Assembly (NCBI RefSeq): GCF_011762095.1
Contig: NZ_JAASQO010000002.1
Coordinates: 62,001-126,000, forward strand
Source: Parvibaculum indicum
Lineage (GTDB): Bacteria > Pseudomonadota > Alphaproteobacteria > Parvibaculales > Parvibaculaceae
Direction of reading: 5' to 3'
DNA length: 64,000 bases
The stretch's first letter is position 1; every line of letters starts with the position of its first letter. Positions 1 to 64,000 of the stretch are shown here, piece after piece. A program made the translations under genes and the position numbers. The notes beneath the pieces are model-generated. The model worked only from the letters and a program-made list of their open reading frames with translations, did not search any database and had not been told where the DNA came from.

Positions 1-299
1 GCGCCGCTTATAGCGTGACCTTCGCCGCGCCGGAGGGCATCAACACGGAAGCGGAAGTGAACGCCAGGGACCTCGCCCGTCTGGTCGACCAGATCAAAGA
101 GGAAAAAATCAAGGCGCTCTTCATCGAGAACATGTCCGACCCGCGCATGATGCAGACCATTGCGCGCGAAACCGGCGCCGAACAGGGCGGCGAACTCTAT
201 TCCGACGCTCTCTCCCCGCCTGGCGGGGAGGCCCCGACCTATCTCGACATGTTCCGAGTCAATGTGCCGAGGCTTGTCGCGGCAATGGAGAAGAACTGA
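1..299 (+). CDS. metal ABC transporter substrate-binding protein, C-terminal part (5' truncated by window edge)
   Basis: The open frame runs in from the left edge and ends at 299. About 98 residues remain, with the order typical of the second lobe of ZnuA/TroA-like periplasmic metal-binding proteins: YSVTFAAPEG, then an E-aevnArdla helix (INTEAEVNARDLARLVDQIK), then IKALFIENMSDPRMM, and finally a C-terminal stretch ending TYLDMFRVNVPRLVAAMEK. In this family the protein captures Zn, Mn or Fe in the periplasm and hands it to an ABC permease. The N-terminal lobe, the signal peptide and most of the metal ligands are outside the window, so the metal cannot be named. It overlaps the 3' end of the convergent acetyltransferase gene by 41 bp. 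Confidence 0.7.
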   Translation, partial: AAYSVTFAAPEGINTEAEVNARDLARLVDQIKEEKIKALFIENMSDPRMMQTIARETGAEQGGELYSDALSPPGGEAPTYLDMFRVNVPRLVAAMEKN

Positions 300-810
300 C
301 CCTCTCCTCCGGCTTCAGAACGCGCACCGCGCCCGAAACACCGGAAAACGCACCGAGATCGAGTTCCCGGTAGAGAAGCCGTTGCGGGTTCACCGGCCCC
401 GGCATGGTCATGCGTCCGGCGGGCACGGGCCCGAACCCCACTTTCGAATAGTATGGCTCGTCGCCGACAAGGATGACGAGCCGCCAGCCCAGCGCCTTCG
501 CATCCTCAAGCCCCCGCCGCATCAGCAGAAGACCGGCACCCTTGCCCCGCAGCGCGGGCTCCACGGCAAGCGGCCCCAGCATCAGGGCGGGCGTGTCGCC
601 GATCACGATCGGCCAGAAACTCAGCGAGCCCACCATGCGCCGCTCGCCCCCTTCTTCGGAGAAGGCGACATAGCAGAGGTCCGGCACGGCCTCATTGCCC
701 TCGCGCAGGCGCTGCGCGGTCTTGGCAAAACGGCCGGGGCCGAAGGAAAGGTCCAGCAGGGCGTCGATGTCGGGCCGGTGTTCAGGCCGCTCGTGCAGGA
801 TTTCGAACAT
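259..810 (-). CDS. GNAT family N-acetyltransferase
   Basis: This is a 183-residue protein with a GNAT fold. The acetyl-CoA binding motif A is clear in the middle: LMLGPLAVEPALRGKGAG (about residues 76-93), followed by LLLMRRGLEDAKALGWRLVILVGDEPYYSKVGFGPV. The P-x-x-R-G-K-G-x-G loop binds the pyrophosphate of acetyl-CoA, and the YYSKVGF segment is typical of the YhbS-like subgroup. The substrate is unknown. Its 3' end overlaps the convergent ABC lipoprotein gene by 41 bp. No operon partner is visible. Confidence 0.85.
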   Translation of the reverse strand: MFEILHERPEHRPDIDALLDLSFGPGRFAKTAQRLREGNEAVPDLCYVAFSEEGGERRMVGSLSFWPIVIGDTPALMLGPLAVEPALRGKGAGLLLMRRGLEDAKALGWRLVILVGDEPYYSKVGFGPVPAGRMTMPGPVNPQRLLYRELDLGAFSGVSGAVRVLKPEERVSSSPLPRQASAH

Positions 811-1198
811 GGGATTCAGGGTCTCTCAGGCAGATCGGCCGCGGGTCTCTGCAACAGGCCGGTCATTGGCGGAAGGATTGGCCGCTCGGGCCCCTCTCCG
901 CCGGAACCGGCTGTCAGGCCCGGTTCGGACGGCGCGCAGGGGCACGCACGGATCGGAGGGCATAGCCTCCGGCCCGGATTCGTCGTCGCTGTGCAGCCAA
1001 ACGCGCCATAATGTCCATATCCCTTGCGGCGGACCCAAACCTTCCGCCACCTGAAAGAGGGCAAGCGGATAGCACGAGCCGGGCTCCCCGTAAAGTTCCC
1101 GCATGAAACCGGCCAAAACCTCTGGCCCTGCCCTATCCCGTCGGATAGCTTGCCCGGCATATAAACGACAATCGAACAGGGCTTCCACGGAGGAAAAG
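811..1198. other. 388-bp intergenic stretch, possibly holding one small minus-strand ORF
   Basis: No recognised gene lies here. A minus-strand frame from an ATG at 1104 down to 826 would encode 92 residues that begin MRELYGEPGSCYPLALF. Its first 45 residues read like a real protein, but it lacks a close Shine-Dalgarno sequence and ends in an arginine-rich tail. The right end of the stretch is the leader of the SDR gene and contains GGAGG at 1189-1193. I see no RNA gene or clear repeat. Confidence 0.3.
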
Positions 1199-2113
1199 AT
1201 GGGACTTCTCGATGGCAAGGTAGTGCTGGTCACGGGTGCCGCAGGCGGCATCGGCAAGGAATGCGCGATGATCGCGGCGGCGCAGGGCGCGAAGGTCGTG
1301 GTGAACGATCTGGGCGGCAGCGTGTCCGGCGGCGACGAGGGCAATGCGAGCGCGGCGCAGAAGACCGTGGACGAGATCAAGGCGGCGGGCGGCGAAGCGG
1401 TCGCCAATTCCGACAGCGTGGCGGTGAAGTCCGGCGCAGAAAACATGATCGCGCAGGCGCTCGACACCTTCGGCGGCCTGCACTCCATCATCTCGCCCGC
1501 CGGCATCCTGCGCGACGGCATGTTCCACAAGATGCCCGACGAGGACTGGGACGCGGTTCTCGAAGTGCATCTGAAGGGCAGCTACAACATCACCCGCGCG
1601 GCCATCAATCATTTCCGCGATCAGGAAGAAGGCAATTTCGTCCTCTTCACCTCGACGAGCGGCCTGATCGGCAATATCGGCCAGGCGAACTACGCCGCCG
1701 CCAAGATGGGCATTGCGGGCCTGTCGCGCATCATCGCAATGGAAGGCGAGAAGAAGAATGTGCGCTCCAACATCATCGCGCCCTTCGCCTGGACACGCAT
1801 GATCGCCACCATTCCGGTGAAGGACGAAGCCTCCGCCCAGCGCGTGGAACGCATGAAGAATGCGATGCGCGCCGAGCAGGTCGCGAATTTCTCCGTCGCG
1901 CTCGCAGCCCCGGAATGCAGGACGAGCGGCCAGATCTTCTCCGTGCGCGGTAACGAGATCGTGCTGTTCTCGCAGCCCCGCCCCGTGAAGAGCGTCGCCC
2001 GCATCGACGGCTGGACGCCGGAGACGATCCTCTCCCACGGCATCCCGGCCATGGAAGGTGGCTACACCGATCTCGGCGCGACCGCCTCGGTCTTCACCTG
2101 GGAACCGGTGTAA
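1199..2113 (+). CDS. short-chain dehydrogenase/reductase, MFE-2 hydroxyacyl-CoA dehydrogenase-like
   Basis: This is a 304-residue SDR. The Rossmann glycine motif TGAAGGIG lies at residues 12-19 and the catalytic set is Ser152, Tyr165 and Lys169 (QANYAAAK). It resembles the dehydrogenase unit of peroxisomal-type multifunctional enzymes, which oxidise 3-hydroxyacyl-CoA with NAD. The usual NNAG structural motif reads SPAG at 99-102, so one stabilising Asn is replaced. The start was chosen at ATG 1199 because GGAGG precedes it by 5 bases; longer in-frame starts lack this. The gene ends at a strong hairpin terminator shared with the convergent LysR gene. The substrate is not determined, and a role in fatty-acid or related oxidation is inference from family and genome context. 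Confidence 0.85.
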   Translation: MGLLDGKVVLVTGAAGGIGKECAMIAAAQGAKVVVNDLGGSVSGGDEGNASAAQKTVDEIKAAGGEAVANSDSVAVKSGAENMIAQALDTFGGLHSIISPAGILRDGMFHKMPDEDWDAVLEVHLKGSYNITRAAINHFRDQEEGNFVLFTSTSGLIGNIGQANYAAAKMGIAGLSRIIAMEGEKKNVRSNIIAPFAWTRMIATIPVKDEASAQRVERMKNAMRAEQVANFSVALAAPECRTSGQIFSVRGNEIVLFSQPRPVKSVARIDGWTPETILSHGIPAMEGGYTDLGATASVFTWEPV

Positions 2114-2135
2114 GAGATACCGACATGAAAACGGA

Positions 2136-2163
2136 AAAGGCGGGCCAAGTGCCCGCCTTTTTT
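2136..2163. terminator. bidirectional intrinsic terminator
   Basis: AAAGGCGGGC, a CAAGT loop and GCCCGCCTTTTTT form a perfect GC-rich stem flanked by A and T runs. It separates the SDR gene (plus) from the convergent LysR gene (minus) and fits both. Confidence 0.85.
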
Positions 2164-3076
2164 ATACTTTCTCCCACGGCGCGACGCCCGGTCCGAATTT
2201 CTCCACGGCGAAATCGACGAAGGCGCGGACCTTGGACGCCAGGAGATGCGTATGCGGATAGATGGCGTGGAGCCTGAGCGGCTCGTCCTCCCAGTCCGTC
2301 ATCACCGCTTCGAGGGTACCGTCCCGCAGCTCCTCCCAGACGATGAAATCGGGAAAGAAACCGATGGCACCTCCCGCCTTCAGCATCGGCACCATGGCAT
2401 CGGCGTTATTGCAATAGAGCTGGCCTTCCCGCTCCACCTCGATCCGCTTGCCGGACGGCGAACGAAGGCGGATGATCTCGGGCCGGGGCTGGATCGAATA
2501 GAACATGAAGCTATGGCGCTTCAGCTCGTCCGGCGTTTGCGGCCTGCCATGCTTTTCGAAATAGGCGGGCGCGGCCACCAGCAAGCGGCGCACGGGCGCG
2601 AGCTGGCGCGCGATCAGGCTTGAATCTTCCAGCTCCGACACGCGCAAGGAGACGTCGAACCCTTCTTCGATGAGGTCCACACGCCGGTCGTTGAGCGTCA
2701 GATCCACCGTGAGGTCCGGATAGCGTTCGAGAAATTCCGGCATGACCTGCGAGAGCTGGCGAATGCCGAAGGTCATTGGCGCATTGATGCGCAGCCGCCC
2801 CTGCACCGCACCCTGCACATGGGTGACGCATGCCTCCGCATCGGCCGCCTCCGCCACGATGCGCCGCGCCCGCTCGTAAACCACGGCGCCCGCTTCCGTG
2901 ACGCTGAGGCGCCGCGTCGTCCGGTTGAGAAGGCGCACGCCCAGCCCCTCCTCCAGCGCGGCGACCTGCCGGCTCACCATGCTTTTGGAAAAATGCAGGC
3001 TTTCCGCCGCGCCGGTAAAGCTGCCCGTCTCCACCACCTGCGCAAAAACGGCGAAGGCATTGAGGTCCAATATCAT
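2162..3076 (-). CDS. LysR family transcriptional regulator
   Basis: This 304-residue regulator has an N-terminal winged helix-turn-helix (FAQVVETGSFTGAAESLHFS..MVSRQVAALEE, about residues 8-45) and the LNRTTRRLSVTEAG wing. A type-2 periplasmic-binding-like effector domain with the GFDVSLRV motif follows. The start at 3076 is preferred because GGTGAG precedes that ATG; the frame remains open 25 codons further upstream. The gene is divergent from wrbA, with 132 bp between the two starts. By the usual logic of LysR pairs, it probably controls wrbA in response to a quinone or oxidant. The effector is unknown. Confidence 0.88.
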   Translation of the reverse strand: MILDLNAFAVFAQVVETGSFTGAAESLHFSKSMVSRQVAALEEGLGVRLLNRTTRRLSVTEAGAVVYERARRIVAEAADAEACVTHVQGAVQGRLRINAPMTFGIRQLSQVMPEFLERYPDLTVDLTLNDRRVDLIEEGFDVSLRVSELEDSSLIARQLAPVRRLLVAAPAYFEKHGRPQTPDELKRHSFMFYSIQPRPEIIRLRSPSGKRIEVEREGQLYCNNADAMVPMLKAGGAIGFFPDFIVWEELRDGTLEAVMTDWEDEPLRLHAIYPHTHLLASKVRAFVDFAVEKFGPGVAPWEKV

Positions 3077-3208
3077 TTTCTCACCATTGAAACAATCTTT
3101 TGAATAAATGATGGATTGGAACTCATGAAGAAGCAAATACATTCCGTTCATCGAACAAACGCGACCGCCCCGGCCATCCGGGCCGGACCGGGATCAAAGG
3201 AGAGCGAC

Positions 3209-3823
3209 ATGGCGGACAAAACGAAAATTCTGGTGCTCTATCACAGCTCCTACGGCCATATCGAAACCATGGCCAAGGCCGTGGCCGAAGGCGCCGCAAG
3301 CCAGGCCGACACCGATGTGGCGCTGAAACGCGTTCCCGAAACCATGCCCGAGGACGCGATGAGGAATGCGGGCATGAAGGTCGATCAGGACGCGCCCGAG
3401 GCGACGCCCGGCGAGCTTGCCGACTATGACGGCATCATCTTCGGCTCACCCACCCGCTTCGGCAACATGACGGGCCAGATGCGCAGCTTCCTCGACCAGA
3501 CAGGCGGCCTCTGGGCCAAGGGTGCGCTCACCGGCAAGGTCGGCAGCGTCTTCACCTCCACCGGCACCGGCGCGGGCAACGAAACGACCATCACCTCGTT
3601 TCACAACACGCTGATCCATCACGGCATGGTGATCGCAGGCGTTCCCTATGCCGTGGCGGGCGAACTCTTCGATATTTCCGAAGTGCGCGGCTGCTCGCCC
3701 TATGGCGCCTCGACGCTGGCGGGCGGCGACGGGTCCCGGCAACCCACGGAAAGCGAACTCTCCGTGGCGAGAAAGCAGGGCGCGCATATCGCCGCCATCG
3801 CCCGAAAGCTGAAAAGCGACTGA
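3209..3823 (+). CDS. wrbA: NAD(P)H:quinone oxidoreductase, WrbA type
   Basis: This is a 204-residue flavodoxin-like protein, the usual WrbA length. The FMN phosphate loop is at the N-terminus ([15 protein letters not shown]). The second flavin-contact segment is [20 protein letters not shown], and the family segment [18 protein letters not shown] follows. WrbA carries out two-electron reduction of quinones with NAD(P)H, which avoids semiquinone radicals. The start at 3209 has AAGGAG seven bases upstream; the longer frame from 3116 has no ribosome site. The divergent LysR gene is the likely regulator. Confidence 0.92.
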
Positions 3824-3891
3824 AAGAACAGTCGGACGAATTGAAGCCCCGCGGAAGGCTCTCCCCCTCCCCCACTTCCGCGAGGCGGCTC

Positions 3892-3941
3892 CCGCCACAC
3901 GCTCCGTTCCCCCTGTCTTTGCGTCTCGGGGCGTGTGGCGG
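3892..3941. repeat. inverted repeat upstream of the pirin gene
   Basis: CCGCCACACGC (3892-3902) and GCGTGTGGCGG (3931-3941) are perfect 11-bp arms around a 28-nt loop, inside a pyrimidine-rich intergenic segment. The sequence looks like a dispersed chromosomal hairpin or an attenuator. It has no T run and lies 50 bp before the pirin start. Confidence 0.5.
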
Positions 3942-3990
3942 CTTCCCTTTCATCCCTCCCCCGCGGCCTTGCGGAGAAAGGAAGACAACC

Positions 3991-4701
3991 ATGATCGAAA
4001 TTCGCGATTTCGAAAGTCTCGGCCATGCCGACCATGGCTGGCTGGATGCCCGGCACCATTTTTCCTTCGGCCAGTATCGCGACGCCGACCGGGTGGGCTG
4101 GGGCACGCTTCGCGTCTGGAACGACGACCGTATCGCGCCGAAGACGGGCTTCCCGCCCCATGGCCATCGCGACATGGAGATCGTCACCTTCGTGCGCAAA
4201 GGCGCGATTACCCATCGCGACCACATGAACAATGAAGGCCGCACGAAAGCGGGCGACGTGCAGGTCATGTCGGCGGGCAAGGGCGTGCAGCACGAGGAAT
4301 GGAACCTGGAAGACGAGGAAACGACCCTCTTCCAGATCTGGATCGAGACCAACCGCCCCGGCATCGCCCCGCGCTGGGAGCAGGCGGCGTTCCCCGAAGG
4401 CACACGCAAGGGAAAGCTCGCACGGCTCGCCAGCGGCAAGCCGGACCCCCCGGCGGACGCCCTCTGGATCGCGGCGGACGCCGAGGTGCTGGGCGCCACG
4501 CTCGATGCGGGCGACGAGGTGACCCATGAAACGGGCAAGGAGCGCTATCTCTACCTCGTGCCCTCGAAAGGCCATGTAAGCGTGAACGGCGTCGACGTCC
4601 CCGAACGCGCGGGCGCCGCCATACGCGATGTCGACAGGCTCGTCATCAAGGCGGCGGAAGATGCGGAATTCGTGCTGGTGGACGTACCGGCCGCCGCCTG
4701 A
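3991..4701 (+). CDS. pirin family protein (bicupin)
   Basis: This is a 236-residue pirin or YhaK-like bicupin. The N-terminal cupin carries the metal site: His57 and His59 (PPHGHRDME), His101 and Glu103 (VQHEEW). It also has the pirin segment RKGAITHRDHMNNEG. Members bind one iron atom and some have quercetinase activity, while others act as redox-linked cofactors. The natural substrate here is unknown. AGGAAG lies just before ATG 3991, which sets the start. The gene is followed after 29 bp by the xi-class GST gene, and the two are probably cotranscribed as a stress or quinone-handling pair with wrbA nearby. Confidence 0.85.
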   Translation: MIEIRDFESLGHADHGWLDARHHFSFGQYRDADRVGWGTLRVWNDDRIAPKTGFPPHGHRDMEIVTFVRKGAITHRDHMNNEGRTKAGDVQVMSAGKGVQHEEWNLEDEETTLFQIWIETNRPGIAPRWEQAAFPEGTRKGKLARLASGKPDPPADALWIAADAEVLGATLDAGDEVTHETGKERYLYLVPSKGHVSVNGVDVPERAGAAIRDVDRLVIKAAEDAEFVLVDVPAAA

Positions 4702-4730
4702 CGCCACCGACCGGAGAAGAGGAGAGAAAG

Positions 4731-5723
4731 ATGGGACAGCTTGTAGACGGCGAATGGAAGAACGAAACGACCATTGCCAAAACGAGCGGGGGGCGCTTCC
4801 AGCGCCCCTCCTCCGCCTTTCGCAACTGGGTGACGGCGGACGGCCGTGCCGGCCCGACCGGCAAGCCGGGTTTCAGGGCGGAAGCCGGGCGCTATCACCT
4901 CTATGTCTCCTTCGCCTGCCCCTGGGCGCATCGCACGCTTCTTTTTCGCAAGCTGAAAGGGCTCGACGACAAGATCTCGCTCAGCGTGGTCGATCCGCTG
5001 ATGCTCGATGAAGGCTGGACGCTGAAGAACAGCGACGACGCCACCACGGCCGACACGGTCAACGGCAAGACGCGGCTTTACGAGGTCTACCAGCTCGCCG
5101 ACCCCTCCTATACGGGCCGCGTGACGGTGCCCGTGCTCTGGGACAAGGAAGGCGGCACCATCGTCAGCAATGAATCCGCCGACATTATCCGCATGCTGAA
5201 CTCGGCCTTTGACGGGCTGGAAGGCGCCGAAGCGGCGCTCGACTTCTATCCGGAAGCCTTGCGCGAGGAGATCGACGCGCTGAATGCCGCCATCTACGAC
5301 AAGGTCAATAACGGGGTCTACAAAGCCGGTTTCGCCACCACGCAGGAGGCCTATGAAGAAGCCGCGACCGCGCTGTTCGACGAACTGGACCGGCTCGAAG
5401 CCCGCCTCTCACATCGGCGCTATCTGACCGGCGACCGGCCGACGGAAGCCGACTGGCGGCTTTTCCCGACGCTTGTCCGGTTCGACCCTGCCTATGTCGG
5501 CCATTTCAAATGCAATCTGCGCCGCATTGCCGACTATCCGAACCTGTCGAACTATCTGCGCGACCTCTATCAGGTGCCGGGCGTGAGGGAGACGGTCAAT
5601 ATCGACCATATCAAGCGGCATTATTACGCCAGCCACCGCCACATCAACCCGACCGGCATCGTGCCTGTCGGGCCGGTTCTCGACCTTGAGGCACCGCACG
5701 ACCGCGACCGTTTCGCAAGCTAG
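4731..5723 (+). CDS. glutathionyl-hydroquinone reductase (xi-class glutathione transferase)
   Basis: This 330-residue protein matches the xi-class GSTs (YqjG/EcfG). An N-terminal extension starts MGQLVDGEWK. The thioredoxin-like domain has the CPWAHR active site (Cys63), and an all-helical C-terminal domain includes YIGHFKCN-like YVGHFKCNLRRI and ending segments HYYASHRHINPTGIVP. These enzymes remove glutathione from glutathionyl-hydroquinones. The context (wrbA, pirin) supports quinone detoxification. It converges on the small secreted-protein gene, with stop codons overlapping. Confidence 0.92.
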   Translation: MGQLVDGEWKNETTIAKTSGGRFQRPSSAFRNWVTADGRAGPTGKPGFRAEAGRYHLYVSFACPWAHRTLLFRKLKGLDDKISLSVVDPLMLDEGWTLKNSDDATTADTVNGKTRLYEVYQLADPSYTGRVTVPVLWDKEGGTIVSNESADIIRMLNSAFDGLEGAEAALDFYPEALREEIDALNAAIYDKVNNGVYKAGFATTQEAYEEAATALFDELDRLEARLSHRRYLTGDRPTEADWRLFPTLVRFDPAYVGHFKCNLRRIADYPNLSNYLRDLYQVPGVRETVNIDHIKRHYYASHRHINPTGIVPVGPVLDLEAPHDRDRFAS

Positions 5724-6100
5724 TCCGCCGCGAGCGCCTTGTCGCGCATGAGGAGCAGCCGGTCGACAACCGCGCCGCGATTGCGGCTCTCGCTATAACG
5801 GTCCATGCGCGACATGCCGAAATGATAGGTCTTCAGCGCCGCGTCGTCCGATTGCCGGACGGCGCGGTCGAGATCGAGAAAGACGCAGGCCGTGTTCCGG
5901 TGGTTCTGGCGCGCAAAATCCTCACAATAGCGCACCGAGGCCCGAAGCATCCGCAATTGTTTCGTGTCGAGCGCCTCCAGCTCGGCCTTGTCGGTGGGCA
6001 GCACCGCCCAGTCGATCTCGTCCTGGGCGAGAGCCGGCGCAGGTGCCAGAACCGACACCGACACGGCGATCGCCAGAAAAACACCGATCAGCACTTTCAT
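5720..6100 (-). CDS. small secreted protein of unknown function
   Basis: The product has 126 residues. A cleavable signal peptide is visible: MKVLIGVFLAIAVSVSVLAP followed by APALA-QDE. The mature part is charged and helical, contains two cysteines (RYCEDFA and TACVFLD) that could form a disulfide, and has no recognised domain. AGGAGG lies seven bases before the ATG at 6100, so the longer frame that continues upstream was not used. The gene sits between the GST gene and the Nudix gene on the same strand as the latter, 91 bp downstream of it. Location in the periplasm is inferred. Confidence 0.7.
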   Translation of the reverse strand: MKVLIGVFLAIAVSVSVLAPAPALAQDEIDWAVLPTDKAELEALDTKQLRMLRASVRYCEDFARQNHRNTACVFLDLDRAVRQSDDAALKTYHFGMSRMDRYSESRNRGAVVDRLLLMRDKALAAD

Positions 6101-6191
6101 GTTCAGCCTCCTCGCTTCCATCAAAGCGTCGCCGGACGGGCGAAGCCGGGGAAAGGTTCGCCGCCCTCCATAGGCGACGAAAACGGCATAC

Positions 6192-6710
6192 TCACCAGAA
6201 CTCGTCCGGCCTGGCCCCTTCGAGAGCCTCGCCGATCCGCCGCCGCGTCCCGGGCGACACGTCTTCCGGCAAACGGTCCGGCGCGAAGAAATCCCACTCG
6301 GCAATTTCCCGGTCGGGCGCCCAGTCGCCGCGTTCCCAGGCATCGCTTGCGATGTCGAACAGCGCCACATGGTCCGATTTGAATTCCCGGAAATTGGCAT
6401 AAATACCCATAAGCCTGGCCTCGCCATGCAGGATAAGGCCCGTCTCCTCCCGCAATTCCCGGCGGACGGCCTCATGCATGGTCTCGGAACGGTCCACCCC
6501 GCCGCCGGGCAGATACCAGTCCGCAAGATAGGTATGGCGAACCAGCAGGACGTGCCCTTTCTCATCCCGCACAAGGGCGCGCACCCCCGCCGTCAGCGGG
6601 CGGGTCAGCCGCCAGTAAAGCCGCGCCGCGGGGCCGAGAAGACGTTTGAAAGCGAATTGCCTGATCCGGGACATGGGCGAAAGCGTACCCCAAGAAAGGC
6701 CGCGGCGCAT
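6192..6710 (-). CDS. Nudix hydrolase
   Basis: This is a 172-residue protein with a complete Nudix box, G-x5-E-x7-REUxEExGU, reading GGVDRSE, then TMHEAVRRELREETGL. The glutamates bind the Mg ions that cleave a nucleoside-diphosphate bond. The substrate is unknown, and the WYLPGGG entry is common to many subfamilies. Two starts are possible, ATG 6710 and ATG 6674, and neither has a strong ribosome site. The shorter form would remove 12 residues and leave the domain intact. Confidence 0.85.
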   Translation of the reverse strand: MRRGLSWGTLSPMSRIRQFAFKRLLGPAARLYWRLTRPLTAGVRALVRDEKGHVLLVRHTYLADWYLPGGGVDRSETMHEAVRRELREETGLILHGEARLMGIYANFREFKSDHVALFDIASDAWERGDWAPDREIAEWDFFAPDRLPEDVSPGTRRRIGEALEGARPDEFW

Positions 6711-6820
6711 TTAGCACTCGTCAACCATCTCCGCGCTAGCCTCTTTGCCGGCTACCGGCTGCGATTTCCCGCCGACGGCGGCCGGGTTGCGAGGGTGCGC
6801 AGCCAGGGGCAATTGACGAT

Positions 6821-7741
6821 ATGAAGATTTTCTCGCGTTTCAGGGCGCGACAGCAGGAAACCGAACCGGTCGAGGCGGCGCCCCGGGCGACGCGGGAGGC
6901 CGTGGAACGCGCGCTGCGCGGGACCTCGCGCCACAACGGGTCCGTCTCCGCCGCCGAACTCGGCCAGCGGATCGCAACCTCGCTTTCCACCGTGGAAACC
7001 GCCGTGCTCGCCATCGACGCGGTAAGCGACCTGCTGCGCGAAGCCGCCGACCTTGCCTCCGACGCCGCGCGCAGCGACGATCCGGGCCGCCGGGCGCTTC
7101 TTGCCGGGCGCTATGACGATCTCAGAAGCGAAATCGACGCGATTGTCGGCTCCGCCTCGCATAACCGCATCAACCTGATCGCCGGGCGCCGCTCTCCCCG
7201 GCATCCGGCGAGTTTTGAAATCACGCTGGATATGGAAGGACGGCGCGGCATCGCCCTGCCCATCGTGAACCTCACGACCTCGACTGAAGGCCTTTCCCTG
7301 TCCCCGCCCCGCAGCGCATTCGAGTTCGACGAAGAAATCGACATGATCCTGTGCGAAATCGACCGCGCCCGCGATGTGACGGAAAATGCCGCCGCCTGTT
7401 TGGCCGATCATGCCGCGCTGGTCGCCGAACGGATCGAGACCCTGCGCTGCGAGGCCGGCGAACGGCGCATCGACTCGAATGTCCCGACCGGCGCCGACAC
7501 GCCGGAAGACGAGGTACCGATCGGCGAAGGCGACGAGACCGCCCGGGACGAAACGCCGCCCGCGCCCGATGCGATGGACGAAAACATGAGCGTCGTCGAA
7601 GACAAGTTGCAGGCCCTGGCGGAGCGGCTGAACCGGCGCGTCAGCGAAGCCGCCGACCGCGCGGCCCAACAACAAGACGAGGCTGCCGGGAACGACGACG
7701 ACCTGATGCCCGCTCCCGCCGATCCCGACGAAAAGGACTGA
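6821..7741 (+). CDS. flagellin-like helical protein of unknown role
   Basis: The protein has 306 residues. Residues about 45-125 (QRIATSLSTVETAVLAIDAV to SHNRINLIAGRR) resemble the D1 core of flagellin and FlgL: long amphipathic helices, an ERAAL-like RRALLAGRYDDLRSEID segment, and an N-R-I-N-L-I stretch in place of the flagellin NGxNLL. The usual flagellin N-terminus (MxxxINTN) is absent. Residues about 225-305 are an acidic, Pro-rich low-complexity tail. No flagellar gene is nearby. It could be a flagellin relative with a new role or a coiled-coil protein with chance likeness. A weak GAC..ATATG context gives the start. Confidence 0.65.
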   Translation: MKIFSRFRARQQETEPVEAAPRATREAVERALRGTSRHNGSVSAAELGQRIATSLSTVETAVLAIDAVSDLLREAADLASDAARSDDPGRRALLAGRYDDLRSEIDAIVGSASHNRINLIAGRRSPRHPASFEITLDMEGRRGIALPIVNLTTSTEGLSLSPPRSAFEFDEEIDMILCEIDRARDVTENAAACLADHAALVAERIETLRCEAGERRIDSNVPTGADTPEDEVPIGEGDETARDETPPAPDAMDENMSVVEDKLQALAERLNRRVSEAADRAAQQQDEAAGNDDDLMPAPADPDEKD

Positions 7742-7814
7742 GCGTTTTATCCTCGCCTCCCCGTGCTCGCCGCACTAGGCTTGCCCGCAAGAAACACATC
7801 GGGAGCGCGTAGAT

Positions 7815-8687
7815 ATGAGCGAGCAGACAGTTCCTTCCAATGACGACCAGATCGAATACTGGAACGGCCGAAACGGCGAAAAATGGGTCGCCAACCAGGC
7901 CCGCATGGATCTCATTCTCGCGCCTTTCTCGGAAGCCGTAATCCATACCCTCGCGCCCGCTGGCGGCGAACGCGCCATCGATATCGGCTGCGGCTGCGGC
8001 GTCACCACGCGCGCCATCGCCGAACGCACCGGCAAGGAAGGCCTGTCGCTCGGCGTCGACGTCTCCCGCCCCATGATCGAACATGCGCGCGCATTGGCGG
8101 CGGCGGAAAACAATCCTGCCGAATTCCTGCTCGCGGACGCCTCCAGCCACACCTTCGACGGTCCCGGTTTCGACCTGCTGGCCTCGCGCTTCGGCGTGAT
8201 GTTCTTTGCCGATCCCGACACCGCCTTCGCCCATCTTCATGGCGCGATGAAGCCCGGCGGACGGCTGGCCTTCGCCTGCTGGCGTCCCCTGAGCGAGAAC
8301 AGCTGGTTCCACGTCCCGCTTCTTGCCGCGCTCGAACATGTCGAAGCCCCTGAACCGCCTGCGCCCGGCACGCCGGGGCCCTTCGCCTTTCAGGACAAGG
8401 ACCGCGTGAACGCCATCCTGAAAGGCGCCGGCTTCGGCGGCATCTCCATCGAGCGGCTCGATGTGGAAATGACGATGGGACGGGCCGACGGCGAAACCGG
8501 CGACCCGGTAGAGGATGCGCTTTATCAGTCGCTCGAGATCGGCCCCTTCTCGCGCCTCTTCGCCGACCTGGACGACACCGCCCGCGAAAAGGCCGTGGAC
8601 GCCGTGCGCAAGGCGCTGACCGCCCACAAGACCGACCGCGGCGTGGTCCTGAACGGATCGGTCTGGCTCGTCACCGCGAACGCCTGA
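7815..8687 (+). CDS. class I SAM-dependent methyltransferase
   Basis: This 290-residue protein has the Rossmann-like methyltransferase motifs in order. Motif I is AIDIGCGCGVTTRAIAER (about residues 55-72), the acidic ribose-binding loop is LGVDVSRPMIEHAR, motif II is FLLADASSHTFDGPGFDLLASRFGVMFF, and AMKPGGRLAFACW follows. It is a UbiE/type-11 small-molecule methyltransferase in style. The acceptor cannot be told from sequence. It stands alone between the flagellin-like gene and the receiver/Hpt cluster. Confidence 0.85.
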   Translation: MSEQTVPSNDDQIEYWNGRNGEKWVANQARMDLILAPFSEAVIHTLAPAGGERAIDIGCGCGVTTRAIAERTGKEGLSLGVDVSRPMIEHARALAAAENNPAEFLLADASSHTFDGPGFDLLASRFGVMFFADPDTAFAHLHGAMKPGGRLAFACWRPLSENSWFHVPLLAALEHVEAPEPPAPGTPGPFAFQDKDRVNAILKGAGFGGISIERLDVEMTMGRADGETGDPVEDALYQSLEIGPFSRLFADLDDTAREKAVDAVRKALTAHKTDRGVVLNGSVWLVTANA

Positions 8688-8827
8688 CCGGGACATTTAA
8701 ACGAAGCGGTAACTTTACGTCCGGCCTTTGTTAACCAATCCGGTCTATCATCTCCTTGTTGAAGCTGACGTTTTCGCGAGGGCACCGGCAACCGCCGGAA
8801 CGCGATGCGGCATCGCACGGGTGGGGT

Positions 8828-9340
8828 ATGACGGCACAATCCTTGTTTGAGCCAATCAGCGTATTGGTGGTGGATGACAGCGCCTATATGCGGCAATTGC
8901 TGCTCGGGCTGCTGAACGCGCTCGAAGTCGGGAAAACCTTTCTCGGGGCGAATGGCGAAGAGGGGCTGGAACTCTATCGGCGCCATATGCCCGATGTCGT
9001 CATCACCGATGCCGCCATGGAGCCGGGCGACGGCTTCGATCTGGTAAAGCGGCTGCGCGCCATCGACTGCGAAGAGCTGAGCACCGCGCCCATTATCATG
9101 GTCTCCGGCCACACCGACGTCGCCTCCGTGGAAAAAGCCCGGGATGCCGGCATCACCGCATTCCTCTCCAAGCCCATCTCCGCGGCAACGCTTTACCGGC
9201 GGCTTGCCGAAGTCGTGTGCCATCCCCGCGCCTTCATCGAAACCGACACATATCGCGGCCCCGATCGCCGGCGCCGCGACGCGCCTTTCGAGGGCGTAGA
9301 CCGGCGGCAGGTTGCGGCCCCGCAAGTCGCCTTGCTCTAG
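8828..9340 (+). CDS. CheY-like response regulator with short C-terminal extension
   Basis: The product has 170 residues: one receiver domain (VLVVDDSAYMRQLL; phospho-acceptor Asp in VVITDAAMEPGDG; IIMVSGHTD; Lys in FLSKPIS) and then a 40-residue basic tail with RGPDRRRR. There is no DNA-binding domain, so output is through protein contact. The ATG at 8828 was chosen over the longer frame from 8756, which lacks receiver-family residues. It begins a three-gene set with an Hpt-like protein and a second receiver, which suggests a small phosphorelay whose kinase is elsewhere. Confidence 0.85.
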   Translation: MTAQSLFEPISVLVVDDSAYMRQLLLGLLNALEVGKTFLGANGEEGLELYRRHMPDVVITDAAMEPGDGFDLVKRLRAIDCEELSTAPIIMVSGHTDVASVEKARDAGITAFLSKPISAATLYRRLAEVVCHPRAFIETDTYRGPDRRRRDAPFEGVDRRQVAAPQVALL

Positions 9341-9351
9341 GAAAGCCGGAC

Positions 9352-9873
9352 ATGCCCGAGAACGATCCCGTCAAAGCATCGCAAAAAGGCGGCGCGCGCA
9401 TCGTGAAGGTGCCGTCCGTCGCAAAACGCAAGCTGGGCCATGACGTCACCGATCCGGTACGCCTCGATCCGCGCGTCCTTGAAAAGATGCAGGACACGAT
9501 CAAGGGCCTGGAGTCGAAATATGCCGAAATCCTTTCCGAACAGGTGACGCGCCTGATCGAGCTGTCCGACCCGGCAGCGAATGGCGACGCCCGTTCCGCC
9601 GCCGACCTCTACACGATCGCCCATGATATTCGCGGCCTTGCCGGCACCTTCGGTCGCCCTCTGGTCGGCCGCTTCGCCAACCTGCTCTGCACCTATATCG
9701 AGGGTCACGACAAGATCGGGCCGCTGGAAAACAGCATCATTCGCTTTCACGTGGAAGCGATCCGCGAAGCGCTGAAAAACCCCGACAGCGACCCCAATCT
9801 CGCCTCCGAAACGCTGCGGGCGCTCGAAAACCTGATCATGGCGACGCTCAACCAGAACAGGCTCGCCGGGTGA
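9352..9873 (+). CDS. Hpt-like phosphotransfer protein
   Basis: This is a 173-residue helical protein. The segment TIAHDIRGLAGTFG matches the Hpt signature AHxLKGSAGxFG, with the His of IAHD as the expected phospho-acceptor. A basic N-terminus of about 40 residues precedes the helical bundle. The next gene starts on its stop codon (TGATG), and the previous receiver gene ends 11 bp upstream. The three genes are therefore one operon and probably pass phosphoryl groups among themselves. Confidence 0.75.
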   Translation: MPENDPVKASQKGGARIVKVPSVAKRKLGHDVTDPVRLDPRVLEKMQDTIKGLESKYAEILSEQVTRLIELSDPAANGDARSAADLYTIAHDIRGLAGTFGRPLVGRFANLLCTYIEGHDKIGPLENSIIRFHVEAIREALKNPDSDPNLASETLRALENLIMATLNQNRLAG

Positions 9874-10421
9874 TGCCGACCAGCGAGTCCGACCTCTTCG
9901 GCCATCTGAAAATTCTTGTCGTCGAAGACAGCCGCGAAATGCGCCGCCTCGTCGTGGCGCTCCTGCAGAGCATGGGCGTCGGCGACGTGCTGGAGGCGCA
10001 TGACGGCCATTCCGGCCTGGCCGCCTTCGCCGAACACGCCCCCGATCTCGTCATCACGGACGGCGCCATGGCCCCGATGAACGGTTATGAAATGACGCGC
10101 CGCATCCGTAATGCGCACAGCCCGTCCGATGCGAAACCGGCCGTACCCATTCTGATGATCTCGGGCCATCTCGGCCCGGCGACCGTCGAGCAGGCGCGCA
10201 TCGACGGCGTCACCGACTATCTGGCCAAACCGCTCACCGCCGAACTGCTCTACGAGCGCGTTCTGGCAGCCCTGACGGACGAGCACACCGTTCTGGCAAG
10301 GGAAGGCTATGTCGGCCCCCCGCCCAAGCGTCCATTGCCGCTTCGCAGGGCGGACGACGACGAGTTGCGGGCTGCGGCTACCCGGTCACCTCGTCGAGAA
10401 ACCGTCCGATCATCGGATTGA
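9873..10421 (+). CDS. CheY-like response regulator
   Basis: This 182-residue single receiver protein contains ILVVEDSREMRRLV, the acceptor Asp in LVITDGAMAPMNG, ILMISGHLG and Lys in YLAKPLT. It is a sister of the receiver at 8828 by motif spelling and context. The start is the ATG overlapping the Hpt-like stop; a GTG one codon earlier is an alternative. Its C-terminal tail is basic and the last 44 bp overlap the convergent hydrolase gene. Confidence 0.82.
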   Translation: MPTSESDLFGHLKILVVEDSREMRRLVVALLQSMGVGDVLEAHDGHSGLAAFAEHAPDLVITDGAMAPMNGYEMTRRIRNAHSPSDAKPAVPILMISGHLGPATVEQARIDGVTDYLAKPLTAELLYERVLAALTDEHTVLAREGYVGPPPKRPLPLRRADDDELRAAATRSPRRETVRSSD

Positions 10422-11199
10422 CGGTCTCCGGCGCTTCCCAGAAGGGCGTGTGGCCGAGACCGGCCAGCACATGCACCTTGCCGTCCCAGAGATTCCCGTA
10501 TGTCAGCCCGACAAGATACTCGTTGTTCACGAAGGGCTCCTTTTCGCCCGTGACGACCGCCAGCGGCAGCGGCGAGGTCGCGACGATCTCCTTCTGGTCC
10601 ATGTCCAGCCCCGCCATGGCGCTTTCCAGCATCATGGGGCGGAAGCGCCCGTCGGCCCGGATCGCGGCGCCCACCATCCAGTCTTCCAGCGGCACATGCG
10701 TGCCGATGCCGTTATGCGCCTGCTGGCGCGCCTCGTCGGGCGTGAATTCGGGCTTGAAGGTGAAGCCCATCTCGTCGGACGGTAGAAAAGCCGCCATCAT
10801 GTCCTCCGCCGAGGCACCCGTCGGCGGCGTGCCGGTAATCCAGGCGCCCTGCGTCCCCGGCCAGCGCGCCGCCATTTCCAGCGCGATATGCCCGCCCAGC
10901 GACCAGCCGATAATGACGGCCTTGCCGACGCCCAGATTGTCGAGAAACTCCATCGCCGCGTCGGCAAACCCGTGAATGGAATAGGTTCTGGAAGGGTCGC
11001 GCGCATCCTCGCTTTCGCCATGCCCCGGCAGATCCATCGCGATGAGGCGGTAGGTGGCGCCGAGCTCGCTGTCGAACTGGCGGGCGAAAATCTCTTTCGC
11101 CGAGGAATTGCCATGCACCATGAGCACGGCCGGGCCCTGCCCCCCGCTCTCGGCATAGGCGATGCGCCCATGGCTCGTTTCCACCGATTTTTCAGACAT
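10378..11199 (-). CDS. alpha/beta hydrolase
   Basis: The protein has 273 residues. It shows the oxyanion HGNSSAKE segment, the strand-turn MDLPGHGES, the nucleophile elbow GWSLGGH (Ser), and a C-terminal LAGLGHTPFWE with the catalytic His. The acid is likely the Asp/Glu in VVTGEKEPFV. The fold covers esterases, lactonases and ring-cleavage hydrolases, and the substrate is unknown. The ATG at 11199 has AAGGGG upstream and was preferred to the frame opening at 11250. It diverges from the ferritin-like gene across a 189-bp promoter region. Confidence 0.87.
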   Translation of the reverse strand: MSEKSVETSHGRIAYAESGGQGPAVLMVHGNSSAKEIFARQFDSELGATYRLIAMDLPGHGESEDARDPSRTYSIHGFADAAMEFLDNLGVGKAVIIGWSLGGHIALEMAARWPGTQGAWITGTPPTGASAEDMMAAFLPSDEMGFTFKPEFTPDEARQQAHNGIGTHVPLEDWMVGAAIRADGRFRPMMLESAMAGLDMDQKEIVATSPLPLAVVTGEKEPFVNNEYLVGLTYGNLWDGKVHVLAGLGHTPFWEAPETVNPMIGRFLDEVTG

Positions 11200-11254
11200 G
11201 CCGGCCCCTTTTCTGCCTTTGCTTCCGCTACCCAAATGCCCCGGACACAAAAAA

Positions 11255-11304
11255 TGACATATGCGTCACTATTTTTTGCATCCATTAACCTCTACCTTTA
11301 TAGT
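11255..11304 (+). promoter_or_regulatory. sigma-70-like promoter with adjacent palindromic site for the 11.4-18.4 kb block
   Basis: TTGCAT (11276-11281) and TATAGT (11299-11304) are separated by exactly 17 bp, pointing toward the ferritin-like gene at 11389. Just upstream lies TGACATATGCGTCA (11255-11268), a near-palindrome placed where an operator would sit. The promoter is read from consensus only. Confidence 0.5.
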
Positions 11305-11388
11305 GTCTTTCGAGACCAGTACGCGAGCGGGGAGGAGCCGGCTTTCGCGCCGGGCATCCTCCTGCATCCGCAATAGGGCAGGAGAACC

Positions 11389-12525
11389 ATGACCAGCAAG
11401 ATCACAACCAACATCACCGTCGATGACGCCTATGAGGCCGTCGCCCCCGACGATTTCGGCGCCATGATGGAAGTGGACCGCTACGGCAAGCGCTCCACCG
11501 CTTTCGACAAGATCATTTCCGCGACCCACGACCATTTCTGGGATCCGCAGGACCCGAAATATGTCGACTTCTCCCAGCCCTTCGATATGGAGAACGAGTA
11601 TCTCGTCGACCCCGACCTCTTCGCCGACCTGAAGACCGCCGTGGGCGACAAGCTCGACGAAAAGCAGAAGATCAAGCTCGTCAATCTCGACACGCAGTGG
11701 TCGCTCTCCTCCATCCTGCACGGCGAAGCGGGCGCCCTCGCCCTCTCCGCCAGCCTCTGCCACATCCTGAAGGATCCGGGCGCGCAGGAATACGCCGCCA
11801 ACCAGACGCGCGAGGAAGCGCGCCATGTGGCCGGCTTCTCCAACTACATTAAGGCCCGCTGGGGCAAGCCCGTGGCCGTCGGCCCGGCGCTGGGCAACAT
11901 CCTGACGGACATCGTGAATTCGCCGCTCGTCTGGAAGAAGCTCGTCGGCATGCAGATGCTGGTCGAAGGCCTCGCCATGGGCGCCTTCGCGACCTTCTAC
12001 AAATCCGGCCGCGACCCGCTGATGGTCCAGCTCATGCAGCTGACCATGACGGACGAAGCCTTCCACCACAAATTCGGCAAGATCTGGGCCGACCGCACCA
12101 TTCCCAAGCTCGACGAAGAACAGCGCAATGCGATCGAGGACTGGGCCTGGGAAGTCTTCCAGGTGCTGCTCTTCAATCTCGGCTCGCCCGAGCAGAAGAA
12201 GCACATCTACGAAGCCGTCGGCCTCGACTGGGAATGGGTGCAGGGTGCCTTCATGGAAGCCATGACGGACGCCAACATCCGCGAAGAGATGCAGGAATCC
12301 ACCAATATCTTCCGGGTGCTGATCAAGACCCTTCTCAAGGCCGGGATCATCACCGACCGCACCTCCATGAACTATGCCGCCTTCATCGACATGAAGGAAC
12401 TCTATGGCGAGGGCGACCGGATGATCGGCGACGACATCGCCGAGGAAGGCATCAAATACCTCATGCAGCTGAACGGCCAGGAGGGCGGCGCCTACTCTCT
12501 CGACAAGATGACGGCCGCCGAATAA
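11389..12525 (+). CDS. ferritin-like di-iron protein, oxygenase-like
   Basis: This 378-residue helical protein carries two carboxylate/histidine pairs typical of ferritin-like di-iron sites: Glu113 (HGEAGALALSASLCH), Glu143 with His146 (REEARHVAGF), Glu193, and Glu223 with His226 (TDEAFHHKFG). This matches ribonucleotide-reductase-small-subunit-like and AurF-like oxygenases rather than storage ferritins. It lies at the head of a block with an acyl-CoA ligase and acyl-CoA dehydrogenases, so an oxidation of an acyl or aromatic acid substrate is a reasonable inference. AGGAGA precedes the ATG. The gene ends at a strong terminator. Confidence 0.75.
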   Translation: MTSKITTNITVDDAYEAVAPDDFGAMMEVDRYGKRSTAFDKIISATHDHFWDPQDPKYVDFSQPFDMENEYLVDPDLFADLKTAVGDKLDEKQKIKLVNLDTQWSLSSILHGEAGALALSASLCHILKDPGAQEYAANQTREEARHVAGFSNYIKARWGKPVAVGPALGNILTDIVNSPLVWKKLVGMQMLVEGLAMGAFATFYKSGRDPLMVQLMQLTMTDEAFHHKFGKIWADRTIPKLDEEQRNAIEDWAWEVFQVLLFNLGSPEQKKHIYEAVGLDWEWVQGAFMEAMTDANIREEMQESTNIFRVLIKTLLKAGIITDRTSMNYAAFIDMKELYGEGDRMIGDDIAEEGIKYLMQLNGQEGGAYSLDKMTAAE

Positions 12526-12549
12526 ATCCGGCTCATACGACAAAAGACA

Positions 12550-12578
12550 AGGCGGCGCTTTCGGGCGCCGCCTTTTTT
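12550..12578 (+). terminator. intrinsic terminator after the ferritin-like gene
   Basis: GGCGGCGC, a TTTCGG loop and GCGCCGCC followed by TTTTTT form a textbook terminator 25 bp after the stop codon. Confidence 0.85.
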
Positions 12579-12725
12579 GTCGCGCGACCGCACCTTGCTG
12601 ACATTCCTGTAAAGCAACAGGGAGATGACGCCGCCGCGATTCCCGTTATCATGTCGCCCAAAGAAATCGGGGAAGCGGGCATGAACTCCGCTCCCGGCAA
12701 GAACAAGTCTTTGGGAGGAATAACA

Positions 12726-14348
12726 ATGGCCTGGAATTTCGGGGACATTCTCGACGCAATCTCGCCCGAGCTGCCGCAGGACGCCCCTGCCCTCATTCAC
12801 GGGGAGCGTGTCATCACCTGGGGCGAGGCGACCGAACGCTCCAACAATCTGGCCCGCGCCATGCTGGATCGCGATATCGCGCCGGGCGACAAATGCGCCT
12901 TCTATATGCGCAACCGCCCAGAATACAGCGAATTGCTGATGGCCTGCTTCAAGGCACGGCTAACGCATGTGAACGTCAACTACCGCTACAAGGCCGGCGA
13001 AGTCCTCTACATCTTCGATAATTCCGACGCGACCGTGGTGGTCTATGGTTCGGAGTTCCGCGACATCATCGAGGAAATCCGCCCGCAGCTCACCAAGGTG
13101 AAGCTCTTCATCGAGATCGCCGAAAGCGCGGATGCGCCGATCGCCTCCTTCGCGGAGAACTACGAAAAGCTCGCCACCGCCGGCAATGGCGAAAAACTCG
13201 ATATCGAGCGCTCGCCCGACGACATGCTCTTCATCTATACCGGCGGCACGACCGGCATGCCCAAAGGCGTGATGTGGACGCATAACGCGCTGCGCGAAGT
13301 CCAGCTTTCGGCACTGCGCCGCCTCGGCCCCGCGCCGGAAACCATGCCCGAACTCATCGAGACCATCCGGACCGAAGGCCCCGGCCAGATCATGATCCCG
13401 GCCTGCCCGCTCATGCATGGCACCGGCCTTCTGACCGCGCTCGGCACCATCGTCAGCGGCGGCTGCGTGGTAACGCTGGATGCGCCCTCCTTCGAGCCGC
13501 ACGAGATGTGGGAAGCGGTCGACCGCAACAAGGTGAACTCGCTCTCCATCGTGGGCGACGCCTTTGCCAAGCCCATGTTGCGCGCGCTGCAGGAAAAGCC
13601 CGGCGCCTACGATCTCTCCTCCATCGCGACCGTCGTTTCCTCCGGCGTGATGTGGAGCCGCGACGTCAAGAAGGGCCTGCTGGAATACATGCCCGAAGCC
13701 ATCATGACCGACAGCTTCGGCGCCTCCGAAGCCGTGGGCCTCGGCTCTTCGCTGATGACGAAGGACGGCGAAATCAACACGGCAAGCTTCCAGATCGGCG
13801 AACGCTGCAAGGTCTTCGACGAAAACGACGAGCCGGTAGAACCCGGCTCCGGCAAGCCGGGCTTCATCGCGCTGGGCGAACCCATTCCGCTCGGCTACTA
13901 CAAGGATCCGGAAAAGAGCGCCAAGACCTTCAAGACCGTCCGGGGCGAACGCTATTCCATTCCCGGCGACTGGTGCCTGGTGGAACCGGACGGCACGCTG
14001 ACGCTGCTGGGCCGCGGCTCCGTCTGCATCAACACGGCCGGAGAAAAGGTCTATCCCGAAGAAGTCGAGGAAGTGCTGAAGCTCCACCCCGACGTGGAAG
14101 ATGCACTGGTTGTCGGCATCCCCGACGAGAAATGGGGACAGGCCGTCACCGCCGTCATCCACCTTGCGCAAGGCGCAAAGTTCGACGAGGAAGCCATCCG
14201 CGTTCATGTCCGCGGCAATCTGGCGGGCTACAAGACGCCCAAGCGCGTTCTGGTCGGCAATGCCGTTCCCTTCCGCGCGCCCAACGGCAAGGCCGACTAC
14301 AAGTCCGTTACCGCCTTCGCCAAGGACGAACTGGGCGTTCCGGCGTGA
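12726..14348 (+). CDS. acyl-CoA synthetase (AMP-forming)
   Basis: The protein has 540 residues. The P-loop YTGGTTGMPKGVMWTH and the adenylation core motif SFGASEAVG are present, together with the hinge region GDWCLVEPDGTLTLLGRGSVCINTAGEKVYPEEVEE, which carries the conserved Gly-Glu-Lys turn. The C-terminal catalytic lysine is in NGKADY. It activates a carboxylic acid as acyl-AMP and then acyl-CoA, as FadD and CaiC types do. The ATG at 12726 follows GGGAGGAATAAC; the frame is open far upstream through the previous gene and was not used. The SnoaL-like gene overlaps its stop (ATGA), so the two are coupled. Confidence 0.9.
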   Translation: MAWNFGDILDAISPELPQDAPALIHGERVITWGEATERSNNLARAMLDRDIAPGDKCAFYMRNRPEYSELLMACFKARLTHVNVNYRYKAGEVLYIFDNSDATVVVYGSEFRDIIEEIRPQLTKVKLFIEIAESADAPIASFAENYEKLATAGNGEKLDIERSPDDMLFIYTGGTTGMPKGVMWTHNALREVQLSALRRLGPAPETMPELIETIRTEGPGQIMIPACPLMHGTGLLTALGTIVSGGCVVTLDAPSFEPHEMWEAVDRNKVNSLSIVGDAFAKPMLRALQEKPGAYDLSSIATVVSSGVMWSRDVKKGLLEYMPEAIMTDSFGASEAVGLGSSLMTKDGEINTASFQIGERCKVFDENDEPVEPGSGKPGFIALGEPIPLGYYKDPEKSAKTFKTVRGERYSIPGDWCLVEPDGTLTLLGRGSVCINTAGEKVYPEEVEEVLKLHPDVEDALVVGIPDEKWGQAVTAVIHLAQGAKFDEEAIRVHVRGNLAGYKTPKRVLVGNAVPFRAPNGKADYKSVTAFAKDELGVPA

Positions 14349-14827
14349 TGACGCAGGACGAGTTCGCGAAGCTGCTTGCCCGTTTCTGCGCCGCCGCGAC
14401 GGCCGGCGACGGGCAGGCCTTCGCGGCCTGCTTCACCGAGGATGCGGTCTATCACGACTACATCTATGGCGATCACAAGGGCCGCGAAGACATCGCCCAT
14501 ATGATGTCGCACCTGTTCCATCGCGACGCGCGCGACTATGACTGGCAAATGTTCGACCCCGTCTGCAACGGCGATCTCGGCTATGCCTGGTCGCTCTCGA
14601 AATTCACTTCCACCGTGCCGGAATATGAGGGCAACAAGGTGGTGATCGACGGGATGAGCCGCTTCCAACTGAAAGACGGGCTCATCGCCGATTACCGCGA
14701 AAGCGTGAATGGCGGCGTCGCCATGGTACAATTGGGCGTCGAGGAACCGAAGGTCTGCGGCGTGTTGCGCAAATGGGCGCGGCAACTGAAAGAGCAGCCC
14801 GAAGTGCGCGACTATCTCTCCGACTAG
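14348..14827 (+). CDS. SnoaL-like (NTF2 fold) protein
   Basis: This 159-residue alpha+beta cone protein has FCAAATAGDGQAFAACFTEDAVYHDYIYG as its opening helix-strand and later DGLIADYRESVNGGVAMVQLG. NTF2-fold proteins of this type act as hydratases, isomerases or cyclases, or have no known activity. The ATG shares bases with the ligase stop, which shows an operon. Its likely role is on the same CoA pathway intermediate as its neighbours, but this is only inferred from position. Confidence 0.78.
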   Translation: MTQDEFAKLLARFCAAATAGDGQAFAACFTEDAVYHDYIYGDHKGREDIAHMMSHLFHRDARDYDWQMFDPVCNGDLGYAWSLSKFTSTVPEYEGNKVVIDGMSRFQLKDGLIADYRESVNGGVAMVQLGVEEPKVCGVLRKWARQLKEQPEVRDYLSD

Positions 14828-14842
14828 CCGGAAGCCTGCCCC

Positions 14843-15883
14843 ATGAAACTCGCCCTGCTCGGCCAGACCTGCGCCGACAATCTCGATCATTTGAAAACCT
14901 GCCTGACGAGCGACTGGGAGATCGGTCTCTGGCTCCCCGACGATCCGCTCGACAAGGGCGAAGCGCTGGTGGGCGGCGCAGACGCCGTCGTCGTCGGCTC
15001 GGACACGCTCGTTTCCGGCGGCGCTTTCCAGCTTATCCCCAGGGCGGAAAAACTCCGGCTCTTCCAGATCCCTTTTGCGGGCTATGACTGGCTGAAGCCC
15101 GACAGCCTGCCGGAGGGTTGCTATATCTGCAATGCGCTCGGCCATGAACAGACCATGGCCGAATTCATCGTCGCAAGCCTGCTCGAATGGGAAATCGGCT
15201 TCCGCAAGCTGGATGCCAGCTTCCGCGCCGGTTCCTGGAAATATCAGGGCGCAAGCCGCGACCCGGAATCGCTTCATGGCGAGGTCTATGGCAAGACGCT
15301 GGGGCTCTTCGGCTATGGCAGCATCTCCCGCGAAACGGCAAAACGCGCCAGCGCCTTCGGCATGAAGGTCTGCGCCATCGCCCGGTCCCCCCGCGAGACG
15401 ACGCCCGAGCATCTGGACTGGATCGGCACGCGCGAGGACATGCCCCGCCTGCTGGCGGAGAGCGACTACATCGCGCTTGCCTGCGATCTCAACGACGAGA
15501 CCCGCCATGCCTTCGACGCAGCCGCTTTCGCCCAGATGAAACCCGGTGCCGTGATCGTCAATGTCGCGCGCGGGCCGGTCGCCGAAGAGGAGGCACTTTA
15601 TGCCGCGCTGGCCGACCGGCAGATCGCCGGCGCCATCATCGACACCTGGTACATCTACCCGAACCGCCCGCTCCCCGGCGGCACGCCTGAGCCTTCGCCC
15701 CGCCCGTCGAGATTTCCCTTTCACGAGCTGGACAATCTCATCATGACACCGCACTGCTCTGCGCACACGGTCGGCGCGGACCTGCGTCGCTGGGAGTCCA
15801 TCGCCCGCAATCTCGATGCGCTGGCGGCTGACCGCCAACCCGAAACCGTTGTTATGCGCGGGACACGGAAGCTGCAAATCTGA
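14843..15883 (+). CDS. D-2-hydroxyacid dehydrogenase
   Basis: The product has 346 residues. It has the NAD motif GLFGYGSISRETAKRASAFG (GxGxxG variant, about residues 154-173), the ARGPVAEEEAL segment with the catalytic Arg, and the later NLIMTPHCSAH with the catalytic His. This is the phosphoglycerate/formate dehydrogenase-type 2-hydroxyacid family. An aberrant insert of Pro-rich residues (RPLPGGTPEPSPRPSR) precedes the C-terminal strand. It is cotranscribed with the SnoaL-like gene 15 bp upstream. Its substrate is unknown. Confidence 0.83.
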   Translation: MKLALLGQTCADNLDHLKTCLTSDWEIGLWLPDDPLDKGEALVGGADAVVVGSDTLVSGGAFQLIPRAEKLRLFQIPFAGYDWLKPDSLPEGCYICNALGHEQTMAEFIVASLLEWEIGFRKLDASFRAGSWKYQGASRDPESLHGEVYGKTLGLFGYGSISRETAKRASAFGMKVCAIARSPRETTPEHLDWIGTREDMPRLLAESDYIALACDLNDETRHAFDAAAFAQMKPGAVIVNVARGPVAEEEALYAALADRQIAGAIIDTWYIYPNRPLPGGTPEPSPRPSRFPFHELDNLIMTPHCSAHTVGADLRRWESIARNLDALAADRQPETVVMRGTRKLQI

Positions 15884-15972
15884 ACAGCTTCGCATCGGCC
15901 GGACGATTTGCCGCCTGCCCCCCGGCTGATAAAGTAGCGGCCAGATAAAAACTCAATATCAGTGAGGATTTA

Positions 15973-17166
15973 ATGGAAGCGCTCGAAACATTCCGCCAGG
16001 AAGTGAGGGAGTGGCTCGAGGCAAACTGCCCTGCCTCGATGCGTACCCCCATGCCGGAAGAGGAGTCGCCCTGGGGCGGCCGCAATCCGAGCTGGCCCAA
16101 CCCGGATTCCAAGGTGTGGCTCGACAATATGGCAAGCCGCGGCTGGACCGCGCCCACTTGGCCGAAGGAATATGGCGGCGGCGGCCTCTCCAAGGACGAG
16201 AACAAGATCCTCCAGCAGGAACTTCGCCGCATCAAGGCGCGTCCCGCGCTAATGAGCTTCGGCATCTGGATGCTTGGCCCGGCGCTTCTCGAATTCGCCA
16301 ATGAAGAGCAGAAGAAGAAATATCTTCCGCCCATCGTGCGCGGCGAAATCCGCTGGTGCCAGGGCTATTCGGAACCGGGCGCGGGGTCGGACCTGGCCGG
16401 CCTTCAGACCAAATGCGAGGACAAGGGCGACCATTACCTCGTCAACGGCCAGAAGATCTGGACCTCCTATGCCGACAAGGCCGACTGGATTTTCGCGCTG
16501 GTCCGCACCGACAGCACCAAGAAGCATGAAGGCATTTCCTTCCTGCTGATCGACATGGCGACGGAGGGCGTGGAAGCGCGACCCATCACCATGATCTCCG
16601 GCGCCTCGCCTTTCTGCGAGACCTTCTTCACCGACGTGAAGGTGCCCAAGGACCATCTGGTGGGCGAACTCAACAAGGGCTGGACCATCGCCAAGCGCCT
16701 GCTGCAGCACGAGCGTGAAATGATTTCCGGCATGGGGCTCGGCGGCTCGCAGTCCGGCGCGAGCCTCGGCGGCCTGGAACAGGTGGCCAAGGAATATTTC
16801 GGCGAGGAGAACGGCAAGGTGGCAAGCCCCGCCCTGCGCGATCACATCGCCCAGCAGAAGATGGACGGACGCGCCTTCGCGCTTACCCTCCAGCGTTCTG
16901 CCGAGGAAGCCAAGGCCGGTCACGGTCCCGGCGCCGCCTCCTCGATCTTCAAATATTACGGCACGGAGCTGAACAAGCGCCGCTATGAGCTGCTGCTGGA
17001 AGTTCTCGGCACGCAGGGACTGGGCTGGGAGGGCGAAGGCTTCACGCCCGACGAACTCGGCGTCACGCGAAGCTGGCTGCGTTCCAAGGGCAATTCGATC
17101 GAGGGCGGCACCTCCGAAGTGCAGCTCAACGTCGTGTCCAAGCGCGTACTCGGACTGCCGAGCTGA
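15973..17166 (+). CDS. acyl-CoA dehydrogenase
   Basis: The protein has 397 residues with the FAD/acyl-binding signature WCQGYSEPGAGSDLAGLQT and the second signature near the C-terminus, SIEGGTSEVQLNVVSKRVL. It is a flavoenzyme that introduces a 2,3 double bond into an acyl-CoA. GAGGATTTA precedes ATG 15973. Together with the next gene it makes a tandem pair. Such pairs in actinobacteria and alphaproteobacteria often form alpha2-beta2 heteromers acting on bulky substrates such as sterol side chains, so a heteromer is possible here. Confidence 0.92.
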   Translation: MEALETFRQEVREWLEANCPASMRTPMPEEESPWGGRNPSWPNPDSKVWLDNMASRGWTAPTWPKEYGGGGLSKDENKILQQELRRIKARPALMSFGIWMLGPALLEFANEEQKKKYLPPIVRGEIRWCQGYSEPGAGSDLAGLQTKCEDKGDHYLVNGQKIWTSYADKADWIFALVRTDSTKKHEGISFLLIDMATEGVEARPITMISGASPFCETFFTDVKVPKDHLVGELNKGWTIAKRLLQHEREMISGMGLGGSQSGASLGGLEQVAKEYFGEENGKVASPALRDHIAQQKMDGRAFALTLQRSAEEAKAGHGPGAASSIFKYYGTELNKRRYELLLEVLGTQGLGWEGEGFTPDELGVTRSWLRSKGNSIEGGTSEVQLNVVSKRVLGLPS

Positions 17167-17218
17167 CATTCGGCTTTCCCAAGAAAAATCAGAACATCAG
17201 TCCCGGGGACGATAACAA

Positions 17219-18358
17219 ATGGCATTGGTACTCACCGAGGAGCAGCAACTGCTCCGCGACACGGCAACACAGTTCTTTCAGGAGCGCGTCGGTATCCAGA
17301 ACCTGCGCAAGCTGCGCGACGAAAAAGACGAAACGGGTTTCGACCGCGCGATCTGGAAGGAAATGGCGGATCTCGGCTTTGCCGGCATCATGATTTCCGA
17401 GAAATACGGCGGCACCGAATTCGGCCCGGTGGGCCTCGGTCTCGTGCTGGAACAGGCCGGCCGCGTATTGGCGGCAACCCCTCTCGTTTCGACGGTGCTT
17501 CTCTGCGGCAGCGCGATCCAGCTCGCGGGCAGCGCCAACCAGCGGCAGGAACTTCTCACCGCCATCGCCGCGGGCGACCGCGTCATGGCGCTGGCGCTGG
17601 AGGAAGGGCCGCATCACAACCCCACCCGCATCGCCACCAAGGCCGAAACACGTGGCGACAGCTATGCGATTTCGGGGAGCAAGACTTTCGTGCTGGACGG
17701 CCATGTCGCCGACCAGCTTATCGTCGCCGCGCGCACAAGCGGCGGGGAAAACGATGCCAACGGCATCACCCTCTTCCTCGTCGACCGGAAAGCGCCGGGC
17801 GTGAAAGTCACCCGCACCCATATGGTGGACAATCGCAACGCGGCGAATATCGAGTTCGACAATGTGGAAGTCTCCGACGACGCCGTACTCGGCTCTCTCG
17901 ACGGCGGCTATGACGTGCTCGAACAGGTGCTGGACATTGCCCGTATCGGCCTCTCCGCCGAGATGATGGGCCTTGTGCAGCAGGTCTTCGACACGACGCT
18001 CGAATATCTGAAGGAACGCAAGCAGTTCGGCGTCCCGATCGGCTCCTTCCAGGCGCTGCAGCATCGCATCGCGCACCTCTTCTCGGAGCTGGAACTCTGC
18101 CGCTCGGTGGTGCTCGAGGGGCTCACCGCGCTGGAGGAACGCCGCAACGACGTGCCGCAGATCGCCAGCCTCGCCAAAGCAAGGCTGTCGGACACGGCCC
18201 GCGTCATGACCAATGAAGGCCTTCAGATGCATGGCGGCATGGGGATGACCGACCAGTTCGATGTCGGCCTCTTCATGAAGCGGGCCCGCGTGGCCGCCGC
18301 CACGCTGGGCGACAGCAATTTCCACCGCGACCGCTATGCGACGCTCGACGGCTTCTGA
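17219..18358 (+). CDS. acyl-CoA dehydrogenase, partner of the preceding one
   Basis: This 379-residue acyl-CoA dehydrogenase family protein contains DLGFAGIMISEKYGGTEFG, the middle-domain GSKTFVLDGHVADQLIVAAR, RKQFGVPIGSFQALQHRIA, and the C-terminal MHGGMGMTDQFDVGLFMKRA. It is shorter and more divergent in the first signature than its upstream neighbour, which fits the second subunit of a heteromeric enzyme. The gap to the preceding gene is 52 bp. After it comes the hairpin leader of the DUF1007 gene. Confidence 0.9.
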   Translation: MALVLTEEQQLLRDTATQFFQERVGIQNLRKLRDEKDETGFDRAIWKEMADLGFAGIMISEKYGGTEFGPVGLGLVLEQAGRVLAATPLVSTVLLCGSAIQLAGSANQRQELLTAIAAGDRVMALALEEGPHHNPTRIATKAETRGDSYAISGSKTFVLDGHVADQLIVAARTSGGENDANGITLFLVDRKAPGVKVTRTHMVDNRNAANIEFDNVEVSDDAVLGSLDGGYDVLEQVLDIARIGLSAEMMGLVQQVFDTTLEYLKERKQFGVPIGSFQALQHRIAHLFSELELCRSVVLEGLTALEERRNDVPQIASLAKARLSDTARVMTNEGLQMHGGMGMTDQFDVGLFMKRARVAAATLGDSNFHRDRYATLDGF

Positions 18359-18386
18359 TCGTCGCAAGGCCACGCTGTAACTTGAC

Positions 18387-18432
18387 CTGCCGCCATTCTC
18401 CGGGCTTTTTAAAGCTCTGGAGGTGGCGGCAG
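18387..18432 (+). promoter_or_regulatory. strong RNA hairpin enclosing the Shine-Dalgarno sequence of the DUF1007 gene
   Basis: The outer arms CTGCCGCCA (18387-18395) and TGGCGGCAG (18424-18432) are perfect 9-bp complements. Inside them CTCCGG and GCTTT pair with AAAGC and CTGGAG, leaving one bulged base. The GGAGG that should load the ribosome for ATG 18433 is in the descending arm and the stem ends at the start codon. There is no T run, so this is not a plain terminator. Confidence 0.6.
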
Positions 18433-19098
18433 ATGCGTTTTCACAGGTGGTTTTGGGCCCTTTGGGCGGTTTCGGCGACGGCATTCTGGGCTCCGACGCC
18501 CGCCGGGGCGCATCCCCATGTCTGGATCGACATGAAAGTAGGCGTCGTCACGAATGCCGACCGGCAACTGGAAGCGCTTCGTATCCACTGGACCTTCGAC
18601 GAGTTCTACTCCGCCTTCGCGCTGGACGGCATCGAGAAGGACGAAGCCGGCCACTATCCGCAAAAGGTTCTGGACGAACTCGCCCAGGTCAACCTGACCA
18701 ATCTGAAGGAAGTGGATTTCTTCACCGAGATTTCGGCAGACGGCCGGAAGCTCGCACTCGGCAAGGCGAAAGATCCCGTATCGAGCTGGAACGAAAAACA
18801 GGGCCGGCTGACGCTCACCTTCACCCTGCCGCTGGAAACACCTCATGCGGCGCCCGTTCAGTTCCGCATCTACGATCCGAGCTACTACATCTCCATCGAC
18901 TATCCGGAAAAAGGCCGCGGCACCGAATTCCTCGCCGGCCCGCACGAGAACTGCGAGATCGCCGTCACCACGCCCAATGTCGAAAAAGTCTGGCTGAACC
19001 TGCCCGAAGCCGCCTTCACCGGCGGCAGCGCCACGGTGGGCGAAGGCTTCGGCGCCCATTTCGCCTCCACGGCCACACTCACCTGCAAGGACGCCTAA
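18433..19098 (+). CDS. periplasmic DUF1007 family protein, partner of Ni/Co exporter
   Basis: The product has 221 residues. A signal peptide spans about residues 1-27 (MRFHRWFWALWAVSATAFWA..AGA), followed by HPHVWIDMKV, the conserved start of DUF1007. Later come the motifs FYSAFALDGI and PSYYISIDY. DUF1007 proteins are usually encoded beside NicO/RcnA-type nickel-cobalt transporters, as here with the next gene 4 bp downstream. They are thought to serve metal export from the periplasmic face; the HPH triad may bind metal. The start codon lies at the foot of a strong hairpin. Confidence 0.82.
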   Translation: MRFHRWFWALWAVSATAFWAPTPAGAHPHVWIDMKVGVVTNADRQLEALRIHWTFDEFYSAFALDGIEKDEAGHYPQKVLDELAQVNLTNLKEVDFFTEISADGRKLALGKAKDPVSSWNEKQGRLTLTFTLPLETPHAAPVQFRIYDPSYYISIDYPEKGRGTEFLAGPHENCEIAVTTPNVEKVWLNLPEAAFTGGSATVGEGFGAHFASTATLTCKDA

Positions 19099-19102
19099 CC
19101 GA

Positions 19103-20155
19103 ATGCGCAAGCTCGCCATGGCCCTGCTTGTCCTGTCCGGCCTCATCGCAAGCGGGCTTTCCTCCCCCGCAACGGCCGCAAGCCCTTTCGCGGCACCGCC
19201 CGGCGCACCGGCCCAATCGGCCGCTCCGGCCGCTCCGGCCGCTCCGGCCGCCAGCGGCACCGGAGACTGGTTCGGCAGGTTCACAAGCTGGGCCATCGCA
19301 CAGCAGCAGGTCTACTATCGCCAGCTCGCCGGCGCGCTGCGCAATTTCAAACTGCAGGGCTCTGCCGCCGCCACATGGACGCTCGTCACCCTCTCCTTCT
19401 TCTACGGCATCTTCCATGCCGTGGGGCCGGGCCACGGCAAGGTGGTCGTCACCTCCTATCTGCTCGCCGATGAGCGCGATGTGAGGCGCGGCGTCCTGCT
19501 CGCCTTTCTCGCCGCCTTCATGCAGGCGGTGACGGCGATCGTGCTGGTCGGCATACTCGCCCTGGTGCTGGGCTTCACCATGCGGGCCACGGCCGATGCC
19601 ATCCCCTATGTCGAAGGGGCGAGCTTCGTCCTGATCGCTGCCATGGGCCTCTGGGTCATCTGGCGGGGCATTTCCCGGCTGCGCGGCAAGGGGCACCACC
19701 ACGCCCATTCTCACCACGGTCACGAACATCATCATGACCATAGCCATGACGGCGAGGAATGCGCGGATTGCGGACATGCCCATATGCCGGCCCCCGCCGA
19801 TCTCAGGAAAACGGAATCCCTCGCGGAAATGGCAGGCATGATCCTCGCCGTGGGCCTGCGCCCCTGTTCCGGCGCCATTCTGGTGCTGCTTTTCGCCCTC
19901 ACCCAGAGCGCCTTCCTGGCCGGGGCGCTGTCGGCCTTCACCATGTCGCTCGGTACCGCCATCACCGTATCCGCGCTTGCCGTAGCGGCGGTCTCCTCGC
20001 GCGGCCTTGCCATGCGCTTTGCCTCCGGCCTGGACAACCGCTGGACCGGCTATCTGGAGGCGGGGCTGATGCTTGTCGGCGGCGCCGTCATTCTGATCTT
20101 CGGCCTCCTCCTGCTGGCCGCCCTCGTGACGGAGCCGGCAAGGCCGTTTATATAA
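19103..20155 (+). CDS. nickel/cobalt efflux protein, NicO (RcnA-like) family
   Basis: This is a 350-residue membrane protein. It has a signal-like N-terminus and an Ala-Pro low-complexity segment encoded by a direct 9-bp repeat (APAAPAAPAA). The first transmembrane block contains FFYGIFHAVGPGHGKVVVTSY, a hallmark of NicO. A long His-rich cytosolic loop (about residues 195-235, HHHAHSHHGHEHHHDHSH) is the metal-sensing or metal-binding loop. The second block has LAVGLRPCSGAILVLLFAL. It exports Ni or Co, with specificity unresolved, and is translationally linked to the DUF1007 gene. Confidence 0.88.
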   Translation: MRKLAMALLVLSGLIASGLSSPATAASPFAAPPGAPAQSAAPAAPAAPAASGTGDWFGRFTSWAIAQQQVYYRQLAGALRNFKLQGSAAATWTLVTLSFFYGIFHAVGPGHGKVVVTSYLLADERDVRRGVLLAFLAAFMQAVTAIVLVGILALVLGFTMRATADAIPYVEGASFVLIAAMGLWVIWRGISRLRGKGHHHAHSHHGHEHHHDHSHDGEECADCGHAHMPAPADLRKTESLAEMAGMILAVGLRPCSGAILVLLFALTQSAFLAGALSAFTMSLGTAITVSALAVAAVSSRGLAMRFASGLDNRWTGYLEAGLMLVGGAVILIFGLLLLAALVTEPARPFI

Positions 20156-20291
20156 GGGCCACGCCGGAGCGCAGCCTTCCGGGCGCCGGGCGCGCCTATC
20201 GACAATGAAGCCCCCCCGCCCCATACTGCGCCCGATCCCGTGCCGCCTCGCGCGGCACCCCGCCGGTAGACCGAATGAGCAAGAGACAACA

Positions 20292-20528
20292 ATGGCTGAC
20301 GACACCAAGACCGACCTGCCCGAACGCATTACCGTTCTCGCCCGCGACTTCACGCCTGCTGCCATGGAATTTCACCGCCGCAACATGAGCGAGAAGGGCT
20401 ACCGGATGGAAGGCCAGATCGTTCAGCGCAAGTTTCAGATGATCGAGGGCATGGATGCGCCCAAGGATCTGTTCGACGGCGAGCTGTTCTACGCTGTGAC
20501 ATTTGTGCGAAAGAACGTCGAAAGCTGA
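20292..20528 (+). CDS. small conserved-looking cytosolic protein of unknown function
   Basis: The protein has 78 residues, starts MADDTKTDLPERITVLARDF and ends with FYAVTFVRKNVES. The composition and the balanced alpha/beta pattern suggest a real folded protein (strand, helix AAMEFHRRNMSEKG, strand-strand). I do not recognise a named family. The ATG at 20292 was preferred to the frame open from 20205, whose first 29 codons are Pro/Arg-rich. It sits alone between the Ni/Co exporter and egtB. Confidence 0.65.
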   Translation: MADDTKTDLPERITVLARDFTPAAMEFHRRNMSEKGYRMEGQIVQRKFQMIEGMDAPKDLFDGELFYAVTFVRKNVES

Positions 20529-20850
20529 CGCAGCGGCGATTCGCGATATCGCGATCCACGACGCGCCGCCCCACCGGGCGGCGCGTTGTCGTTTCGGCTT
20601 GCGCAAGGCCTCCATCGCCGCGTCACGCAATTTTTTGCTGCGTTTTCCGCCATATCGCCTCGTCCGCCCCGGTCGCCACTGGCAATTCCGGCGCGGGACA
20701 CTATCTGAAGGCGACCGGAAAACCTGCCTTTTCCTCGCGCATATTTGACAGCGGCAGGCCCCAAAGCGAGGCTATGTCCGCTTCGCACACGCAGCGCAAT
20801 TCGGCGCGCTGGAAACGAAAAGACGAAGGGCAGACGAAGAAGGAGCCCAG
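20529..20850. other. 322-bp intergenic region with terminator-like hairpin and 14-bp palindrome
   Basis: TCGCGATATCGCGA (20541-20554) is a perfect palindrome. ACGCGCCGCCC (20561-20571) and GGGCGGCGCGT (20576-20586) form an 11-bp stem that could end the upstream transcript, although only a weak T run follows. The rest should hold the egtB promoter and leader. A GAAGGAG stands 7 bases before ATG 20851. No ORF in it is convincing. Confidence 0.5.
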
Positions 20851-22140
20851 ATGTCCGAAACGGCAACGCTCGGCAGCGACGCTACGGATCGCCACCGGCC
20901 CGACGCGACCGACGAGACGAGTTCCGCGCTCGGCCACGCCTTTGCCCGTGTTCGCCAGCGCACGGAAGAATTGACGGCTCCCCTCTCCGCCGAAGACCAG
21001 ACCATCCAGTCCATGACCGATGCCAGCCCGGCCAAATGGCACAGGGCGCATACGACATGGTTCTTCGAGACCTTCCTGCTCGTGCCGCATGCGCCGGGCT
21101 ATGAGGTTTTCGATCCCGATTACAATTTCCTCTTCAACTCCTATTACGAAGCGGTCGGCGAGCGGCATGCGCGCCCGCGCCGCGGCATGATCACCCGCCC
21201 CGGCATTGCCGAGATCGCCGCCTATCGCGCCCATGTGGACGCCGCGATGCAGGCCTTCATCGCCACATGCGACAGTGCCCTCTATCCCCTGATCGAGCTC
21301 GGCCTCAACCATGAGGAGCAGCACCAGGAGCTGATCGTCACCGACATCAAGCATGCCTTTGCGGAAAATCCGACTTTTCCCGTCTATGCCCCCGACAGCA
21401 ACGCCGATCGCGTGGAAAAGGCCGCGCCCAAACTCGGCTGGTTCGAGGTCGAAGGCGGCGTCTACAGCATCGGCCATGAAGGCGAAGGGTTTGCCTATGA
21501 CAATGAGACGCCCGCGCATGAGACCCTGCTGCGGGATATGCGCATCGCCTCGCGCCCCGTCAGCACCGGCGAATATCTCGACTTCATCGCCGATGGCGGC
21601 TACGAGCGGCCCGAATTCTGGCTGTCCGACGGCTGGGCGACCGTGCAGAACGAAGGCTGGCGAGCGCCGCTCTACTGGCACAGGGACGGCAATCTCTGGA
21701 TGACCTACACGCTGCACGGCCTCCAGCCCGTGCGCGAATGCGAACCCGTCACCCATGTCAGCTATTACGAGGCCAACGCCTTTGCCGCATGGGCGGGAAA
21801 ACGCCTGCCCACCGAAATGGAACGCGAGGTCGGCGCGCGCCTTCATGGCGAGAAGGACGAGCTTCTCCCGCAAGCCGGTATCCACCCCCGTCCGCTCGCA
21901 CCCGGCTTTACCCAGGATGTATGGGAGTGGACGGAGAGCGCCTATCTGCCCTATCCCGGGTTCAAGCCCGCCAAAGGCGCTGTCGGCGAATATAACGGCA
22001 AGTTCATGGTCAACCAGATGGTGCTGCGCGGACGCTCCTGCGCCACACCGCCCGGCCATCAGCGCATTTCCTATCGCAATTTCTTTCCGGCCTCAGCCCG
22101 CTGGCAGTTCAGCGGCTTCAGGCTCGCCGAGGATCTCTGA
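20851..22140 (+). CDS. egtB: ergothioneine biosynthesis sulfoxide synthase EgtB
   Basis: The protein has 429 residues. The N-terminal DinB-like four-helix domain supplies the iron ligands: His64 (KWHRAHTTWFFETF) and the pair in NHEEQHQE (His154, His158). The C-terminal formylglycine-generating-enzyme-like (C-type-lectin-type) domain covers about residues 190-429, with VSTGEYLDFI, VTHVSYYEANAFAAWAGKRLPTE, DVWEWTESAY and the ending RNFFPASARWQFSGFRLA. EgtB joins trimethylhistidine to cysteine or glutamylcysteine through an Fe(II)-dependent sulfoxidation. egtD follows after one base, so the substrate-producing enzyme is made from the same transcript. Confidence 0.95.
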   Translation: MSETATLGSDATDRHRPDATDETSSALGHAFARVRQRTEELTAPLSAEDQTIQSMTDASPAKWHRAHTTWFFETFLLVPHAPGYEVFDPDYNFLFNSYYEAVGERHARPRRGMITRPGIAEIAAYRAHVDAAMQAFIATCDSALYPLIELGLNHEEQHQELIVTDIKHAFAENPTFPVYAPDSNADRVEKAAPKLGWFEVEGGVYSIGHEGEGFAYDNETPAHETLLRDMRIASRPVSTGEYLDFIADGGYERPEFWLSDGWATVQNEGWRAPLYWHRDGNLWMTYTLHGLQPVRECEPVTHVSYYEANAFAAWAGKRLPTEMEREVGARLHGEKDELLPQAGIHPRPLAPGFTQDVWEWTESAYLPYPGFKPAKGAVGEYNGKFMVNQMVLRGRSCATPPGHQRISYRNFFPASARWQFSGFRLAEDL

Positions 22141-22141
22141 C

Positions 22142-23119
22142 ATGAATTCGACCGTCCCCCTCCTGGAAAAGCTTCAGGACATGGAACCTGCGCGCGACGA
22201 TTTCCTCGACAGCGTCGTCGAGGGGCTGAACGCACCGCAAAAGCACCTTCACTGCAAGTTTCTCTATGACGAGGAAGGCTCTCATCTCTTCGACGATATC
22301 TGCGAGCTGCCGGAATATTATCCGACCCGCACCGAGATCGGCATTCTCGAAAGCCATGCGCCCGACATTGCTGGCGTCATCGGCCCGCGGGCGCAGATCG
22401 TTGAATTCGGCTCCGGAGCGGGCATCAAGATCCGCCTTCTCCTTTCCGCGCTGACGGATCCCGTAGCCTATATGCCCGTGGAAATTTCCCGCGAGCACTT
22501 GCTGGCAGCCTCGGCAAGCCTTGCCAGCGATTTTCCGGCGCTGCGCATCGCCCCTGTCTGCGCCGACTATACCGAGCCCTTCACCCTGCCTGCCCTGGAA
22601 GGCGAGGCGCCCGCCAATATCGCCGGCTTCTTTCCCGGCTCGACCATCGGCAATTTCACCCGCGACGAAGCGGTGAAGTTTCTGGCGCTGACGCGCCGCC
22701 TGCTCGGCCGGGACGCCACCATGATCATCGGCATCGACCTGGTGAAGGACATCGACACACTACGCGCCGCCTATAACGACGCAAAAGGCGTGACGGCGGC
22801 GTTCAACCTGAATTTTCTGAAACGGATCAATCGCGAACTGGGCGCCGATTTCGACCTCGCAGCCTTCGATCACGATGCGCGCTGGAACCCCGAGCTGGAA
22901 CGCATCGAAATGCATCTCGTCTCGAAGCAGGATCAGACGGTCGCCATCGGCGGACATCGCTTCGCCTTTCGCAAGGGCGAGACCATCCACACCGAAAGCT
23001 CGCATAAATACCGCATAGAAGGCTTTCGCGCGCTGGCCCGGGAAGCGGGCTACGAACCCGAACGCGTATGGACGGACGAGCGGAACTATTTCAGCGTCCA
23101 CGCCCTTCGCGCGGTCTGA
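22142..23119 (+). CDS. egtD: L-histidine N(alpha)-methyltransferase EgtD
   Basis: This 325-residue protein is of the EgtD/DUF2260 type, with KFLYDEEGSHLFDDICELPEYYPTRTE (substrate lid), IVEFGSGAGIKIRLLL (SAM motif I), YMPVEISREHLL, FFPGSTIGNFT, and the C-terminal FRKGETIHTESSHKY. It trimethylates histidine to hercynine, the substrate of EgtB. It lies one base after the egtB stop, and ATG 22142 has no separate strong ribosome site, so coupling is expected. The longer frame beginning at 21755 overlaps egtB and was rejected. Confidence 0.95.
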   Translation: MNSTVPLLEKLQDMEPARDDFLDSVVEGLNAPQKHLHCKFLYDEEGSHLFDDICELPEYYPTRTEIGILESHAPDIAGVIGPRAQIVEFGSGAGIKIRLLLSALTDPVAYMPVEISREHLLAASASLASDFPALRIAPVCADYTEPFTLPALEGEAPANIAGFFPGSTIGNFTRDEAVKFLALTRRLLGRDATMIIGIDLVKDIDTLRAAYNDAKGVTAAFNLNFLKRINRELGADFDLAAFDHDARWNPELERIEMHLVSKQDQTVAIGGHRFAFRKGETIHTESSHKYRIEGFRALAREAGYEPERVWTDERNYFSVHALRAV

Positions 23120-23125
23120 CGGGCT

Positions 23126-23476
23126 CTACTTCGCACAATTGATGCAGGTCGGGATGGTCGGGTCGGCCTTCAGCCGCTTTTCCGAAATCCCGTCGCCGCA
23201 GGTCACGCAATAACCGTACTCGCCCTCATCGATACGCTCGATCGCGGCCTCGATGCGCAAACCTTCCTGGCGGCGGCGCTGTTCGGAGGCCTTCGCCATG
23301 GCCTGCATCTGCATCGCATCCATACGCGACAATCGCCCCACCGATTGCTGGTCGAGCGCAACCGGCTTGCGGTCGTCGGCCGAGGTTTCGCGGCTTGCCT
23401 GCAACGCCTTCAGCCGGGCGGAAAGCTCCCGCCGCAGCGTCGCCAGCTCGTCATCCGTCAGGGGTCGATCACTCAT
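23126..23476 (-). CDS. DksA/TraR-type C4 zinc finger protein
   Basis: The product has 116 residues: an N-terminal coiled coil (ELATLRRELSARLKALQ..) and a C-terminal four-cysteine zinc finger, CVTCGDGISEKRLKADPTIPTCINC, here given as CVTC at about 92-95 and CINC at about 111-114. The family binds the secondary channel of RNA polymerase, or in short TraR-like forms works without ppGpp. The coiled coil lacks a clear DxxDxA tip, so full DksA activity is uncertain. It converges on egtD, and a separate promoter must lie upstream of 23476. Confidence 0.85.
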   Translation of the reverse strand: MSDRPLTDDELATLRRELSARLKALQASRETSADDRKPVALDQQSVGRLSRMDAMQMQAMAKASEQRRRQEGLRIEAAIERIDEGEYGYCVTCGDGISEKRLKADPTIPTCINCAK

Positions 23477-23552
23477 TCGTGAAGTCTCTCATAATCGTTT
23501 GGCGCCCGCACCCCGTCTGCGCCACGATGCGGCCAGCAACAAAGGACACGCC

Positions 23553-24185
23553 ATGATCACGCTTCACCATCTCAACAATTCCCGTTCCCAGCGCATTCTC
23601 TGGCTGCTGGAAGAACTCGGCCTCGACTACGACATTGCGCTCTACCAGCGCGACAGCGAAACGCAGCTTGCGCCGCCGGAGCTGAAGGCCGTGCACCCGC
23701 TCGGCAAATCGCCCGTCATCACCGACGGCGAACGCACCGTGGCGGAATCGGGCGCCATTATCGACTATCTCGTCCGGACCCATGGCAATGGCCGCTTTCG
23801 GCCCGAGCCGGACAGCGAGGACTTCCTCGACTATGAGCATTGGCTCCACTTCGCGGAAGGTTCCGCCATGTTGCCCTTCCTGATGGGACTGTATGCGGGC
23901 CGTCTGGGCGAGGCGGCCGAGCCTCTCTGGCCGCGCATCTTTTCGGAGATGGACAATCATCTGAGCTATATGGAAAACGCGCTCGGACAACGCGCCTACT
24001 TCGTCGGCGACGATCTCACCGGCGCGGACGTGCAGCTCACTTTCGTGCTGGAGGCAGCCGACGCGAACGGGCTTCTCGACAACTACCCGAACCTGAAACG
24101 CTACCTCGCCGCCATGCAGGCCCGCGACGCCTATCAAAGAGCAATCGAACGCGGCGGCCCCTATGCGCTCGGGACCCGGCGCTGA
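23553..24185 (+). CDS. glutathione S-transferase
   Basis: This is a 210-residue GST. The N-terminal thioredoxin fold begins ITLHHLNNSRSQRILWLLEE, with Ser/Asn in the catalytic turn and the cis-Pro segment GKSPVITDG plus the ESGAIIDYL glutathione-binding motif. The C-terminal helical domain contains GDDLTGADVQLTF, the N-capping box. It resembles fungal/yeast GTT1-like GSTs in its start. AAAGGACACGCC precedes ATG 23553. It ends directly against the convergent ExoD gene. Confidence 0.88.
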   Translation: MITLHHLNNSRSQRILWLLEELGLDYDIALYQRDSETQLAPPELKAVHPLGKSPVITDGERTVAESGAIIDYLVRTHGNGRFRPEPDSEDFLDYEHWLHFAEGSAMLPFLMGLYAGRLGEAAEPLWPRIFSEMDNHLSYMENALGQRAYFVGDDLTGADVQLTFVLEAADANGLLDNYPNLKRYLAAMQARDAYQRAIERGGPYALGTRR

Positions 24186-24788
24186 CTACATGAGGAAATG
24201 GTGGAAGCCGAAGAAGATGGCCAGGATCATGGAGGCGGAGACGGCCAGCGAGACGACGCACAGCACCGTTCCCGCCGCCACGATCAGCCCGTCATGCTCC
24301 ACCAGCCCCACGCCGACGATGAAGAAGCAGACCGCAGGCAGCCACCCGCTGAACGGGATCGGGACGCATAGATTGAGCGCGGTGATGACGTAAAGCACGC
24401 CGACGACACGTTCGGCCGGGCCTTCGAAGAACCAAAGCATACGCCGCCGCGTCATGCGGGACAGCACCCGGGCGATGGGCAAGACATAGAGAGCCCCGGC
24501 CCGCCACTTTTTGCGTCCGAAAGATCGGTTGGTGATGAAATCCGGCAGCCAGAGGATCTTGCGGCCCAGCGCCATCTGCACGGAAACGAAAACGAGCGGA
24601 AGCCCCAGCAAAAGGTTCGAGCCCGGCGGCAGCGGGAGCATGTTCAAAAGCCCGCCCATGACGAAACCCCAGCCGAAACTGCGGTCCCCGAGCGAGGCCA
24701 GAATGTCTCCGAATGTACTTTCGTTCGGCCGCTTCCGTGTGCCGACCTGCGCGAGGCCCCGAAGCGTTCCGCTGCGTCTTTTTTTCAT
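24186..24788 (-). CDS. ExoD family membrane protein
   Basis: This 200-residue protein matches the exopolysaccharide synthesis ExoD family. A cytosolic N-terminus (TFGDILASLGDRSFGWGFVM) is followed by about four transmembrane segments, among them GLLNMLPLPPGSNLLLGLPLVFVSVQ and the ITALNLCVPIPFSGWLPAVCFFIVGVGLVEHDG signature. ExoD was first named for a Sinorhizobium exopolysaccharide phenotype; the biochemical role is unknown. No polysaccharide genes are nearby. Confidence 0.85.
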   Translation of the reverse strand: MKKRRSGTLRGLAQVGTRKRPNESTFGDILASLGDRSFGWGFVMGGLLNMLPLPPGSNLLLGLPLVFVSVQMALGRKILWLPDFITNRSFGRKKWRAGALYVLPIARVLSRMTRRRMLWFFEGPAERVVGVLYVITALNLCVPIPFSGWLPAVCFFIVGVGLVEHDGLIVAAGTVLCVVSLAVSASMILAIFFGFHHFLM

Positions 24789-24895
24789 GTCTGCGCCGTT
24801 ATACCCGACGCCCGTTAAAGGTACGTCAGCAAGGCGTTTAACACGTTTGATCGCACCGCGTCACCGCAGGATTGCCGCGCCCCGGGGAAGACAAC

Positions 24896-24927
24896 GAAAA
24901 ACGGGCCGGCAACAGCCGGCCCGTTTC
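24896..24927 (-). terminator. intrinsic terminator after the P450 gene
   Basis: In minus-strand sense, AAACGGGCCGGC, TGTT and GCCGGCCCGTTT are followed by a TTTTCG tail. The perfect 12-bp stem lies about 35 bp beyond the stop codon of the P450 gene. Confidence 0.8.
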
Positions 24928-24961
24928 GGGACATTACGGTAATGTCAGTCCAAAACCGCGA

Positions 24962-26233
24962 TCAAAGCGGGTGGACCTTCACCGGAAGCGTCTCATAACC
25001 CTTCACGAAGCTCGACAGGATGCGCGTGGGCTCGCCCACCACTTCGACCTTCTTGAAGCGCTTCAGAATTTCTTCCCAGATGATACGAAGCTGCATCTCC
25101 GCCAGGCGGTTGCCCACGCAGCGATGGATGCCGTAGCCGAAGGACATGTGCTGGCGCGCCCGCGGACGGTCGATGATGAACTCGTCCGGCCGGTCGATGA
25201 CTTCCGGGTCGCGATTGCCCGAGACGTACCACATGACGACCTTGTCGCCCTTCTTGATCTGCTTGCCGCCAAGCTCGGTATCCTCAAGCGCGGTGCGGCG
25301 CATATGGGCAAGCGGCGTCTGCCAGCGGATGATCTCCGAGACCATGTTCGGGATCAGCTCCGGGTTCTCCAGCAGCTTCTTGTATTCGCCCGGGTTCTGG
25401 TTGAGCGCCAGAACACCGCCGGAAATGGAGTTTCGGGTCGTATCGTTGCCACCCACGATGAGCAGGATCAAATTGCCGAGATACTCCATCTTGTCCATGT
25501 TCCGCGTCGACTCGCCATGCGCCAGCATGGAGATGAGATCGTTGCCCGGCTCGGCGTTCACACGCTGGTTCCAGAGGCCAATGAAGTAGTCGGCGCATTC
25601 CAGAAGCTCCGCCTGACGGGCTTCTTCCGACTCGACGAGACCGGAGTTGAGATCGGCCGTGGCCACATCGGACCAGCGCGTCAGCTTGCGGCGTTCCTCG
25701 AACGGGAAGTCGAACAGCGTGGCAAGCATCTGGGTCGTCAACTCGATCGACACGCGGTCGACCCAGTTGAATTCCTCGCCCACCGGCAGTTCATCGAGAA
25801 TCTTGCCCGCGCGCTCGCGGATCAGCCCTTCAAGTTTCGCCAGATTGTCCGGCGCCACGATGGGGCTCACCACCTTGCGCTGTTCGTCATGCTTGGGCGG
25901 GTCCATCGCGATGAACATGGGGAGGGGGAAATCGTCCTCCTGGTCGCGAATGGTGATGCCGCCTTCCGACGAAAAGATCTGGTGGTGCGTATCGACATGC
26001 ATGATGTCGCGATATTTCGTCACCGACCAGAAGGGACCGTTGTCGCTCTCCGCGCAGTAATGCACCGGGTCTTCCGCGCGCAGTCGTTCGAAATATTTCC
26101 AGTGCGCATCCTGCTTGAAGAGAATGCCCTGCCCCACATTGATCTGGTCAAGCGGCAGCGAATAGGGGTCGGGAACGCCCGGCGCAATTTCATTGGCCGA
26201 ACTCGTGCTGATATCGACGGCAGCTTCGCTCAT
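24962..26233 (-). CDS. cytochrome P450, CYP153-like alkane/fatty acid terminal hydroxylase
   Basis: The protein has 423 residues. The heme loop FGYGIHRCVGNRLAE has its thiolate ligand at Cys372, the I-helix has VGGNDTTRNSISGG with the acid-alcohol pair, and ExxR is EIIRW. The stretch KKGDKVVMWYVSGNRDPEVID and the lead-in HMRRTALED are characteristic of CYP153, soluble class I P450s that hydroxylate the terminal carbon of alkanes and fatty acids using ferredoxin and ferredoxin reductase. No redox partner gene is in the window. Upstream lies a GTGTA..TACAC inverted repeat that could be an operator. Confidence 0.9.
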   Translation of the reverse strand: MSEAAVDISTSSANEIAPGVPDPYSLPLDQINVGQGILFKQDAHWKYFERLRAEDPVHYCAESDNGPFWSVTKYRDIMHVDTHHQIFSSEGGITIRDQEDDFPLPMFIAMDPPKHDEQRKVVSPIVAPDNLAKLEGLIRERAGKILDELPVGEEFNWVDRVSIELTTQMLATLFDFPFEERRKLTRWSDVATADLNSGLVESEEARQAELLECADYFIGLWNQRVNAEPGNDLISMLAHGESTRNMDKMEYLGNLILLIVGGNDTTRNSISGGVLALNQNPGEYKKLLENPELIPNMVSEIIRWQTPLAHMRRTALEDTELGGKQIKKGDKVVMWYVSGNRDPEVIDRPDEFIIDRPRARQHMSFGYGIHRCVGNRLAEMQLRIIWEEILKRFKKVEVVGEPTRILSSFVKGYETLPVKVHPL

Positions 26234-26305
26234 TCTTTCCTCCGGTGCCTCAACGCCGCGCCGCCGGCTTCGTGCCAGTTCTCCGCTGCGTTAGCCTATC
26301 CAAAT

Positions 26306-26333
26306 GTGTAGTCAAGATACGCAAAATATACAC
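26306..26333. promoter_or_regulatory. inverted repeat in the promoter region of the P450 gene
   Basis: GTGTA (26306-26310) and TACAC (26329-26333) are short inverted arms in a locally AT-rich segment about 75-100 bp before the P450 start. This is the only AT-rich patch in the 222-bp gap, so it is the likely promoter/operator zone. The call is weak because the arms are short. Confidence 0.3.
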
Positions 26334-26455
26334 GAAAATGACGCCGGTGTCAGCAATTGATTATTGGCGCAAATCCGCCGCTTTTCCGCGCCGGATGCCG
26401 GCTCGATCCAGGGGATGAGCCCCTGCGAGAGGCCTGCCGTGTGAATGAGATGAAC

Positions 26456-28057
26456 TCAGTCGGCGGCCTGGACCTTGCCCGGCCAAAGCACGCGGCTCAT
26501 TTCCGCGGCCAGTTCCCGCTGGTCGATGGGCTTGGCCACATATCCGTCCGCCCCCGCATGGATATAACGGGCACGGTCGCCGGTCATGGCATCCGCCGTC
26601 AGGATGACGACCGGAACGGCCGACCACGCTTCCCCGGCGTCCCGCATCTTGCGCACCGCGTCGATACCGTCCATCCGGCGCATATGCGCGTCGAGCAGTA
26701 CGATGTCGAACTCGTCCTTGCCCAGGACATCCAGCACTTCGTCGCCGTCGGAAATTTCGGTCACGACGGCGCCATGGGGCTCCAGAAACAGGCGCACCAG
26801 CTTCCGGTTCAGAGGATGGTCGTCGGCAATGAGGACCCGCAATCCGTCCCGCCACCCGCTTTCGGCGACGGGCTCGCCGTCCCCCGCCTCGCCGCCCGCC
26901 GGATACTCGGCCAGGGTTACTTCCTCCGCCACAAATGTCAGTGTAAAGAGCGAACCCTTTCCGGGGGTGCTGACAACCGTCACCTCGCCCCCCATCAGTT
27001 CGGCAAGCTGTCTGGTAATCGCAAGGCCGAGCCCCGTCCCGCCATAGGTCTGGCCGATCGTGGCATCCGCCTGGGAAAAGGGCTGGAAGAGACGGCCCAT
27101 CGTTTCCTCGTCCATGCCGATGCCGGTATCGCTTACGGCCACGGCGATCCGCCACATGCCGTTTTCGTCCGCGGGCTGCGCGGAAACCCGCAAGCCCACC
27201 TCGCCCTCGCCTGTGAACTTGATCGCATTGGACAAAAGGTTGGATACGCATTGGCGAATGCGGATCGGGTCGAACATCAGCCGCAGCGGCACGTTCTCGT
27301 CGACGGATGACGCCAGCGATATCCCCTTCTCCTGCGCGCGCGGCGTCCAGATACGCATCATGCGGTGAATGACGACATTGATGTCCTTTTCCACCGGCGC
27401 GATCTCGAAACGTCCCGCCTCGATCTTCGACAGATCGAGCAGGTCGTTCAACATCGCCATCAGCACTTGACCGGAATCGAGGATCGCCGCGACCTGTTCG
27501 CGCTGCTCCTCCTCCAGTCTCGCCGATCCGAGTATCTGCGCCATGCCCAGCATGGCATTGAGCGGTGTCCGAATTTCATGGCTGATATTGGCGAGGAAAG
27601 TGGACTTCGCCTTGCTGGCCGCTTCCGCCGCCTTGCGCGCGGCCTTGAGTTCCTTTTCGTGCTGGCGCAGCTCGGTGACATCCGCGCCGACGGCGACCTT
27701 GCGTCCGCCTTCAAGGGGCCGGAACATGACCTGCATGACACGCCCTTCCGGCGTCAGCAATTCGATCGCCTCGCCGCGATCGAGCGTGTCCGAAATCCGG
27801 TCCGCCGTAGCGAGACAATCTTCCTCGCTCAGGTCCGGAAACATCGACCGAACCGCGGTCCGCGTCGCGTCCCGAAAATTCTGTCCCCGGTCCAGCGCTT
27901 CGAATGTCGCCGCGAAATCCTTCTCCGAGCGCGAATTGGCGAACAGCACCTTGTAGTCGGCATCGTGAATGGTGAAGCCGTCAGGCCATTCCGCCGCGCC
28001 TTCCGCAATGATTGCGTTCAGCTCGGCAACCGATAAATCTGTGCTGCGCCGTGTCAT
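26456..28057 (-). CDS. hybrid sensor histidine kinase with receiver domain
   Basis: The product has 533 residues and no membrane segment. A PAS-like sensor covers about residues 25-128 (GFTIHDADYKVLFAN), then a coiled linker, HisKA with His160 (ISHEIRTPLNAMLG), HATPase_c (DTGIGMDEETMGRLFQPF and GGTGLGLAI), and a C-terminal receiver with Asp456 (ILLDAHMRRMDG) and Lys509 (VAKPID). It senses a cytosolic signal and probably phosphorylates its own receiver before an Hpt step. The Hpt-like protein at 9.4 kb is a candidate partner, but this is speculation from the same window only. Confidence 0.92.
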   Translation of the reverse strand: MTRRSTDLSVAELNAIIAEGAAEWPDGFTIHDADYKVLFANSRSEKDFAATFEALDRGQNFRDATRTAVRSMFPDLSEEDCLATADRISDTLDRGEAIELLTPEGRVMQVMFRPLEGGRKVAVGADVTELRQHEKELKAARKAAEAASKAKSTFLANISHEIRTPLNAMLGMAQILGSARLEEEQREQVAAILDSGQVLMAMLNDLLDLSKIEAGRFEIAPVEKDINVVIHRMMRIWTPRAQEKGISLASSVDENVPLRLMFDPIRIRQCVSNLLSNAIKFTGEGEVGLRVSAQPADENGMWRIAVAVSDTGIGMDEETMGRLFQPFSQADATIGQTYGGTGLGLAITRQLAELMGGEVTVVSTPGKGSLFTLTFVAEEVTLAEYPAGGEAGDGEPVAESGWRDGLRVLIADDHPLNRKLVRLFLEPHGAVVTEISDGDEVLDVLGKDEFDIVLLDAHMRRMDGIDAVRKMRDAGEAWSAVPVVILTADAMTGDRARYIHAGADGYVAKPIDQRELAAEMSRVLWPGKVQAAD

Positions 28058-28170
28058 AGCCCGGTCCCTTCCCTCGCGCGAAAGCTACTCGACCGGGGTT
28101 AACCTCGCGTAAAATAGGGTCTTTCTCCCGGCCTCGCATCGAATCGGGCCGCCGGCCTATAGTCGCTGAC

Positions 28171-28509
28171 ATGACAAAGCCTTGGTTTCTCTATCTTCTT
28201 GAGTGTCGCGGCGACCGCCTCTACACAGGCATCACCGTCGATGTCGAAGCGCGTTTTCGTGCCCATCGCGAAGGCCGCGGCGCCAAGTTCACCCGCGCCT
28301 ACCGGCCGGTGCGCATATTGATGACGCAGCGCTATGAAACGCGCTCGGAAGCCTCGCGAGCCGAATATGCGGTGAAGCGTCTCACACCCGACGCGAAGAG
28401 AAACCTCGCCCGCCAGAACGCCTATCAGGGAAACAGCCCATGTCCGGAAACGGAAAAGAAAGCCCGGCCGACGCGGAAACGCGCATCGCCGACCTCGAAA
28501 TCCGGCTGA
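28171..28509 (+). CDS. GIY-YIG nuclease family protein
   Basis: This 112-residue protein is of the YhbQ/UPF0213 type. The GIY-YIG pair is LYLLEC..LYTGIT (Tyr in YLLEC and YTGIT), followed by DVEARFRAHREGRGAKFTRAYRP, which contains the conserved Arg. The Glu is in SEASRAEYAVKR. Small single-domain members act on branched or damaged DNA in some bacteria, but most are uncharacterised. Its 3' 70 bp overlap the slyX start in another frame. Confidence 0.85.
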   Translation: MTKPWFLYLLECRGDRLYTGITVDVEARFRAHREGRGAKFTRAYRPVRILMTQRYETRSEASRAEYAVKRLTPDAKRNLARQNAYQGNSPCPETEKKARPTRKRASPTSKSG

Positions 28510-28676
28510 GCCATCAGGAACAGACGATCGAGGAACTGAACGAAACCATCGTCAGTCAATGGCGCGAGATCGATGCGTTGAAACGCACACTCGGCTTTCT
28601 CCATGAGCGTATGGAAGCCGTCGAACGCGATAGCGGCAAGCCCGCCGGTCAGGAACCGCCTCCCCCGCATTACTGA
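28440..28676 (+). CDS. slyX: SlyX family coiled-coil protein
   Basis: The protein has 78 residues, ADAETRIADLEIRLSHQEQT..ELNETIVSQWREIDALKRTL, a heptad-patterned coiled coil, with a proline-rich end (GKPAGQEPPPPHY) typical of SlyX. The role is unknown; it was named for a locus next to slyD. Translation starts inside the 3' part of the GIY-YIG gene, a 70-bp overlap in a different frame, so the two are translationally linked. Confidence 0.88.
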   Translation: MSGNGKESPADAETRIADLEIRLSHQEQTIEELNETIVSQWREIDALKRTLGFLHERMEAVERDSGKPAGQEPPPPHY

Positions 28677-28707
28677 TCCCCGACCGGCGAACTCTCCCCC
28701 TTATTTA

Positions 28708-29634
28708 CTATTCGGCGGCGGCCCGTCCCGCAGTCCCCGCGGCCAACTCGGCCTTGTAGCGTTCCTGCATGACCCGCGTCGTCTCCCCATCGCCATCGGG
28801 AGACCATCCCGGCGGCTGGAACAGATAGCCGCCTATTTCGCGCAGCGACCGGGCGCGCAGAAGATCGCGGCCGATCGCGATCCACTCGTGAAAGGTCGCG
28901 GTGATGGGGTTCCAGGTATCGAGCTGGTGACGGATGCCGAAGACCGGCTCCTCTTCTTCGCGCTCGAACGTGCCGAAAAGCATGTCCCAGACGATGAAGG
29001 TGCCCGCATAGTTCCGGTCGCAATACTGGATGTTGCTCGCATGATGCACGCGATGATGCGACGGCGTGTTGAGCACCCATTCCAGCAGCCCGAGCTTGCC
29101 GATGAAGCGGGTATGAAGCCAGTACTGATAGAGATGGTTGAGCGAGAGCAACGCCACGGCCACCACCGGGTGAATGCCGACCAGCACGGCGGGGATCAGC
29201 CAGAACGGCTCGATCCAGGCTTCCACGAAGGAGCTGCGAAGCGCCGTGCCGCCATTGAGATACTGGCTGGAATGGTGGTTCACATGTGCCGCCCAGCCCA
29301 GCCGCACTTCATGAATGAAGCGGTGATAGGCATAGAACAGAAAATCGACGATCACATAGGCCGCCAGAATGAGCCCCGCGCTTGAGGTCCAGTCCAGCCG
29401 GACAAAGGCGAATTGCTGCACCCAGAACAGCATCGCCAGCATGATGCCCGCCGACAGGGCGATGCTGGCCGCATAGGCAAGCCCCATCGTCACCGAGCAG
29501 AAACTGTCTTTCGCATTGTAATAGTTGCGGCCCATCAGCAGTGCGAGCGCCAGCTCCGCGCCGAGAAAGGCGAGCAGAAAACCGAGCTGATCCACATCCC
29601 TGATCGCCAGCAGACCTTGCAGAAATTCGAGCAT
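28708..29634 (-). CDS. sterol desaturase/fatty acid hydroxylase family membrane di-iron enzyme
   Basis: The product has 308 residues with about four membrane spans and the His-box set of the superfamily: HRFIH, HVNHH and HRVHH, plus another near NIQYCDRNYAG. The two irons activate O2 for hydroxylation or desaturation of a lipid. The fold also covers alkylglycerol monooxygenase-like proteins. GGGAGGA precedes ATG 29634. It is divergent from a TetR gene over a 100-bp operator region containing two 12-bp sites, so repression by that regulator is likely. Confidence 0.85.
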   Translation of the reverse strand: MLEFLQGLLAIRDVDQLGFLLAFLGAELALALLMGRNYYNAKDSFCSVTMGLAYAASIALSAGIMLAMLFWVQQFAFVRLDWTSSAGLILAAYVIVDFLFYAYHRFIHEVRLGWAAHVNHHSSQYLNGGTALRSSFVEAWIEPFWLIPAVLVGIHPVVAVALLSLNHLYQYWLHTRFIGKLGLLEWVLNTPSHHRVHHASNIQYCDRNYAGTFIVWDMLFGTFEREEEEPVFGIRHQLDTWNPITATFHEWIAIGRDLLRARSLREIGGYLFQPPGWSPDGDGETTRVMQERYKAELAAGTAGRAAAE

Positions 29635-29653
29635 GACAGTCCTCCCGCGTCGT

Positions 29654-29694
29654 GTTTTACGAAACATACGTTATGCAATCTCGTTTTGCAAAAC
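29654..29694. promoter_or_regulatory. paired TetR-type operator sites
   Basis: GTTTTACGAAAC (29654-29665) and the perfect palindrome GTTTTGCAAAAC (29683-29694) differ only in the centre. They are 29 bp apart, centre to centre, which is close to three helical turns, and lie midway between the sterol desaturase gene (minus) and the TetR gene (plus). Both are followed by AT. This is the arrangement expected for a dimeric repressor that controls both genes. Confidence 0.65.
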
Positions 29695-29734
29695 ATTTGT
29701 TGCGTATAAAAGAGAGGCGCCCTACTCTTCAGCC

Positions 29735-30316
29735 ATGCCGAAACTGATAGATCACGATCTGCGCCGCCGGGAACTCGTGGAAGCGAGCTGGCAGGTCATC
29801 GCCGATGAGGGGCTGGAAGGCGTCACCATGCGCAAGGTGGCGGCGGCGGCCCGGTGCACCACCGGCCGCATCACCCATTATTTCGAGAACCGGGAAGAAT
29901 TGCTGCTGGCCGCGCTGAGGGCCGTCTACAGCGCGGCGGAAGAGCGCCTGGTCGCAGCCGCGAAAAGCGACCTGCCGCCTGCCGAAAAGCTGCTGCTGCA
30001 TCTGGAAGAGGCCTCCCCTCTCGACAAGAGAAGGCTGAGGGAATGGAAGGTCTGGATCGCCTTCTGGGCCGTCGCGGCCAGCACGCCGGAGCTTGCGGCG
30101 GAAAACGACAGAAGCCACCTCGTCTGGCGCAAATCGCTTGTTCCCCTCATCGAGGAACTTGCTCCCGGTGTGGACGCGGCAATGGAAGCCGACCTCTTAT
30201 CCGGCATCGTGGACGGGCTCGGCCTCCAGGCCGCCGTCAATTTCACGCCCGCAAACCGGGCGCGCGTCCGCGACACGCTCGCCACCCATATCGCCGGCCT
30301 CGAACGGCGGAACTGA
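29735..30316 (+). CDS. TetR family transcriptional regulator
   Basis: This 193-residue regulator has an N-terminal helix-turn-helix: RRRELVEASWQVIADEGLEGVTMRKVAAAARCTTGRITHYFENREELLLAAL (about residues 10-61), which is the BetI-like style. The ligand domain follows (WKVWIAFWAVAASTPELAAEN) and has no identified ligand. It is divergent from the sterol desaturase gene and probably binds the two GTTTT..AAAC sites between them. The ATG at 29735 was chosen because the frame upstream, from 29633, crosses the operator region. Confidence 0.9.
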   Translation: MPKLIDHDLRRRELVEASWQVIADEGLEGVTMRKVAAAARCTTGRITHYFENREELLLAALRAVYSAAEERLVAAAKSDLPPAEKLLLHLEEASPLDKRRLREWKVWIAFWAVAASTPELAAENDRSHLVWRKSLVPLIEELAPGVDAAMEADLLSGIVDGLGLQAAVNFTPANRARVRDTLATHIAGLERRN

Positions 30317-30319
30317 GCG

Positions 30320-31606
30320 TCAGTTCTTCAGCCGCTCGATGCCCAGCGCTTTCAGCACGACGCGCTCATAACCCGGCTCGCCGGAGCCCGACCGCACCTT
30401 GCGCAGGAAATATTTCTCGAAACCGACCTTGGCGAGATGCACCCAATAGCCCTCGCCCGACCAGTTGACGTTGCGCGGCGGGATTTGCGGCAGCGCCACG
30501 AAGGCCACGCCGCTGTCGCCGAAGTCCGCCAGACATACGGCATTGAGCGTCGGCCGGTCCGTCGGCTCGCGGCCTTCGATCTGGTGCAGGATGTTGCGGC
30601 CGACCGCGGCCACCATGGACTCGATCATATAGCCGGTCTTCGGTACGCCCACCGGCACCGGCGTCTGCTCGACCGGCGGAATGGCAACGCACACGCCCAC
30701 CGCATAGACGTTCTTGAAGGTCGGGTTGCGCTGGTAATCGTCCACCAGCACAAAGCCGCGCGGATTGCACAGGCCTTCGATGCCCTTGCCGGTCTCATCC
30801 ATCATGCAGTTCACGCCGCGGAAGCCCGGAATGAACATGTTGAGCTTGCTCGGCAGCGTGTGCCGCTTCTTCTCCGACCCATCTTCGTTGAACTCGACGA
30901 CCTCCACGGCCTCTTCCGTAACGCGCTCCACCTTCGCATTGGTGATCCATTTGATGTCGCGGTCGCGCATCAGGGATTCGAGCTGCGATTTCGTGTCGCC
31001 CACGCCGCCAAGACCGAGATGCCCGATATAGGGCTCCGACGTGACGAAAGTCATCGGTACCTTGTCGCGAACCTTGCGCTTGCGCAGATCCGCATTGGCA
31101 ATGAGCGCGAACTCATAGGCCGGGCCGAAACAGGAAGCGCCCTGCACTGCGCCGACCACCATCGGGCCGGGATCCGCGCAGAAGGCTTCCCATTTCCGGT
31201 TCATCTCTTCCGCATGATCGACATGACAGATGGAGGAAGAGTGCCCCTGAGGCCCGAGGCCCTCGATCTCGTCGAAGGCGAGATCGGGACCGGTGGCGAT
31301 GACGAGATAGTCGTATTCCATCTCGCTGCCGTCGCCGAGAACCAGCTTGTTCTCCGCCGGCAAGAGTTTGGTCGCGCCCGCGGCGCTGAACTTGATCCCG
31401 TATTTGCCGAGCGTTTCGGGCAGATGGACCTTGATGTCCTTCGCCTCGCGCCAGCCCACCGAGACCCAGGGGTTGGACGGCACGAAATGAAACCATTCGG
31501 TATTTGAAACGACGGTGATGTCGGCTTTGCGGCCGACGACGCTGCGCAACTCATAGGCCATGGCGATACCGCCAATGCCCGCGCCCAGAACCACGATCCG
31601 GCTCAT
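30320..31606 (-). CDS. sulfide:quinone oxidoreductase-like flavoprotein
   Basis: The protein has 428 residues with a Rossmann FAD motif (VVLGAGIGGIAMAYEL, residues 5-20) and the second dinucleotide site DYLVIATGPDLAFD. Three cysteines occupy the places used by SQR for disulfide-based sulfide oxidation: Cys127 (SICHVD), Cys159 (GASCFGP) and Cys358 (NAVCLADFG). The segment VYAVGVCVAIPPVEQTPVPVGVPKTGYMIE fits the family. It oxidises sulfide and passes electrons to the quinone pool. The DUF2892 protein lies 104 bp upstream on the same strand, a frequent partner of sulfur genes. A different NADH-dehydrogenase-like substrate cannot be ruled out. Confidence 0.82.
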   Translation of the reverse strand: MSRIVVLGAGIGGIAMAYELRSVVGRKADITVVSNTEWFHFVPSNPWVSVGWREAKDIKVHLPETLGKYGIKFSAAGATKLLPAENKLVLGDGSEMEYDYLVIATGPDLAFDEIEGLGPQGHSSSICHVDHAEEMNRKWEAFCADPGPMVVGAVQGASCFGPAYEFALIANADLRKRKVRDKVPMTFVTSEPYIGHLGLGGVGDTKSQLESLMRDRDIKWITNAKVERVTEEAVEVVEFNEDGSEKKRHTLPSKLNMFIPGFRGVNCMMDETGKGIEGLCNPRGFVLVDDYQRNPTFKNVYAVGVCVAIPPVEQTPVPVGVPKTGYMIESMVAAVGRNILHQIEGREPTDRPTLNAVCLADFGDSGVAFVALPQIPPRNVNWSGEGYWVHLAKVGFEKYFLRKVRSGSGEPGYERVVLKALGIERLKN

Positions 31607-31710
31607 AATAAATTCCTCCGCAATGGCGGCTGAACGCCGCTCGTTATGTCATCGAACGAATACGAGTGGCGACGGCGTCCGAGGGGATGACGCCGCCGCC
31701 AGGCCGGACG

Positions 31711-31914
31711 TCAGGAGAAGGCAACGCCCGGACGAAGTCCGAGCCGCTTCAGCACGAGCGCGGCGGGACAGAAACCGGTGAAAGAGGCTTGTATGAGATT
31801 GAGGCCGACAAAGACGGTCAGAAGCAGCCAGTATTCGCTGTGGAAATGCGCCAGCGCGAGGCTGAGCAGAACCATAAATCCGGCAAAGGCCATCACGGCA
31901 CGATCGAGCGACAT
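31711..31914 (-). CDS. DUF2892 family membrane protein
   Basis: This 67-residue protein has two hydrophobic segments: AVMAFAGFMVLLSLALAHFH and YWLLLTVFVGLNLIQASFTGF. It ends with CPAALVLKRLGLR, a classical DUF2892 (YgaP transmembrane) pattern with the FTGFCP motif. It is found with rhodanese and sulfide-oxidising enzymes. GGAGG before ATG 31914 sets the start. It probably shares the leader and promoter of the SQR-like gene, which lies downstream on the same strand. Confidence 0.8.
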   Translation of the reverse strand: MSLDRAVMAFAGFMVLLSLALAHFHSEYWLLLTVFVGLNLIQASFTGFCPAALVLKRLGLRPGVAFS

Positions 31915-32086
31915 ATCCAAATCCTCCGTTGGAACGGCTATTTTTGATCTATGCCAGCGCTGGCCAAGCAACATTGAGCTAGTTCACAAATGTCGCTTTT
32001 CGTGTCGCCGAACTCTCGGCTGGCTCTTGTAATTTAGGTATTACTTATATATTGGTCAACTGATATTCGTCCAGGGAGAACTCCGC

Positions 32087-33166
32087 ATGACCAGCCCCCT
32101 CCATCGCCGCCCCGCCCGCTTCGGCCCGATTCTGACGGCGTTCGCACTTGCCTGCGCCTCGGCCGCCGCCCTGTCCGCTCACGCGGCGTCTGACATGGCA
32201 ACCGTGCGCCAGGTGACGCTGGACGACCGCAAGGCGGTGATTGCAACGGTGGAACCCAAGCACGATCTTGTCGCGCGAACCCGCATTTCCGGCACCATCG
32301 CCAGCCTGAGCGTGCGCGAAGGCGACCTCGTCAAGGCGGGCGACGAAATCGCGCTGGTCACGGATGAAAAGCTCGCCCTTCAGATGCAGGGGCTTGAGCA
32401 GCGCATCGAGGCGCGCAAGGCGGAACTCACCAAGGCGCGGCTGGACTATCAGCGCGCAGCCAAGTTGCGCCAGTCGGGAACGGTGGCCCAGGCCTATCTG
32501 GACAATGCGCGCACCGCGCTCCGGGTTGCCGAACGCAATCTGGAGGCCGCCCGCTCCGACCGCGAGGTCGTGAAGCAGCAGAGCGAGGAAGGCGCCGTGC
32601 TCGCACCGGGCGACGGCCGCGTCCTGACCGTGCCTCTACAGGGCGGCAGCGTCGTGATGGCCGGCGAAACCGTCGCCACGCTCGCCGTCGACACTTACCT
32701 TCTCCGCCTTCAGCTCCCCGAACGTCATGCGCGCTTTCTCAAGCAGGACGACACCATCCTTGTCGGGACGCGCGGCATGGACCCCGATCCGGGCGAGGAT
32801 GTGCGCGAGGGCCGCGTCGCTCTCGTCTACCCCGAAATCCAGGATGGCCGCGTGATCGCCGATGTCGAGGTCAGGGATTTAGGCGATTACTTCGTCGGCG
32901 AGCGCACCCGCGTCTGGGTCGCTACCGGCAAGCGGCAGGCTCTCATCCTGCCCGAGCGCTTCGTCTATCGCCGCTTCGGCGTCAGCTATGTAACGCTGGC
33001 CGACGACACGGAAGTGGTGGTGCAGGTCGGTATGCCCACCGGCAGCGCCCCGACCAACGAACGGGGCGAACAGGAAGTCGAAATCCTTGCCGGGCTGAAA
33101 GCCGGGGACAAGGTGACGATGCCGCAGCTCTCCGCCGGTAATGACGAGACGGGTGAGCGCTCATGA
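32087..33166 (+). CDS. RND efflux periplasmic adaptor (membrane fusion protein)
   Basis: This is a 359-residue membrane fusion protein of the HlyD/AcrA group. It has a signal peptide (ILTAFALACASAAALSAHAA), a lipoyl half IASLSVREGDLVKAGDEIALV, a long alpha-hairpin (ALQMQGLEQRIEARKAELTKARLDYQRAAKLRQ), the second lipoyl half and beta-barrel ends, and finally ILPERFVYRRFGVSYVTLADD. It bridges the inner-membrane pump to an outer-membrane channel. Its stop overlaps the RND pump start by 4 bp (ATGA). No outer-membrane gene follows, so a TolC-like protein is shared. Confidence 0.88.
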   Translation: MTSPLHRRPARFGPILTAFALACASAAALSAHAASDMATVRQVTLDDRKAVIATVEPKHDLVARTRISGTIASLSVREGDLVKAGDEIALVTDEKLALQMQGLEQRIEARKAELTKARLDYQRAAKLRQSGTVAQAYLDNARTALRVAERNLEAARSDREVVKQQSEEGAVLAPGDGRVLTVPLQGGSVVMAGETVATLAVDTYLLRLQLPERHARFLKQDDTILVGTRGMDPDPGEDVREGRVALVYPEIQDGRVIADVEVRDLGDYFVGERTRVWVATGKRQALILPERFVYRRFGVSYVTLADDTEVVVQVGMPTGSAPTNERGEQEVEILAGLKAGDKVTMPQLSAGNDETGERS

Positions 33167-36100
33167 AGCTCGGCATCTCCGGGAATCTCACCCGCACCTT
33201 CATTCAGTCGCCGCTGACGCCGCTCCTGCTCATCGCCTCGCTGGTGGTGGGTACGGTCGCGCTCATCTCGCTGCCGCGCGAGGAAGAACCGCAGATCAGC
33301 GTACCGATGATCGACATCATGGTGTCCACAAACGGCTATCGCGCCCGCGACGCGGTGGAACTCATCACCAAGCCGCTGGAAGACATCGTCAAGGGCATCA
33401 ACGGGGTGGAGCACACCTACTCCACCACCCAGGACGACAATGTGCTGGTAACGGCGCGCTTCCTCGTGGGCACGGATCAGGATACGGCGCTGCTGCGCGT
33501 ACACGAAAAGATCCGCGCCAATATCGACCGGCTTCCCAAGGGCATTCCCGAGCCGTTCATCGTCGGCCGCGGCATCAACGACGTGGCCATCGTGACGCTC
33601 ACCCTGACGCCGAAACCCGATGCGGCGAACCGCTGGACCGATAACGGCCTGCACCAGATCGCGCGCGAACTGCAGCATGAGCTGATGAAGGTCGACAATG
33701 TCGGCCTCACCTACATCGTCGGCGGCAGCCCCAACCAGATTCGCGTCGAACCCGATCCCGAGCGGCTCTCGCTTTACGGCATCACGCTCAACCAGCTCAC
33801 CGACAAGATCCAGAACGCCAACCGCACCATGAATGCGGGCGCCTTCACCCAGCTCGACACCACCACGCAGGTAACCGCGGGCGAAAGCCTGCAGGGCGTG
33901 CCCGATATCGGCAACCTGCTGCTGACCTCGCGCGACGGACGGCCCGTCTATGTGAAGGATGTGGCCGATATCGTGGTCGGCTCCAGCGAAAACGACCACC
34001 GCGCCTGGCAATTGACGGTGAACGCGCCCAGCCAAGGCGACGAAACGGGTCTGACCAGCCGCCCCGCCGTCACCCTTGCCTTCGCCAAGCGCAAGGGCGC
34101 CAATGCCGTGACGGTCGCGCACGACCTGTTGCAGCGGCTGGAGGTGCTGCAAACGCGCCTCATCCCGGGCGATGTGGAAGTGCATGTCACCCGCGACTAT
34201 GGCGAGACCGCGACCGAAAAGGCCGATGAACTTCTCTTCCACCTTGCGCTTGCCACCGTCTCCATCGTGATCCTCATCACGCTGGCCATCGGCTGGCGCG
34301 AAGGCGTGGTGGTCTTCGTCATCATCCCGACGACCATCCTGCTCACGCTCTTTGCGTCATGGATGATGGGCTACACCATCAACCGCGTGAGCCTTTTCGC
34401 GCTCATCTTCTCCATCGGCATCCTGGTGGACGACGCCATCGTGGTGGTGGAAAACATCATCCGCCACTGGAAGATGCGCGGCCGGAAGACGCTGGTGCAG
34501 TCGGCCATCGAAGCCGTGGCCGAAGTCGGTAACCCGACCATCATCGCAACGCTCACCATCATTGCGGCGCTGCTGCCCATGATGTTCGTGAGCGGCATGA
34601 TGGGCCCCTATATGAGCCCGATCCCGGCCAATGCTTCCATGGCGATGATCTTCTCCTTCTTCGTGGCGGTCATCATCACACCCTGGCTCTTGCTGAAGAT
34701 CGCAGGCAGGCGCTTCGAGCATGTGCGCCACGCCCCGGAAGCGGCGGATGTCGAAGCGCATCATGAACTGGGCAGGCTGGAGAAACTCTATCTGCGCATC
34801 TCCCGCCCCCTTCTGCGCGAGCGCAAGACGGCCAGACGCTTCGTGCTCGTCATCGGGGGCATCACCGCCGCCGTCTGCGTCCTGTTCGTCACGAAAAACG
34901 TGACGGTAAAGCTCCTGCCCTTCGACAACAAATCGGAGCTGCAGGTTGTCGTCGACCTGCCCGAAGGTTCCACGCTGGAAGAGACGGACCGTTTCCTCCA
35001 TGCCGCCGCCGACAAGCTGAAGGATCTGCCGGAACTCACCTCCATTCAGGCCTATGCGGGCACGGCGGCGCCCTTCAACTTCAACGGCCTCGTGCGCCAC
35101 TACTATCTGCGCGACCGTCCCGAGCAGGGCGATTTGCAGGTGAACCTGCTACCCAAGGGCGAACGCGACCGCGAAAGCCATGAGATCGCGCTCGATATAC
35201 GCCAGAGGCTGGCGGATCTCCCCCGTCCGGAAGGCACATATGTGCGCGTGGTGGAAGTGCCGCCCGGTCCGCCGGTTCTGGCAACGCTGCTGGCCGAGGT
35301 CTACGGCCCGACCGAACAGGCGCGCCGAGACGCGGCCCGCAAGGTGCTGGGCGCTTTCCGGGAGGTCCCCTTCGTGCGCGACATCGACACGACCTTCCAT
35401 GAACCCGGTCCGCGACTGCGCTTCATCATCGATCAGGAGAAGCTCGAATTTTACGGCGTCGAACAGCAGGCGGTCTACGACACCATCGCCACCATTGTCG
35501 GCGGGACGCAGATCGGCTTCTCGCAACGTGGCCACGGCGCAAAGCCTTATGAGATCGTGCTGCAACTACCGAAATCGGCGCAGTTCATGGGCGAACGCAT
35601 TCTCTCCACGCCGCTGCCCGCGGGCGGCACCGCGCGCACCGGCAAGAATGTCGAGCTGGGCGACGTCGTAACGCTGAAGACCGAGCGCGGCTCCTATCCG
35701 CTCTTCCGCCACAATGGACGCTTTGCCGAAATGGTGATGGCGGAGGTGGCCGGCGAATATGAGGCGCCCATCTACGGCATGTTCGCCGTGGAGGACCGGA
35801 TCGACGCAATGGACTGGGGCAGCGACGGCCCGCCCGCCATCGCACTCCACGGACAGCCGCTGGACGAATCCCGCATCACCCTGCTGTGGGACGGAGAATG
35901 GGAAGTGACCTACATCACCTTCCGCGATATGGGCGCAGCCTTCGCCGTGGCGATCCTCGGCATCTACCTGCTGGTGGTCGGCCAGTTCGGCTCGTTCAAG
36001 CTGCCGCTCGTTATCCTCGTGCCCGTGCCGCTGACGCTGATCGGCATCGTGCTCGGCCATTGGCTCTTCAATGCGGCCTTTACCGCAACCTCGATGATCG

Positions 36101-36420
36101 GCTTCATCGCATTGGCCGGCATCATCGTGCGAAACTCGATCCTGCTGGTGGACTTCATCCGTCACCGCCAGGCGGCGGGCTCGGTGCTGCGCGAGGCCTT
36201 GCTCGAAGCAGGCGCGATCCGCTTCAAGCCCATCGTACTCACCGCGGGCGCGGCCATGATCGGCGCCGCCTTCATCATGACGGACCCGATCTTCCAGGGT
36301 CTGGCGATTTCGATGGTCTTCGGCCTGGCCTCGTCCACCGCGCTGACGATCCTCGTCATCCCGGCCATTTATGTCTGGCTGCGCGACGACGACAGGGGCT
36401 TCGGCAAGATGGAAGAGTGA
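33163..36420 (+). CDS. RND efflux transporter inner-membrane subunit
   Basis: The pump has 1085 residues with two 6-helix halves and large periplasmic loops. TM4 carries FSIGILVDDAIVVVENII, whose Asp pair is part of the proton relay, and later IGFIALAGIIVRNSILLVDFI. N-terminal SPLTPLLLIASLVVGTVALI is TM1. The periplasmic motif DIMVSTNGYRARDAVELITKPLED and the long inserted insert (DVEAHHELGRLEKLYLRIS) are close to the AcrB/MexB-CusA superfamily; the substrate is unknown. It is cotranscribed with the adaptor. A 12-bp hairpin follows. Confidence 0.9.
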   Translation: MKLGISGNLTRTFIQSPLTPLLLIASLVVGTVALISLPREEEPQISVPMIDIMVSTNGYRARDAVELITKPLEDIVKGINGVEHTYSTTQDDNVLVTARFLVGTDQDTALLRVHEKIRANIDRLPKGIPEPFIVGRGINDVAIVTLTLTPKPDAANRWTDNGLHQIARELQHELMKVDNVGLTYIVGGSPNQIRVEPDPERLSLYGITLNQLTDKIQNANRTMNAGAFTQLDTTTQVTAGESLQGVPDIGNLLLTSRDGRPVYVKDVADIVVGSSENDHRAWQLTVNAPSQGDETGLTSRPAVTLAFAKRKGANAVTVAHDLLQRLEVLQTRLIPGDVEVHVTRDYGETATEKADELLFHLALATVSIVILITLAIGWREGVVVFVIIPTTILLTLFASWMMGYTINRVSLFALIFSIGILVDDAIVVVENIIRHWKMRGRKTLVQSAIEAVAEVGNPTIIATLTIIAALLPMMFVSGMMGPYMSPIPANASMAMIFSFFVAVIITPWLLLKIAGRRFEHVRHAPEAADVEAHHELGRLEKLYLRISRPLLRERKTARRFVLVIGGITAAVCVLFVTKNVTVKLLPFDNKSELQVVVDLPEGSTLEETDRFLHAAADKLKDLPELTSIQAYAGTAAPFNFNGLVRHYYLRDRPEQGDLQVNLLPKGERDRESHEIALDIRQRLADLPRPEGTYVRVVEVPPGPPVLATLLAEVYGPTEQARRDAARKVLGAFREVPFVRDIDTTFHEPGPRLRFIIDQEKLEFYGVEQQAVYDTIATIVGGTQIGFSQRGHGAKPYEIVLQLPKSAQFMGERILSTPLPAGGTARTGKNVELGDVVTLKTERGSYPLFRHNGRFAEMVMAEVAGEYEAPIYGMFAVEDRIDAMDWGSDGPPAIALHGQPLDESRITLLWDGEWEVTYITFRDMGAAFAVAILGIYLLVVGQFGSFKLPLVILVPVPLTLIGIVLGHWLFNAAFTATSMIGFIALAGIIVRNSILLVDFIRHRQAAGSVLREALLEAGAIRFKPIVLTAGAAMIGAAFIMTDPIFQGLAISMVFGLASSTALTILVIPAIYVWLRDDDRGFGKMEE

Positions 36421-36428
36421 ACAGGACA

Positions 36429-36456
36429 GCTGCCTGAGGGATAACCCTCAGGCAGC
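36429..36456. terminator. hairpin between convergent RND and histidine kinase genes
   Basis: GCTGCCTGAGGG (36429-36440), ATAA, and CCCTCAGGCAGC (36445-36456) form a perfect 12-bp stem. It has no T run, and the kinase stop codon lies within the descending arm, so it may act as a two-sided transcription or mRNA end. Confidence 0.6.
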
Positions 36457-37887
36457 GTCCACCGCGTGCGCGCCGCCGCATTCAGCGCGCTCGAACGGTA
36501 GCTCGAACCAGAAGAGAGCCCCCTCGCCGTCCCGCCCGCTGGCGCCGATATCGCCATCCATAAGCGCGACGAGCTTGGAACAAATGGCGAGACCGAGCCC
36601 CGTGCCGCCGAAATTCTTCGACACCGAGCTGTTGGCCTGAACGAAGGGCCGGAAAAGCTTCCGGGCGACCTCATCCGAAAACCCGATCCCCGTATCCGCC
36701 ACTTCAAAGCGCACGGTCACGCGCTTGCTGCCGGAGGATACAACGAAAGCGTTCAGCGAGACGCGGCCGCCTTCCGGCGTGAACTTCACCGCGTTGGAAA
36801 TGAGGTTGGAAAGAATTTGCCGCAGGCGGCCCTCATCCCCGAGCACGGTGACGCCGTCCAGCGTATCGTAATGACAGTCGAATTCGACCTGCTCGTCGCC
36901 GGCGCGGCGCGCCCAGAAACTCATGCTCTCCATGAAATCGTCGAGACGCATCCGCTCGCGCGCAAGCTCGATACGATCGGCCTCCATCTTCGAGAAGTCG
37001 AGCACATCGTCCAGGATCGACAGGAGATTATGCGAGGCGCTGCGAATGTAACCGCCATATTCGCGTGTCTTTTCGTCTTCGCCCCTGCTTGCCAGCAGAT
37101 CCGAAAATCCGACGACCGCATTCATCGGTGTACGGATTTCATGGCTCATCATGGCAAGGAACGAGGATTTGACGCGATTGGCCTCCTCCGCGCGGTCGCG
37201 CTGGCGCTCCGCCTCAACCTTCGCCTGCGACAATTCCTGAACCAGAAGCTGCTTTTCGCGGACATGCTTTTCGTTTTCGATGATGTTGCGGAACAGGTCG
37301 TGGCGGATATTCATCTGCGAGACGGAAAGCGAGATAACGCCGGCAACAAGAAGCCCGAAGAAAACGAAGTCGATGGCCGCCCAGTGATACTGCGCGGCAA
37401 AGGGCGGTATCACGAACCCGACAAGCGCGATGGACGCGGCAAGAATGGCATGTTTGGGCTGCAAGGGCGGATCGGCGCACATGGTCGCAATCTGCGTGGC
37501 GGCAAGACACGCCACCAGAAAGGTCTGCTTGAAACCAGGTGCGAAAAGCGCCGCGATGAGCGGCAGCAGGAGCATCAGATATATGACGCCGACATAGATC
37601 GCGAGTTCGCGCAGATGAACGCCCAGATCGATCGTCTCTATCTCGCGCTTGATCGTCTTGCGCCATTCCCGCGCCGCGAGATCGATAATGGCCGGCACCA
37701 GGCCCGATGCCAGCGCGGCCGACACGTTGCCCCATGCCTCCCATCCGACATAACCGATAAGCAGGGGGTAATACGGAAAACGCAGCAGGAACAACCGGTC
37801 CTGGAACTCGACCCAGCTAAGGAGATAACGCCGAAGAATAGCGTCCTCGTCGGTTGTCATGGAGCTGCCCCGTTTCACTCTGGCCAT
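36448..37887 (-). CDS. membrane sensor histidine kinase
   Basis: The product has 479 residues. The N-terminal half contains about five to six hydrophobic segments (from PLLIGYVGWEAW through DFVFFGLLVAGVISLSV), a coiled linker (QLLVQELSQAKVEAERQRDRAEEAN), then HisKA with His249 (MMSHEIRTPMNAVVGF) and HATPase_c (DTGIGFSDEVARKLFRPF, GGTGLGLAI). There is no receiver domain, so a separate response regulator is needed and none is next to it. The SSF-like membrane sensor has no recognised ligand. Its start is an ATG at 37887. Confidence 0.9.
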   Translation of the reverse strand: MARVKRGSSMTTDEDAILRRYLLSWVEFQDRLFLLRFPYYPLLIGYVGWEAWGNVSAALASGLVPAIIDLAAREWRKTIKREIETIDLGVHLRELAIYVGVIYLMLLLPLIAALFAPGFKQTFLVACLAATQIATMCADPPLQPKHAILAASIALVGFVIPPFAAQYHWAAIDFVFFGLLVAGVISLSVSQMNIRHDLFRNIIENEKHVREKQLLVQELSQAKVEAERQRDRAEEANRVKSSFLAMMSHEIRTPMNAVVGFSDLLASRGEDEKTREYGGYIRSASHNLLSILDDVLDFSKMEADRIELARERMRLDDFMESMSFWARRAGDEQVEFDCHYDTLDGVTVLGDEGRLRQILSNLISNAVKFTPEGGRVSLNAFVVSSGSKRVTVRFEVADTGIGFSDEVARKLFRPFVQANSSVSKNFGGTGLGLAICSKLVALMDGDIGASGRDGEGALFWFELPFERAECGGAHAVDAA

Positions 37888-38191
37888 GGCCGAGTATGTG
37901 GAGGCTTCCTTTAAGCGGGGATGACCGGGATCGTTCGAATTTTAACGAACGCGGCTTTGCGGCTGCTGGGGTAAATTTGGGGTTACGGCAAGGCGCACCA
38001 GACTTGGCCTTCGCAGACAGGTGAACCGCCCCAAGTCGATCCGATCATTCCCGAAAATCATTCATAAACGATGAAGGCACGCACCGCCCGGTTACACCCC
38101 CATGCCGGCAGGCTATGCTTTTCAAAAGCAGGCGCGAAAATGCCCCGAAGCCATATCCGGCCGGGCGCCGACCTGCGACAGGGAGGACGAT
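37888..38191. other. 304-bp divergent promoter region with 6-bp inverted repeat
   Basis: This spacer separates the kinase gene (minus) and the SDR gene (plus). CGTTCG (37932-37937) and CGAACG (37946-37951) flank AATTTTAA, a site with operator form about 45-65 bp before the kinase start. The SDR ribosome site GGGAGGA ends the region. No coding frame here looks real. Confidence 0.45.
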
Positions 38192-39169
38192 ATGAGCACG
38201 AGCGATCAACAGCCGCTCCATTCGGGATTCAACGGCAAGACATCGGTCGGCGAGGTGCTGGAAGGTGCCGAACTGAGCGGCAAAACGGCAATCGTCACCG
38301 GCGGGTATAGCGGCATCGGGCTCGAGCTGGTGCGCGCCATGGCGGAAAGAGGCGCGAAGATCGTCGTCCCCGTCCGCTCGCCGGAAAAGGCCAGGGAAAG
38401 CCTTGTCGGGATCGCCGGCGACATTGTCCCCCATGAAATGGACCTTGGCGACCTCGCCTCGGTGCGCCGCTTCGCCGGGGAAGTAACCGACACCGCACCC
38501 CGGCTGGATTTTCTCATCAACAATGCCGGCATCATGGCCTGCCCCGAAACACGGGTCGGCCCGGGCTGGGAGGCGCAATTCGGCGTGAACCATATGGGGC
38601 ACTTCGCACTCGCCAGGGCGCTGTGGCCGCTTCTCACGGCCTCGCCGGGACTGCGCGTCGTCGCGCTCTCCTCCACCGGGCACAAGCGCTCCGACGTGCT
38701 TTGGGACGACATCCAGTTCGGGAAGACGCCCTATGACAAATGGGTCGCCTATGGGCAGGCAAAGACCGCGAATGCGCTCTTTGCCAATGCGCTGTCGCGC
38801 CGCCTCGGCGATACGGGCGGCCTCGCCTTTTCGGTGCATCCGGGCGGCATCTTCACACCGCTCCAGCGACACCTCGCCCAGGAGGAAATGATCGCTCTCG
38901 GCTGGCTGAACGAGAACGGCGAATTGTCGGAACTGGCAAAACAGGGCTTCAAGACGCCCGAACAGGGCTGCGCGACCACCGCCTGGGCCGCGACCTCTTC
39001 ATTGCTGGAGGGCAAACCCGGCGTCTATTGCGAGGATTGCGACATCGCCCAACCCACCGACCCCGAAAGCCCCTTCGCCAGATTCCGCGGCGTCGACGCC
39101 CATGCCTGCAACGACGAAGCCGCCGAACGCCTGTGGGAAATCAGCGAGAGGCTTCTGAACGAAGCGTGA
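38192..39169 (+). CDS. short-chain dehydrogenase/reductase (retinol-dehydrogenase-like)
   Basis: This 325-residue SDR has an N-terminal extension of about 30 residues, TGGYSGIG as the nucleotide loop, NNAG (DFLINNAGIMACPETR), Ser in ALSSTGHK, and the YxxxK pair (WVAYGQAKTANALFA). The HPGGIFTPLQRH segment is typical of the WWOX/retinol dehydrogenase-like subgroup. The substrate is unknown. ATG 38192 follows GGGAGGACGAT. It is probably single, with the HD hydrolase after 116 bp. Confidence 0.88.
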   Translation: MSTSDQQPLHSGFNGKTSVGEVLEGAELSGKTAIVTGGYSGIGLELVRAMAERGAKIVVPVRSPEKARESLVGIAGDIVPHEMDLGDLASVRRFAGEVTDTAPRLDFLINNAGIMACPETRVGPGWEAQFGVNHMGHFALARALWPLLTASPGLRVVALSSTGHKRSDVLWDDIQFGKTPYDKWVAYGQAKTANALFANALSRRLGDTGGLAFSVHPGGIFTPLQRHLAQEEMIALGWLNENGELSELAKQGFKTPEQGCATTAWAATSSLLEGKPGVYCEDCDIAQPTDPESPFARFRGVDAHACNDEAAERLWEISERLLNEA

Positions 39170-39285
39170 GGATGAAGATTGGTAGCGGAGGTCCGCTACA
39201 TGCCATTACCCACTACATCCGAGCCCCTGTTTTCCTTTCGTTCCGACCGGAACGGGCGCCTGCGCGCCTGACATAGGAGGATTTC

Positions 39286-39819
39286 ATGCCCAGCGAACTC
39301 TATATCGCCGCCCGCGCCTTCGCCGCCGGCGCCCATGCGGCCATCGGCCAGACCCGGAAATACACCGGCAGGCCCTATGTCGAACATCCCATCGCGGTCG
39401 CGGAGATCGTCCTGAATATCGGCTGTTCCGAGGAAGTCGCCGCCGCGGCTCTTCTTCACGATGTCGTGGAGGATACGGCCGTCACGCCCGATATCGTTCA
39501 GGCGGCCTTCGGACTGCGGGTAAGGGAACTCGTTGAAGAGGTGACGGACGTTTCCCGGCCGGAAGACGGAAATCGAACCCGGCGCAAAGCCATGGATCGC
39601 GCGCATCTGGCGAAGGCGAGCCCGGAGGGGCAGACCATCAAGCTCGCCGACATGATCGACAATTCCCGCTCCATCGCCCGCCACGATCCTGACTTCGCCA
39701 GGGTTTATATGAGGGAGAAGCAGGCCCTGCTGGAGGTGCTGACGCAGGGCGACGACCGGCTTCTGCACCATGCGAGATCGATAGTCAGTGCCTATTTCGC
39801 CGAATTCCCGGCCGAATGA
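39286..39819 (+). CDS. HD-domain hydrolase, small alarmone hydrolase-like
   Basis: The protein has 177 residues. The HD core reads YVEHPIAVAEIV..AAAALLHDVVEDTAVTPD, which matches the N-terminal hydrolase part of RelA/SpoT and MESH1, with His and the HD pair for metal binding. A later segment NRTRRKAMDRAHLAKASPEGQTIKLADMIDNSRSI includes the conserved K-L-A-D-x-x-D-N. It could remove pyrophosphate from ppGpp; other nucleotides are possible. AGGAGGATTTC precedes ATG 39286. It is the last clear host gene before the prophage. Confidence 0.85.
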   Translation: MPSELYIAARAFAAGAHAAIGQTRKYTGRPYVEHPIAVAEIVLNIGCSEEVAAAALLHDVVEDTAVTPDIVQAAFGLRVRELVEEVTDVSRPEDGNRTRRKAMDRAHLAKASPEGQTIKLADMIDNSRSIARHDPDFARVYMREKQALLEVLTQGDDRLLHHARSIVSAYFAEFPAE

Positions 39820-39858
39820 CGAACGGTATTGCCCGGATCGCGCGCCCGGCGCCTTATC

Positions 39859-40023
39859 ATGAGATGTGTATTTAAACACACTGCGATCCGGGTCAATATC
39901 ACGGCCCCGGAAGACGCCATGCAGGAAATCGACGCCTATGCGGAAGAACACGGGTTCACCCGGTCCGGCTTCCTCATCCAGGCCGCCATGGAGAAAGTGC
40001 GGACGCCGAAGCGGGCCGCCTGA
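39859..40023 (+). CDS. ribbon-helix-helix protein, HicB C-terminal-like (likely remnant or orphan antitoxin)
   Basis: The product has 54 residues. The core IRVNITAPEDAMQEIDAYAEEHGFTRSGFLIQAAMEK reads as the DNA-binding domain of HicB-type antitoxins (strand, helix, turn GFTRSGF, helix), in a short form. The N-terminal HicB fold is absent, and no HicA toxin is next to it. It could be a truncated antitoxin at the edge of a mobile element, or an orphan regulator. A start at 39829 would add 10 residues. Ribosome-site evidence is poor for both. Confidence 0.5.
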   Translation: MRCVFKHTAIRVNITAPEDAMQEIDAYAEEHGFTRSGFLIQAAMEKVRTPKRAA

Positions 40024-40037
40024 GAAAGGATTTGCCC

Positions 40038-40211
40038 TTGAGAAACCGCGCTCTTATTGCCTCCATCGACCAGAAGCTGCAGGCGTCCCTCAATTCGCTT
40101 GCCGGGGTTTCGCGCCATGACGACAAGATCGTCTATCTGATCGAGGCGGCGGAGCGATCGATCAAAGAGGCGAAAGGCGACCTCCAGGCCCTCGCCCGGC
40201 AAGCCGATTAG
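40038..40211 (+). CDS. small helical protein of unknown function, TTG start
   Basis: The frame TTG (40038) to TAG (40211) encodes 57 residues and is too short to be in many gene lists. It has AAAGGA with an 8-base gap before the TTG, and a strongly helical, amphipathic sequence (KIVYLIEAAERSIKEAKGDL), so it looks coded. It follows the RHH gene by 14 bp and may be cotranscribed with it. No family is recognised. A prophage terminator facing the other way lies just downstream. Confidence 0.45.
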   Translation: MRNRALIASIDQKLQASLNSLAGVSRHDDKIVYLIEAAERSIKEAKGDLQALARQAD

Positions 40212-40250
40212 AGCATCCGCCGGCTTGAAGCGCCCCACGCCTGAAACGAG

Positions 40251-40287
40251 AAAAGAGGCCCGCCATCCGGCGTACCGGAGGCGGGCC
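40251..40287 (-). terminator. intrinsic terminator at the end of the prophage lysis operon
   Basis: In minus-strand sense GGCCCGCC, an inner CCGG stem and GGCGGGCC are followed by TCTTTTCTCG. A second hairpin, GTCCCTAAGGGAC (40303-40315), with TTTCC after it, comes first. The pair ends the leftward operon and marks about where phage genes give way to host DNA. Confidence 0.7.
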
Positions 40288-40346
40288 AGTTCAGGGAGGA
40301 AAGTCCCTAAGGGACTGGCAGCCATTACCCGGACTGCCGGCGGGAT

Positions 40347-40916
40347 TCAGCAGGTGGCCAGCGCGAGTGCACCCCACAGCATGGCACCGAAGGCCGGTTC
40401 GGCCACTTTCAGCGGATCGTCCGTCCACCCTTCCTCGAGCGCGACCCAGCCGAGGCAATAGGCCGGCGGCTTCATGAGACCCGCCGCCAGAAGCCACAGA
40501 GCGGCCTCCCAGCGCCCGGTGGCCAGCGCCACCAGAAGCAGCGGCAAAACGATCAGGCAGCCGTTCAGGGCAAGCGCGGCGACATCGTGCCACCACGGCG
40601 GAAGGTCGAACCGCCTCAGCCAGCGCGCATACCACTCGTCCTTTTGCCCGTCCGCCGGGGCGCCGTCTTCCGCATGCCCGAGATCGATATGCGAGGCGTG
40701 GCCTGTCAGGAGCGCGGCGAAGGTAAGCCCGAATATGGCGACGAAAAGAAAGGGGCTTTCCGTCCACGACACGGCAATAAGGGCAAAGGGCATCGCCAGC
40801 CACGCCACGATGAAGTCCTTGATGAGGGCGGCGCGGGTATCGGTCACCCTGCGGCCCCGCGCCCGATAGAGAAAACCGCCGCCGGCGGCGGCTACCAGCA
40901 CCAGGATTGCAGTCAT
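40347..40916 (-). CDS. phage membrane protein, last gene of lysis operon (holin-like candidate)
   Basis: This 189-residue protein has about four hydrophobic segments: MTAILVLVAAAGGGFLY, FIVAWLAMPFALIAV, PFLFVAIFGLTFAALL and ALNGCLIVLPLLLVALATG. Its start overlaps the Rz stop (ATGA). Position after the endolysin and spanin genes suggests a holin or an associated membrane function, but it is large for a holin and the family is not recognised. A pair of hairpins follows the stop. Confidence 0.7.
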   Translation of the reverse strand: MTAILVLVAAAGGGFLYRARGRRVTDTRAALIKDFIVAWLAMPFALIAVSWTESPFLFVAIFGLTFAALLTGHASHIDLGHAEDGAPADGQKDEWYARWLRRFDLPPWWHDVAALALNGCLIVLPLLLVALATGRWEAALWLLAAGLMKPPAYCLGWVALEEGWTDDPLKVAEPAFGAMLWGALALATC

Positions 40917-41395
40917 TTCCGTCCCTCGAGTATTTCTAGTCGGTCGATACAGGCGTTGAGCTGAACGAACTGCCCTCCGCAGAGCCCTCGGAGAGCCCAA
41001 ATATCCTGTCGAACAGCGGGAGAGGGTTCGCAGGACGCTGCATGATCCACGCCGGCGTTTTGTCCGCCTCCCCCCTCTTCGTCTCGACATATTCCGTCGA
41101 TGCGCAGCCGCCTGCGGCCAGCATCAACATCAGCGCGAAGACGCTCGTTCTCGGCACGAACATTCGAAAGCTCCTCGGTTCTTTGCTTGTCGGAAGCCGA
41201 GAGCGCCGCATTGACCTTGCGCAGGCGCTCCGCCTCTTTGTTGCCGCGCTCGATCAGCGCCTTCTGGTCGGACACCTCTTTCTCAAGCCTCTCGACTTCG
41301 GCGCTCTGATCGGCGTCATGATGGCCCTTCTGGTAACCAAGTACACCGGCGGCAATGAGAGCCAGAAACCCGCCCAGAAGGAGATACGATCTCAT
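40913..41395 (-). CDS. i-spanin (Rz-like) lysis protein
   Basis: The protein has 160 residues. An N-terminal anchor MRSYLLLGGFLALIAAGVLG is followed by a long coiled coil (AEVERLEKEVSDQKALIERGNKEAERLRKVNAALSASDKQRTEEL), the form of inner-membrane spanin Rz. A second frame inside it (40936-41163) encodes a lipoprotein fitting Rz1. Rz and Rz1 span the periplasm and fuse the membranes as the last step of lysis. ATGA overlaps join it to the endolysin gene before it and the membrane protein gene after it. Confidence 0.82.
   Translation of the reverse strand: MRSYLLLGGFLALIAAGVLGYQKGHHDADQSAEVERLEKEVSDQKALIERGNKEAERLRKVNAALSASDKQRTEELSNVRAENERLRADVDAGRRRLRIDGICRDEEGGGGQNAGVDHAASCEPSPAVRQDIWALRGLCGGQFVQLNACIDRLEILEGRK
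40936..41163 (-). CDS. o-spanin (Rz1-like) lipoprotein, embedded in the Rz gene
   Basis: This 75-residue frame is entirely inside the Rz gene in another frame. It has a lipoprotein signal, MFVPRTSVFALMLMLAAGG-C, with lipobox LAAGGC, then a short charged and proline-containing tail (RPANPLP). GAGGAG lies 8 bases before ATG 41163. The nested layout matches the classical Rz/Rz1 gene pair. No other function is expected. Confidence 0.85.
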   Translation of the reverse strand: MFVPRTSVFALMLMLAAGGCASTEYVETKRGEADKTPAWIMQRPANPLPLFDRIFGLSEGSAEGSSFSSTPVSTD

Positions 41396-42018
41396 GCCGC
41401 GTCCCTTTCCGGCCGGACCATCGGCAGGGGGACATTGTCGTTGCCCGGATCTGCGAGCTGCCGGAAGCCTTCCACGCAGAGCGCATGCTCCACGTCGCGG
41501 CGCTTGACGAGGCCGGGTAGTGAGCGGCGATTGCGCTTGGGTGTCGCGCAGGGCCCTTCGATATCGCCTTGCCCCTCGACTGTTTTTACACACACCCACC
41601 GCTTCAGCTCCGCGCAGGCAGGTGCGCCCTCGCCGACATTCAGGCGGCGAAGCAGCGTGGATTTCCGGAACGCCCCCTCGCCGACATTGAACACGAAGGA
41701 TGCCAGCGCCGCCCGCGTCGCATCGCCCAGGGGCACCCGGACATATTTATCGACCGCGGCGAAGGCAACGCCCAGATCGCCTTTCAGCAGGGCGTCGCAC
41801 TCTGCTTCGGAATAGACCCGCTCCATCTCCACGCCGCCCGTATGGCCGACGCAGACGGTAGGGATGCCCACCGGATCGACATAGGGCGTCGGCTCATATC
41901 CCTCGAAATATGTCACCGTCGCCATGGCGAGCGCGATCGCGCCGCCGCCGATTGCCTTTGCGAGGCGGCCGCGCAAAAGCGCAGGCAGCGCCGCGAGCGC
42001 TTTCCCGGTATCCATCAT
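41392..42018 (-). CDS. SAR-type endolysin, GH24 phage lysozyme
   Basis: The protein has 208 residues. The N-terminal stretch AKAIGGGAIALAMATVTYF is a Gly/Ala-rich hydrophobic segment of the signal-anchor-release type. The catalytic set follows: Glu in YFEGY, an 8-residue gap to Asp in YVDPVG, and a 5-residue gap to Thr in IPTVCVGHTGG, the E-8-D-5-T pattern of T4-type lysozymes. It cleaves peptidoglycan glycan. ATG 42018 was chosen; a TTG codon 12 bases upstream continues the frame, and ATG 42015 is also possible. Its stop overlaps the Rz start (ATGA). Confidence 0.88.
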   Translation of the reverse strand: MMDTGKALAALPALLRGRLAKAIGGGAIALAMATVTYFEGYEPTPYVDPVGIPTVCVGHTGGVEMERVYSEAECDALLKGDLGVAFAAVDKYVRVPLGDATRAALASFVFNVGEGAFRKSTLLRRLNVGEGAPACAELKRWVCVKTVEGQGDIEGPCATPKRNRRSLPGLVKRRDVEHALCVEGFRQLADPGNDNVPLPMVRPERDAA

Positions 42019-42032
42019 TCGCTTGTCCAATA

Positions 42033-42053
42033 AAAAAGCCGCCCTGAGGCGGC
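42033..42053 (-). terminator. intrinsic terminator upstream of the lysis operon
   Basis: In minus-strand sense GCCGCC, TCAG and GGCGGC are followed by TTTTTTATT. It stands just before the endolysin start, so leftward transcripts from the tail genes end here unless antiterminated, as in lambdoid late transcription. Confidence 0.75.
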
Positions 42054-42239
42054 GTGGTAGGGTGAGGGACGGTGACGCGGCCGAAGTTCAACCTTGGCCG
42101 CGGGCGCTTTCCGTGCCTCCGGTAAACAGCACCGGAAGAAATCAACCTCATCCCAGAACCCCAGCCGCACCATTTGTGTGGGATAGCTTGAAATCGATCC
42201 AGGGAGATGCCTATGGTTATGCTTTTCAGGGAGGAGAAG

Positions 42240-42488
42240 ATGGACACCGTTGCATCGACTATCGGATACGGCTTCCTGTCGCTTTCGGCGATTTATGTGG
42301 TCGGCGCTATTGTCGTGAGGGCCCGCGAAAGCATTGAGTTCGCTGAGGTTACCAAGAGGCCGGATAGGGCCAAGGTGGCGCTGGCTGCATTTCTCGGGAG
42401 ATACGGCGAGACGCATGATGGCAAATACTCGCCCGTCGATCTGTCGAGGGAGGCGCTTGCCGCCGCCTGTCGCCAGCCCGACTATTAG
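42240..42488 (+). CDS. moron-like small membrane protein on the opposite strand
   Basis: This 82-residue protein has one hydrophobic segment near the N-terminus (GYGFLSLSAIYVVGAIVV) and a charged cytosolic tail (RARESIEFAEVTKRPDRAKVALAAF). It is the only plus-strand gene in the prophage part and lies between the tail and lysis operons. GGGAGGAGAAG precedes ATG 42240; upstream in-frame starts at 42207 and 42213 are weaker. Being opposite to the late operon, it could be expressed in the lysogen, as morons and superinfection-exclusion genes are. The family is not recognised. Confidence 0.62.
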   Translation: MDTVASTIGYGFLSLSAIYVVGAIVVRARESIEFAEVTKRPDRAKVALAAFLGRYGETHDGKYSPVDLSREALAAACRQPDY

Positions 42489-42838
42489 CCTGCCGATCCT
42501 TCGGCGCGCTGTTTGCGCTCCGCATAGGCGGCTTTGGCCGACATGATGCGATAGGGCACATCAGGAACGTCTTTGGCGGCGATACGGCAAAGCAACTCGT
42601 CATCCGTTTCGTCGCGATATTGAGCCGGCGAAACGATTTCGGCGCGCTTGCGCTTTTCCTTCTTCATGACCGGCTCGCCATTCTTCTTTTTTTTTCCAGT
42701 CGCGACCTCGACCTCGTAGTAGACGTCCCGGGAAACCTCCTCCTTCACTAGGATGCGGCCCCGGAATTTCTCTGCCGGCACGACGATGCTGATGCCGCCT
42801 TCGGCCTTCTCATTTTCGTAAACGATGACCTTATCCAT
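42485..42838 (-). CDS. small phage protein after the tail fibre (assembly or chaperone candidate)
   Basis: The product has 117 residues, starting MDKVIVYENEKAEGGISIVV and ending with the charged PYRIMSAKAAYAERKQRAEG. It is basic in the middle (KKKKNGEPVMKKEKRKR), encoded across a run of nine adenines. Its start overlaps the tail fibre stop and it ends four bases inside the convergent plus-strand gene. Genes at this position often help fold or attach the fibre. No named family is recognised. Confidence 0.65.
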   Translation of the reverse strand: MDKVIVYENEKAEGGISIVVPAEKFRGRILVKEEVSRDVYYEVEVATGKKKKNGEPVMKKEKRKRAEIVSPAQYRDETDDELLCRIAAKDVPDVPYRIMSAKAAYAERKQRAEGSAG

Positions 42839-43941
42839 CAGATGTCTCCATACACTGCCGCCATGACCAGGCTCTCATCCCAGAGCACCTGGTTCTGGTG
42901 GTACGTTTTGATAGTAAAGGCGCTGGTGCTGTCTATCTCCACGCCGATGGTGTGAAGAGGGGAATTCATGCCGGGGATTACCGCATAATCCGTGTTGGCC
43001 ATGGTGATGCCGAGGTTCACCGTGTGATTGCCGGTGCCGTTATCGGTCAGTGAGCTGACATTGTAGCTGTCGCGAATGGCCGCGGTCCCGGTGCCGTCAT
43101 AGTTCACCCAGGCCTTCGCGATGCCCTGATGGTACTTGAGCAGGTCGGCCGTCGGCACGACACCGGAGGCTTCCGAGGTCACTTCCGCGCCTGTCGAAAG
43201 CTCGACCGTCCCCAGCGCCGCCGTGGTCGCCGCGGCTGTCTTACTATCCACAAACTGCTTCGTCGCGATGCCCAGCGCCTCCGTGGGATCGCCCTTAATC
43301 GTGATGAGGCCGGTGGTTGTATTCACCAAGAAAGGGGTGTCGATATACTCGCCGGCGCCGCTATAGCGCTCAATGACATAGTCTTGACCGGATGCGCGGC
43401 GTCCGGATTTCCACCTTTTGATACCGCCGATTCGGAAATTGATTAGGGAATCATTGCCCGCACCGCCATTGAGAATCAAAGCGTTCTCTGCGCCATAAAC
43501 CTCTATTTCTAGATTGTTAGACAGCTTGCCGCCCGCCTTCGGCAGGAACGGTCCACCCAGCTCGAACCCGGTGCCGCCCGCATTGACCACCACGCCCTTC
43601 CCGGCATCGCCGCCCTGAAGCGCGGCGGCCAGGAACACCATCAGCTTCGCCGACATGGTGCAGAAAATGTCCTTCGCCTCGCTGTCCGGCCAGTTGACCG
43701 GGTCGCCGCCATTGGTGGACGACAAGATGAGATCGCGCGTGATGGCGTTCCCCGCCCCGACCGTGCCGAGGAATATCTCCGCATCGGAGCCGGAGCGGAC
43801 GCAGAAGCAGGACTGGTTGCTCTCGCCGATCGCCGCCGCGATGGTCAGATATCCCGCGGCGGCGGTGCCGGAACTCGTATAATTCCCGGTGCCGGACGTC
43901 GTCGTCGTTTCCTTCGCATTGTCGGCAATAACGAAAGCCAT
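42838..43941 (-). CDS. tail fibre protein
   Basis: This 367-residue Gly/Thr/Ala-rich protein has a Ser/Thr-rich N-terminus, a coiled middle (LGIATKQFVDSKTAAATTAALG), and a C-terminal domain starting AKAWVNYDGTGTAAIRDSYNVSSLTDNGTGNHTVNLG, which is common to fibre tips of tailed phages. It is the presumed receptor-contact protein of the tail module. It does not contain a copy of the DGR variable repeat. TAATG overlap joins it to the preceding gene. Confidence 0.72.
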   Translation of the reverse strand: MAFVIADNAKETTTTSGTGNYTSSGTAAAGYLTIAAAIGESNQSCFCVRSGSDAEIFLGTVGAGNAITRDLILSSTNGGDPVNWPDSEAKDIFCTMSAKLMVFLAAALQGGDAGKGVVVNAGGTGFELGGPFLPKAGGKLSNNLEIEVYGAENALILNGGAGNDSLINFRIGGIKRWKSGRRASGQDYVIERYSGAGEYIDTPFLVNTTTGLITIKGDPTEALGIATKQFVDSKTAAATTAALGTVELSTGAEVTSEASGVVPTADLLKYHQGIAKAWVNYDGTGTAAIRDSYNVSSLTDNGTGNHTVNLGITMANTDYAVIPGMNSPLHTIGVEIDSTSAFTIKTYHQNQVLWDESLVMAAVYGDI

Positions 43942-44699
43942 TACAGGCGCCCCTCTATCACATAGGTTTTGGAATCGCGCAGGACATTGCGCGCCACGAT
44001 GTCGGTCGGGTCGCGTACGAGGCCGATGATCGTGTCGCGGCTCACATGCTCGCCCAGCGCATCGATGGAGATCAGAAGGTCGATTTCCGTTCCGTTGACC
44101 CGGTCCACTTCCTGGAGGATCAGCGATTCGTCCGCGTTCAGATTGTCGAAGCTGAGTTTCCAGCGGCGCCAGTTCGGCTTGCGGTCGATATAGATCTGGC
44201 CGCCAAGGGACTGCGACCGCCTGGAGAGCGAGGCATAGCCCTTCGCCCGGCCATAGCTGTCATTGATCTCGAAGAACATGCCGCCGGAGACGAAAATCCG
44301 CCCGGCCTGCGCATAGGAAAGCGCCTCGTCGGCCATGTCGATCCGCACATATTGTCCGGACACCGCTTCTTCGAGGATATGAACGAACTGCCCGCTCGCC
44401 GGATCGCACACGCCCGTCATCGCGCCGCTGTCATAGGCCGACGACGCGAAATCCGGATCGTCGCCGATCCGCACCCGCATTTGCGTCGTGGCAAGCCCGT
44501 TGAAGCCGCCCAGCGCGACGACATTGATATCGGCCGCGCCCGCCAGATTGGCCTGTGCCCAGCACGGCACGGCTTTCGAGCGCCATTTCTTCGCAAACCA
44601 TTCCTGTTGCAGATAGGTCGCGGGCAGCGTCGGCCAGGCCGTGTCGGTGGAGATATAGCCCGCATCGGCCAGGTTCTCGCTGGCAAGAAACGTCTTCAT
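43941..44699 (-). CDS. tail tip protein
   Basis: The protein has 252 residues, starting MKTFLASENLADAGYISTD. It contains SGQYVRIDMADEALSYAQAGRIFVSGGM, a beta-sandwich pattern like the galactose-binding or distal-tail domains, and a later LDNLNADESLIL-like stretch. It lies between the larger tail protein and the fibre, with stop-start overlaps on both sides. Precise tail position is not clear from sequence; distal tail or hub is likely. Confidence 0.6.
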   Translation of the reverse strand: MKTFLASENLADAGYISTDTAWPTLPATYLQQEWFAKKWRSKAVPCWAQANLAGAADINVVALGGFNGLATTQMRVRIGDDPDFASSAYDSGAMTGVCDPASGQFVHILEEAVSGQYVRIDMADEALSYAQAGRIFVSGGMFFEINDSYGRAKGYASLSRRSQSLGGQIYIDRKPNWRRWKLSFDNLNADESLILQEVDRVNGTEIDLLISIDALGEHVSRDTIIGLVRDPTDIVARNVLRDSKTYVIEGRL

Positions 44700-46189
44700 A
44701 CGAACACCGTCATCTTCACCCTGTTCTGGGCCGCATTGTCGGCCACGCTCAACACCTTGGCCGCCCGGCCCGCCGCGAGGTCGAAACGCGGATATCGCAG
44801 CTTCACCACGGCGCCGGGGTCCAGCGTGTAGGGCTGGGCATCCGCCACGACCTCATAGAAGGCCCGCGGCTCGCGCGTGAGGACCAGCAGGCGCGCCGCT
44901 TCGGCGTCGGCATCGGATTTCAGCGCGAAGAACGACCGCACCGCCGGGGCGTCCTGCGCGAGCAGGAATGCCGTCCGCGTCGTATTGTCCTGCGCGGAGC
45001 CATAGCGATATTCCTCGGCCAGATAGGCCAGCCGGGCCGTGGAAACGCCCGATGCGAGCCCGCCCTTCTGCACGGTCCAGTTTCGCCGGTAGCCCACCCG
45101 CCGCCGCCAGCAGGGCGGGTAGAAACCGGAGGGCGGCTGAAGCCGTTCGATGCTCTTGATTTCCAGTTCGGTGAAAGTCGCCGCCGGATCGCCTTCCGGC
45201 TCGCCGAATATGCCGACCTGCAGAATGCCGTCGCGCGTGAAACAGCGGAAACCGCCGATACCGCCCAGCAATTCGCCGATCGCCGTCGATATGTTGATGT
45301 CTTCCGTCGCGCAATAGCCCACCGCCGCGGGCTGGATTGCATTCATGGCGGCAAAAGCGGCAAGGTCCAGCCGGTCATCGCTCCAGCCGCCATTCTCCGT
45401 CGCCATCGCCTTGACGATATCCGCCGTCGTCTCGATATAGACGCCGCCGATTTTCGCGCCATGCACATCCGCGGTGACCTGACCGTCCACCGCCACGGAA
45501 GGCGTAATCGTGCCCGCGTCGAGATCCGCGTCGTAATATTCCGGCTCCAGCGGCACCCCGTCCACATAGACCGCGTCGACGGACTGCATCGGGCCGTCAT
45601 GGACCTGCCAGACATTGTTCAGCGGATCGACAAGCGTCGCAGGCACGTTCTCGCACACGCCCCAGCATTGCTGGATCGGCTTTCCGGCCAGGTCGTCCGT
45701 GCCGTCATTGCCGCCCGTGCCGCCGTAATAGGCCCGCGCGAGCGGCACTTCGAGCTGGTAACCCCAGTCGCGCAGCGTGATGAGAACGCCCGCCTCGGTA
45801 AGCTGCCATCCCTCCGCCGCGCCGTCGAAAACGGTGCCGAACTCCGGATAGGAAAAGCTGTCCGGATCGCCCAGCCGGATCGTGACGCGCCGCCCGTCTA
45901 TGGCGTGGTTGGACACGATGCCGTCGTAGTAACCGTCGCTGTTCTCGAGTTCCATCGATCCGAAGCCGATGGAGGCCGCGCCGCCGATGCCCGCATTGTC
46001 GATGATCGACCGCTCCATCGCGGGCGGCGATTTCAGCCGTCCCTCGAAATGGATATTGGCCGGCATGTCGTCCGGCTCGGTCGTGAAGCCCTCCGTCGCC
46101 GCGTAGACGACCTGTTCCTCATAGACCACGGCCAGCTCGACGGGAAACCCGCCTATCGGCGCGATGCCCAGGGCATGAAATCCCAACAT
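44696..46189 (-). CDS. large tail protein (hub/baseplate-like)
   Basis: The product has 497 residues of mostly beta character. Segments include AMERSIIDNAGIGGAASIGFGSMELENSDGYYDGI, GRRVTIRLGDPDSFSYPEFGTVFDG and VFTEL-like TFTELEIKSIERLQPPSGFYP. These suggest a phage tail hub built from repeated beta domains, the role of lambda gpL/gpJ-type proteins. A short ATGA overlap with the next tail gene shows operon coupling. Family assignment is by position and pattern, not by a named domain. Confidence 0.6.
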   Translation of the reverse strand: MLGFHALGIAPIGGFPVELAVVYEEQVVYAATEGFTTEPDDMPANIHFEGRLKSPPAMERSIIDNAGIGGAASIGFGSMELENSDGYYDGIVSNHAIDGRRVTIRLGDPDSFSYPEFGTVFDGAAEGWQLTEAGVLITLRDWGYQLEVPLARAYYGGTGGNDGTDDLAGKPIQQCWGVCENVPATLVDPLNNVWQVHDGPMQSVDAVYVDGVPLEPEYYDADLDAGTITPSVAVDGQVTADVHGAKIGGVYIETTADIVKAMATENGGWSDDRLDLAAFAAMNAIQPAAVGYCATEDINISTAIGELLGGIGGFRCFTRDGILQVGIFGEPEGDPAATFTELEIKSIERLQPPSGFYPPCWRRRVGYRRNWTVQKGGLASGVSTARLAYLAEEYRYGSAQDNTTRTAFLLAQDAPAVRSFFALKSDADAEAARLLVLTREPRAFYEVVADAQPYTLDPGAVVKLRYPRFDLAAGRAAKVLSVADNAAQNRVKMTVFV

Positions 46190-46519
46190 CTATCGAAACC
46201 TGCGAACGGTGAGCTCTACCGAATAGACGCGATGCGCCGTCGGGGCGTTGATGAGGCGGCGGAACTTGCCGATCTCGACGTCGCCGCCCGCCTGAAGCGT
46301 CAGGTCGCCCAGCAGGAACGCGGCGCCGGGGATCAGCAGCACCCCGTCCGCCTCGAAGCCGAACGCGCCGGAAAACGCCGCCCCGCCGGGGATCGACACA
46401 TAGCCCATCGCCTCGAAGGCCGCCCCGCCGGTAAAGGCGGCCGCCCCGCCCGCATAGGCGACCGATGCGCGGACCCCGCCGAAGGGAACGACGCCTATCG
46501 CCTCGCCGCCGGGTATCAT
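46190..46519 (-). CDS. small Gly/Ala-rich tail protein
   Basis: The protein has 109 residues, MIPGGEAIGVVPFGGVRASV..., with imperfect repeats of a GGAAF/GGAAAF unit (AYAGGAAAFTGGAAFEAMGYVSIPGGAAFSGAFGFEADG). A repetitive beta strand form is likely. It shares ATGA with the gene upstream and lies one base short of the 497-residue tail protein gene. It is likely to be structural, with no named family. Confidence 0.6.
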   Translation of the reverse strand: MIPGGEAIGVVPFGGVRASVAYAGGAAAFTGGAAFEAMGYVSIPGGAAFSGAFGFEADGVLLIPGAAFLLGDLTLQAGGDVEIGKFRRLINAPTAHRVYSVELTVRRFR

Positions 46520-46923
46520 TCGAAGGACAGCTTGATCTCGCCGGCGGGCATCTTGTAGTCGTCGCCCACTTTCACGACGCGCGAGGCGTTGAGCGCCACT
46601 GACGCCAGCACATTGCCCGCGCCGATGGTGCCGCTGTCCATCAGGGCGGCATGGGTCAGGGTGCCCCAGTCGCTGTTGGCGCACGGCCCGAAGGCATGGT
46701 CCGACCCGTTCACGGACATCGACCCGTCGACGGACGCCGTCATGTCGGCCGTGACGGGCTGCCGGGCATATCCGACGCCGGAAGGCACCTCGTCGTCGAG
46801 AGAGCCCTCCTCGCCCGGATCTGCCGTGAAGAGCGCGACATAGACGCCGCCCGGCATCGTGTAGGCCGTCTTGCCCAGCACATGATTGATGAGCTTGCTC
46901 TCCAGATAGTTCGATGCCGTCAT
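46516..46923 (-). CDS. phage tail fibre-like small protein
   Basis: This 135-residue protein has MTASNYLESKLINHVLGKTAYTMPGGVYVALFTADPGEEG, an opening shared by a widespread group of phage proteins annotated as tail fibre or capsid-associated. AGYARQPVTADM-like GVGYARQPVTADM follows. It is positioned right after the tape measure protein. A role as a tail or fibre-attachment protein is inferred from position. Confidence 0.62.
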   Translation of the reverse strand: MTASNYLESKLINHVLGKTAYTMPGGVYVALFTADPGEEGSLDDEVPSGVGYARQPVTADMTASVDGSMSVNGSDHAFGPCANSDWGTLTHAALMDSGTIGAGNVLASVALNASRVVKVGDDYKMPAGEIKLSFE

Positions 46924-46926
46924 GCC

Positions 46927-49900
46927 CTACCTCTTTGCCTGGATGCTGGCGTATTGGCGGTTCCGGGACGTTTCCTTCGCCAGTTCGTCGACGGACCTGC
47001 GCAGATCCGCGAGCTCTTCACGAAACACACGCGCCAGCCCGTTGAAGCCCTGCGTGGAAATGTCCGAAAGCTGGCCGATGGCGGCGGTCGTGCCGGAATT
47101 GTCGTTCGACGGCATGGAGACCGCCGGCACATAGCCGGAATTGAGCGCGTCGAAGAAGCCGACGCCGAACCGGGTCACCGCGCTGGCCGTGTTCACATAT
47201 TCGCCCGCCGACAGGCGGCGCAGATTGCTGTCCGAGGTCGGGCCGCCCATGCCGGTCACAAGCCCGCCCGTCGCCTGCCCCGGCACCGCGCCCAGCGCCG
47301 TGGCGATATCCGCCAGCAATTCGCGCGTCTGGTCGCCCTCGTCCTTCAGCGTCTCGATATTCAGCAGGAAATTGCCGTTGAGATCGTCGAGCGTCGGCTC
47401 GATCCCGGCGAGAATTTCCGCCTCCGACGCCACGAGTTGGTCGATCAACGGCGAGATCGCCGTATTGATTTCGTCGAGGACGGAAGTCGGATCGACGCTG
47501 CCGATCGCACCGTCCACGACATCCACGATCTGGTTGAGCGAGCCCGTCACCTGCTCATAGGCCTGCTGGTAGACGCTTCCCGATGCGCCATAGTCGCGCG
47601 CGAGCGTCAGATAGTCCTGCGCCGCCTGGGCCAGATCGCCCATCACCGACGAATCGCCGGCAAGGGCGCGGGCGCTCAATTCGTCGAAACTGCCCTGCGC
47701 GGCGGCAAGCTGTTCGCGGGGCGTCAGATTGGAGAGCGACCCGCTATTGAGGCTTTCGAGGAAGTTGCGCAGCGGCGCCGTGGCGCCGGTCAGGTTCCGC
47801 GCGAGGTCCGCATAGTTCTTTCCGGCCTCGTCCAGAAGTCCCAGCGCCACCTCATTGCCGTCCGCCGCCTTCGCGGCCACGTCGCGGAACAGCGACTGCG
47901 CGGCCTGGAACTTCTCATAGGTCGACTGGCCGCTCGTACTGATCGTTTCCTGCAGGGCCTGAAGCGGCGTCAGGAACTGGTCGATATAGCCATGCACCGT
48001 GGCGGCGAAATTCGTGCGGACGCCCTGCTCGAGATTGCGAAGCTGCTGCGCTTCCGCGTCGTTGACGTCTTCCACGGCCAGTTGCAGCTCGATGGCCTTC
48101 GCCCGAAGCTCCTCGAACGTATCGATCAGCGTCTGAAGCTGCTCTTCCGCCTGGTTGACGCTTTCCGTCTGCCCGAGCGCCTTGATCTGTGCCGCCACAT
48201 CGAGATTGGCGAGAATGTCTTCCCCGCTCCCGCCCATTTCGAGGATGCGCTTGTAATCGGCATCCTCGATATCGGTGATCTGCTTCGCCAGTGCCTCCAC
48301 CATGAAGTTGAGTGCCTTTTCGGCGCCGGACTTGGAATTGGCAAAGCTGGCGGTGTCGCCGAATTGCGGCGTATTGACGCCGATGCCCGCCTCGCCGACG
48401 CCGACCACGATGCCGTCGCGCGAGCCGACCTTGGCAAAGGCCGACTCGGGAAGAACGCCGCCCGTCAAGGCCTCGATCTGCATGGCGATTTGACTGAACG
48501 AGTCGATCAGATTGCCCGAGGCATCCAGATTGGCCTGTGAGAACTCGGCAGGGTTGTAATAGGTGCCGGATACTTCGCCCGCTCGCAGGTCGAACGATGT
48601 CTGGGCGAACATATCGGAGGGCTGATCGTTGCCGAAGAACCCGCCGATGACCGAGCCGGCAATGGACCCGATGATCGTGCCGACGCCCGGAATGATCGAA
48701 CCGATAGCGCCGCCCAGCGCACCGCCGATGGAAGAGCCGGTGGAATTGCCGAGACCGAGCGCGCCGTACAGGCTGCCGACGCCGTAGCCGATGCCGCCGG
48801 AGCCGAGAATGTTGCCGAGGCCCGCCAGCGCCTGTCCGGCACCCGATACGGACACGGGGCCGATGCCCGACGCCGCGGGTGTGGAAAGGCCAAGCCACTG
48901 GCCGACGGAGCCGGTGACAAAGCTGTTCCCGAGCGTGCTGTTATAGCTCAGCAGGCTGTCAAACCCCGACAGAATGCCGCCATTCCCCAGACTGAAGAGA
49001 TCGCCGATGCCCCCGCCGCCGGTGGCCGCGTTTGCGGCCGCACCCGCGCCGCCGGCACCGCCGGACGGCGCCACGATGCCGAACAGGCCGGAATTCGAGC
49101 CAACGACATCCGTCAGGATCGGAACGACGATCGCGTTCTCGGCGGCCGTCAGGGCAGCATTGACGAGGAAGCGCTTCAGGCCCGCGCGCGCCGTCTCCCA
49201 GAGATCGTCGAACGCCGCCTTGCCGCCATCGGTCGCATTGGTGATGCCGTCGAGGAGATAGGAGCGGATATCGTCGCTGTACTGACGGGCCTGATCGCCG
49301 ACGTCGTTCCAGAAGCGTTCCTGCTCCTCATAGGCTTTCTGCCGGTCGAAATCGGCCATGGCCCGATTGATGTCGTCGACATTGCCGCGATATTTTTCCG
49401 TCACCTCGTTCAGGCGCACCTGCCGTTCGATGGCAAGCTCTTCTTCATGTTTCAGCGTCGGATCGACGATCATGGCCGCCCGCGCCTTGCGCGCGGCGAT
49501 CTCCGCGTCCATCGCCGCTTTCGCATGATCGACAACGGCCTGGGTATGCGCGGTCGCGTCCGCCAGCTCCCTTTCGGCCGCCGCCATCTTCAGCGCGGCA
49601 TCCTTGCCGAGGCCCAGCGTCGCGATCCTGGCCTTCTGGGCGATCTCTTCGTCTTTCCCGGCCTTGATGGACACCTCATAGGCCGCCGCGATGGCGGTCT
49701 GCGCGGACGCCTGTTCGTCGAGTAGACGAATATTGTCGGTCACGGCGGTCATGCTCCGCGCCAGCGCAGCCTGATAGGCCTTCTCCGCGACAGCCTGTGC
49801 ATCCGTTTCCTCGGCCCCTTTGCGCCGCCACGCAATCAATGTTTCCTGCTGCGCACGATAGGCGTCCCGTATTGCCGACGATCGACTCAGGACATCCATC

Positions 49901-51702
49901 TCCCGCTCGTAAGCGTCGATCTGGTCCTTCACCTGATTCCGGATCGCCGGATCGCCACCGAAGCTATCCGCACCGATCTCTCGACGGAACTGGGCGAAGT
50001 TCTTGTCGTATGGCGTGCCCGTGTCGCTTGTCGGCGGCGAATTCGAAATCCCGGAGGTCCACTCTCCAAGCTTCAGCCATCCATCGACAAATCCCTGGAT
50101 GAGGCTGAACGCCGGATCATTCGTAACGTGCGTTACCCAGCCATCCCATGCGGATGTGAGATCGCCGCGGAACAGCCCGGCGATGGAACTGAGGCCGCCA
50201 TTCAGACTTTCGACCAGATCGACCGCGGCGCCGCTACCCGCAATGGCATCCCGGAGATCGCCCCACTCTCGTTTCGTGTCTTTGATCGAACGCCCGAGCG
50301 GCGACATGGCATCGCTGGCCACACCCTTGATCCGCACCGTCAGCGCGTCATAGGCGATATTCAGCGCCGCCGCCTGTTCGCCGTGATCGACGAGATCGCG
50401 GATGAGTTTCGCCTGATCGTCGGTCAGGAACTGATAGGCCTCATCCAGCTTGCGAATAGCCGGATATCCCTTGGTCTCCATCTCGACGATCTTGCGCGTG
50501 GCCTCCTCCACCGACACGCCGAAGCCGGATGCGAAGTCCGGGGCAAGCCCGGCGGCGTTTTCGATGGCCGCGCCGGACGCGCCGGGGATCGCGAACGCCG
50601 CCTTCAGCGCGGTCTGGGCCTCGCCCTTCGCGACACCGAGATCGCGCATCTCTTCCACAAGCTTGTGAACCTGGGAGGCGGATATTTCGGCATCCTTGCC
50701 CCATGCACGAAGAGCGGCGCTCATGCCGCGCTCTTCATTTTGCAGGCTCACAGTGCGCGTCAGAACCAGCGCCGTGGTGCCCGCCAGCGCCGCGAGAGCG
50801 AGGCGTGTCGGCGTGATGACGCTGAGAACCAGCGCGAGCGAATTCCGCACACCGCCCATCGCCGTGGTCACCTGAGGGCCCTGCTGCGCAAGAATGGTAA
50901 ACGGGTTCGTTCCCATCTGCATCTGAATGAAGATGTCTTGCATCTGCTGCCAGAATTGCGCCACCTGCCAGCTCTGCAGCTTCACCGCGCCGGTATGGCC
51001 GATGATCGCCTTCTGCGACTGCTGTATCGCATTCACCTGATGACGATAGGCGCCTTCGTTCATCTTGAGCGCCGTCGCGGCTTCCTGTGCCGTGATGGCC
51101 CCGGTGCGCTGCGCCTGATTGATCTGTTCGATCTCGCGCTCGAAATTCGCCTGTGCGGCGGCAAGCGGCGCATATCGCTGCTGAAGACGGTCCAGTTCCT
51201 GCCCATAGGCGGCGACGTCGGCCGCGCGCTGCGTCGCGTTGAAATCGTCTTTCACGCCAAGTTGGGCGTTGTAGGCAGCCTGAGCATCCTGCGCCCGCAT
51301 TGCCGCGTTCAGCTTTTCCTGCGCTTCGGCGGCTCCGAGAAGCTTGTCCCAGAGCATGTCGAGATTGCGCGTCTTTTCGTTTTCGGTCGCGAGGCCCTGC
51401 GAGATGGCGCGGTTCCAGTCGCGTTCCGCGCGGGAGAGCTGCTGAAGGCTGCGCTCCACGGGGTCCGCCTTGGCGCGCCATGAATCGAGACGCCTCAACG
51501 CGCTTTCCTGCGCCGGCGCCAGCTTCGCTTCTGCCTGATTGAGCAGGTCGAAGCCGGACGCCTGACGCCCGGATGCCGCGGCGGCGCGGTCCTGCGACGC
51601 CGCCATGGCATCCATCTTGGAAATGACGCGATCCGCCGCCGGCAAGGCCTGGCTGTCGTCAATGATGACCTCATTGACGAGCGTGTTCAGCTCCTTCGGC
51701 AT
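46927..51702 (-). CDS. tape measure protein
   Basis: At 1591 residues this is the longest gene of the prophage. It has long coiled-coil blocks (N-terminal about 600 residues, later DEEIAQKARIATLGLGKDAALKMAAAERELADA), a hydrophobic Gly-rich region at about residues 880-1080 (GNILGSGGIGYGVGSLYGALGLG), and C-terminal helical segments. Its length sets the tail length; at about 0.15 nm per residue this predicts a tail near 240 nm, so a siphovirus. It overlaps the end of the GT frame by 32 bp, as expected for the gene after the chaperone pair. Confidence 0.9.
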   Translation of the reverse strand: MPKELNTLVNEVIIDDSQALPAADRVISKMDAMAASQDRAAAASGRQASGFDLLNQAEAKLAPAQESALRRLDSWRAKADPVERSLQQLSRAERDWNRAISQGLATENEKTRNLDMLWDKLLGAAEAQEKLNAAMRAQDAQAAYNAQLGVKDDFNATQRAADVAAYGQELDRLQQRYAPLAAAQANFEREIEQINQAQRTGAITAQEAATALKMNEGAYRHQVNAIQQSQKAIIGHTGAVKLQSWQVAQFWQQMQDIFIQMQMGTNPFTILAQQGPQVTTAMGGVRNSLALVLSVITPTRLALAALAGTTALVLTRTVSLQNEERGMSAALRAWGKDAEISASQVHKLVEEMRDLGVAKGEAQTALKAAFAIPGASGAAIENAAGLAPDFASGFGVSVEEATRKIVEMETKGYPAIRKLDEAYQFLTDDQAKLIRDLVDHGEQAAALNIAYDALTVRIKGVASDAMSPLGRSIKDTKREWGDLRDAIAGSGAAVDLVESLNGGLSSIAGLFRGDLTSAWDGWVTHVTNDPAFSLIQGFVDGWLKLGEWTSGISNSPPTSDTGTPYDKNFAQFRREIGADSFGGDPAIRNQVKDQIDAYEREMDVLSRSSAIRDAYRAQQETLIAWRRKGAEETDAQAVAEKAYQAALARSMTAVTDNIRLLDEQASAQTAIAAAYEVSIKAGKDEEIAQKARIATLGLGKDAALKMAAAERELADATAHTQAVVDHAKAAMDAEIAARKARAAMIVDPTLKHEEELAIERQVRLNEVTEKYRGNVDDINRAMADFDRQKAYEEQERFWNDVGDQARQYSDDIRSYLLDGITNATDGGKAAFDDLWETARAGLKRFLVNAALTAAENAIVVPILTDVVGSNSGLFGIVAPSGGAGGAGAAANAATGGGGIGDLFSLGNGGILSGFDSLLSYNSTLGNSFVTGSVGQWLGLSTPAASGIGPVSVSGAGQALAGLGNILGSGGIGYGVGSLYGALGLGNSTGSSIGGALGGAIGSIIPGVGTIIGSIAGSVIGGFFGNDQPSDMFAQTSFDLRAGEVSGTYYNPAEFSQANLDASGNLIDSFSQIAMQIEALTGGVLPESAFAKVGSRDGIVVGVGEAGIGVNTPQFGDTASFANSKSGAEKALNFMVEALAKQITDIEDADYKRILEMGGSGEDILANLDVAAQIKALGQTESVNQAEEQLQTLIDTFEELRAKAIELQLAVEDVNDAEAQQLRNLEQGVRTNFAATVHGYIDQFLTPLQALQETISTSGQSTYEKFQAAQSLFRDVAAKAADGNEVALGLLDEAGKNYADLARNLTGATAPLRNFLESLNSGSLSNLTPREQLAAAQGSFDELSARALAGDSSVMGDLAQAAQDYLTLARDYGASGSVYQQAYEQVTGSLNQIVDVVDGAIGSVDPTSVLDEINTAISPLIDQLVASEAEILAGIEPTLDDLNGNFLLNIETLKDEGDQTRELLADIATALGAVPGQATGGLVTGMGGPTSDSNLRRLSAGEYVNTASAVTRFGVGFFDALNSGYVPAVSMPSNDNSGTTAAIGQLSDISTQGFNGLARVFREELADLRRSVDELAKETSRNRQYASIQAKR

Positions 51703-52467
51703 GCGGATGGTCCTCGGTCGAACTTCCCTGCCGCTGGCGGCACACCGAGACGAATTCCTCGTCTATGGCATGCACGAAGCGGATCGCCCGGTCGATTTCC
51801 CGGGCGTCGGGTTCGCGTTCGACTTGCGTCATATAGGTGATGATGGGGGAAGACGGGATAGGCCCTATCCCACCCATGGGCGGCGATTTACGGTCGAATT
51901 TCAGGACACTGAATATCCGCCAGAAACGCGCGGCGTAGATGGTGAGAACGGGAGGATTGGCCCAGCGATCCGGAACTTTCTCCCCGTCTTCGATATAGGC
52001 CCGCGCTACTCGTTCGGCGTGTTCGCGCCACTGGAACTCCCAGTGCGCGAACGACCGGAGTTTTTTTCCAGCACCGCGTCGTTGGCCTGCTGGAAATTCT
52101 TCTCGTCCAGCGAGATCTGGATGAACCTGTTCCGGAGGGCCTTGTATTTGGGCGCCTTGAGGATGAGGCCCAGACGCTCGCAATCCTCTTCCTTCGACAG
52201 GTCGAATGTCAGCAGGTTGCCGTCGGCGGCGAAGCCCACGAATTCGGTCAGCAGCCCCTTGGCAATCCACTGCGCATTCAGGCTGTCGAGTACGTCCTTG
52301 GGGATATCCGTCCAGGTCGCATAGGGCTTCCAGAGCTCTTCCCGGATTTTCTGCGCACGGGTGGAGCCCGCGGAGCGGATGCGGATGTGGGAGTCTTCAC
52401 CGAATTCAACCTTCTTGCCCTCTTCAAAGAGCTTCGTGTCGACGGCGAGTTCGTCTAGGTCGATCAT
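51671..52467 (-). CDS. tail assembly chaperone GT fusion, made by programmed -1 frameshift
   Basis: The T part (52060 down to 51671) is open in the -1 frame relative to the G gene and lacks its own start. Fused at the slippery heptamer A-AAA-AAC it gives 265 residues: 136 from G plus 129 from the T frame (LRSFAHWEFQWREHAERV..). The T part is well formed and ends in a charged tail. In lambda and most siphophages GT is made this way in a fixed ratio and loads tail tube subunits on the tape measure. The strict start and stop arrangement here supports the same. Confidence 0.75.
52006..52467 (-). CDS. tail assembly chaperone G
   Basis: The product has 153 residues, starts MIDLDELAVDTKLFEEGKKVEFG and contains a globular alpha/beta part (KEEDCERLGLILKAPKYKALRNRFIQIS). 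GAGGAAGACA before ATG 52467 sets the start; an ATG at 52479 would add 4 residues. Its 3' end carries the run of seven A that forms the frameshift site. The gene lies between the tail tube gene and the tape measure, the classic place of lambda gene G. Confidence 0.8.
   Translation of the reverse strand: MIDLDELAVDTKLFEEGKKVEFGEDSHIRIRSAGSTRAQKIREELWKPYATWTDIPKDVLDSLNAQWIAKGLLTEFVGFAADGNLLTFDLSKEEDCERLGLILKAPKYKALRNRFIQISLDEKNFQQANDAVLEKNSGRSRTGSSSGANTPNE
52060..52066 (-). promoter_or_regulatory. programmed -1 frameshift slippery site A-AAA-AAC
   Basis: In coding sense the heptamer follows the GAA codon of G and reads A-AAA-AAC in the G frame. After slippage the ribosome continues with CTC-CGG-TCG in the T frame, which stays open for 129 codons. 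The X-XXY-YYZ pattern at this place in a tail operon is the known signal. Confidence 0.85.
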
Positions 52468-52581
52468 TGTCTTCCTCATTGGGGTTAAAACCGGCCCGGC
52501 GAACCCCATGACGCCGGGCCGGGCGTCGCGCGACAAAACCCCGCCGGAGCGGGGATGGGGTTATTCGGATTTCGAGGGCGA

Positions 52582-53757
52582 TCAGGAACCGCTCATGCGA
52601 TCCAGCTGGATCGTGCAGCCGAAGGCCTCGCTCGGATTGGCGGACCAGTTGAATTCCGCCATCACGGGCTGGTTCGGACCGCCGACAACGACCCGCGAGG
52701 AGCCCAGCACCAGCTCCGGCACCGTCACGACATAGGTATTGCCGTCCACATCGGTTACCCGGTAGCTCTGGAGGAGGCCTTCTTCCGACTTGTACTTGTC
52801 GTAATAGTCGTAATCCTCGAAGAAGATCTGCATCGTGCCCGTCGCCTTGAGCTTGCCGACACTGCCGACGCCCTGCGCCGCCTCGCTGCCCATGGCGAAA
52901 GCCATATTGGCGCCCGTCCGCACGAAACTCGTATTCAGGCTCATGACCTTGGCGACGGAAGGCGCTTCGTTCACGACGAAGCCGTTGAAATTGCCGACGG
53001 AGTTCATCACCCGGTTGGCGGGCGCGGCGGTGAACCCGGTGCCGAGCGCCGCGACCGCCTTCTCTTCCGATTTGCTGAGGCCGTTGAGCTGGCCGGAGAA
53101 AAACTGACCGCGCGAGGCGTTGATCTGGCCGCCGGTCCAGAACGTACCCGGATAGGCAAAGCCCAGGCCGCTGGCGAGGCGCTTCTGCATGGTGTAGCTG
53201 GTGAAGATCTTCGCATTGCGCAGCATGGACCCGGTGATGGCGACGGTCGCGCCCGCGCTTTCGTCCGTCAGATCCGCATCCACCGTCAGCGTCTGGCTGT
53301 CCGCCTTGGTCAGGACGCGATAGAAGCCGTCATTGTCGGAGGTGCCGGCAACCTTGATATGCTGGCCGACGACGACATCCGTAAAGGTTCCCACGGTATC
53401 TGCGGCAATCGTATTGCCCGACGCCGCGAAAGAGATGCCGTCGTCGCTGATCGCAAGATCGTCGGTCCATGCGCCGGTCAGCGCACCGGCATAGAGATCG
53501 TCCATGTTCCGGTAGGAAATACCGAACTGCAGCCCGCCATTGGCCTGAACATCCTGCGTCGTTTCGGCGGCCGACTGCCAGTCGTCGCGGATTTCCGGGG
53601 GGTCGCTCCGGTTCTTCTGTTCGGCGAGGCTTTCGTTGTTCACGCGAACCTTCTGGTAGTTCACCCCCGTGGGCGACACACCCCATGTCGCCTCGGGCGC
53701 ATAGGCGAGTTCGAGGTCGTTACTGTCGGTGCCCGCCAGATAAGCAGTCGTCGGCAT
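52582..53757 (-). CDS. major tail tube protein
   Basis: This 391-residue beta-rich protein has TTAYLAGTDSNDLELAYAPE at its start and later repeats of Gly-strand patterns; its length and position right before chaperone G match lambda gpV-type tube proteins with a C-terminal Ig-like addition. GGGAGA before ATG 53757 sets the start; an ATG 15 bases upstream is next to a terminator. Polymers of this protein form the tail tube. Confidence 0.78.
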   Translation of the reverse strand: MPTTAYLAGTDSNDLELAYAPEATWGVSPTGVNYQKVRVNNESLAEQKNRSDPPEIRDDWQSAAETTQDVQANGGLQFGISYRNMDDLYAGALTGAWTDDLAISDDGISFAASGNTIAADTVGTFTDVVVGQHIKVAGTSDNDGFYRVLTKADSQTLTVDADLTDESAGATVAITGSMLRNAKIFTSYTMQKRLASGLGFAYPGTFWTGGQINASRGQFFSGQLNGLSKSEEKAVAALGTGFTAAPANRVMNSVGNFNGFVVNEAPSVAKVMSLNTSFVRTGANMAFAMGSEAAQGVGSVGKLKATGTMQIFFEDYDYYDKYKSEEGLLQSYRVTDVDGNTYVVTVPELVLGSSRVVVGGPNQPVMAEFNWSANPSEAFGCTIQLDRMSGS

Positions 53758-53773
53758 GGTCGTATCTCCCATG

Positions 53774-53797
53774 AAAAAAGCCCGCCGAAGCGGGCTC
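53774..53797 (-). terminator. intrinsic terminator upstream of tail tube gene
   Basis: In minus-strand sense AGCCCGC, a TTCG loop and GCGGGCT are followed by TTTTTC. It separates the head/connector gene group from the tail tube gene and would limit transcription unless antiterminated. Confidence 0.75.
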
Positions 53798-53820
53798 GAT
53801 TGAATGTCGGTTCGGGTCGG

Positions 53821-54237
53821 TCAGATGGACAGGTAGCGGTAGCCGATGCCGTAGCTCAGCCCCCACCACACGCCGGGAACGCCTTCCGGCTCCCGCCAAC
53901 CGCTTTGCCCGGCCATGCGCTCGTCGCAGCGCAGCCCGGACAGATCCTTGAAGGCAAATATTTCCCAGATGGCGTCGGCGATGTTCCGGGCCAGCTGATC
54001 GCCGGTCCCCTTCGGCACATAGACATCCACCATGAACGCCCCGGTCTCGTCTCTCAGTGGCGCGGCCGGCTCGCCAATATCGCCCCGCCCTATGTGCGAG
54101 CCGGGAAAACGCACCTCGAACCATTGCAGCCCGCCGGGGTCGAAATCCGTATTCGGTTCACGGCGCCGCGCCAGCGCGGCATTCCAATGGGCGTCGAGCG
54201 TCGCGTTGACGATACTGGCGACGGCATCGCTGCTCAT
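53821..54237 (-). CDS. tail terminator-like protein
   Basis: The protein has 138 residues. MSSDAVASIVNATLDAHWNAAL and LARNIADAIWEIFAFKDLSGLR follow the pattern of DUF4128/gpU-type tail terminators, which cap the tail tube. It lies between the tail-completion protein gene and the tube gene, the expected place. It overlaps the preceding gene by 4 bp. Confidence 0.7.
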   Translation of the reverse strand: MSSDAVASIVNATLDAHWNAALARRREPNTDFDPGGLQWFEVRFPGSHIGRGDIGEPAAPLRDETGAFMVDVYVPKGTGDQLARNIADAIWEIFAFKDLSGLRCDERMAGQSGWREPEGVPGVWWGLSYGIGYRYLSI

Positions 54238-54860
54238 ACCCGGCTCCGTTTCGGCGAAAGTTCGATATAGGGGTAGCGATTGTCCCGGATACGAGGATCT
54301 TCGCCCAGGAAGGCGCCATAGCCGAACTTCACCTGCACGACGTTTCCATACCGTGCACGGATGACCTTCGACGCGACTTCGTAAATCCCGTCCGGCGCCT
54401 GCTTCTTCGACCAGCCCTTTTCAAGGCGGCGCGCATAGGGCAGCAGATTGACGAAGGTCACCACGTCGTCGACTTCGATCTTGACCGGCGGCGGCCCGAC
54501 TTCTTCGCCATTGACCATCAGAAGATGGTTCTTGCGATACACGATATTGTCGGCATCCGGTCGCATATCGACAGGCGACATCGTGGCAATCGTCTCCCAC
54601 GCAAAATCGATTGCCGCCTCATGAACGGCGAAGAGAGCGACAACCGTTCCGCCCGGTTTGACGTTCTCGATCGCGCCGCCGCGGAGGCCGTCCACGATGA
54701 CGGTTTTACCGACATCGTACCCGATGGTGGCCCTGTTCATCGCCTCTGCTTCCGCGATGGAACGGCGCGACAGGTCGATAAGCTGCTGTCGCCGCGCCTC
54801 GCCCGTCAGCTGGCTGCGCGTCAGCTCGACAGCCGCCCTGAAATTCTTCAGCCGCGCCAT
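54234..54860 (-). CDS. tail completion / head-tail joining protein (HK97 gp10-like)
   Basis: The product has 208 residues. MARLKNFRAAVELTRSQLTGEARRQQLIDLSRRSIAEAEAMN and FVNLLPYARRLEKGWSKKQAPDGIYEV fit gp10-like or minor tail Z-type proteins. The TGATG overlap with the upstream gene sets the ATG at 54860; an in-frame TTG right before it is an artefact of frame opening. It is encoded before the tail terminator gene in lambda order. Confidence 0.72.
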   Translation of the reverse strand: MARLKNFRAAVELTRSQLTGEARRQQLIDLSRRSIAEAEAMNRATIGYDVGKTVIVDGLRGGAIENVKPGGTVVALFAVHEAAIDFAWETIATMSPVDMRPDADNIVYRKNHLLMVNGEEVGPPPVKIEVDDVVTFVNLLPYARRLEKGWSKKQAPDGIYEVASKVIRARYGNVVQVKFGYGAFLGEDPRIRDNRYPYIELSPKRSRV

Positions 54861-55693
54861 CAACCCCTCGCCTGAATATCCCAGGCCACGGGTTGCGCAC
54901 CCTGATAGATCGGCATGGCGCTCTGCACGTTGAACGCCCGTCCGCCCATGACGATCCGGTCGCCCGCTTTCGGCTCGCTGTCGAGGGCCGACAGGGCGGA
55001 CTGCATCGCGACAAGCCGCCGGTCGCCCGCCTGAACGCCGCCCATGAATTCCTTCGCGGCATAGCTCGCCACCGCGGCGCGCAACGCGATATCCCGCTTG
55101 TAGGTCGGGGTCACCGCCGCACCCGACGCGGCATCGCCCGCAAGGGACGGCGAAATCGGCACCCCGGCGAACTGGCTCATCACCGCCTGCACATCCGCCG
55201 TCACCGTGTATTCGGTCCCGCCGATCGTCAGCTTGTCGCCGGCGATCAGCTTGCCCACGGCCAGCGTGGATCTGACGCTGACGGCGCCGTCGCCTGCCCC
55301 GGCATCCGCCGCGAGCGTCAACGCCCCGGTCTGGGGCGGGTTCTGCGTCGAGCCGGAGCCCGCCACCGCGCGGTAAAGCACATCCGCGCCCCAGCTCGCC
55401 TCAAGCGACCAGAGAAGCCCTTCCGCGTCGTTTTCGACGGGCTGGCAGGCATCGACGGTGAAGGTCTCGCCGCGATACAGCATCGTCGCACCCGCTACAG
55501 GGGCCGCGACGAGCGCGCGAAGCACATGAAACGACACCCGTTCGGTCGTGACCGTCACCGGGCCTATGCGAACGGGCTGCCCGCCGCCCTGACGGATGGC
55601 CTGACAGGTAATCTGACTTCCCGAGGGAGGCGTATAGGTCGCGGGCGCCCCGCGAAGCTTGAACACCGTCCGGAGATGCGGCGAAAAATCCAT
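54860..55693 (-). CDS. head-tail connector-like protein
   Basis: The protein has 277 residues, MDFSPHLRTVFKLRGAPATYTPPSG, with a beta-barrel N-terminus (ITCQAIRQGGG..) and a repeated central part (TLAADAGAGDGAVSVRS and LAVGKLIAGDKLTIGGTEYTVTADVQA). It stands where the head-tail stopper (FII-like) should be and has a FII-like first part with added beta domains. The C-terminal segment QAGDRRLVAMQSALSALDSEPKAGDRIVMGGRAFNVQSAMPIYQG supports this. Moderate confidence. Confidence 0.6.
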   Translation of the reverse strand: MDFSPHLRTVFKLRGAPATYTPPSGSQITCQAIRQGGGQPVRIGPVTVTTERVSFHVLRALVAAPVAGATMLYRGETFTVDACQPVENDAEGLLWSLEASWGADVLYRAVAGSGSTQNPPQTGALTLAADAGAGDGAVSVRSTLAVGKLIAGDKLTIGGTEYTVTADVQAVMSQFAGVPISPSLAGDAASGAAVTPTYKRDIALRAAVASYAAKEFMGGVQAGDRRLVAMQSALSALDSEPKAGDRIVMGGRAFNVQSAMPIYQGAQPVAWDIQARG

Positions 55694-55716
55694 GCCAACC
55701 CCTCAGAAAGGCGAAA

Positions 55717-55732
55717 GGCCCCGAACGGGGCC
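55717..55732 (-). terminator. hairpin between capsid and connector genes
   Basis: GGCCCC (55717-55722), GAAC and GGGGCC (55727-55732) form a perfect GC stem in the 64-bp gap; the following T run is short. It may tune transcription after the capsid gene. Confidence 0.5.
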
Positions 55733-55757
55733 CTTCGCATCGTCGATTGTCCCGGTA

Positions 55758-56813
55758 TCAGGACTTGGTGAGGCGCGCCAGCGAAAGCGGCCGCAGGCAC
55801 ATGGGAAGCGGGTTGGCCTGCACCTCGAAGACGCGAGCCGATTCCGTCTGCCGCTCGCGGCGCTGGATCAGATAGGACGGCAGGCCTTCCGTATTGACGA
55901 AATCCCACGTATCGGCCGGGGAGAAAAACGTCTTGAAGAGGCCGGGCACGCCCATCATGAAGGCACGGGCCTTGTCCGGATCGATGGCCACCTTGCCGTC
56001 GTCCGACCCGCGATAGTTCACCCAGGTGATATCGCCGGCATAGATGGACGAGAACGCCTTGTTCTCGGTGATGATCTTCGGCGCATTCGCATTGCCGGTC
56101 GTACCGGCCTTGCGGGCGGCCACCATTTCCTTGTTGGTGTCCAGATCGTCGAAGAAATTGTCGCCGCAAAGCACCACGATACCGGCCCCGGCGAGCGAAA
56201 AGCCGTTCAGCGCCTTCACCATCTGCCGCTTCAGCTTGGTGCAGGTCTTTTTGAAGAGACCCGTATCCTCCGCCATCGTGCTGAACGGGAAGTTGATGGC
56301 AGACGGACGGCTCACATCGTAGTGACTGAAATAGTCCCAGAGGACCGTCGTGCCGTCCGCGTCGTAGACGGTGCCGTCGATGGCGCCGAGATACATATGC
56401 TCCATCGTATAGCCGAGCGCGGCCTTGAGGCCCGTCGGGCCCTCGATGCGCTTGTAGACAAGGCGCTCGGCCGTCTCCAGCAGGCTGGCCGTGCCGAGCT
56501 GACGCTTGCCGGCAATCTGCTCGGCATAGAGCACCGCTTCGCGGGCGAGGCGGCGCGTCCGGGCGGAGCGCATGACGCCCTTCGGGTTCTCGCTCTGCTC
56601 CGGCGCCGATCCGGGCGGCGAAGTGGAAATCAGCGAGAGGCTACCCTCCTCGTCGTCGAATTCCACGGTGCGGGTATAGACACCCTCGCCGGTGAAAATG
56701 CCCAGGCTGCCCAGAAGCCCCGGAACATAGGGAATGTGCTGGTTGACGAACGACGTCATCGTCGCATTCGAGAATGCGTCGTTGTCGAAAATGTCGAGAG
56801 TGAGTTCGGCCAT
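55758..56813 (-). CDS. major capsid protein, lambda gpE family
   Basis: This 351-residue protein resembles lambda E: N-terminal LDIFDNDAFSNATMTSFVNQ, the middle LYAEQIAGKRQLGTASLLETAERLVYKRIEGPTGLKAALGYTMEHMYLGAIDG, and ending RERQTESARVFEVQANPLPMCLRP. The HK97-fold E-type capsids assemble with a decoration protein such as the one encoded next upstream. Position right after the decoration protein gene agrees. Confidence 0.9.
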   Translation of the reverse strand: MAELTLDIFDNDAFSNATMTSFVNQHIPYVPGLLGSLGIFTGEGVYTRTVEFDDEEGSLSLISTSPPGSAPEQSENPKGVMRSARTRRLAREAVLYAEQIAGKRQLGTASLLETAERLVYKRIEGPTGLKAALGYTMEHMYLGAIDGTVYDADGTTVLWDYFSHYDVSRPSAINFPFSTMAEDTGLFKKTCTKLKRQMVKALNGFSLAGAGIVVLCGDNFFDDLDTNKEMVAARKAGTTGNANAPKIITENKAFSSIYAGDITWVNYRGSDDGKVAIDPDKARAFMMGVPGLFKTFFSPADTWDFVNTEGLPSYLIQRRERQTESARVFEVQANPLPMCLRPLSLARLTKS

Positions 56814-56841
56814 GATGCGCCTCCTAGCGCTGCTCGCGCAC

Positions 56842-56872
56842 GAAAAATCCGCCGGGCGAGCCGCGGCGGAGG
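56842..56872 (-). terminator. intrinsic terminator-like hairpin between decoration and capsid genes
   Basis: In minus-strand sense CCGCC, an inner loop and GGCGG are followed by ATTTTTCG. It lies in the gap between the decoration protein stop and the capsid gene start and would reduce capsid transcription unless antiterminated. Confidence 0.5.
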
Positions 56873-56912
56873 AATGGGAAAGATCGGCGCGAACGCCGGT
56901 CCGATTTCAGTG

Positions 56913-57578
56913 TCAGTTGCGGACGATGATGCCCAGGGCGGCCCCCTCGGCAATCGCCGCGGCCTTCTGGTTGTCCGTGATGCCGTCGATCCAGGTCACG
57001 GCAAGGCCGTTCACCTCGCAATCGCGATCGTGAATGGTGCCTTCCACATCGGCGGTCGACGCATCCACGCCGTCATACAGCACGGCGGCGAGGTGCTGGC
57101 TGCCGTCGGTCGCACTCGGGTCGAGCTGGGTGTACTTGTTCAGATCCGCATTGTCGGCAATGGCGACGGGAATGGTGAATGTGTCGCCCGCCGCGAAGTC
57201 GGTCGTATCGTCGGCAATGGTGAACTTCACCTCGCCGTCATAGGCCACGCCGACCTTCGCCACGCCGTCCATCGTCCCGTCGGGCCGAAGCACATTGAAC
57301 AACCCGCCATCCGTCGCAGGATCGACGCAGATCGCCTGATAGTCGCCTTCATGCACGGCCGCGCTGTAAGCGGGCGTGGCCAGCGTCAGGGCGCCGGTGC
57401 CGGTTCCCTCGAACGTGGCTTCCGATACGGTCACGGTGCCGCCTTCGGTGATCTTGCCGAGCATGGTGCCGGCGGCGTATTTGCCGCCCGTGATCGTGCC
57501 GACGGACCGCGAGCGATAGCCGTTCGCCTCCGAAACGAGGTGTTCCCCCGCATGGAAGCCTTCTCTGAATTCAGTCAT
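56913..57578 (-). CDS. head decoration protein, gpD-like with extension
   Basis: The protein has 221 residues. The first 45 (GEHLVSEANGYRSRSVGTITGGKYAAGTMLGKIT) and the last 60 (GSQHLAAVLYDGVDASTADVEGTIHDRDCEVNGLAVTW) fit the gpD trimer-forming fold split by an extra block of about 90 residues. Lambda D is about 110 residues, so this one is doubled in size by the insert. It stabilises the expanded head. It is encoded between the protease/scaffold gene and the capsid gene. Confidence 0.82.
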   Translation of the reverse strand: MTEFREGFHAGEHLVSEANGYRSRSVGTITGGKYAAGTMLGKITEGGTVTVSEATFEGTGTGALTLATPAYSAAVHEGDYQAICVDPATDGGLFNVLRPDGTMDGVAKVGVAYDGEVKFTIADDTTDFAAGDTFTIPVAIADNADLNKYTQLDPSATDGSQHLAAVLYDGVDASTADVEGTIHDRDCEVNGLAVTWIDGITDNQKAAAIAEGAALGIIVRN

Positions 57579-57624
57579 GGGAGTATCCCCTGTTTCGGTT
57601 GAAGGAACGAAGAGCCGACCGAAG

Positions 57625-58101
57625 TCAGCCCTTCACGCCGTTGAAGGAGGCATAGGCCGCCTTGACATCGATGCCGGGCTTCGCCGGCGCATGCATGCTG
57701 GTATGCGCGGTGTCGGTCGTGACCTGACCGTCCGCGCCTGCCTTGGCGGAGAAGAGCAGCGTCCGGGCGCTCTCGAGCGAGACGCCGGACTGGATCAGAT
57801 CCTTCGCCATGCCTTCCAGACCCACGCCCTGGGCCGCCGTGACGATCTCCTTCACCTCGTCGATCCGCGCCGTCACCTGCTCCATCGTCGGCTTCGCCTT
57901 GATGAGGCTGGAGGTGAGTTCAGGATGGCCCGCCGCGTGGCAGGCCTCCGCGATGGCCGCGGCATCCGCCTCGACAGGCGCCGCCGTGGTGGCCGTCGGC
58001 GCGGGTGTCGGTGCCGGACTCGCGGTCGTCGGCGCGGCGGCAGTGGGGGCAGGCTGACCGCTGTTCGGCCGGTCCTGCGTCTTGGTTTCGGTAGCGCTCA
58101 T
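57625..58101 (-). CDS. scaffolding protein, nested in the protease gene (Nu3-like)
   Basis: An in-frame ATG at 58101 follows AAGGAGACGAGG with ideal spacing, so a 158-residue protein matching the C-terminal third of the protease can be made separately. Lambda gpNu3 is produced in just this way from gene C. The product begins MSATETKTQDRP, has a proline-threonine linker and a helical end. Its function would be to guide capsid assembly. Confidence 0.68.
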   Translation of the reverse strand: MSATETKTQDRPNSGQPAPTAAAPTTASPAPTPAPTATTAAPVEADAAAIAEACHAAGHPELTSSLIKAKPTMEQVTARIDEVKEIVTAAQGVGLEGMAKDLIQSGVSLESARTLLFSAKAGADGQVTTDTAHTSMHAPAKPGIDVKAAYASFNGVKG

Positions 58102-58986
58102 ATCCTCGTCTCCTTCTTCGCCGGGACCGGGATTCGCAGCCGATCCGAGACGCGCGCCATCGGGCGCCGTCTTTCTGGTAATCATCGCCAATGTCTCCTC
58201 GAAAGTGGCGACCTCGTCCGCGAGGCCCGCATCCACGGCATCCTTGCCGCGATAGACGGCCGCCTCGGTTGCCATGATCTTCTTCGCATCCATGCCGCGC
58301 CCGGCGGCGATGACCTCGCACATGCGCTCGTATTCGGCCTGAATGGAGTCCTGAATGGCTTTCTTCGCCTGCTCCGTCAGCTCTGCGAAGGGAACGCCGT
58401 CGATCTTGTGCGCGCCGGCATAGAAATAGGTGACCTTCTCGCCCCATTTCTCCAGCGCCTTGGAGTAGTCCCAATGCACCGCCATCACGCCGATGGAGCC
58501 GGCCTTGGCGCTCTTGCCGATCGTCACATGGTCGAAGGAAGAGGTCAGCGAGTAGCCGGCCGAACAGCTCACCTGATTGATGCTGGCCCACATCGGCTTG
58601 ATACCGCGCATTTCGCGGATCGCCTCCGCTGCGTCCAGACAGCCGGCGGCGAGGCCGCCATAGCTGTCGACCTCGGCCAGCACCGCGCGGATATTTTCGT
58701 CCGTCACCGCGTCTTCGAGCATGTCGACATAGGACATGTAATTGGACCGGCTGCCGCCCCAATAGGTACGGAACGGGCGATGATAGAGCGTTCCGATCAG
58801 GGGAATGATCGCGACGCCGTTCACCACCGGATAGCAGCGCGACCGATCGACCTCCTCGTCCTCATTGCCCCAATCGAGCTTTTCGGGAAGCGCCGCCATG
58901 GACGCCAGGAACGACAGCCCGTAAGGCTTGTCGATAAGCATCGGCTCGCATGCCAGCTGCGCCAGAAGATCGCCTCTGTCGATCAT
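57625..58986 (-). CDS. head maturation protease (S49/ClpP-like), lambda gpC type
   Basis: The product has 453 residues. The N-terminal two thirds is an S49 serine peptidase (VVNGVAIIPLIGTLYHRP, VDSYGGLAAGCLDAAEAI, then the Ser in QVSCSAGYSLTSSFDHV and AKAGSIGVMAVHWDYSKA). The C-terminal third, from residue about 296, is Ala/Pro/Thr-rich and ends in a helical scaffold. The start at 58986 overlaps the portal stop (ATGA). It cleaves scaffold and portal during head maturation. A second start inside makes the scaffold alone. Confidence 0.87.
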   Translation of the reverse strand: MIDRGDLLAQLACEPMLIDKPYGLSFLASMAALPEKLDWGNEDEEVDRSRCYPVVNGVAIIPLIGTLYHRPFRTYWGGSRSNYMSYVDMLEDAVTDENIRAVLAEVDSYGGLAAGCLDAAEAIREMRGIKPMWASINQVSCSAGYSLTSSFDHVTIGKSAKAGSIGVMAVHWDYSKALEKWGEKVTYFYAGAHKIDGVPFAELTEQAKKAIQDSIQAEYERMCEVIAAGRGMDAKKIMATEAAVYRGKDAVDAGLADEVATFEETLAMITRKTAPDGARLGSAANPGPGEEGDEDMSATETKTQDRPNSGQPAPTAAAPTTASPAPTPAPTATTAAPVEADAAAIAEACHAAGHPELTSSLIKAKPTMEQVTARIDEVKEIVTAAQGVGLEGMAKDLIQSGVSLESARTLLFSAKAGADGQVTTDTAHTSMHAPAKPGIDVKAAYASFNGVKG

Positions 58987-60539
58987 AAATCCTGTCCTTG
59001 CTGTTGGGGCTTCGGCGCGGCGGCCTTCTTCTCGATACCGAGATCGCGTTCGCGGGCCTGATCCTGCGCGCGCTGTTCGTCGATAACCTCGACATCGTCG
59101 CCCCGCTCCGCGACGGTTGCCTGACGCGAGGTGAGGCCGCCGTCGATTTCCGCGACCTGTGCCTCCACATCCTGCTTCGGATTGAGATATTCCCAGCGGT
59201 GGGGCCGCCATTCGGTCCGGTAGAGATCTGCCTGGGTGACGCTCTTCGGCACCTTGATTGCGCCGGAAGCGACGGCATAGGCGATGAACCGGTTCTTGAT
59301 CGGCTCGTTGAACTGGTGACACACCAGATTCCACTGCCACTGCTGAACCTGCCGCTTCCAGGTGTTGAACTGGGCGCGGAATGTCCGGTCGTTGGAATTC
59401 TTCCAGTCGCCGGTCAGCTCCTCATAGAGAACACCCAGAGAAGCCGCCGCGTCCTGATAGTTGCGGGTCAGGAAGGGCTCGAAGTTTCCGGTGCCGTCCT
59501 GCGGATTGTTGAACTCGACGCTCTCGTCAAGATCGAGATACTGCATCGTGCCGGGCTCCATCGCGACGGCCGGCATTTCTCCGCCGATACCGTCGAGCAC
59601 TTCGCCCCACTGCTTCGCGAGCTCTTCCTCGTCCATATTCTCGGTGGACGCGCGCTTCACGAAGCCGACGATATTCGCAACCATCTGTTTGCGGAGAAGT
59701 TCCGCATCCTTGTAGTTGCCGAGCTGATGAAGGGTCGTGATCGCCCGTGCGATCCACGGTATTCCGCGCAATTGCCCGATGCGCGTCACGTTGTAGAGAT
59801 GGACCATCTCGCTCGCGAGAACGCGGCGCGGCGTCATGTCCATATTCGACGCATTAATCAGATAGTCGGCGGGGTGTTGGCGATACACCCAATAGGCGAT
59901 CCGCCTGCCGAAGCCGTTGCGCTCGATCCCCTGTGCGACCGGATTGCCGCCGAACGGAATATCATAGGTCAGCGGCACCTGCTCCGTCGGCAGAAGCTGC
60001 ACCTGAAACGGCACGGGAAGGCCGTCGGAAAGCCGCCTCGACCGCAGCCGGGCGAAACACTCGCCGCCTTCTGCCATCTCCGAAACCGCCAGGGCCTGCT
60101 GGCCGTAAAAGTCGAGGCCGCCATCCGCATCGGAGACTTTCGTCCACTCCTCGAACAGCCGCGTCAGCGCCTCGCGCGTCGCCTTGTGCTTGCACAGGAA
60201 GCGCGGCTTGATACCCGTTCCCACCGTATGGATGGGAATGAGATCGAGCGCGCGACCCGCTGTCGGGTTGTTGCGCTTCAGGTCGCGCGAGCGGCGCACA
60301 AGTTCGGGCGCGCTCGTCTGCACGACGCTGTTCGGTCCGCTGCCGGAAGGCCGGAAGCCCGCCATGCGCCGACCGACCGATGCGCCATTGTAGGGGCCGC
60401 TCGGAGAAGGCGTCACGCCGAAAGCCTCCATCGTCTCCCGCAGCTCGGAGAGCGAGACATATTGTTGACTGCCGGACCTGATCGGGACGAGCAGAGACGG
60501 CCGCCCCTGGGAGGCGCTGGACATCCTGCGTTTCGACAT
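58983..60539 (-). CDS. portal protein, lambda gpB family
   Basis: This 518-residue portal has SAPELVRRSRDLKRNNPTAGRALDLIPIHTVG, the wing and stem region, FNTWKRQVQQWQWNLVCHQFNEP, and a basic C-terminal part. It lies after gpW and before the protease, as in lambda. Twelve copies form the DNA gate at the head vertex. The start at ATG 60539 is 3 bp after the gpW-like stop. Confidence 0.9.
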   Translation of the reverse strand: MSKRRMSSASQGRPSLLVPIRSGSQQYVSLSELRETMEAFGVTPSPSGPYNGASVGRRMAGFRPSGSGPNSVVQTSAPELVRRSRDLKRNNPTAGRALDLIPIHTVGTGIKPRFLCKHKATREALTRLFEEWTKVSDADGGLDFYGQQALAVSEMAEGGECFARLRSRRLSDGLPVPFQVQLLPTEQVPLTYDIPFGGNPVAQGIERNGFGRRIAYWVYRQHPADYLINASNMDMTPRRVLASEMVHLYNVTRIGQLRGIPWIARAITTLHQLGNYKDAELLRKQMVANIVGFVKRASTENMDEEELAKQWGEVLDGIGGEMPAVAMEPGTMQYLDLDESVEFNNPQDGTGNFEPFLTRNYQDAAASLGVLYEELTGDWKNSNDRTFRAQFNTWKRQVQQWQWNLVCHQFNEPIKNRFIAYAVASGAIKVPKSVTQADLYRTEWRPHRWEYLNPKQDVEAQVAEIDGGLTSRQATVAERGDDVEVIDEQRAQDQARERDLGIEKKAAAPKPQQQGQDL

Positions 60540-60542
60540 GCG

Positions 60543-60743
60543 TCAATATCCCGAGCGGGGCGCGCCGCGGAAGGCGCGGACAGGCTTTTTCGTGGCGAGG
60601 CTCGCCTTCATTTCGGAAAGCAGCGAGCGCATTTCCTTGAGCGAGTGATATTCGGTCTCGGACCCGTCGGAATAGCGCACACGCTTGACGCCCGCGCCGA
60701 TGGCCGTTTGCAGCGCGTCGATATCGTCTTGGGTCCAGGCCAT
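60543..60743 (-). CDS. head-tail joining protein, gpW-like
   Basis: The protein has 66 residues: MAWTQDDIDALQTAIGAGVKRVRYSDGSETEYHSLKEMRSLLSEMKASL, with the alpha-beta-beta-alpha pattern of gpW (W of lambda is 68 residues). It completes the portal vertex so that the stopper can bind. A TTG before the ATG continues the frame and was not used. Its place directly upstream of the portal gene matches lambda. Confidence 0.85.
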   Translation of the reverse strand: MAWTQDDIDALQTAIGAGVKRVRYSDGSETEYHSLKEMRSLLSEMKASLATKKPVRAFRGAPRSGY

Positions 60744-60778
60744 CAAATCTCTCTGGCTAGAGGTATTGTTAAAATACC

Positions 60779-61054
60779 CTAGTTTTCACCGTCCGCTGTC
60801 GCTGCCGCATACTCCTGCTCGAACTCTGCCCTCGTTGAGAAACCCAGATGCTGGATCGTGTCGAGCGTCTCCACGCTCGTCCAGACTGGCTCCACCGCCG
60901 CGCCGGAATAGCCGGGCTCATTGTAGCCATCCGGATAAACAGCGGTGTCCATCGTGGTTTCGAGGGTACCTGCAATTGCCTGCATCGCATCGAGATACTC
61001 CGGCGTGCCTTTCAGGGCGTCGAGATCGGCGCGGGTATTGATGATCTTGGTCAT
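60779..61054 (-). CDS. 91-residue protein coupled to the DGR reverse transcriptase
   Basis: The product has 91 residues, MTKIINTRADLDALKGTPEYLDAMQAIAG, then YPDGYNEPGYSGAAVEPVWTSVETLDTIQHLGFSTRAEFEQEY. GGAGAAATC precedes the ATG, which overlaps the reverse transcriptase stop as ATGA. The start looks like the opening of proteins that accompany phage tail fibres in alphaproteobacterial phages. A helper or partner of the variable target protein is possible. I do not know the function. Confidence 0.6.
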   Translation of the reverse strand: MTKIINTRADLDALKGTPEYLDAMQAIAGTLETTMDTAVYPDGYNEPGYSGAAVEPVWTSVETLDTIQHLGFSTRAEFEQEYAAATADGEN

Positions 61055-62025
61055 GATTTCTCCAGGGAAAAAGATTGCAGCAGATGGTGGCTGTCAGCGT
61101 GTTCCGCGTGGCCGCGCCACGACCCGGCAAAGGCCTGCAGCGCGACGGGATCGCCTCCGGCGCGAAGGCGCCGCAGCTTACGGCGGGCCCCCTTCACGCT
61201 TCGGCGCCGCAGCAGCTTGTGAGTGGGCCATATCCGGTAGCCGAGAAAGTTTATCCCGCGGCTGATCGGAGCGGTGGACCAGTGGCTAAACCTCAAATGC
61301 AGCTCGTCGGCGGCGAACGTCTCCAGCGCGTCCTTCACCGCCCGCAATTCTCGGATATCGTCTCCCAGGACCACGATGTCATCCATGTAGCGATACCACA
61401 GGCGGCGGCCGAGAACCTCGTGCAGGAAGCGGTCGGCGGCGCTGCCATAGACATTCGCAAAGAGCTGGCTTGTGAGCGCCCCTATAGGCAGCCCGCAGCC
61501 TTCTCGCGGAGTAAACCGCTCAATCAGATCGAGGGTGCCTGCGCAGCTGATTTTGCGGCGGATCATCCGGTGCAGGGTGGGCCTGTCGATGCTGGCGAAA
61601 TATCGGGAAAAATCGGTCTTGAGAAAGTGCGTGGCGCCGCTCCGGCGAAGATCGGCCTGCAACATCTTTACACCCGCATGAGATCCCATGCCGGCGCGAC
61701 AGGCGAAGGAGCGAGGCAGGAACGTCGCCTCGAATATCGGCCCGATGACGTTAACAAGTGCGTGGTGCGCCACCCTGTCCCGGAACGATAGCGCCTCGAT
61801 ATTGCGCGGCTTCGGCTCAAACACCATGAAGTGCCTCACAGGGTCAGGCTGGAACCGTCCTGACAAAATGTCCTCGCGCAGCCTCGCGAGGTTTGCTTCT
61901 GCATGCTCCTTGAATTCATGGTAGCCATAGGTGCCGCGCCGCCCGAGGGATGTCCTTGCATAGGCGCGGCGAATATTGCGGTCCTCCAGGATGAGGCTGA
62001 TCAGATTACGGTATTTCTTCGCCAT
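61051..62025 (-). CDS. DGR reverse transcriptase
   Basis: The protein has 324 residues. The palm motifs are complete: first catalytic Asp138 (LKTDFSRYF), the DGR-type motif 4 IGALTSQ (181-187), and YMDD at 213-216 followed by IVVLGDD. Basic thumb residues fill the C-terminus (RRRSVKGARRKLRRLRAGG). There is no RNase H or endonuclease domain, as expected for DGRs. It copies the template RNA with adenine errors together with Avd. ATG 62025 was chosen with GAGG upstream; the frame is open through the template repeat to 62307 but those codons are not the enzyme. The next gene overlaps its stop. Confidence 0.94.
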   Translation of the reverse strand: MAKKYRNLISLILEDRNIRRAYARTSLGRRGTYGYHEFKEHAEANLARLREDILSGRFQPDPVRHFMVFEPKPRNIEALSFRDRVAHHALVNVIGPIFEATFLPRSFACRAGMGSHAGVKMLQADLRRSGATHFLKTDFSRYFASIDRPTLHRMIRRKISCAGTLDLIERFTPREGCGLPIGALTSQLFANVYGSAADRFLHEVLGRRLWYRYMDDIVVLGDDIRELRAVKDALETFAADELHLRFSHWSTAPISRGINFLGYRIWPTHKLLRRRSVKGARRKLRRLRAGGDPVALQAFAGSWRGHAEHADSHHLLQSFSLEKS

Positions 62026-62169
62026 GGTAATTGCCAGCCTCGGGTTTCGATGGGCTACTCCCCGTTCTGCCGGACCTCGCAATGTATTCGCCGAAGCAGG
62101 TTGAGTGGGCTGACCACCATTGGTGATCGGCCTGCGCGGCCGTGACCGACGCAGAGCAGAAATTCGATC

Positions 62170-62290
62170 GTCACAGCGGCCGCGCGACCCGACATTGTTG
62201 TTCGAGTTCCAGGGCTGGTTGTTCCAGTTCGACGCGCGCGAACCGCAGTTCGAGCCGTTGTTCCAGTTGCCCCCGAATAGTGACGCGGCA
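62170..62290 (-). repeat. DGR template repeat (TR) with downstream spacer
   Basis: This 121-bp sequence is the donor for mutagenic copying. It matches the variable repeat at 62728-62848 over its whole length with nine differences. In coding sense it has 11 Asn codons (10 AAC and one AAT), the composition typical of templates whose adenines are mutated. Its 3' end is a GC-rich stretch including GCGGCCGC. It starts 14 bp after the avd stop and is followed by a 144-nt spacer (62026-62169) before the reverse transcriptase start, close to the spacer length that BPP-1 needs for priming. It is expressed as RNA; translation is not needed. Confidence 0.93.
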
Positions 62291-62303
62291 CACTTCACCC
62301 CGC

Positions 62304-62717
62304 TCAACCCCTACTCTTCACAGTCTTTATCCACGCCCCGAGCATTCGGCCGATCTCGGCCAAATGGATCGATGCCACACGATGTTGGTGTGGCGTGATG
62401 AGACGGCGCGAGGGAGCGGCCATGAAGCGCAGCCAGAACCGCAGATACGCCAGATTGGCGTCTGCGGAATAAAGACGGGAAGCCTGCTTCGACTTTCCCG
62501 CAGCAATGAGAAGCTCGACCTGCCCGAACAGCGAAGTCAGTGCAGCATCGCGGGCGACACCGTGCTTTCGTGGAACATTTTGCAGGATCGGGTAGAGGTA
62601 ATCGATTAAACGCTCCAGCTTTTCCACGATTGCCATCGCCTCGCTTGAGACAATGACGTCACGCTCTATGTTCGTTCGCGCCGCTGCCCCGGCGCTTTCG
62701 CGCCGTGGACTAGACAT
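62304..62717 (-). CDS. avd: Avd, accessory variability determinant of the DGR
   Basis: The product has 137 residues. The core VEKLERLIDYLYPILQNVPRKHGVARD..LFGQVELLIAAGKSKQASRLYSADANLAYLRFWLRF matches Avd of Bordetella phage BPP-1 closely in pattern (four-helix bundle, pentamer that binds the reverse transcriptase and template RNA). The ATG at 62717 overlaps the target stop (ATGTCTAG), so translation is coupled to the variable gene; there is no separate ribosome site. A start at the internal ATG of AMAIVEKLERL would give about 110 residues. The gene stops 14 bp before the template repeat. Confidence 0.92.
   Translation of the reverse strand: MSSPRRESAGAAARTNIERDVIVSSEAMAIVEKLERLIDYLYPILQNVPRKHGVARDAALTSLFGQVELLIAAGKSKQASRLYSADANLAYLRFWLRFMAAPSRRLITPHQHRVASIHLAEIGRMLGAWIKTVKSRG
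62690..62705 (-). promoter_or_regulatory. DGR target-site hairpin with GAAA loop
   Basis: In coding sense CGGCGC, the loop GAAA and GCGCCG form a perfect 6-bp stem 22 bp after the variable repeat. In BPP-1 a stem-loop with a GRNA tetraloop at this place is needed for efficient target recognition. The loop GAAA fits GRNA and the position fits. Confidence 0.8.
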
Positions 62718-63777
62718 TAAACAGGTGGTCACAGCGGCCGCGCGACCCGACAACGCTGTTCGAGTTCCAGGGCTGGTTGTTCCAGGTCGACGCGCGCGAA
62801 CCGCAGTCCGAGCCGTTGGCCCAGTAGCCCCCGAATCGTGACGCGGCAATTCCGGCCGTTGTCTGTGTGTAAAGCTTGCCTCGGCCCTCAGTGCTGTCCT
62901 TCCAGCTATACGCATTTATGTCATCTGCAAGAGCGGCGGCGTCGACCGGAGTCGCGCCGACTGTCAGCCTGCTGATGAGATCACGACCCCACACATACAT
63001 GCAGCCAGTCGCCTGAACAATCCCCCACTTTGAAGTGAACTTCTCGTCGGCATTCGACGAACCTGCGTTGCTGTTCCCAAGGCCTGTGGACACCGGATCA
63101 TTGCCCCGTCCGACTGACTCTGTGGTTCCGTGGGCGGCAGCCATGAACTCACCATAGTCGAGCAAATCCTTTCCGACCGAGTTCAGCAGCTCCCGCGCTT
63201 CGAACCATGTGAGCGATCCGTAGGCGGTCGAACCATTGCCACCGAACATGGCCGGCACTTTCGGTGGCGAGGAACCATCGGCAATCGTCACGCCGTTTCT
63301 GGATGAGCCGTTCACGTCCACATCTGTGCCTGTGAGGTAGATGTCGCACCAGAAACGATCCGCGACGAATGCCATGCCTCGCGGATCAGGACAGGCCGGA
63401 CGCCATTTCAAATCCCACAAGCTGTATGGGTTGATCTGGGGGGTCGTATCGCCACCAGCCTGGGCCGGCGCATTTCCGCCGGGTGCGTAGTGAAAGCCTC
63501 CGATCCGTGTTGATGTAATGTTTGTGTAGCCGGCCGGTGCGCTGAAATTGGCCGAAGCCTGCAACGTGCCGTCGGAGCAAGCGTAAATCGCATAGTCGGT
63601 TCCTGCTGTGAGCGCCGGAAGAACCACCGCCACGCCGGACACGAACTTCCGAAGCATGCCATCAACAGTCGCGCGGATATCTTGATTGAGCGATACCGCC
63701 TGCGCTGTGGCAGAAAAGCAGACTTTTAACGGATCGGTTTTTTGCAGGGCACTCAGCAGGCCGAGGGCGATATCCAT
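62710..63777 (-). CDS. DGR target protein, C-type-lectin-fold variable receptor-binding protein
   Basis: The protein has 355 residues. The N-terminal third is a beta-rich part with AVSLNQDIRATVDGMLRKF and FSAPAGYTNITSTRIGGFHYAPGG. The C-terminal half has the formylglycine/C-type-lectin fold pattern: NPYSLWDLKWRPACPDPRGMAFV, LTWFEARELLNSVG, DEKFTSKWGIVQATGCMYVWGRD, and the variable ligand face FGGYWANGSDCGSR to RGRCDH. It starts at ATG 63777 with GGAG 7 bases upstream, one base after the stop of the 48-residue gene. It is likely to be on the virion and to contact the host surface, as Mtd in BPP-1. Confidence 0.88.
   Translation of the reverse strand: MDIALGLLSALQKTDPLKVCFSATAQAVSLNQDIRATVDGMLRKFVSGVAVVLPALTAGTDYAIYACSDGTLQASANFSAPAGYTNITSTRIGGFHYAPGGNAPAQAGGDTTPQINPYSLWDLKWRPACPDPRGMAFVADRFWCDIYLTGTDVDVNGSSRNGVTIADGSSPPKVPAMFGGNGSTAYGSLTWFEARELLNSVGKDLLDYGEFMAAAHGTTESVGRGNDPVSTGLGNSNAGSSNADEKFTSKWGIVQATGCMYVWGRDLISRLTVGATPVDAAALADDINAYSWKDSTEGRGKLYTQTTAGIAASRFGGYWANGSDCGSRASTWNNQPWNSNSVVGSRGRCDHLFNV
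62728..62848 (-). repeat. DGR variable repeat (VR) at the 3' end of the target gene
   Basis: The 121 bp align without gaps to the template repeat. Eight of the nine differences fall at template adenines (coding strand); they change six of 11 Asn codons (to Tyr, Ala, Asp, Thr, Ser and Val), while the GC-rich 3' end (24 bp, the initiation-of-mutagenic-homology region) is identical. The remaining difference, a T to G near the 5' end, is not adenine-type. The repeat ends 16 bp before the stop codon. Confidence 0.94.
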
Positions 63778-63778
63778 A

Positions 63779-63925
63779 TCAAATCTCCATGTAGACGGGC
63801 TTTCCGTCGAGCGTTAGCCATGTGCCATCAATCGACACGCGCTCGACGAGGATGCCGTTGATGCGGCGGCGGAGAGAAAGGATATTTCTCAGATTTCCAC
63901 TACTTCTGAGCCCAAGCGACCGCAT
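63779..63925 (-). CDS. 48-residue phage protein upstream of the DGR target
   Basis: The frame from ATG 63925 to TGA 63781 encodes 48 residues, MRSLGLRSSGNLRNILSLRR, and ends DGKPVYMEI. GGGAGGGCTG precedes the ATG, which overlaps the upstream stop (TGATG). The end of the gene is one base before the target ATG. Its tight coupling on both sides suggests it is real. No family is recognised. Confidence 0.65.
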   Translation of the reverse strand: MRSLGLRSSGNLRNILSLRRRINGILVERVSIDGTWLTLDGKPVYMEI

Positions 63926-64000
63926 CAGCCCTCCCACCTCGCCGCGACGGTAACCTGCGTATCGCTCTCGTCGGTCCGCCTGATCTCGATCCGGTCGCAG
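63925..64000 (-). CDS. C-terminal end of a phage gene running in from the right edge
   Basis: The open frame from the right edge to the stop at 63927-63925 encodes CDRIEIRRTDESDTQVTV and then AARWEG. It is coupled to the 48-residue gene by a TGATG overlap. Too little is present to assign a function; it belongs to the same leftward phage operon. Confidence 0.6.
   Translation of the reverse strand, partial: CDRIEIRRTDESDTQVTVAARWEG

Follow-up and report, generated by a model that had tools for sequence, protein, structure and literature searches.

The last few kilobases of a 64,000-nucleotide stretch of the Parvibaculum indicum genome (contig NZ_JAASQO010000002.1; the window) carry a reverse transcriptase gene and a repeat pair within a prophage. 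This raises the question of whether the locus is a complete diversity-generating retroelement (DGR), which protein it diversifies, and how it came to lie among genes for DNA packaging. All genes and elements of the module are encoded on the minus strand.

A repeat finder applied to positions 60500-64000 reported a single long direct repeat, composed of 62170-62290 and 62728-62848 (121 nt, 93% identity). The template repeat (TR, 62170..62290) contains 26 adenines and, when read in the frame of the target, 11 AAY codons. The variable repeat (VR, 62728..62848) makes up the 3′-terminal region of the target gene (codons 311-350 of 355). Alignment of the two 121-bp repeats revealed nine mismatches and no gaps. 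Read on the minus strand, eight of the nine mismatches are located at TR adenines, with adenine accounting for 26 of the 121 bases (binomial p = 3e-5); the ninth is a T to G difference near the 5′ end. Six of the 11 AAY codons are changed in VR (N318Y, N320A, N324D, N331T, N341S, N342V), while the remaining five are the same in both repeats. An adenine change within the AAY codons of TR cannot give rise to a stop codon. In the rest of the genome no second VR or second target and no further TR/VR pair or DGR reverse transcriptase were found.

The target gene (62710..63777) encodes a Mtd-like receptor-binding protein of 355 amino acids, which matches the Pfam family mtd_2nd (E 9e-22) and the tail protein family phrog_11262 (E 1.6e-116). 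It aligns to Mtd (1yu4, E 3.4e-90) from residue 9 to its end, the first ~50 residues of Mtd being absent from the target. The DGR reverse transcriptase (RT, 61051..62025, 324 aa) contains the motifs YMDD and IGALTSQ and matches phrog_1423 (E 6e-109) as well as 8ub7, a reverse transcriptase solved in complex with Avd (E 2.1e-116, residues 1-316). The last bases of the target gene are shared with the coding frame of avd (62304..62720). The avd product was assigned to NF033474 (E 1.3e-33), PF22296 (E 1.6e-32) and 4dwl (E 4.4e-38), and it passed the curated Pfam cut-off and the NCBIfam equivalog cut-off (115.4 bits, cut-off 80). Exactly 144 nt separate the end of TR from the start of the RT gene. 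This spacer includes the DGR RNA (62033..62157), which was recognized by the Rfam model RF03022 Phage_DGR over its full length (1-127; 106.8 bits, cut-off 50); by free folding alone it is ordinary (z -0.43). Just after VR, within the 5′ part of avd, a predicted hairpin/cruciform element with a 6-bp stem and a GAAA loop is present (CGGCGC-GAAA-GCGCCG, 62691..62706, give or take a base or two). It begins 22 nt past the end of TR/VR identity. RT, avd and target gene showed neither stop codons nor frameshifts.

Thus, the parts that a preliminary description of this DNA had named for a BPP-1-type DGR (target with VR, hairpin, avd, TR, spacer and RT) were each recovered, including a gap-free TR/VR pair of 121 bp, an intact RT, a full-length avd, the 144-nt spacer and the GAAA loop. 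The profile comparison with known families that it had proposed for RT and Avd gave high-scoring matches for both proteins. A YxDD reverse transcriptase, mismatches at TR adenines, a C-type-lectin-type target with a 3′-terminal VR, Avd and an RNA following TR were all found, and the element is very probably a BPP-1-type DGR that diversifies the C-type-lectin tip of the Mtd-like receptor-binding protein. Against this reading we counted the five unchanged AAY codons, the missing N-terminal part of Mtd, the searches for a second strain with another VR and for a left attachment site, which found neither, and the hairpin, whose stem measures 6 instead of 8 bp and which is ~7 nt more distant than that of BPP-1. 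In the proposed mechanism, an RT-Avd complex would copy TR RNA along with the DGR RNA that follows it, making errors at adenines. The resulting cDNA would take the place of VR in the 3′-terminal region of the target gene, with the hairpin and the GC-rich end of VR as guides. The six changed AAY codons would then be the record of at least one past round, and the target would presumably act on the virion as a receptor-binding protein.

Activity was addressed by comparison with related loci. Among 91 loci with TR/VR pairs, 1,128 of 1,284 mismatches are located at TR adenines; this set takes in the prophage itself and two copies of BPP-1, and some VR-VR pairs from duplicated targets lower the adenine bias. 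Two pairs of loci are especially close. L018 and L019 share the same TR and differ at 3 of 400 positions in the upstream flank, while their VRs differ at 14 of 110 positions, 13 of them at TR adenines. L033 and L035 have one difference in TR, 1 of 400 in the flank and 19 of 110 in VR (18 at TR adenines). Because TRs and flanks are nearly identical and the VRs nevertheless differ at 14-19 positions, 13-18 of them TR adenines, the DGRs of these relatives are, judged from the alignments, active. In L014, L059, L062, L074, L075, L091 and L094 the two copies of the best repeat pair are separated by ~1 kb and show no adenine bias, which suggests two targets and two VRs per DGR.

For the prophage itself, the only other record, from IMG/VR, is identical over 16,972 bp and apparently stems from the same genome, so that no VR variant is available; a VR pattern in which the adenines were left open matched, among viral contigs, only this record. 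The expectation that sister elements carry the same TR and different VRs was borne out in relatives such as L018/L019, and not for the prophage. Likewise, the earlier statement that the system looks active holds insofar as no lesion is visible in the core parts, while for the prophage copy we infer activity. The DGR could be intact in sequence yet silent, the prophage being grounded or the hairpin too weak, and VR would then be a frozen relic. The missing VR variants would fit this, as would the hairpin, which is shorter and more distant than in BPP-1. In BPP-1 the hairpin is required for efficient target recognition, and longer spacers to it reduce efficiency (PMC3240598). Furthermore, a close relative (L113) has a dead module, with avd fused to the RT C-terminus and 30 RT residues left. 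Nevertheless, RT, avd and target are free of stops and frameshifts, the structural genes checked are open, an integrase is present, and relatives whose hairpin is equally short keep adenine-biased VRs; similar stems of 6 bp, 18-22 nt away, were found in L052, L058, L068, L076 and L080. We regard a silent element as rather unlikely.

The gene following RT (60779..61054, 91 aa) encodes a Bbp4-like protein, a predicted Mtd partner or tail-fibre chaperone. The literature searched contained no text on Bbp4 in connection with BPP-1. Immediately after RT is also where a Bbp4-family gene is located in 51 RT-seeded loci, and in the phage collection the family occurs in five BPP-1-type phages only, after brt. 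These positions would fit a fifth DGR component that aids homing instead of acting as an Mtd partner. The family is, however, absent from about half of the related DGRs, and a family-seeded search placed a Mtd-like gene upstream of Bbp4 in nearly all loci with enough upstream DNA. Indeed, in L114-L116, L121, L129, L138, L151, L170, L172 and L179 Mtd adjoins Bbp4 without avd or RT, and in loci without a DGR the two genes are separated by 2-19 nt (81 nt in L121). No RT was detected elsewhere in 11 records without a DGR or with a broken one (L113-L116, L121, L129, L138, L151, L170, L172, L178; several are fragments), except for the 30-residue scar of L113. In addition, the Bbp4 homologues of L015, L018 and L029 are fused to DUF4376, a domain of the tail-fibre chaperones of Alteromonas phages V22 and A5 (PMC7289586, PMC10579305). 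A homing component is thus very unlikely.

Bbp4 follows Mtd whether or not a DGR is present, and in some loci it is joined to DUF4376; the Bbp4-like protein therefore most likely serves Mtd as a chaperone or accessory rather than belonging to the mutagenesis machinery. In profile searches DUF4376 was not found in the prophage protein, which possesses the N-terminal domain only and is therefore not classed as a DUF4376-type chaperone. Searches of PDB and BFVD with its predicted fold (pLDDT 88.6) yielded no significant match, and thus the chaperone idea stands on gene order and fusions. In relatives the gene is positioned directly after the receptor-binding gene, whereas in the prophage the DGR intervenes. 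According to these gene orders, the DGR is best read as an optional insert between Mtd and the Bbp4-like gene. The locus comparison hence supplies a testable role for Bbp4 and suggests that DGRs are gained and lost between the gene for a receptor-binding protein and that for its partner.

The prophage contains genes for a tape measure protein, a minor tail protein, capsid E, an S49 protease, a lambda-type portal, a head-tail adaptor, both terminase subunits and a serine-type integrase. This agrees with the earlier assignment to a lambda-like prophage, and all structural genes checked are open. The IMG/VR record of the prophage covers 39859 to 91301 (coordinates extended past the window). The integrase gene shares its 3′ end with a tRNA-Met gene (extended coordinates 91258-91334; L099:7258-7334), a likely attachment site; no attachment-site repeat was found across the predicted prophage ends and no match at the left end. 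The preliminary interpretation was supported, but it had overlooked two points, the gene for the Bbp4-like partner and the displacement of the module into the packaging operon.

The DGR module is flanked by the gene for the large terminase subunit (64293-66506) on one side and that for the head-tail adaptor (60543-60746) on the other, and does not adjoin the tail genes. Upstream of the target lies a 48-aa ORF (63779..63922), shared only with L113, in which an 84-aa ORF immediately upstream of the target is 62% identical over 37 aa. It is preceded by a 122-aa ORF (63925..64000, continuing to 64293 past the window), which overlaps the terminase stop codon and would be the first gene of the inserted stretch. 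At 60755-60782, where the inserted module borders on the head-tail adaptor gene, the Bbp4-like gene is followed by an imperfect palindrome, CTAGGGTATTTTAACAATACCTCTAG. The one collinear relative, L217 (terminase 62%, portal 55% identical), has the same order TerS-TerL-gpW-portal-S49-decoration-capsid. Its TerL gene overlaps gpW with nothing in between, and its 42-kb record contains neither Mtd nor RT. As L217 joins TerL to gpW without a gap, the module, consisting of the upstream small ORFs, Mtd, avd-TR-RT and the Bbp4-like gene, was probably inserted as a unit between TerL and gpW/portal. Conversely, the position between terminase and gpW could be ancestral and L217 could have lost the module; Mtd modules among head genes also in L113 and L178 speak for this. 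The TerL-gpW overlap of L217 resembles an uninterrupted operon, though, most module genes have a lower G+C content (0.58-0.61 vs 0.63-0.65), and Mtd was found in none of 39 other genomes of the family, so that we consider an ancestral position unlikely and prefer insertion. In L068, relatives of the tail genes 43941-44699 and 44696-46189 (25-31% identity) directly precede a Mtd-DGR. Matches to the tail gene 42838-43941 near Mtd (L133, L170) concern a short fibre domain only and were not used as evidence.

The element itself was found in none of 26 other species of the genus searched, and no homologous DGR RT was detected in the genomes searched of the same family. The curated Avd cut-off was passed by five of 385 genomes of the class, P. 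indicum included; given this small number, BPP-1-type elements are sporadic in the class. A host gene in the window has its best matches in Methylocella (about 71%) and Azospirillum (about 68%), as would be expected of an alphaproteobacterium. We tentatively propose, with slightly less than even confidence, that Mtd and the Bbp4-like protein are a portable receptor-binding pair into which avd-TR-RT can be inserted and from which it can be lost. The whole module would pass from one phage to another, unrelated one and would function within the packaging operon, so that a siphophage-like prophage would have, in addition to its ordinary tail fibre (42838-43941), a second and hypervariable receptor-binding protein. 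The locus extends BPP-1-type receptor switching to a lambda-like alphaproteobacterial prophage.

Compared with known systems, the element is a complete BPP-1-type DGR of a known kind; what is unusual is its location within the packaging operon, together with the pairing of Mtd with Bbp4. L018 and L019 (IMG/VR contigs) are among the closest by RT (61%) and share the order Mtd-avd-TR-RT-Bbp4. Unlike in the prophage, their module follows tail and tail-fibre genes and their Bbp4-like protein carries DUF4376. The IMG/VR contig L113 has the closest target (69%), a Bbp4 of 65% identity, the same upstream small ORF and a module among head genes, but TR and nearly all of RT are deleted and its terminase and portal belong to different families. 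At L113:4549-6273, the closest relative of the module, an in-frame fusion connects avd with the RT C-terminus, leaving a 'locked' receptor-binding protein. Two records named Escherichia phage T7 (LR745708.1, LR745707.1) show a Mtd-like sequence (43%) at the position of tail-fibre gene 17 and are possibly engineered hybrids. The Bordetella phage BPP-1 has the order Mtd-VR, avd, TR, RT, Bbp4, the TR-RT spacing and a GAAA hairpin in common with the prophage, with identities of 56.6% for RT (Brt), 46% for the target and 45% for Bbp4; measured alike, its hairpin stem is 8 bp long and 15 nt away, compared to 6 bp and 22 nt in the prophage. In contrast to BPP-1, the prophage has lambda-type portal, gpW, tape-measure and capsid genes, its target is without the N-terminal ~50 residues of Mtd, and its module lies between terminase and portal.
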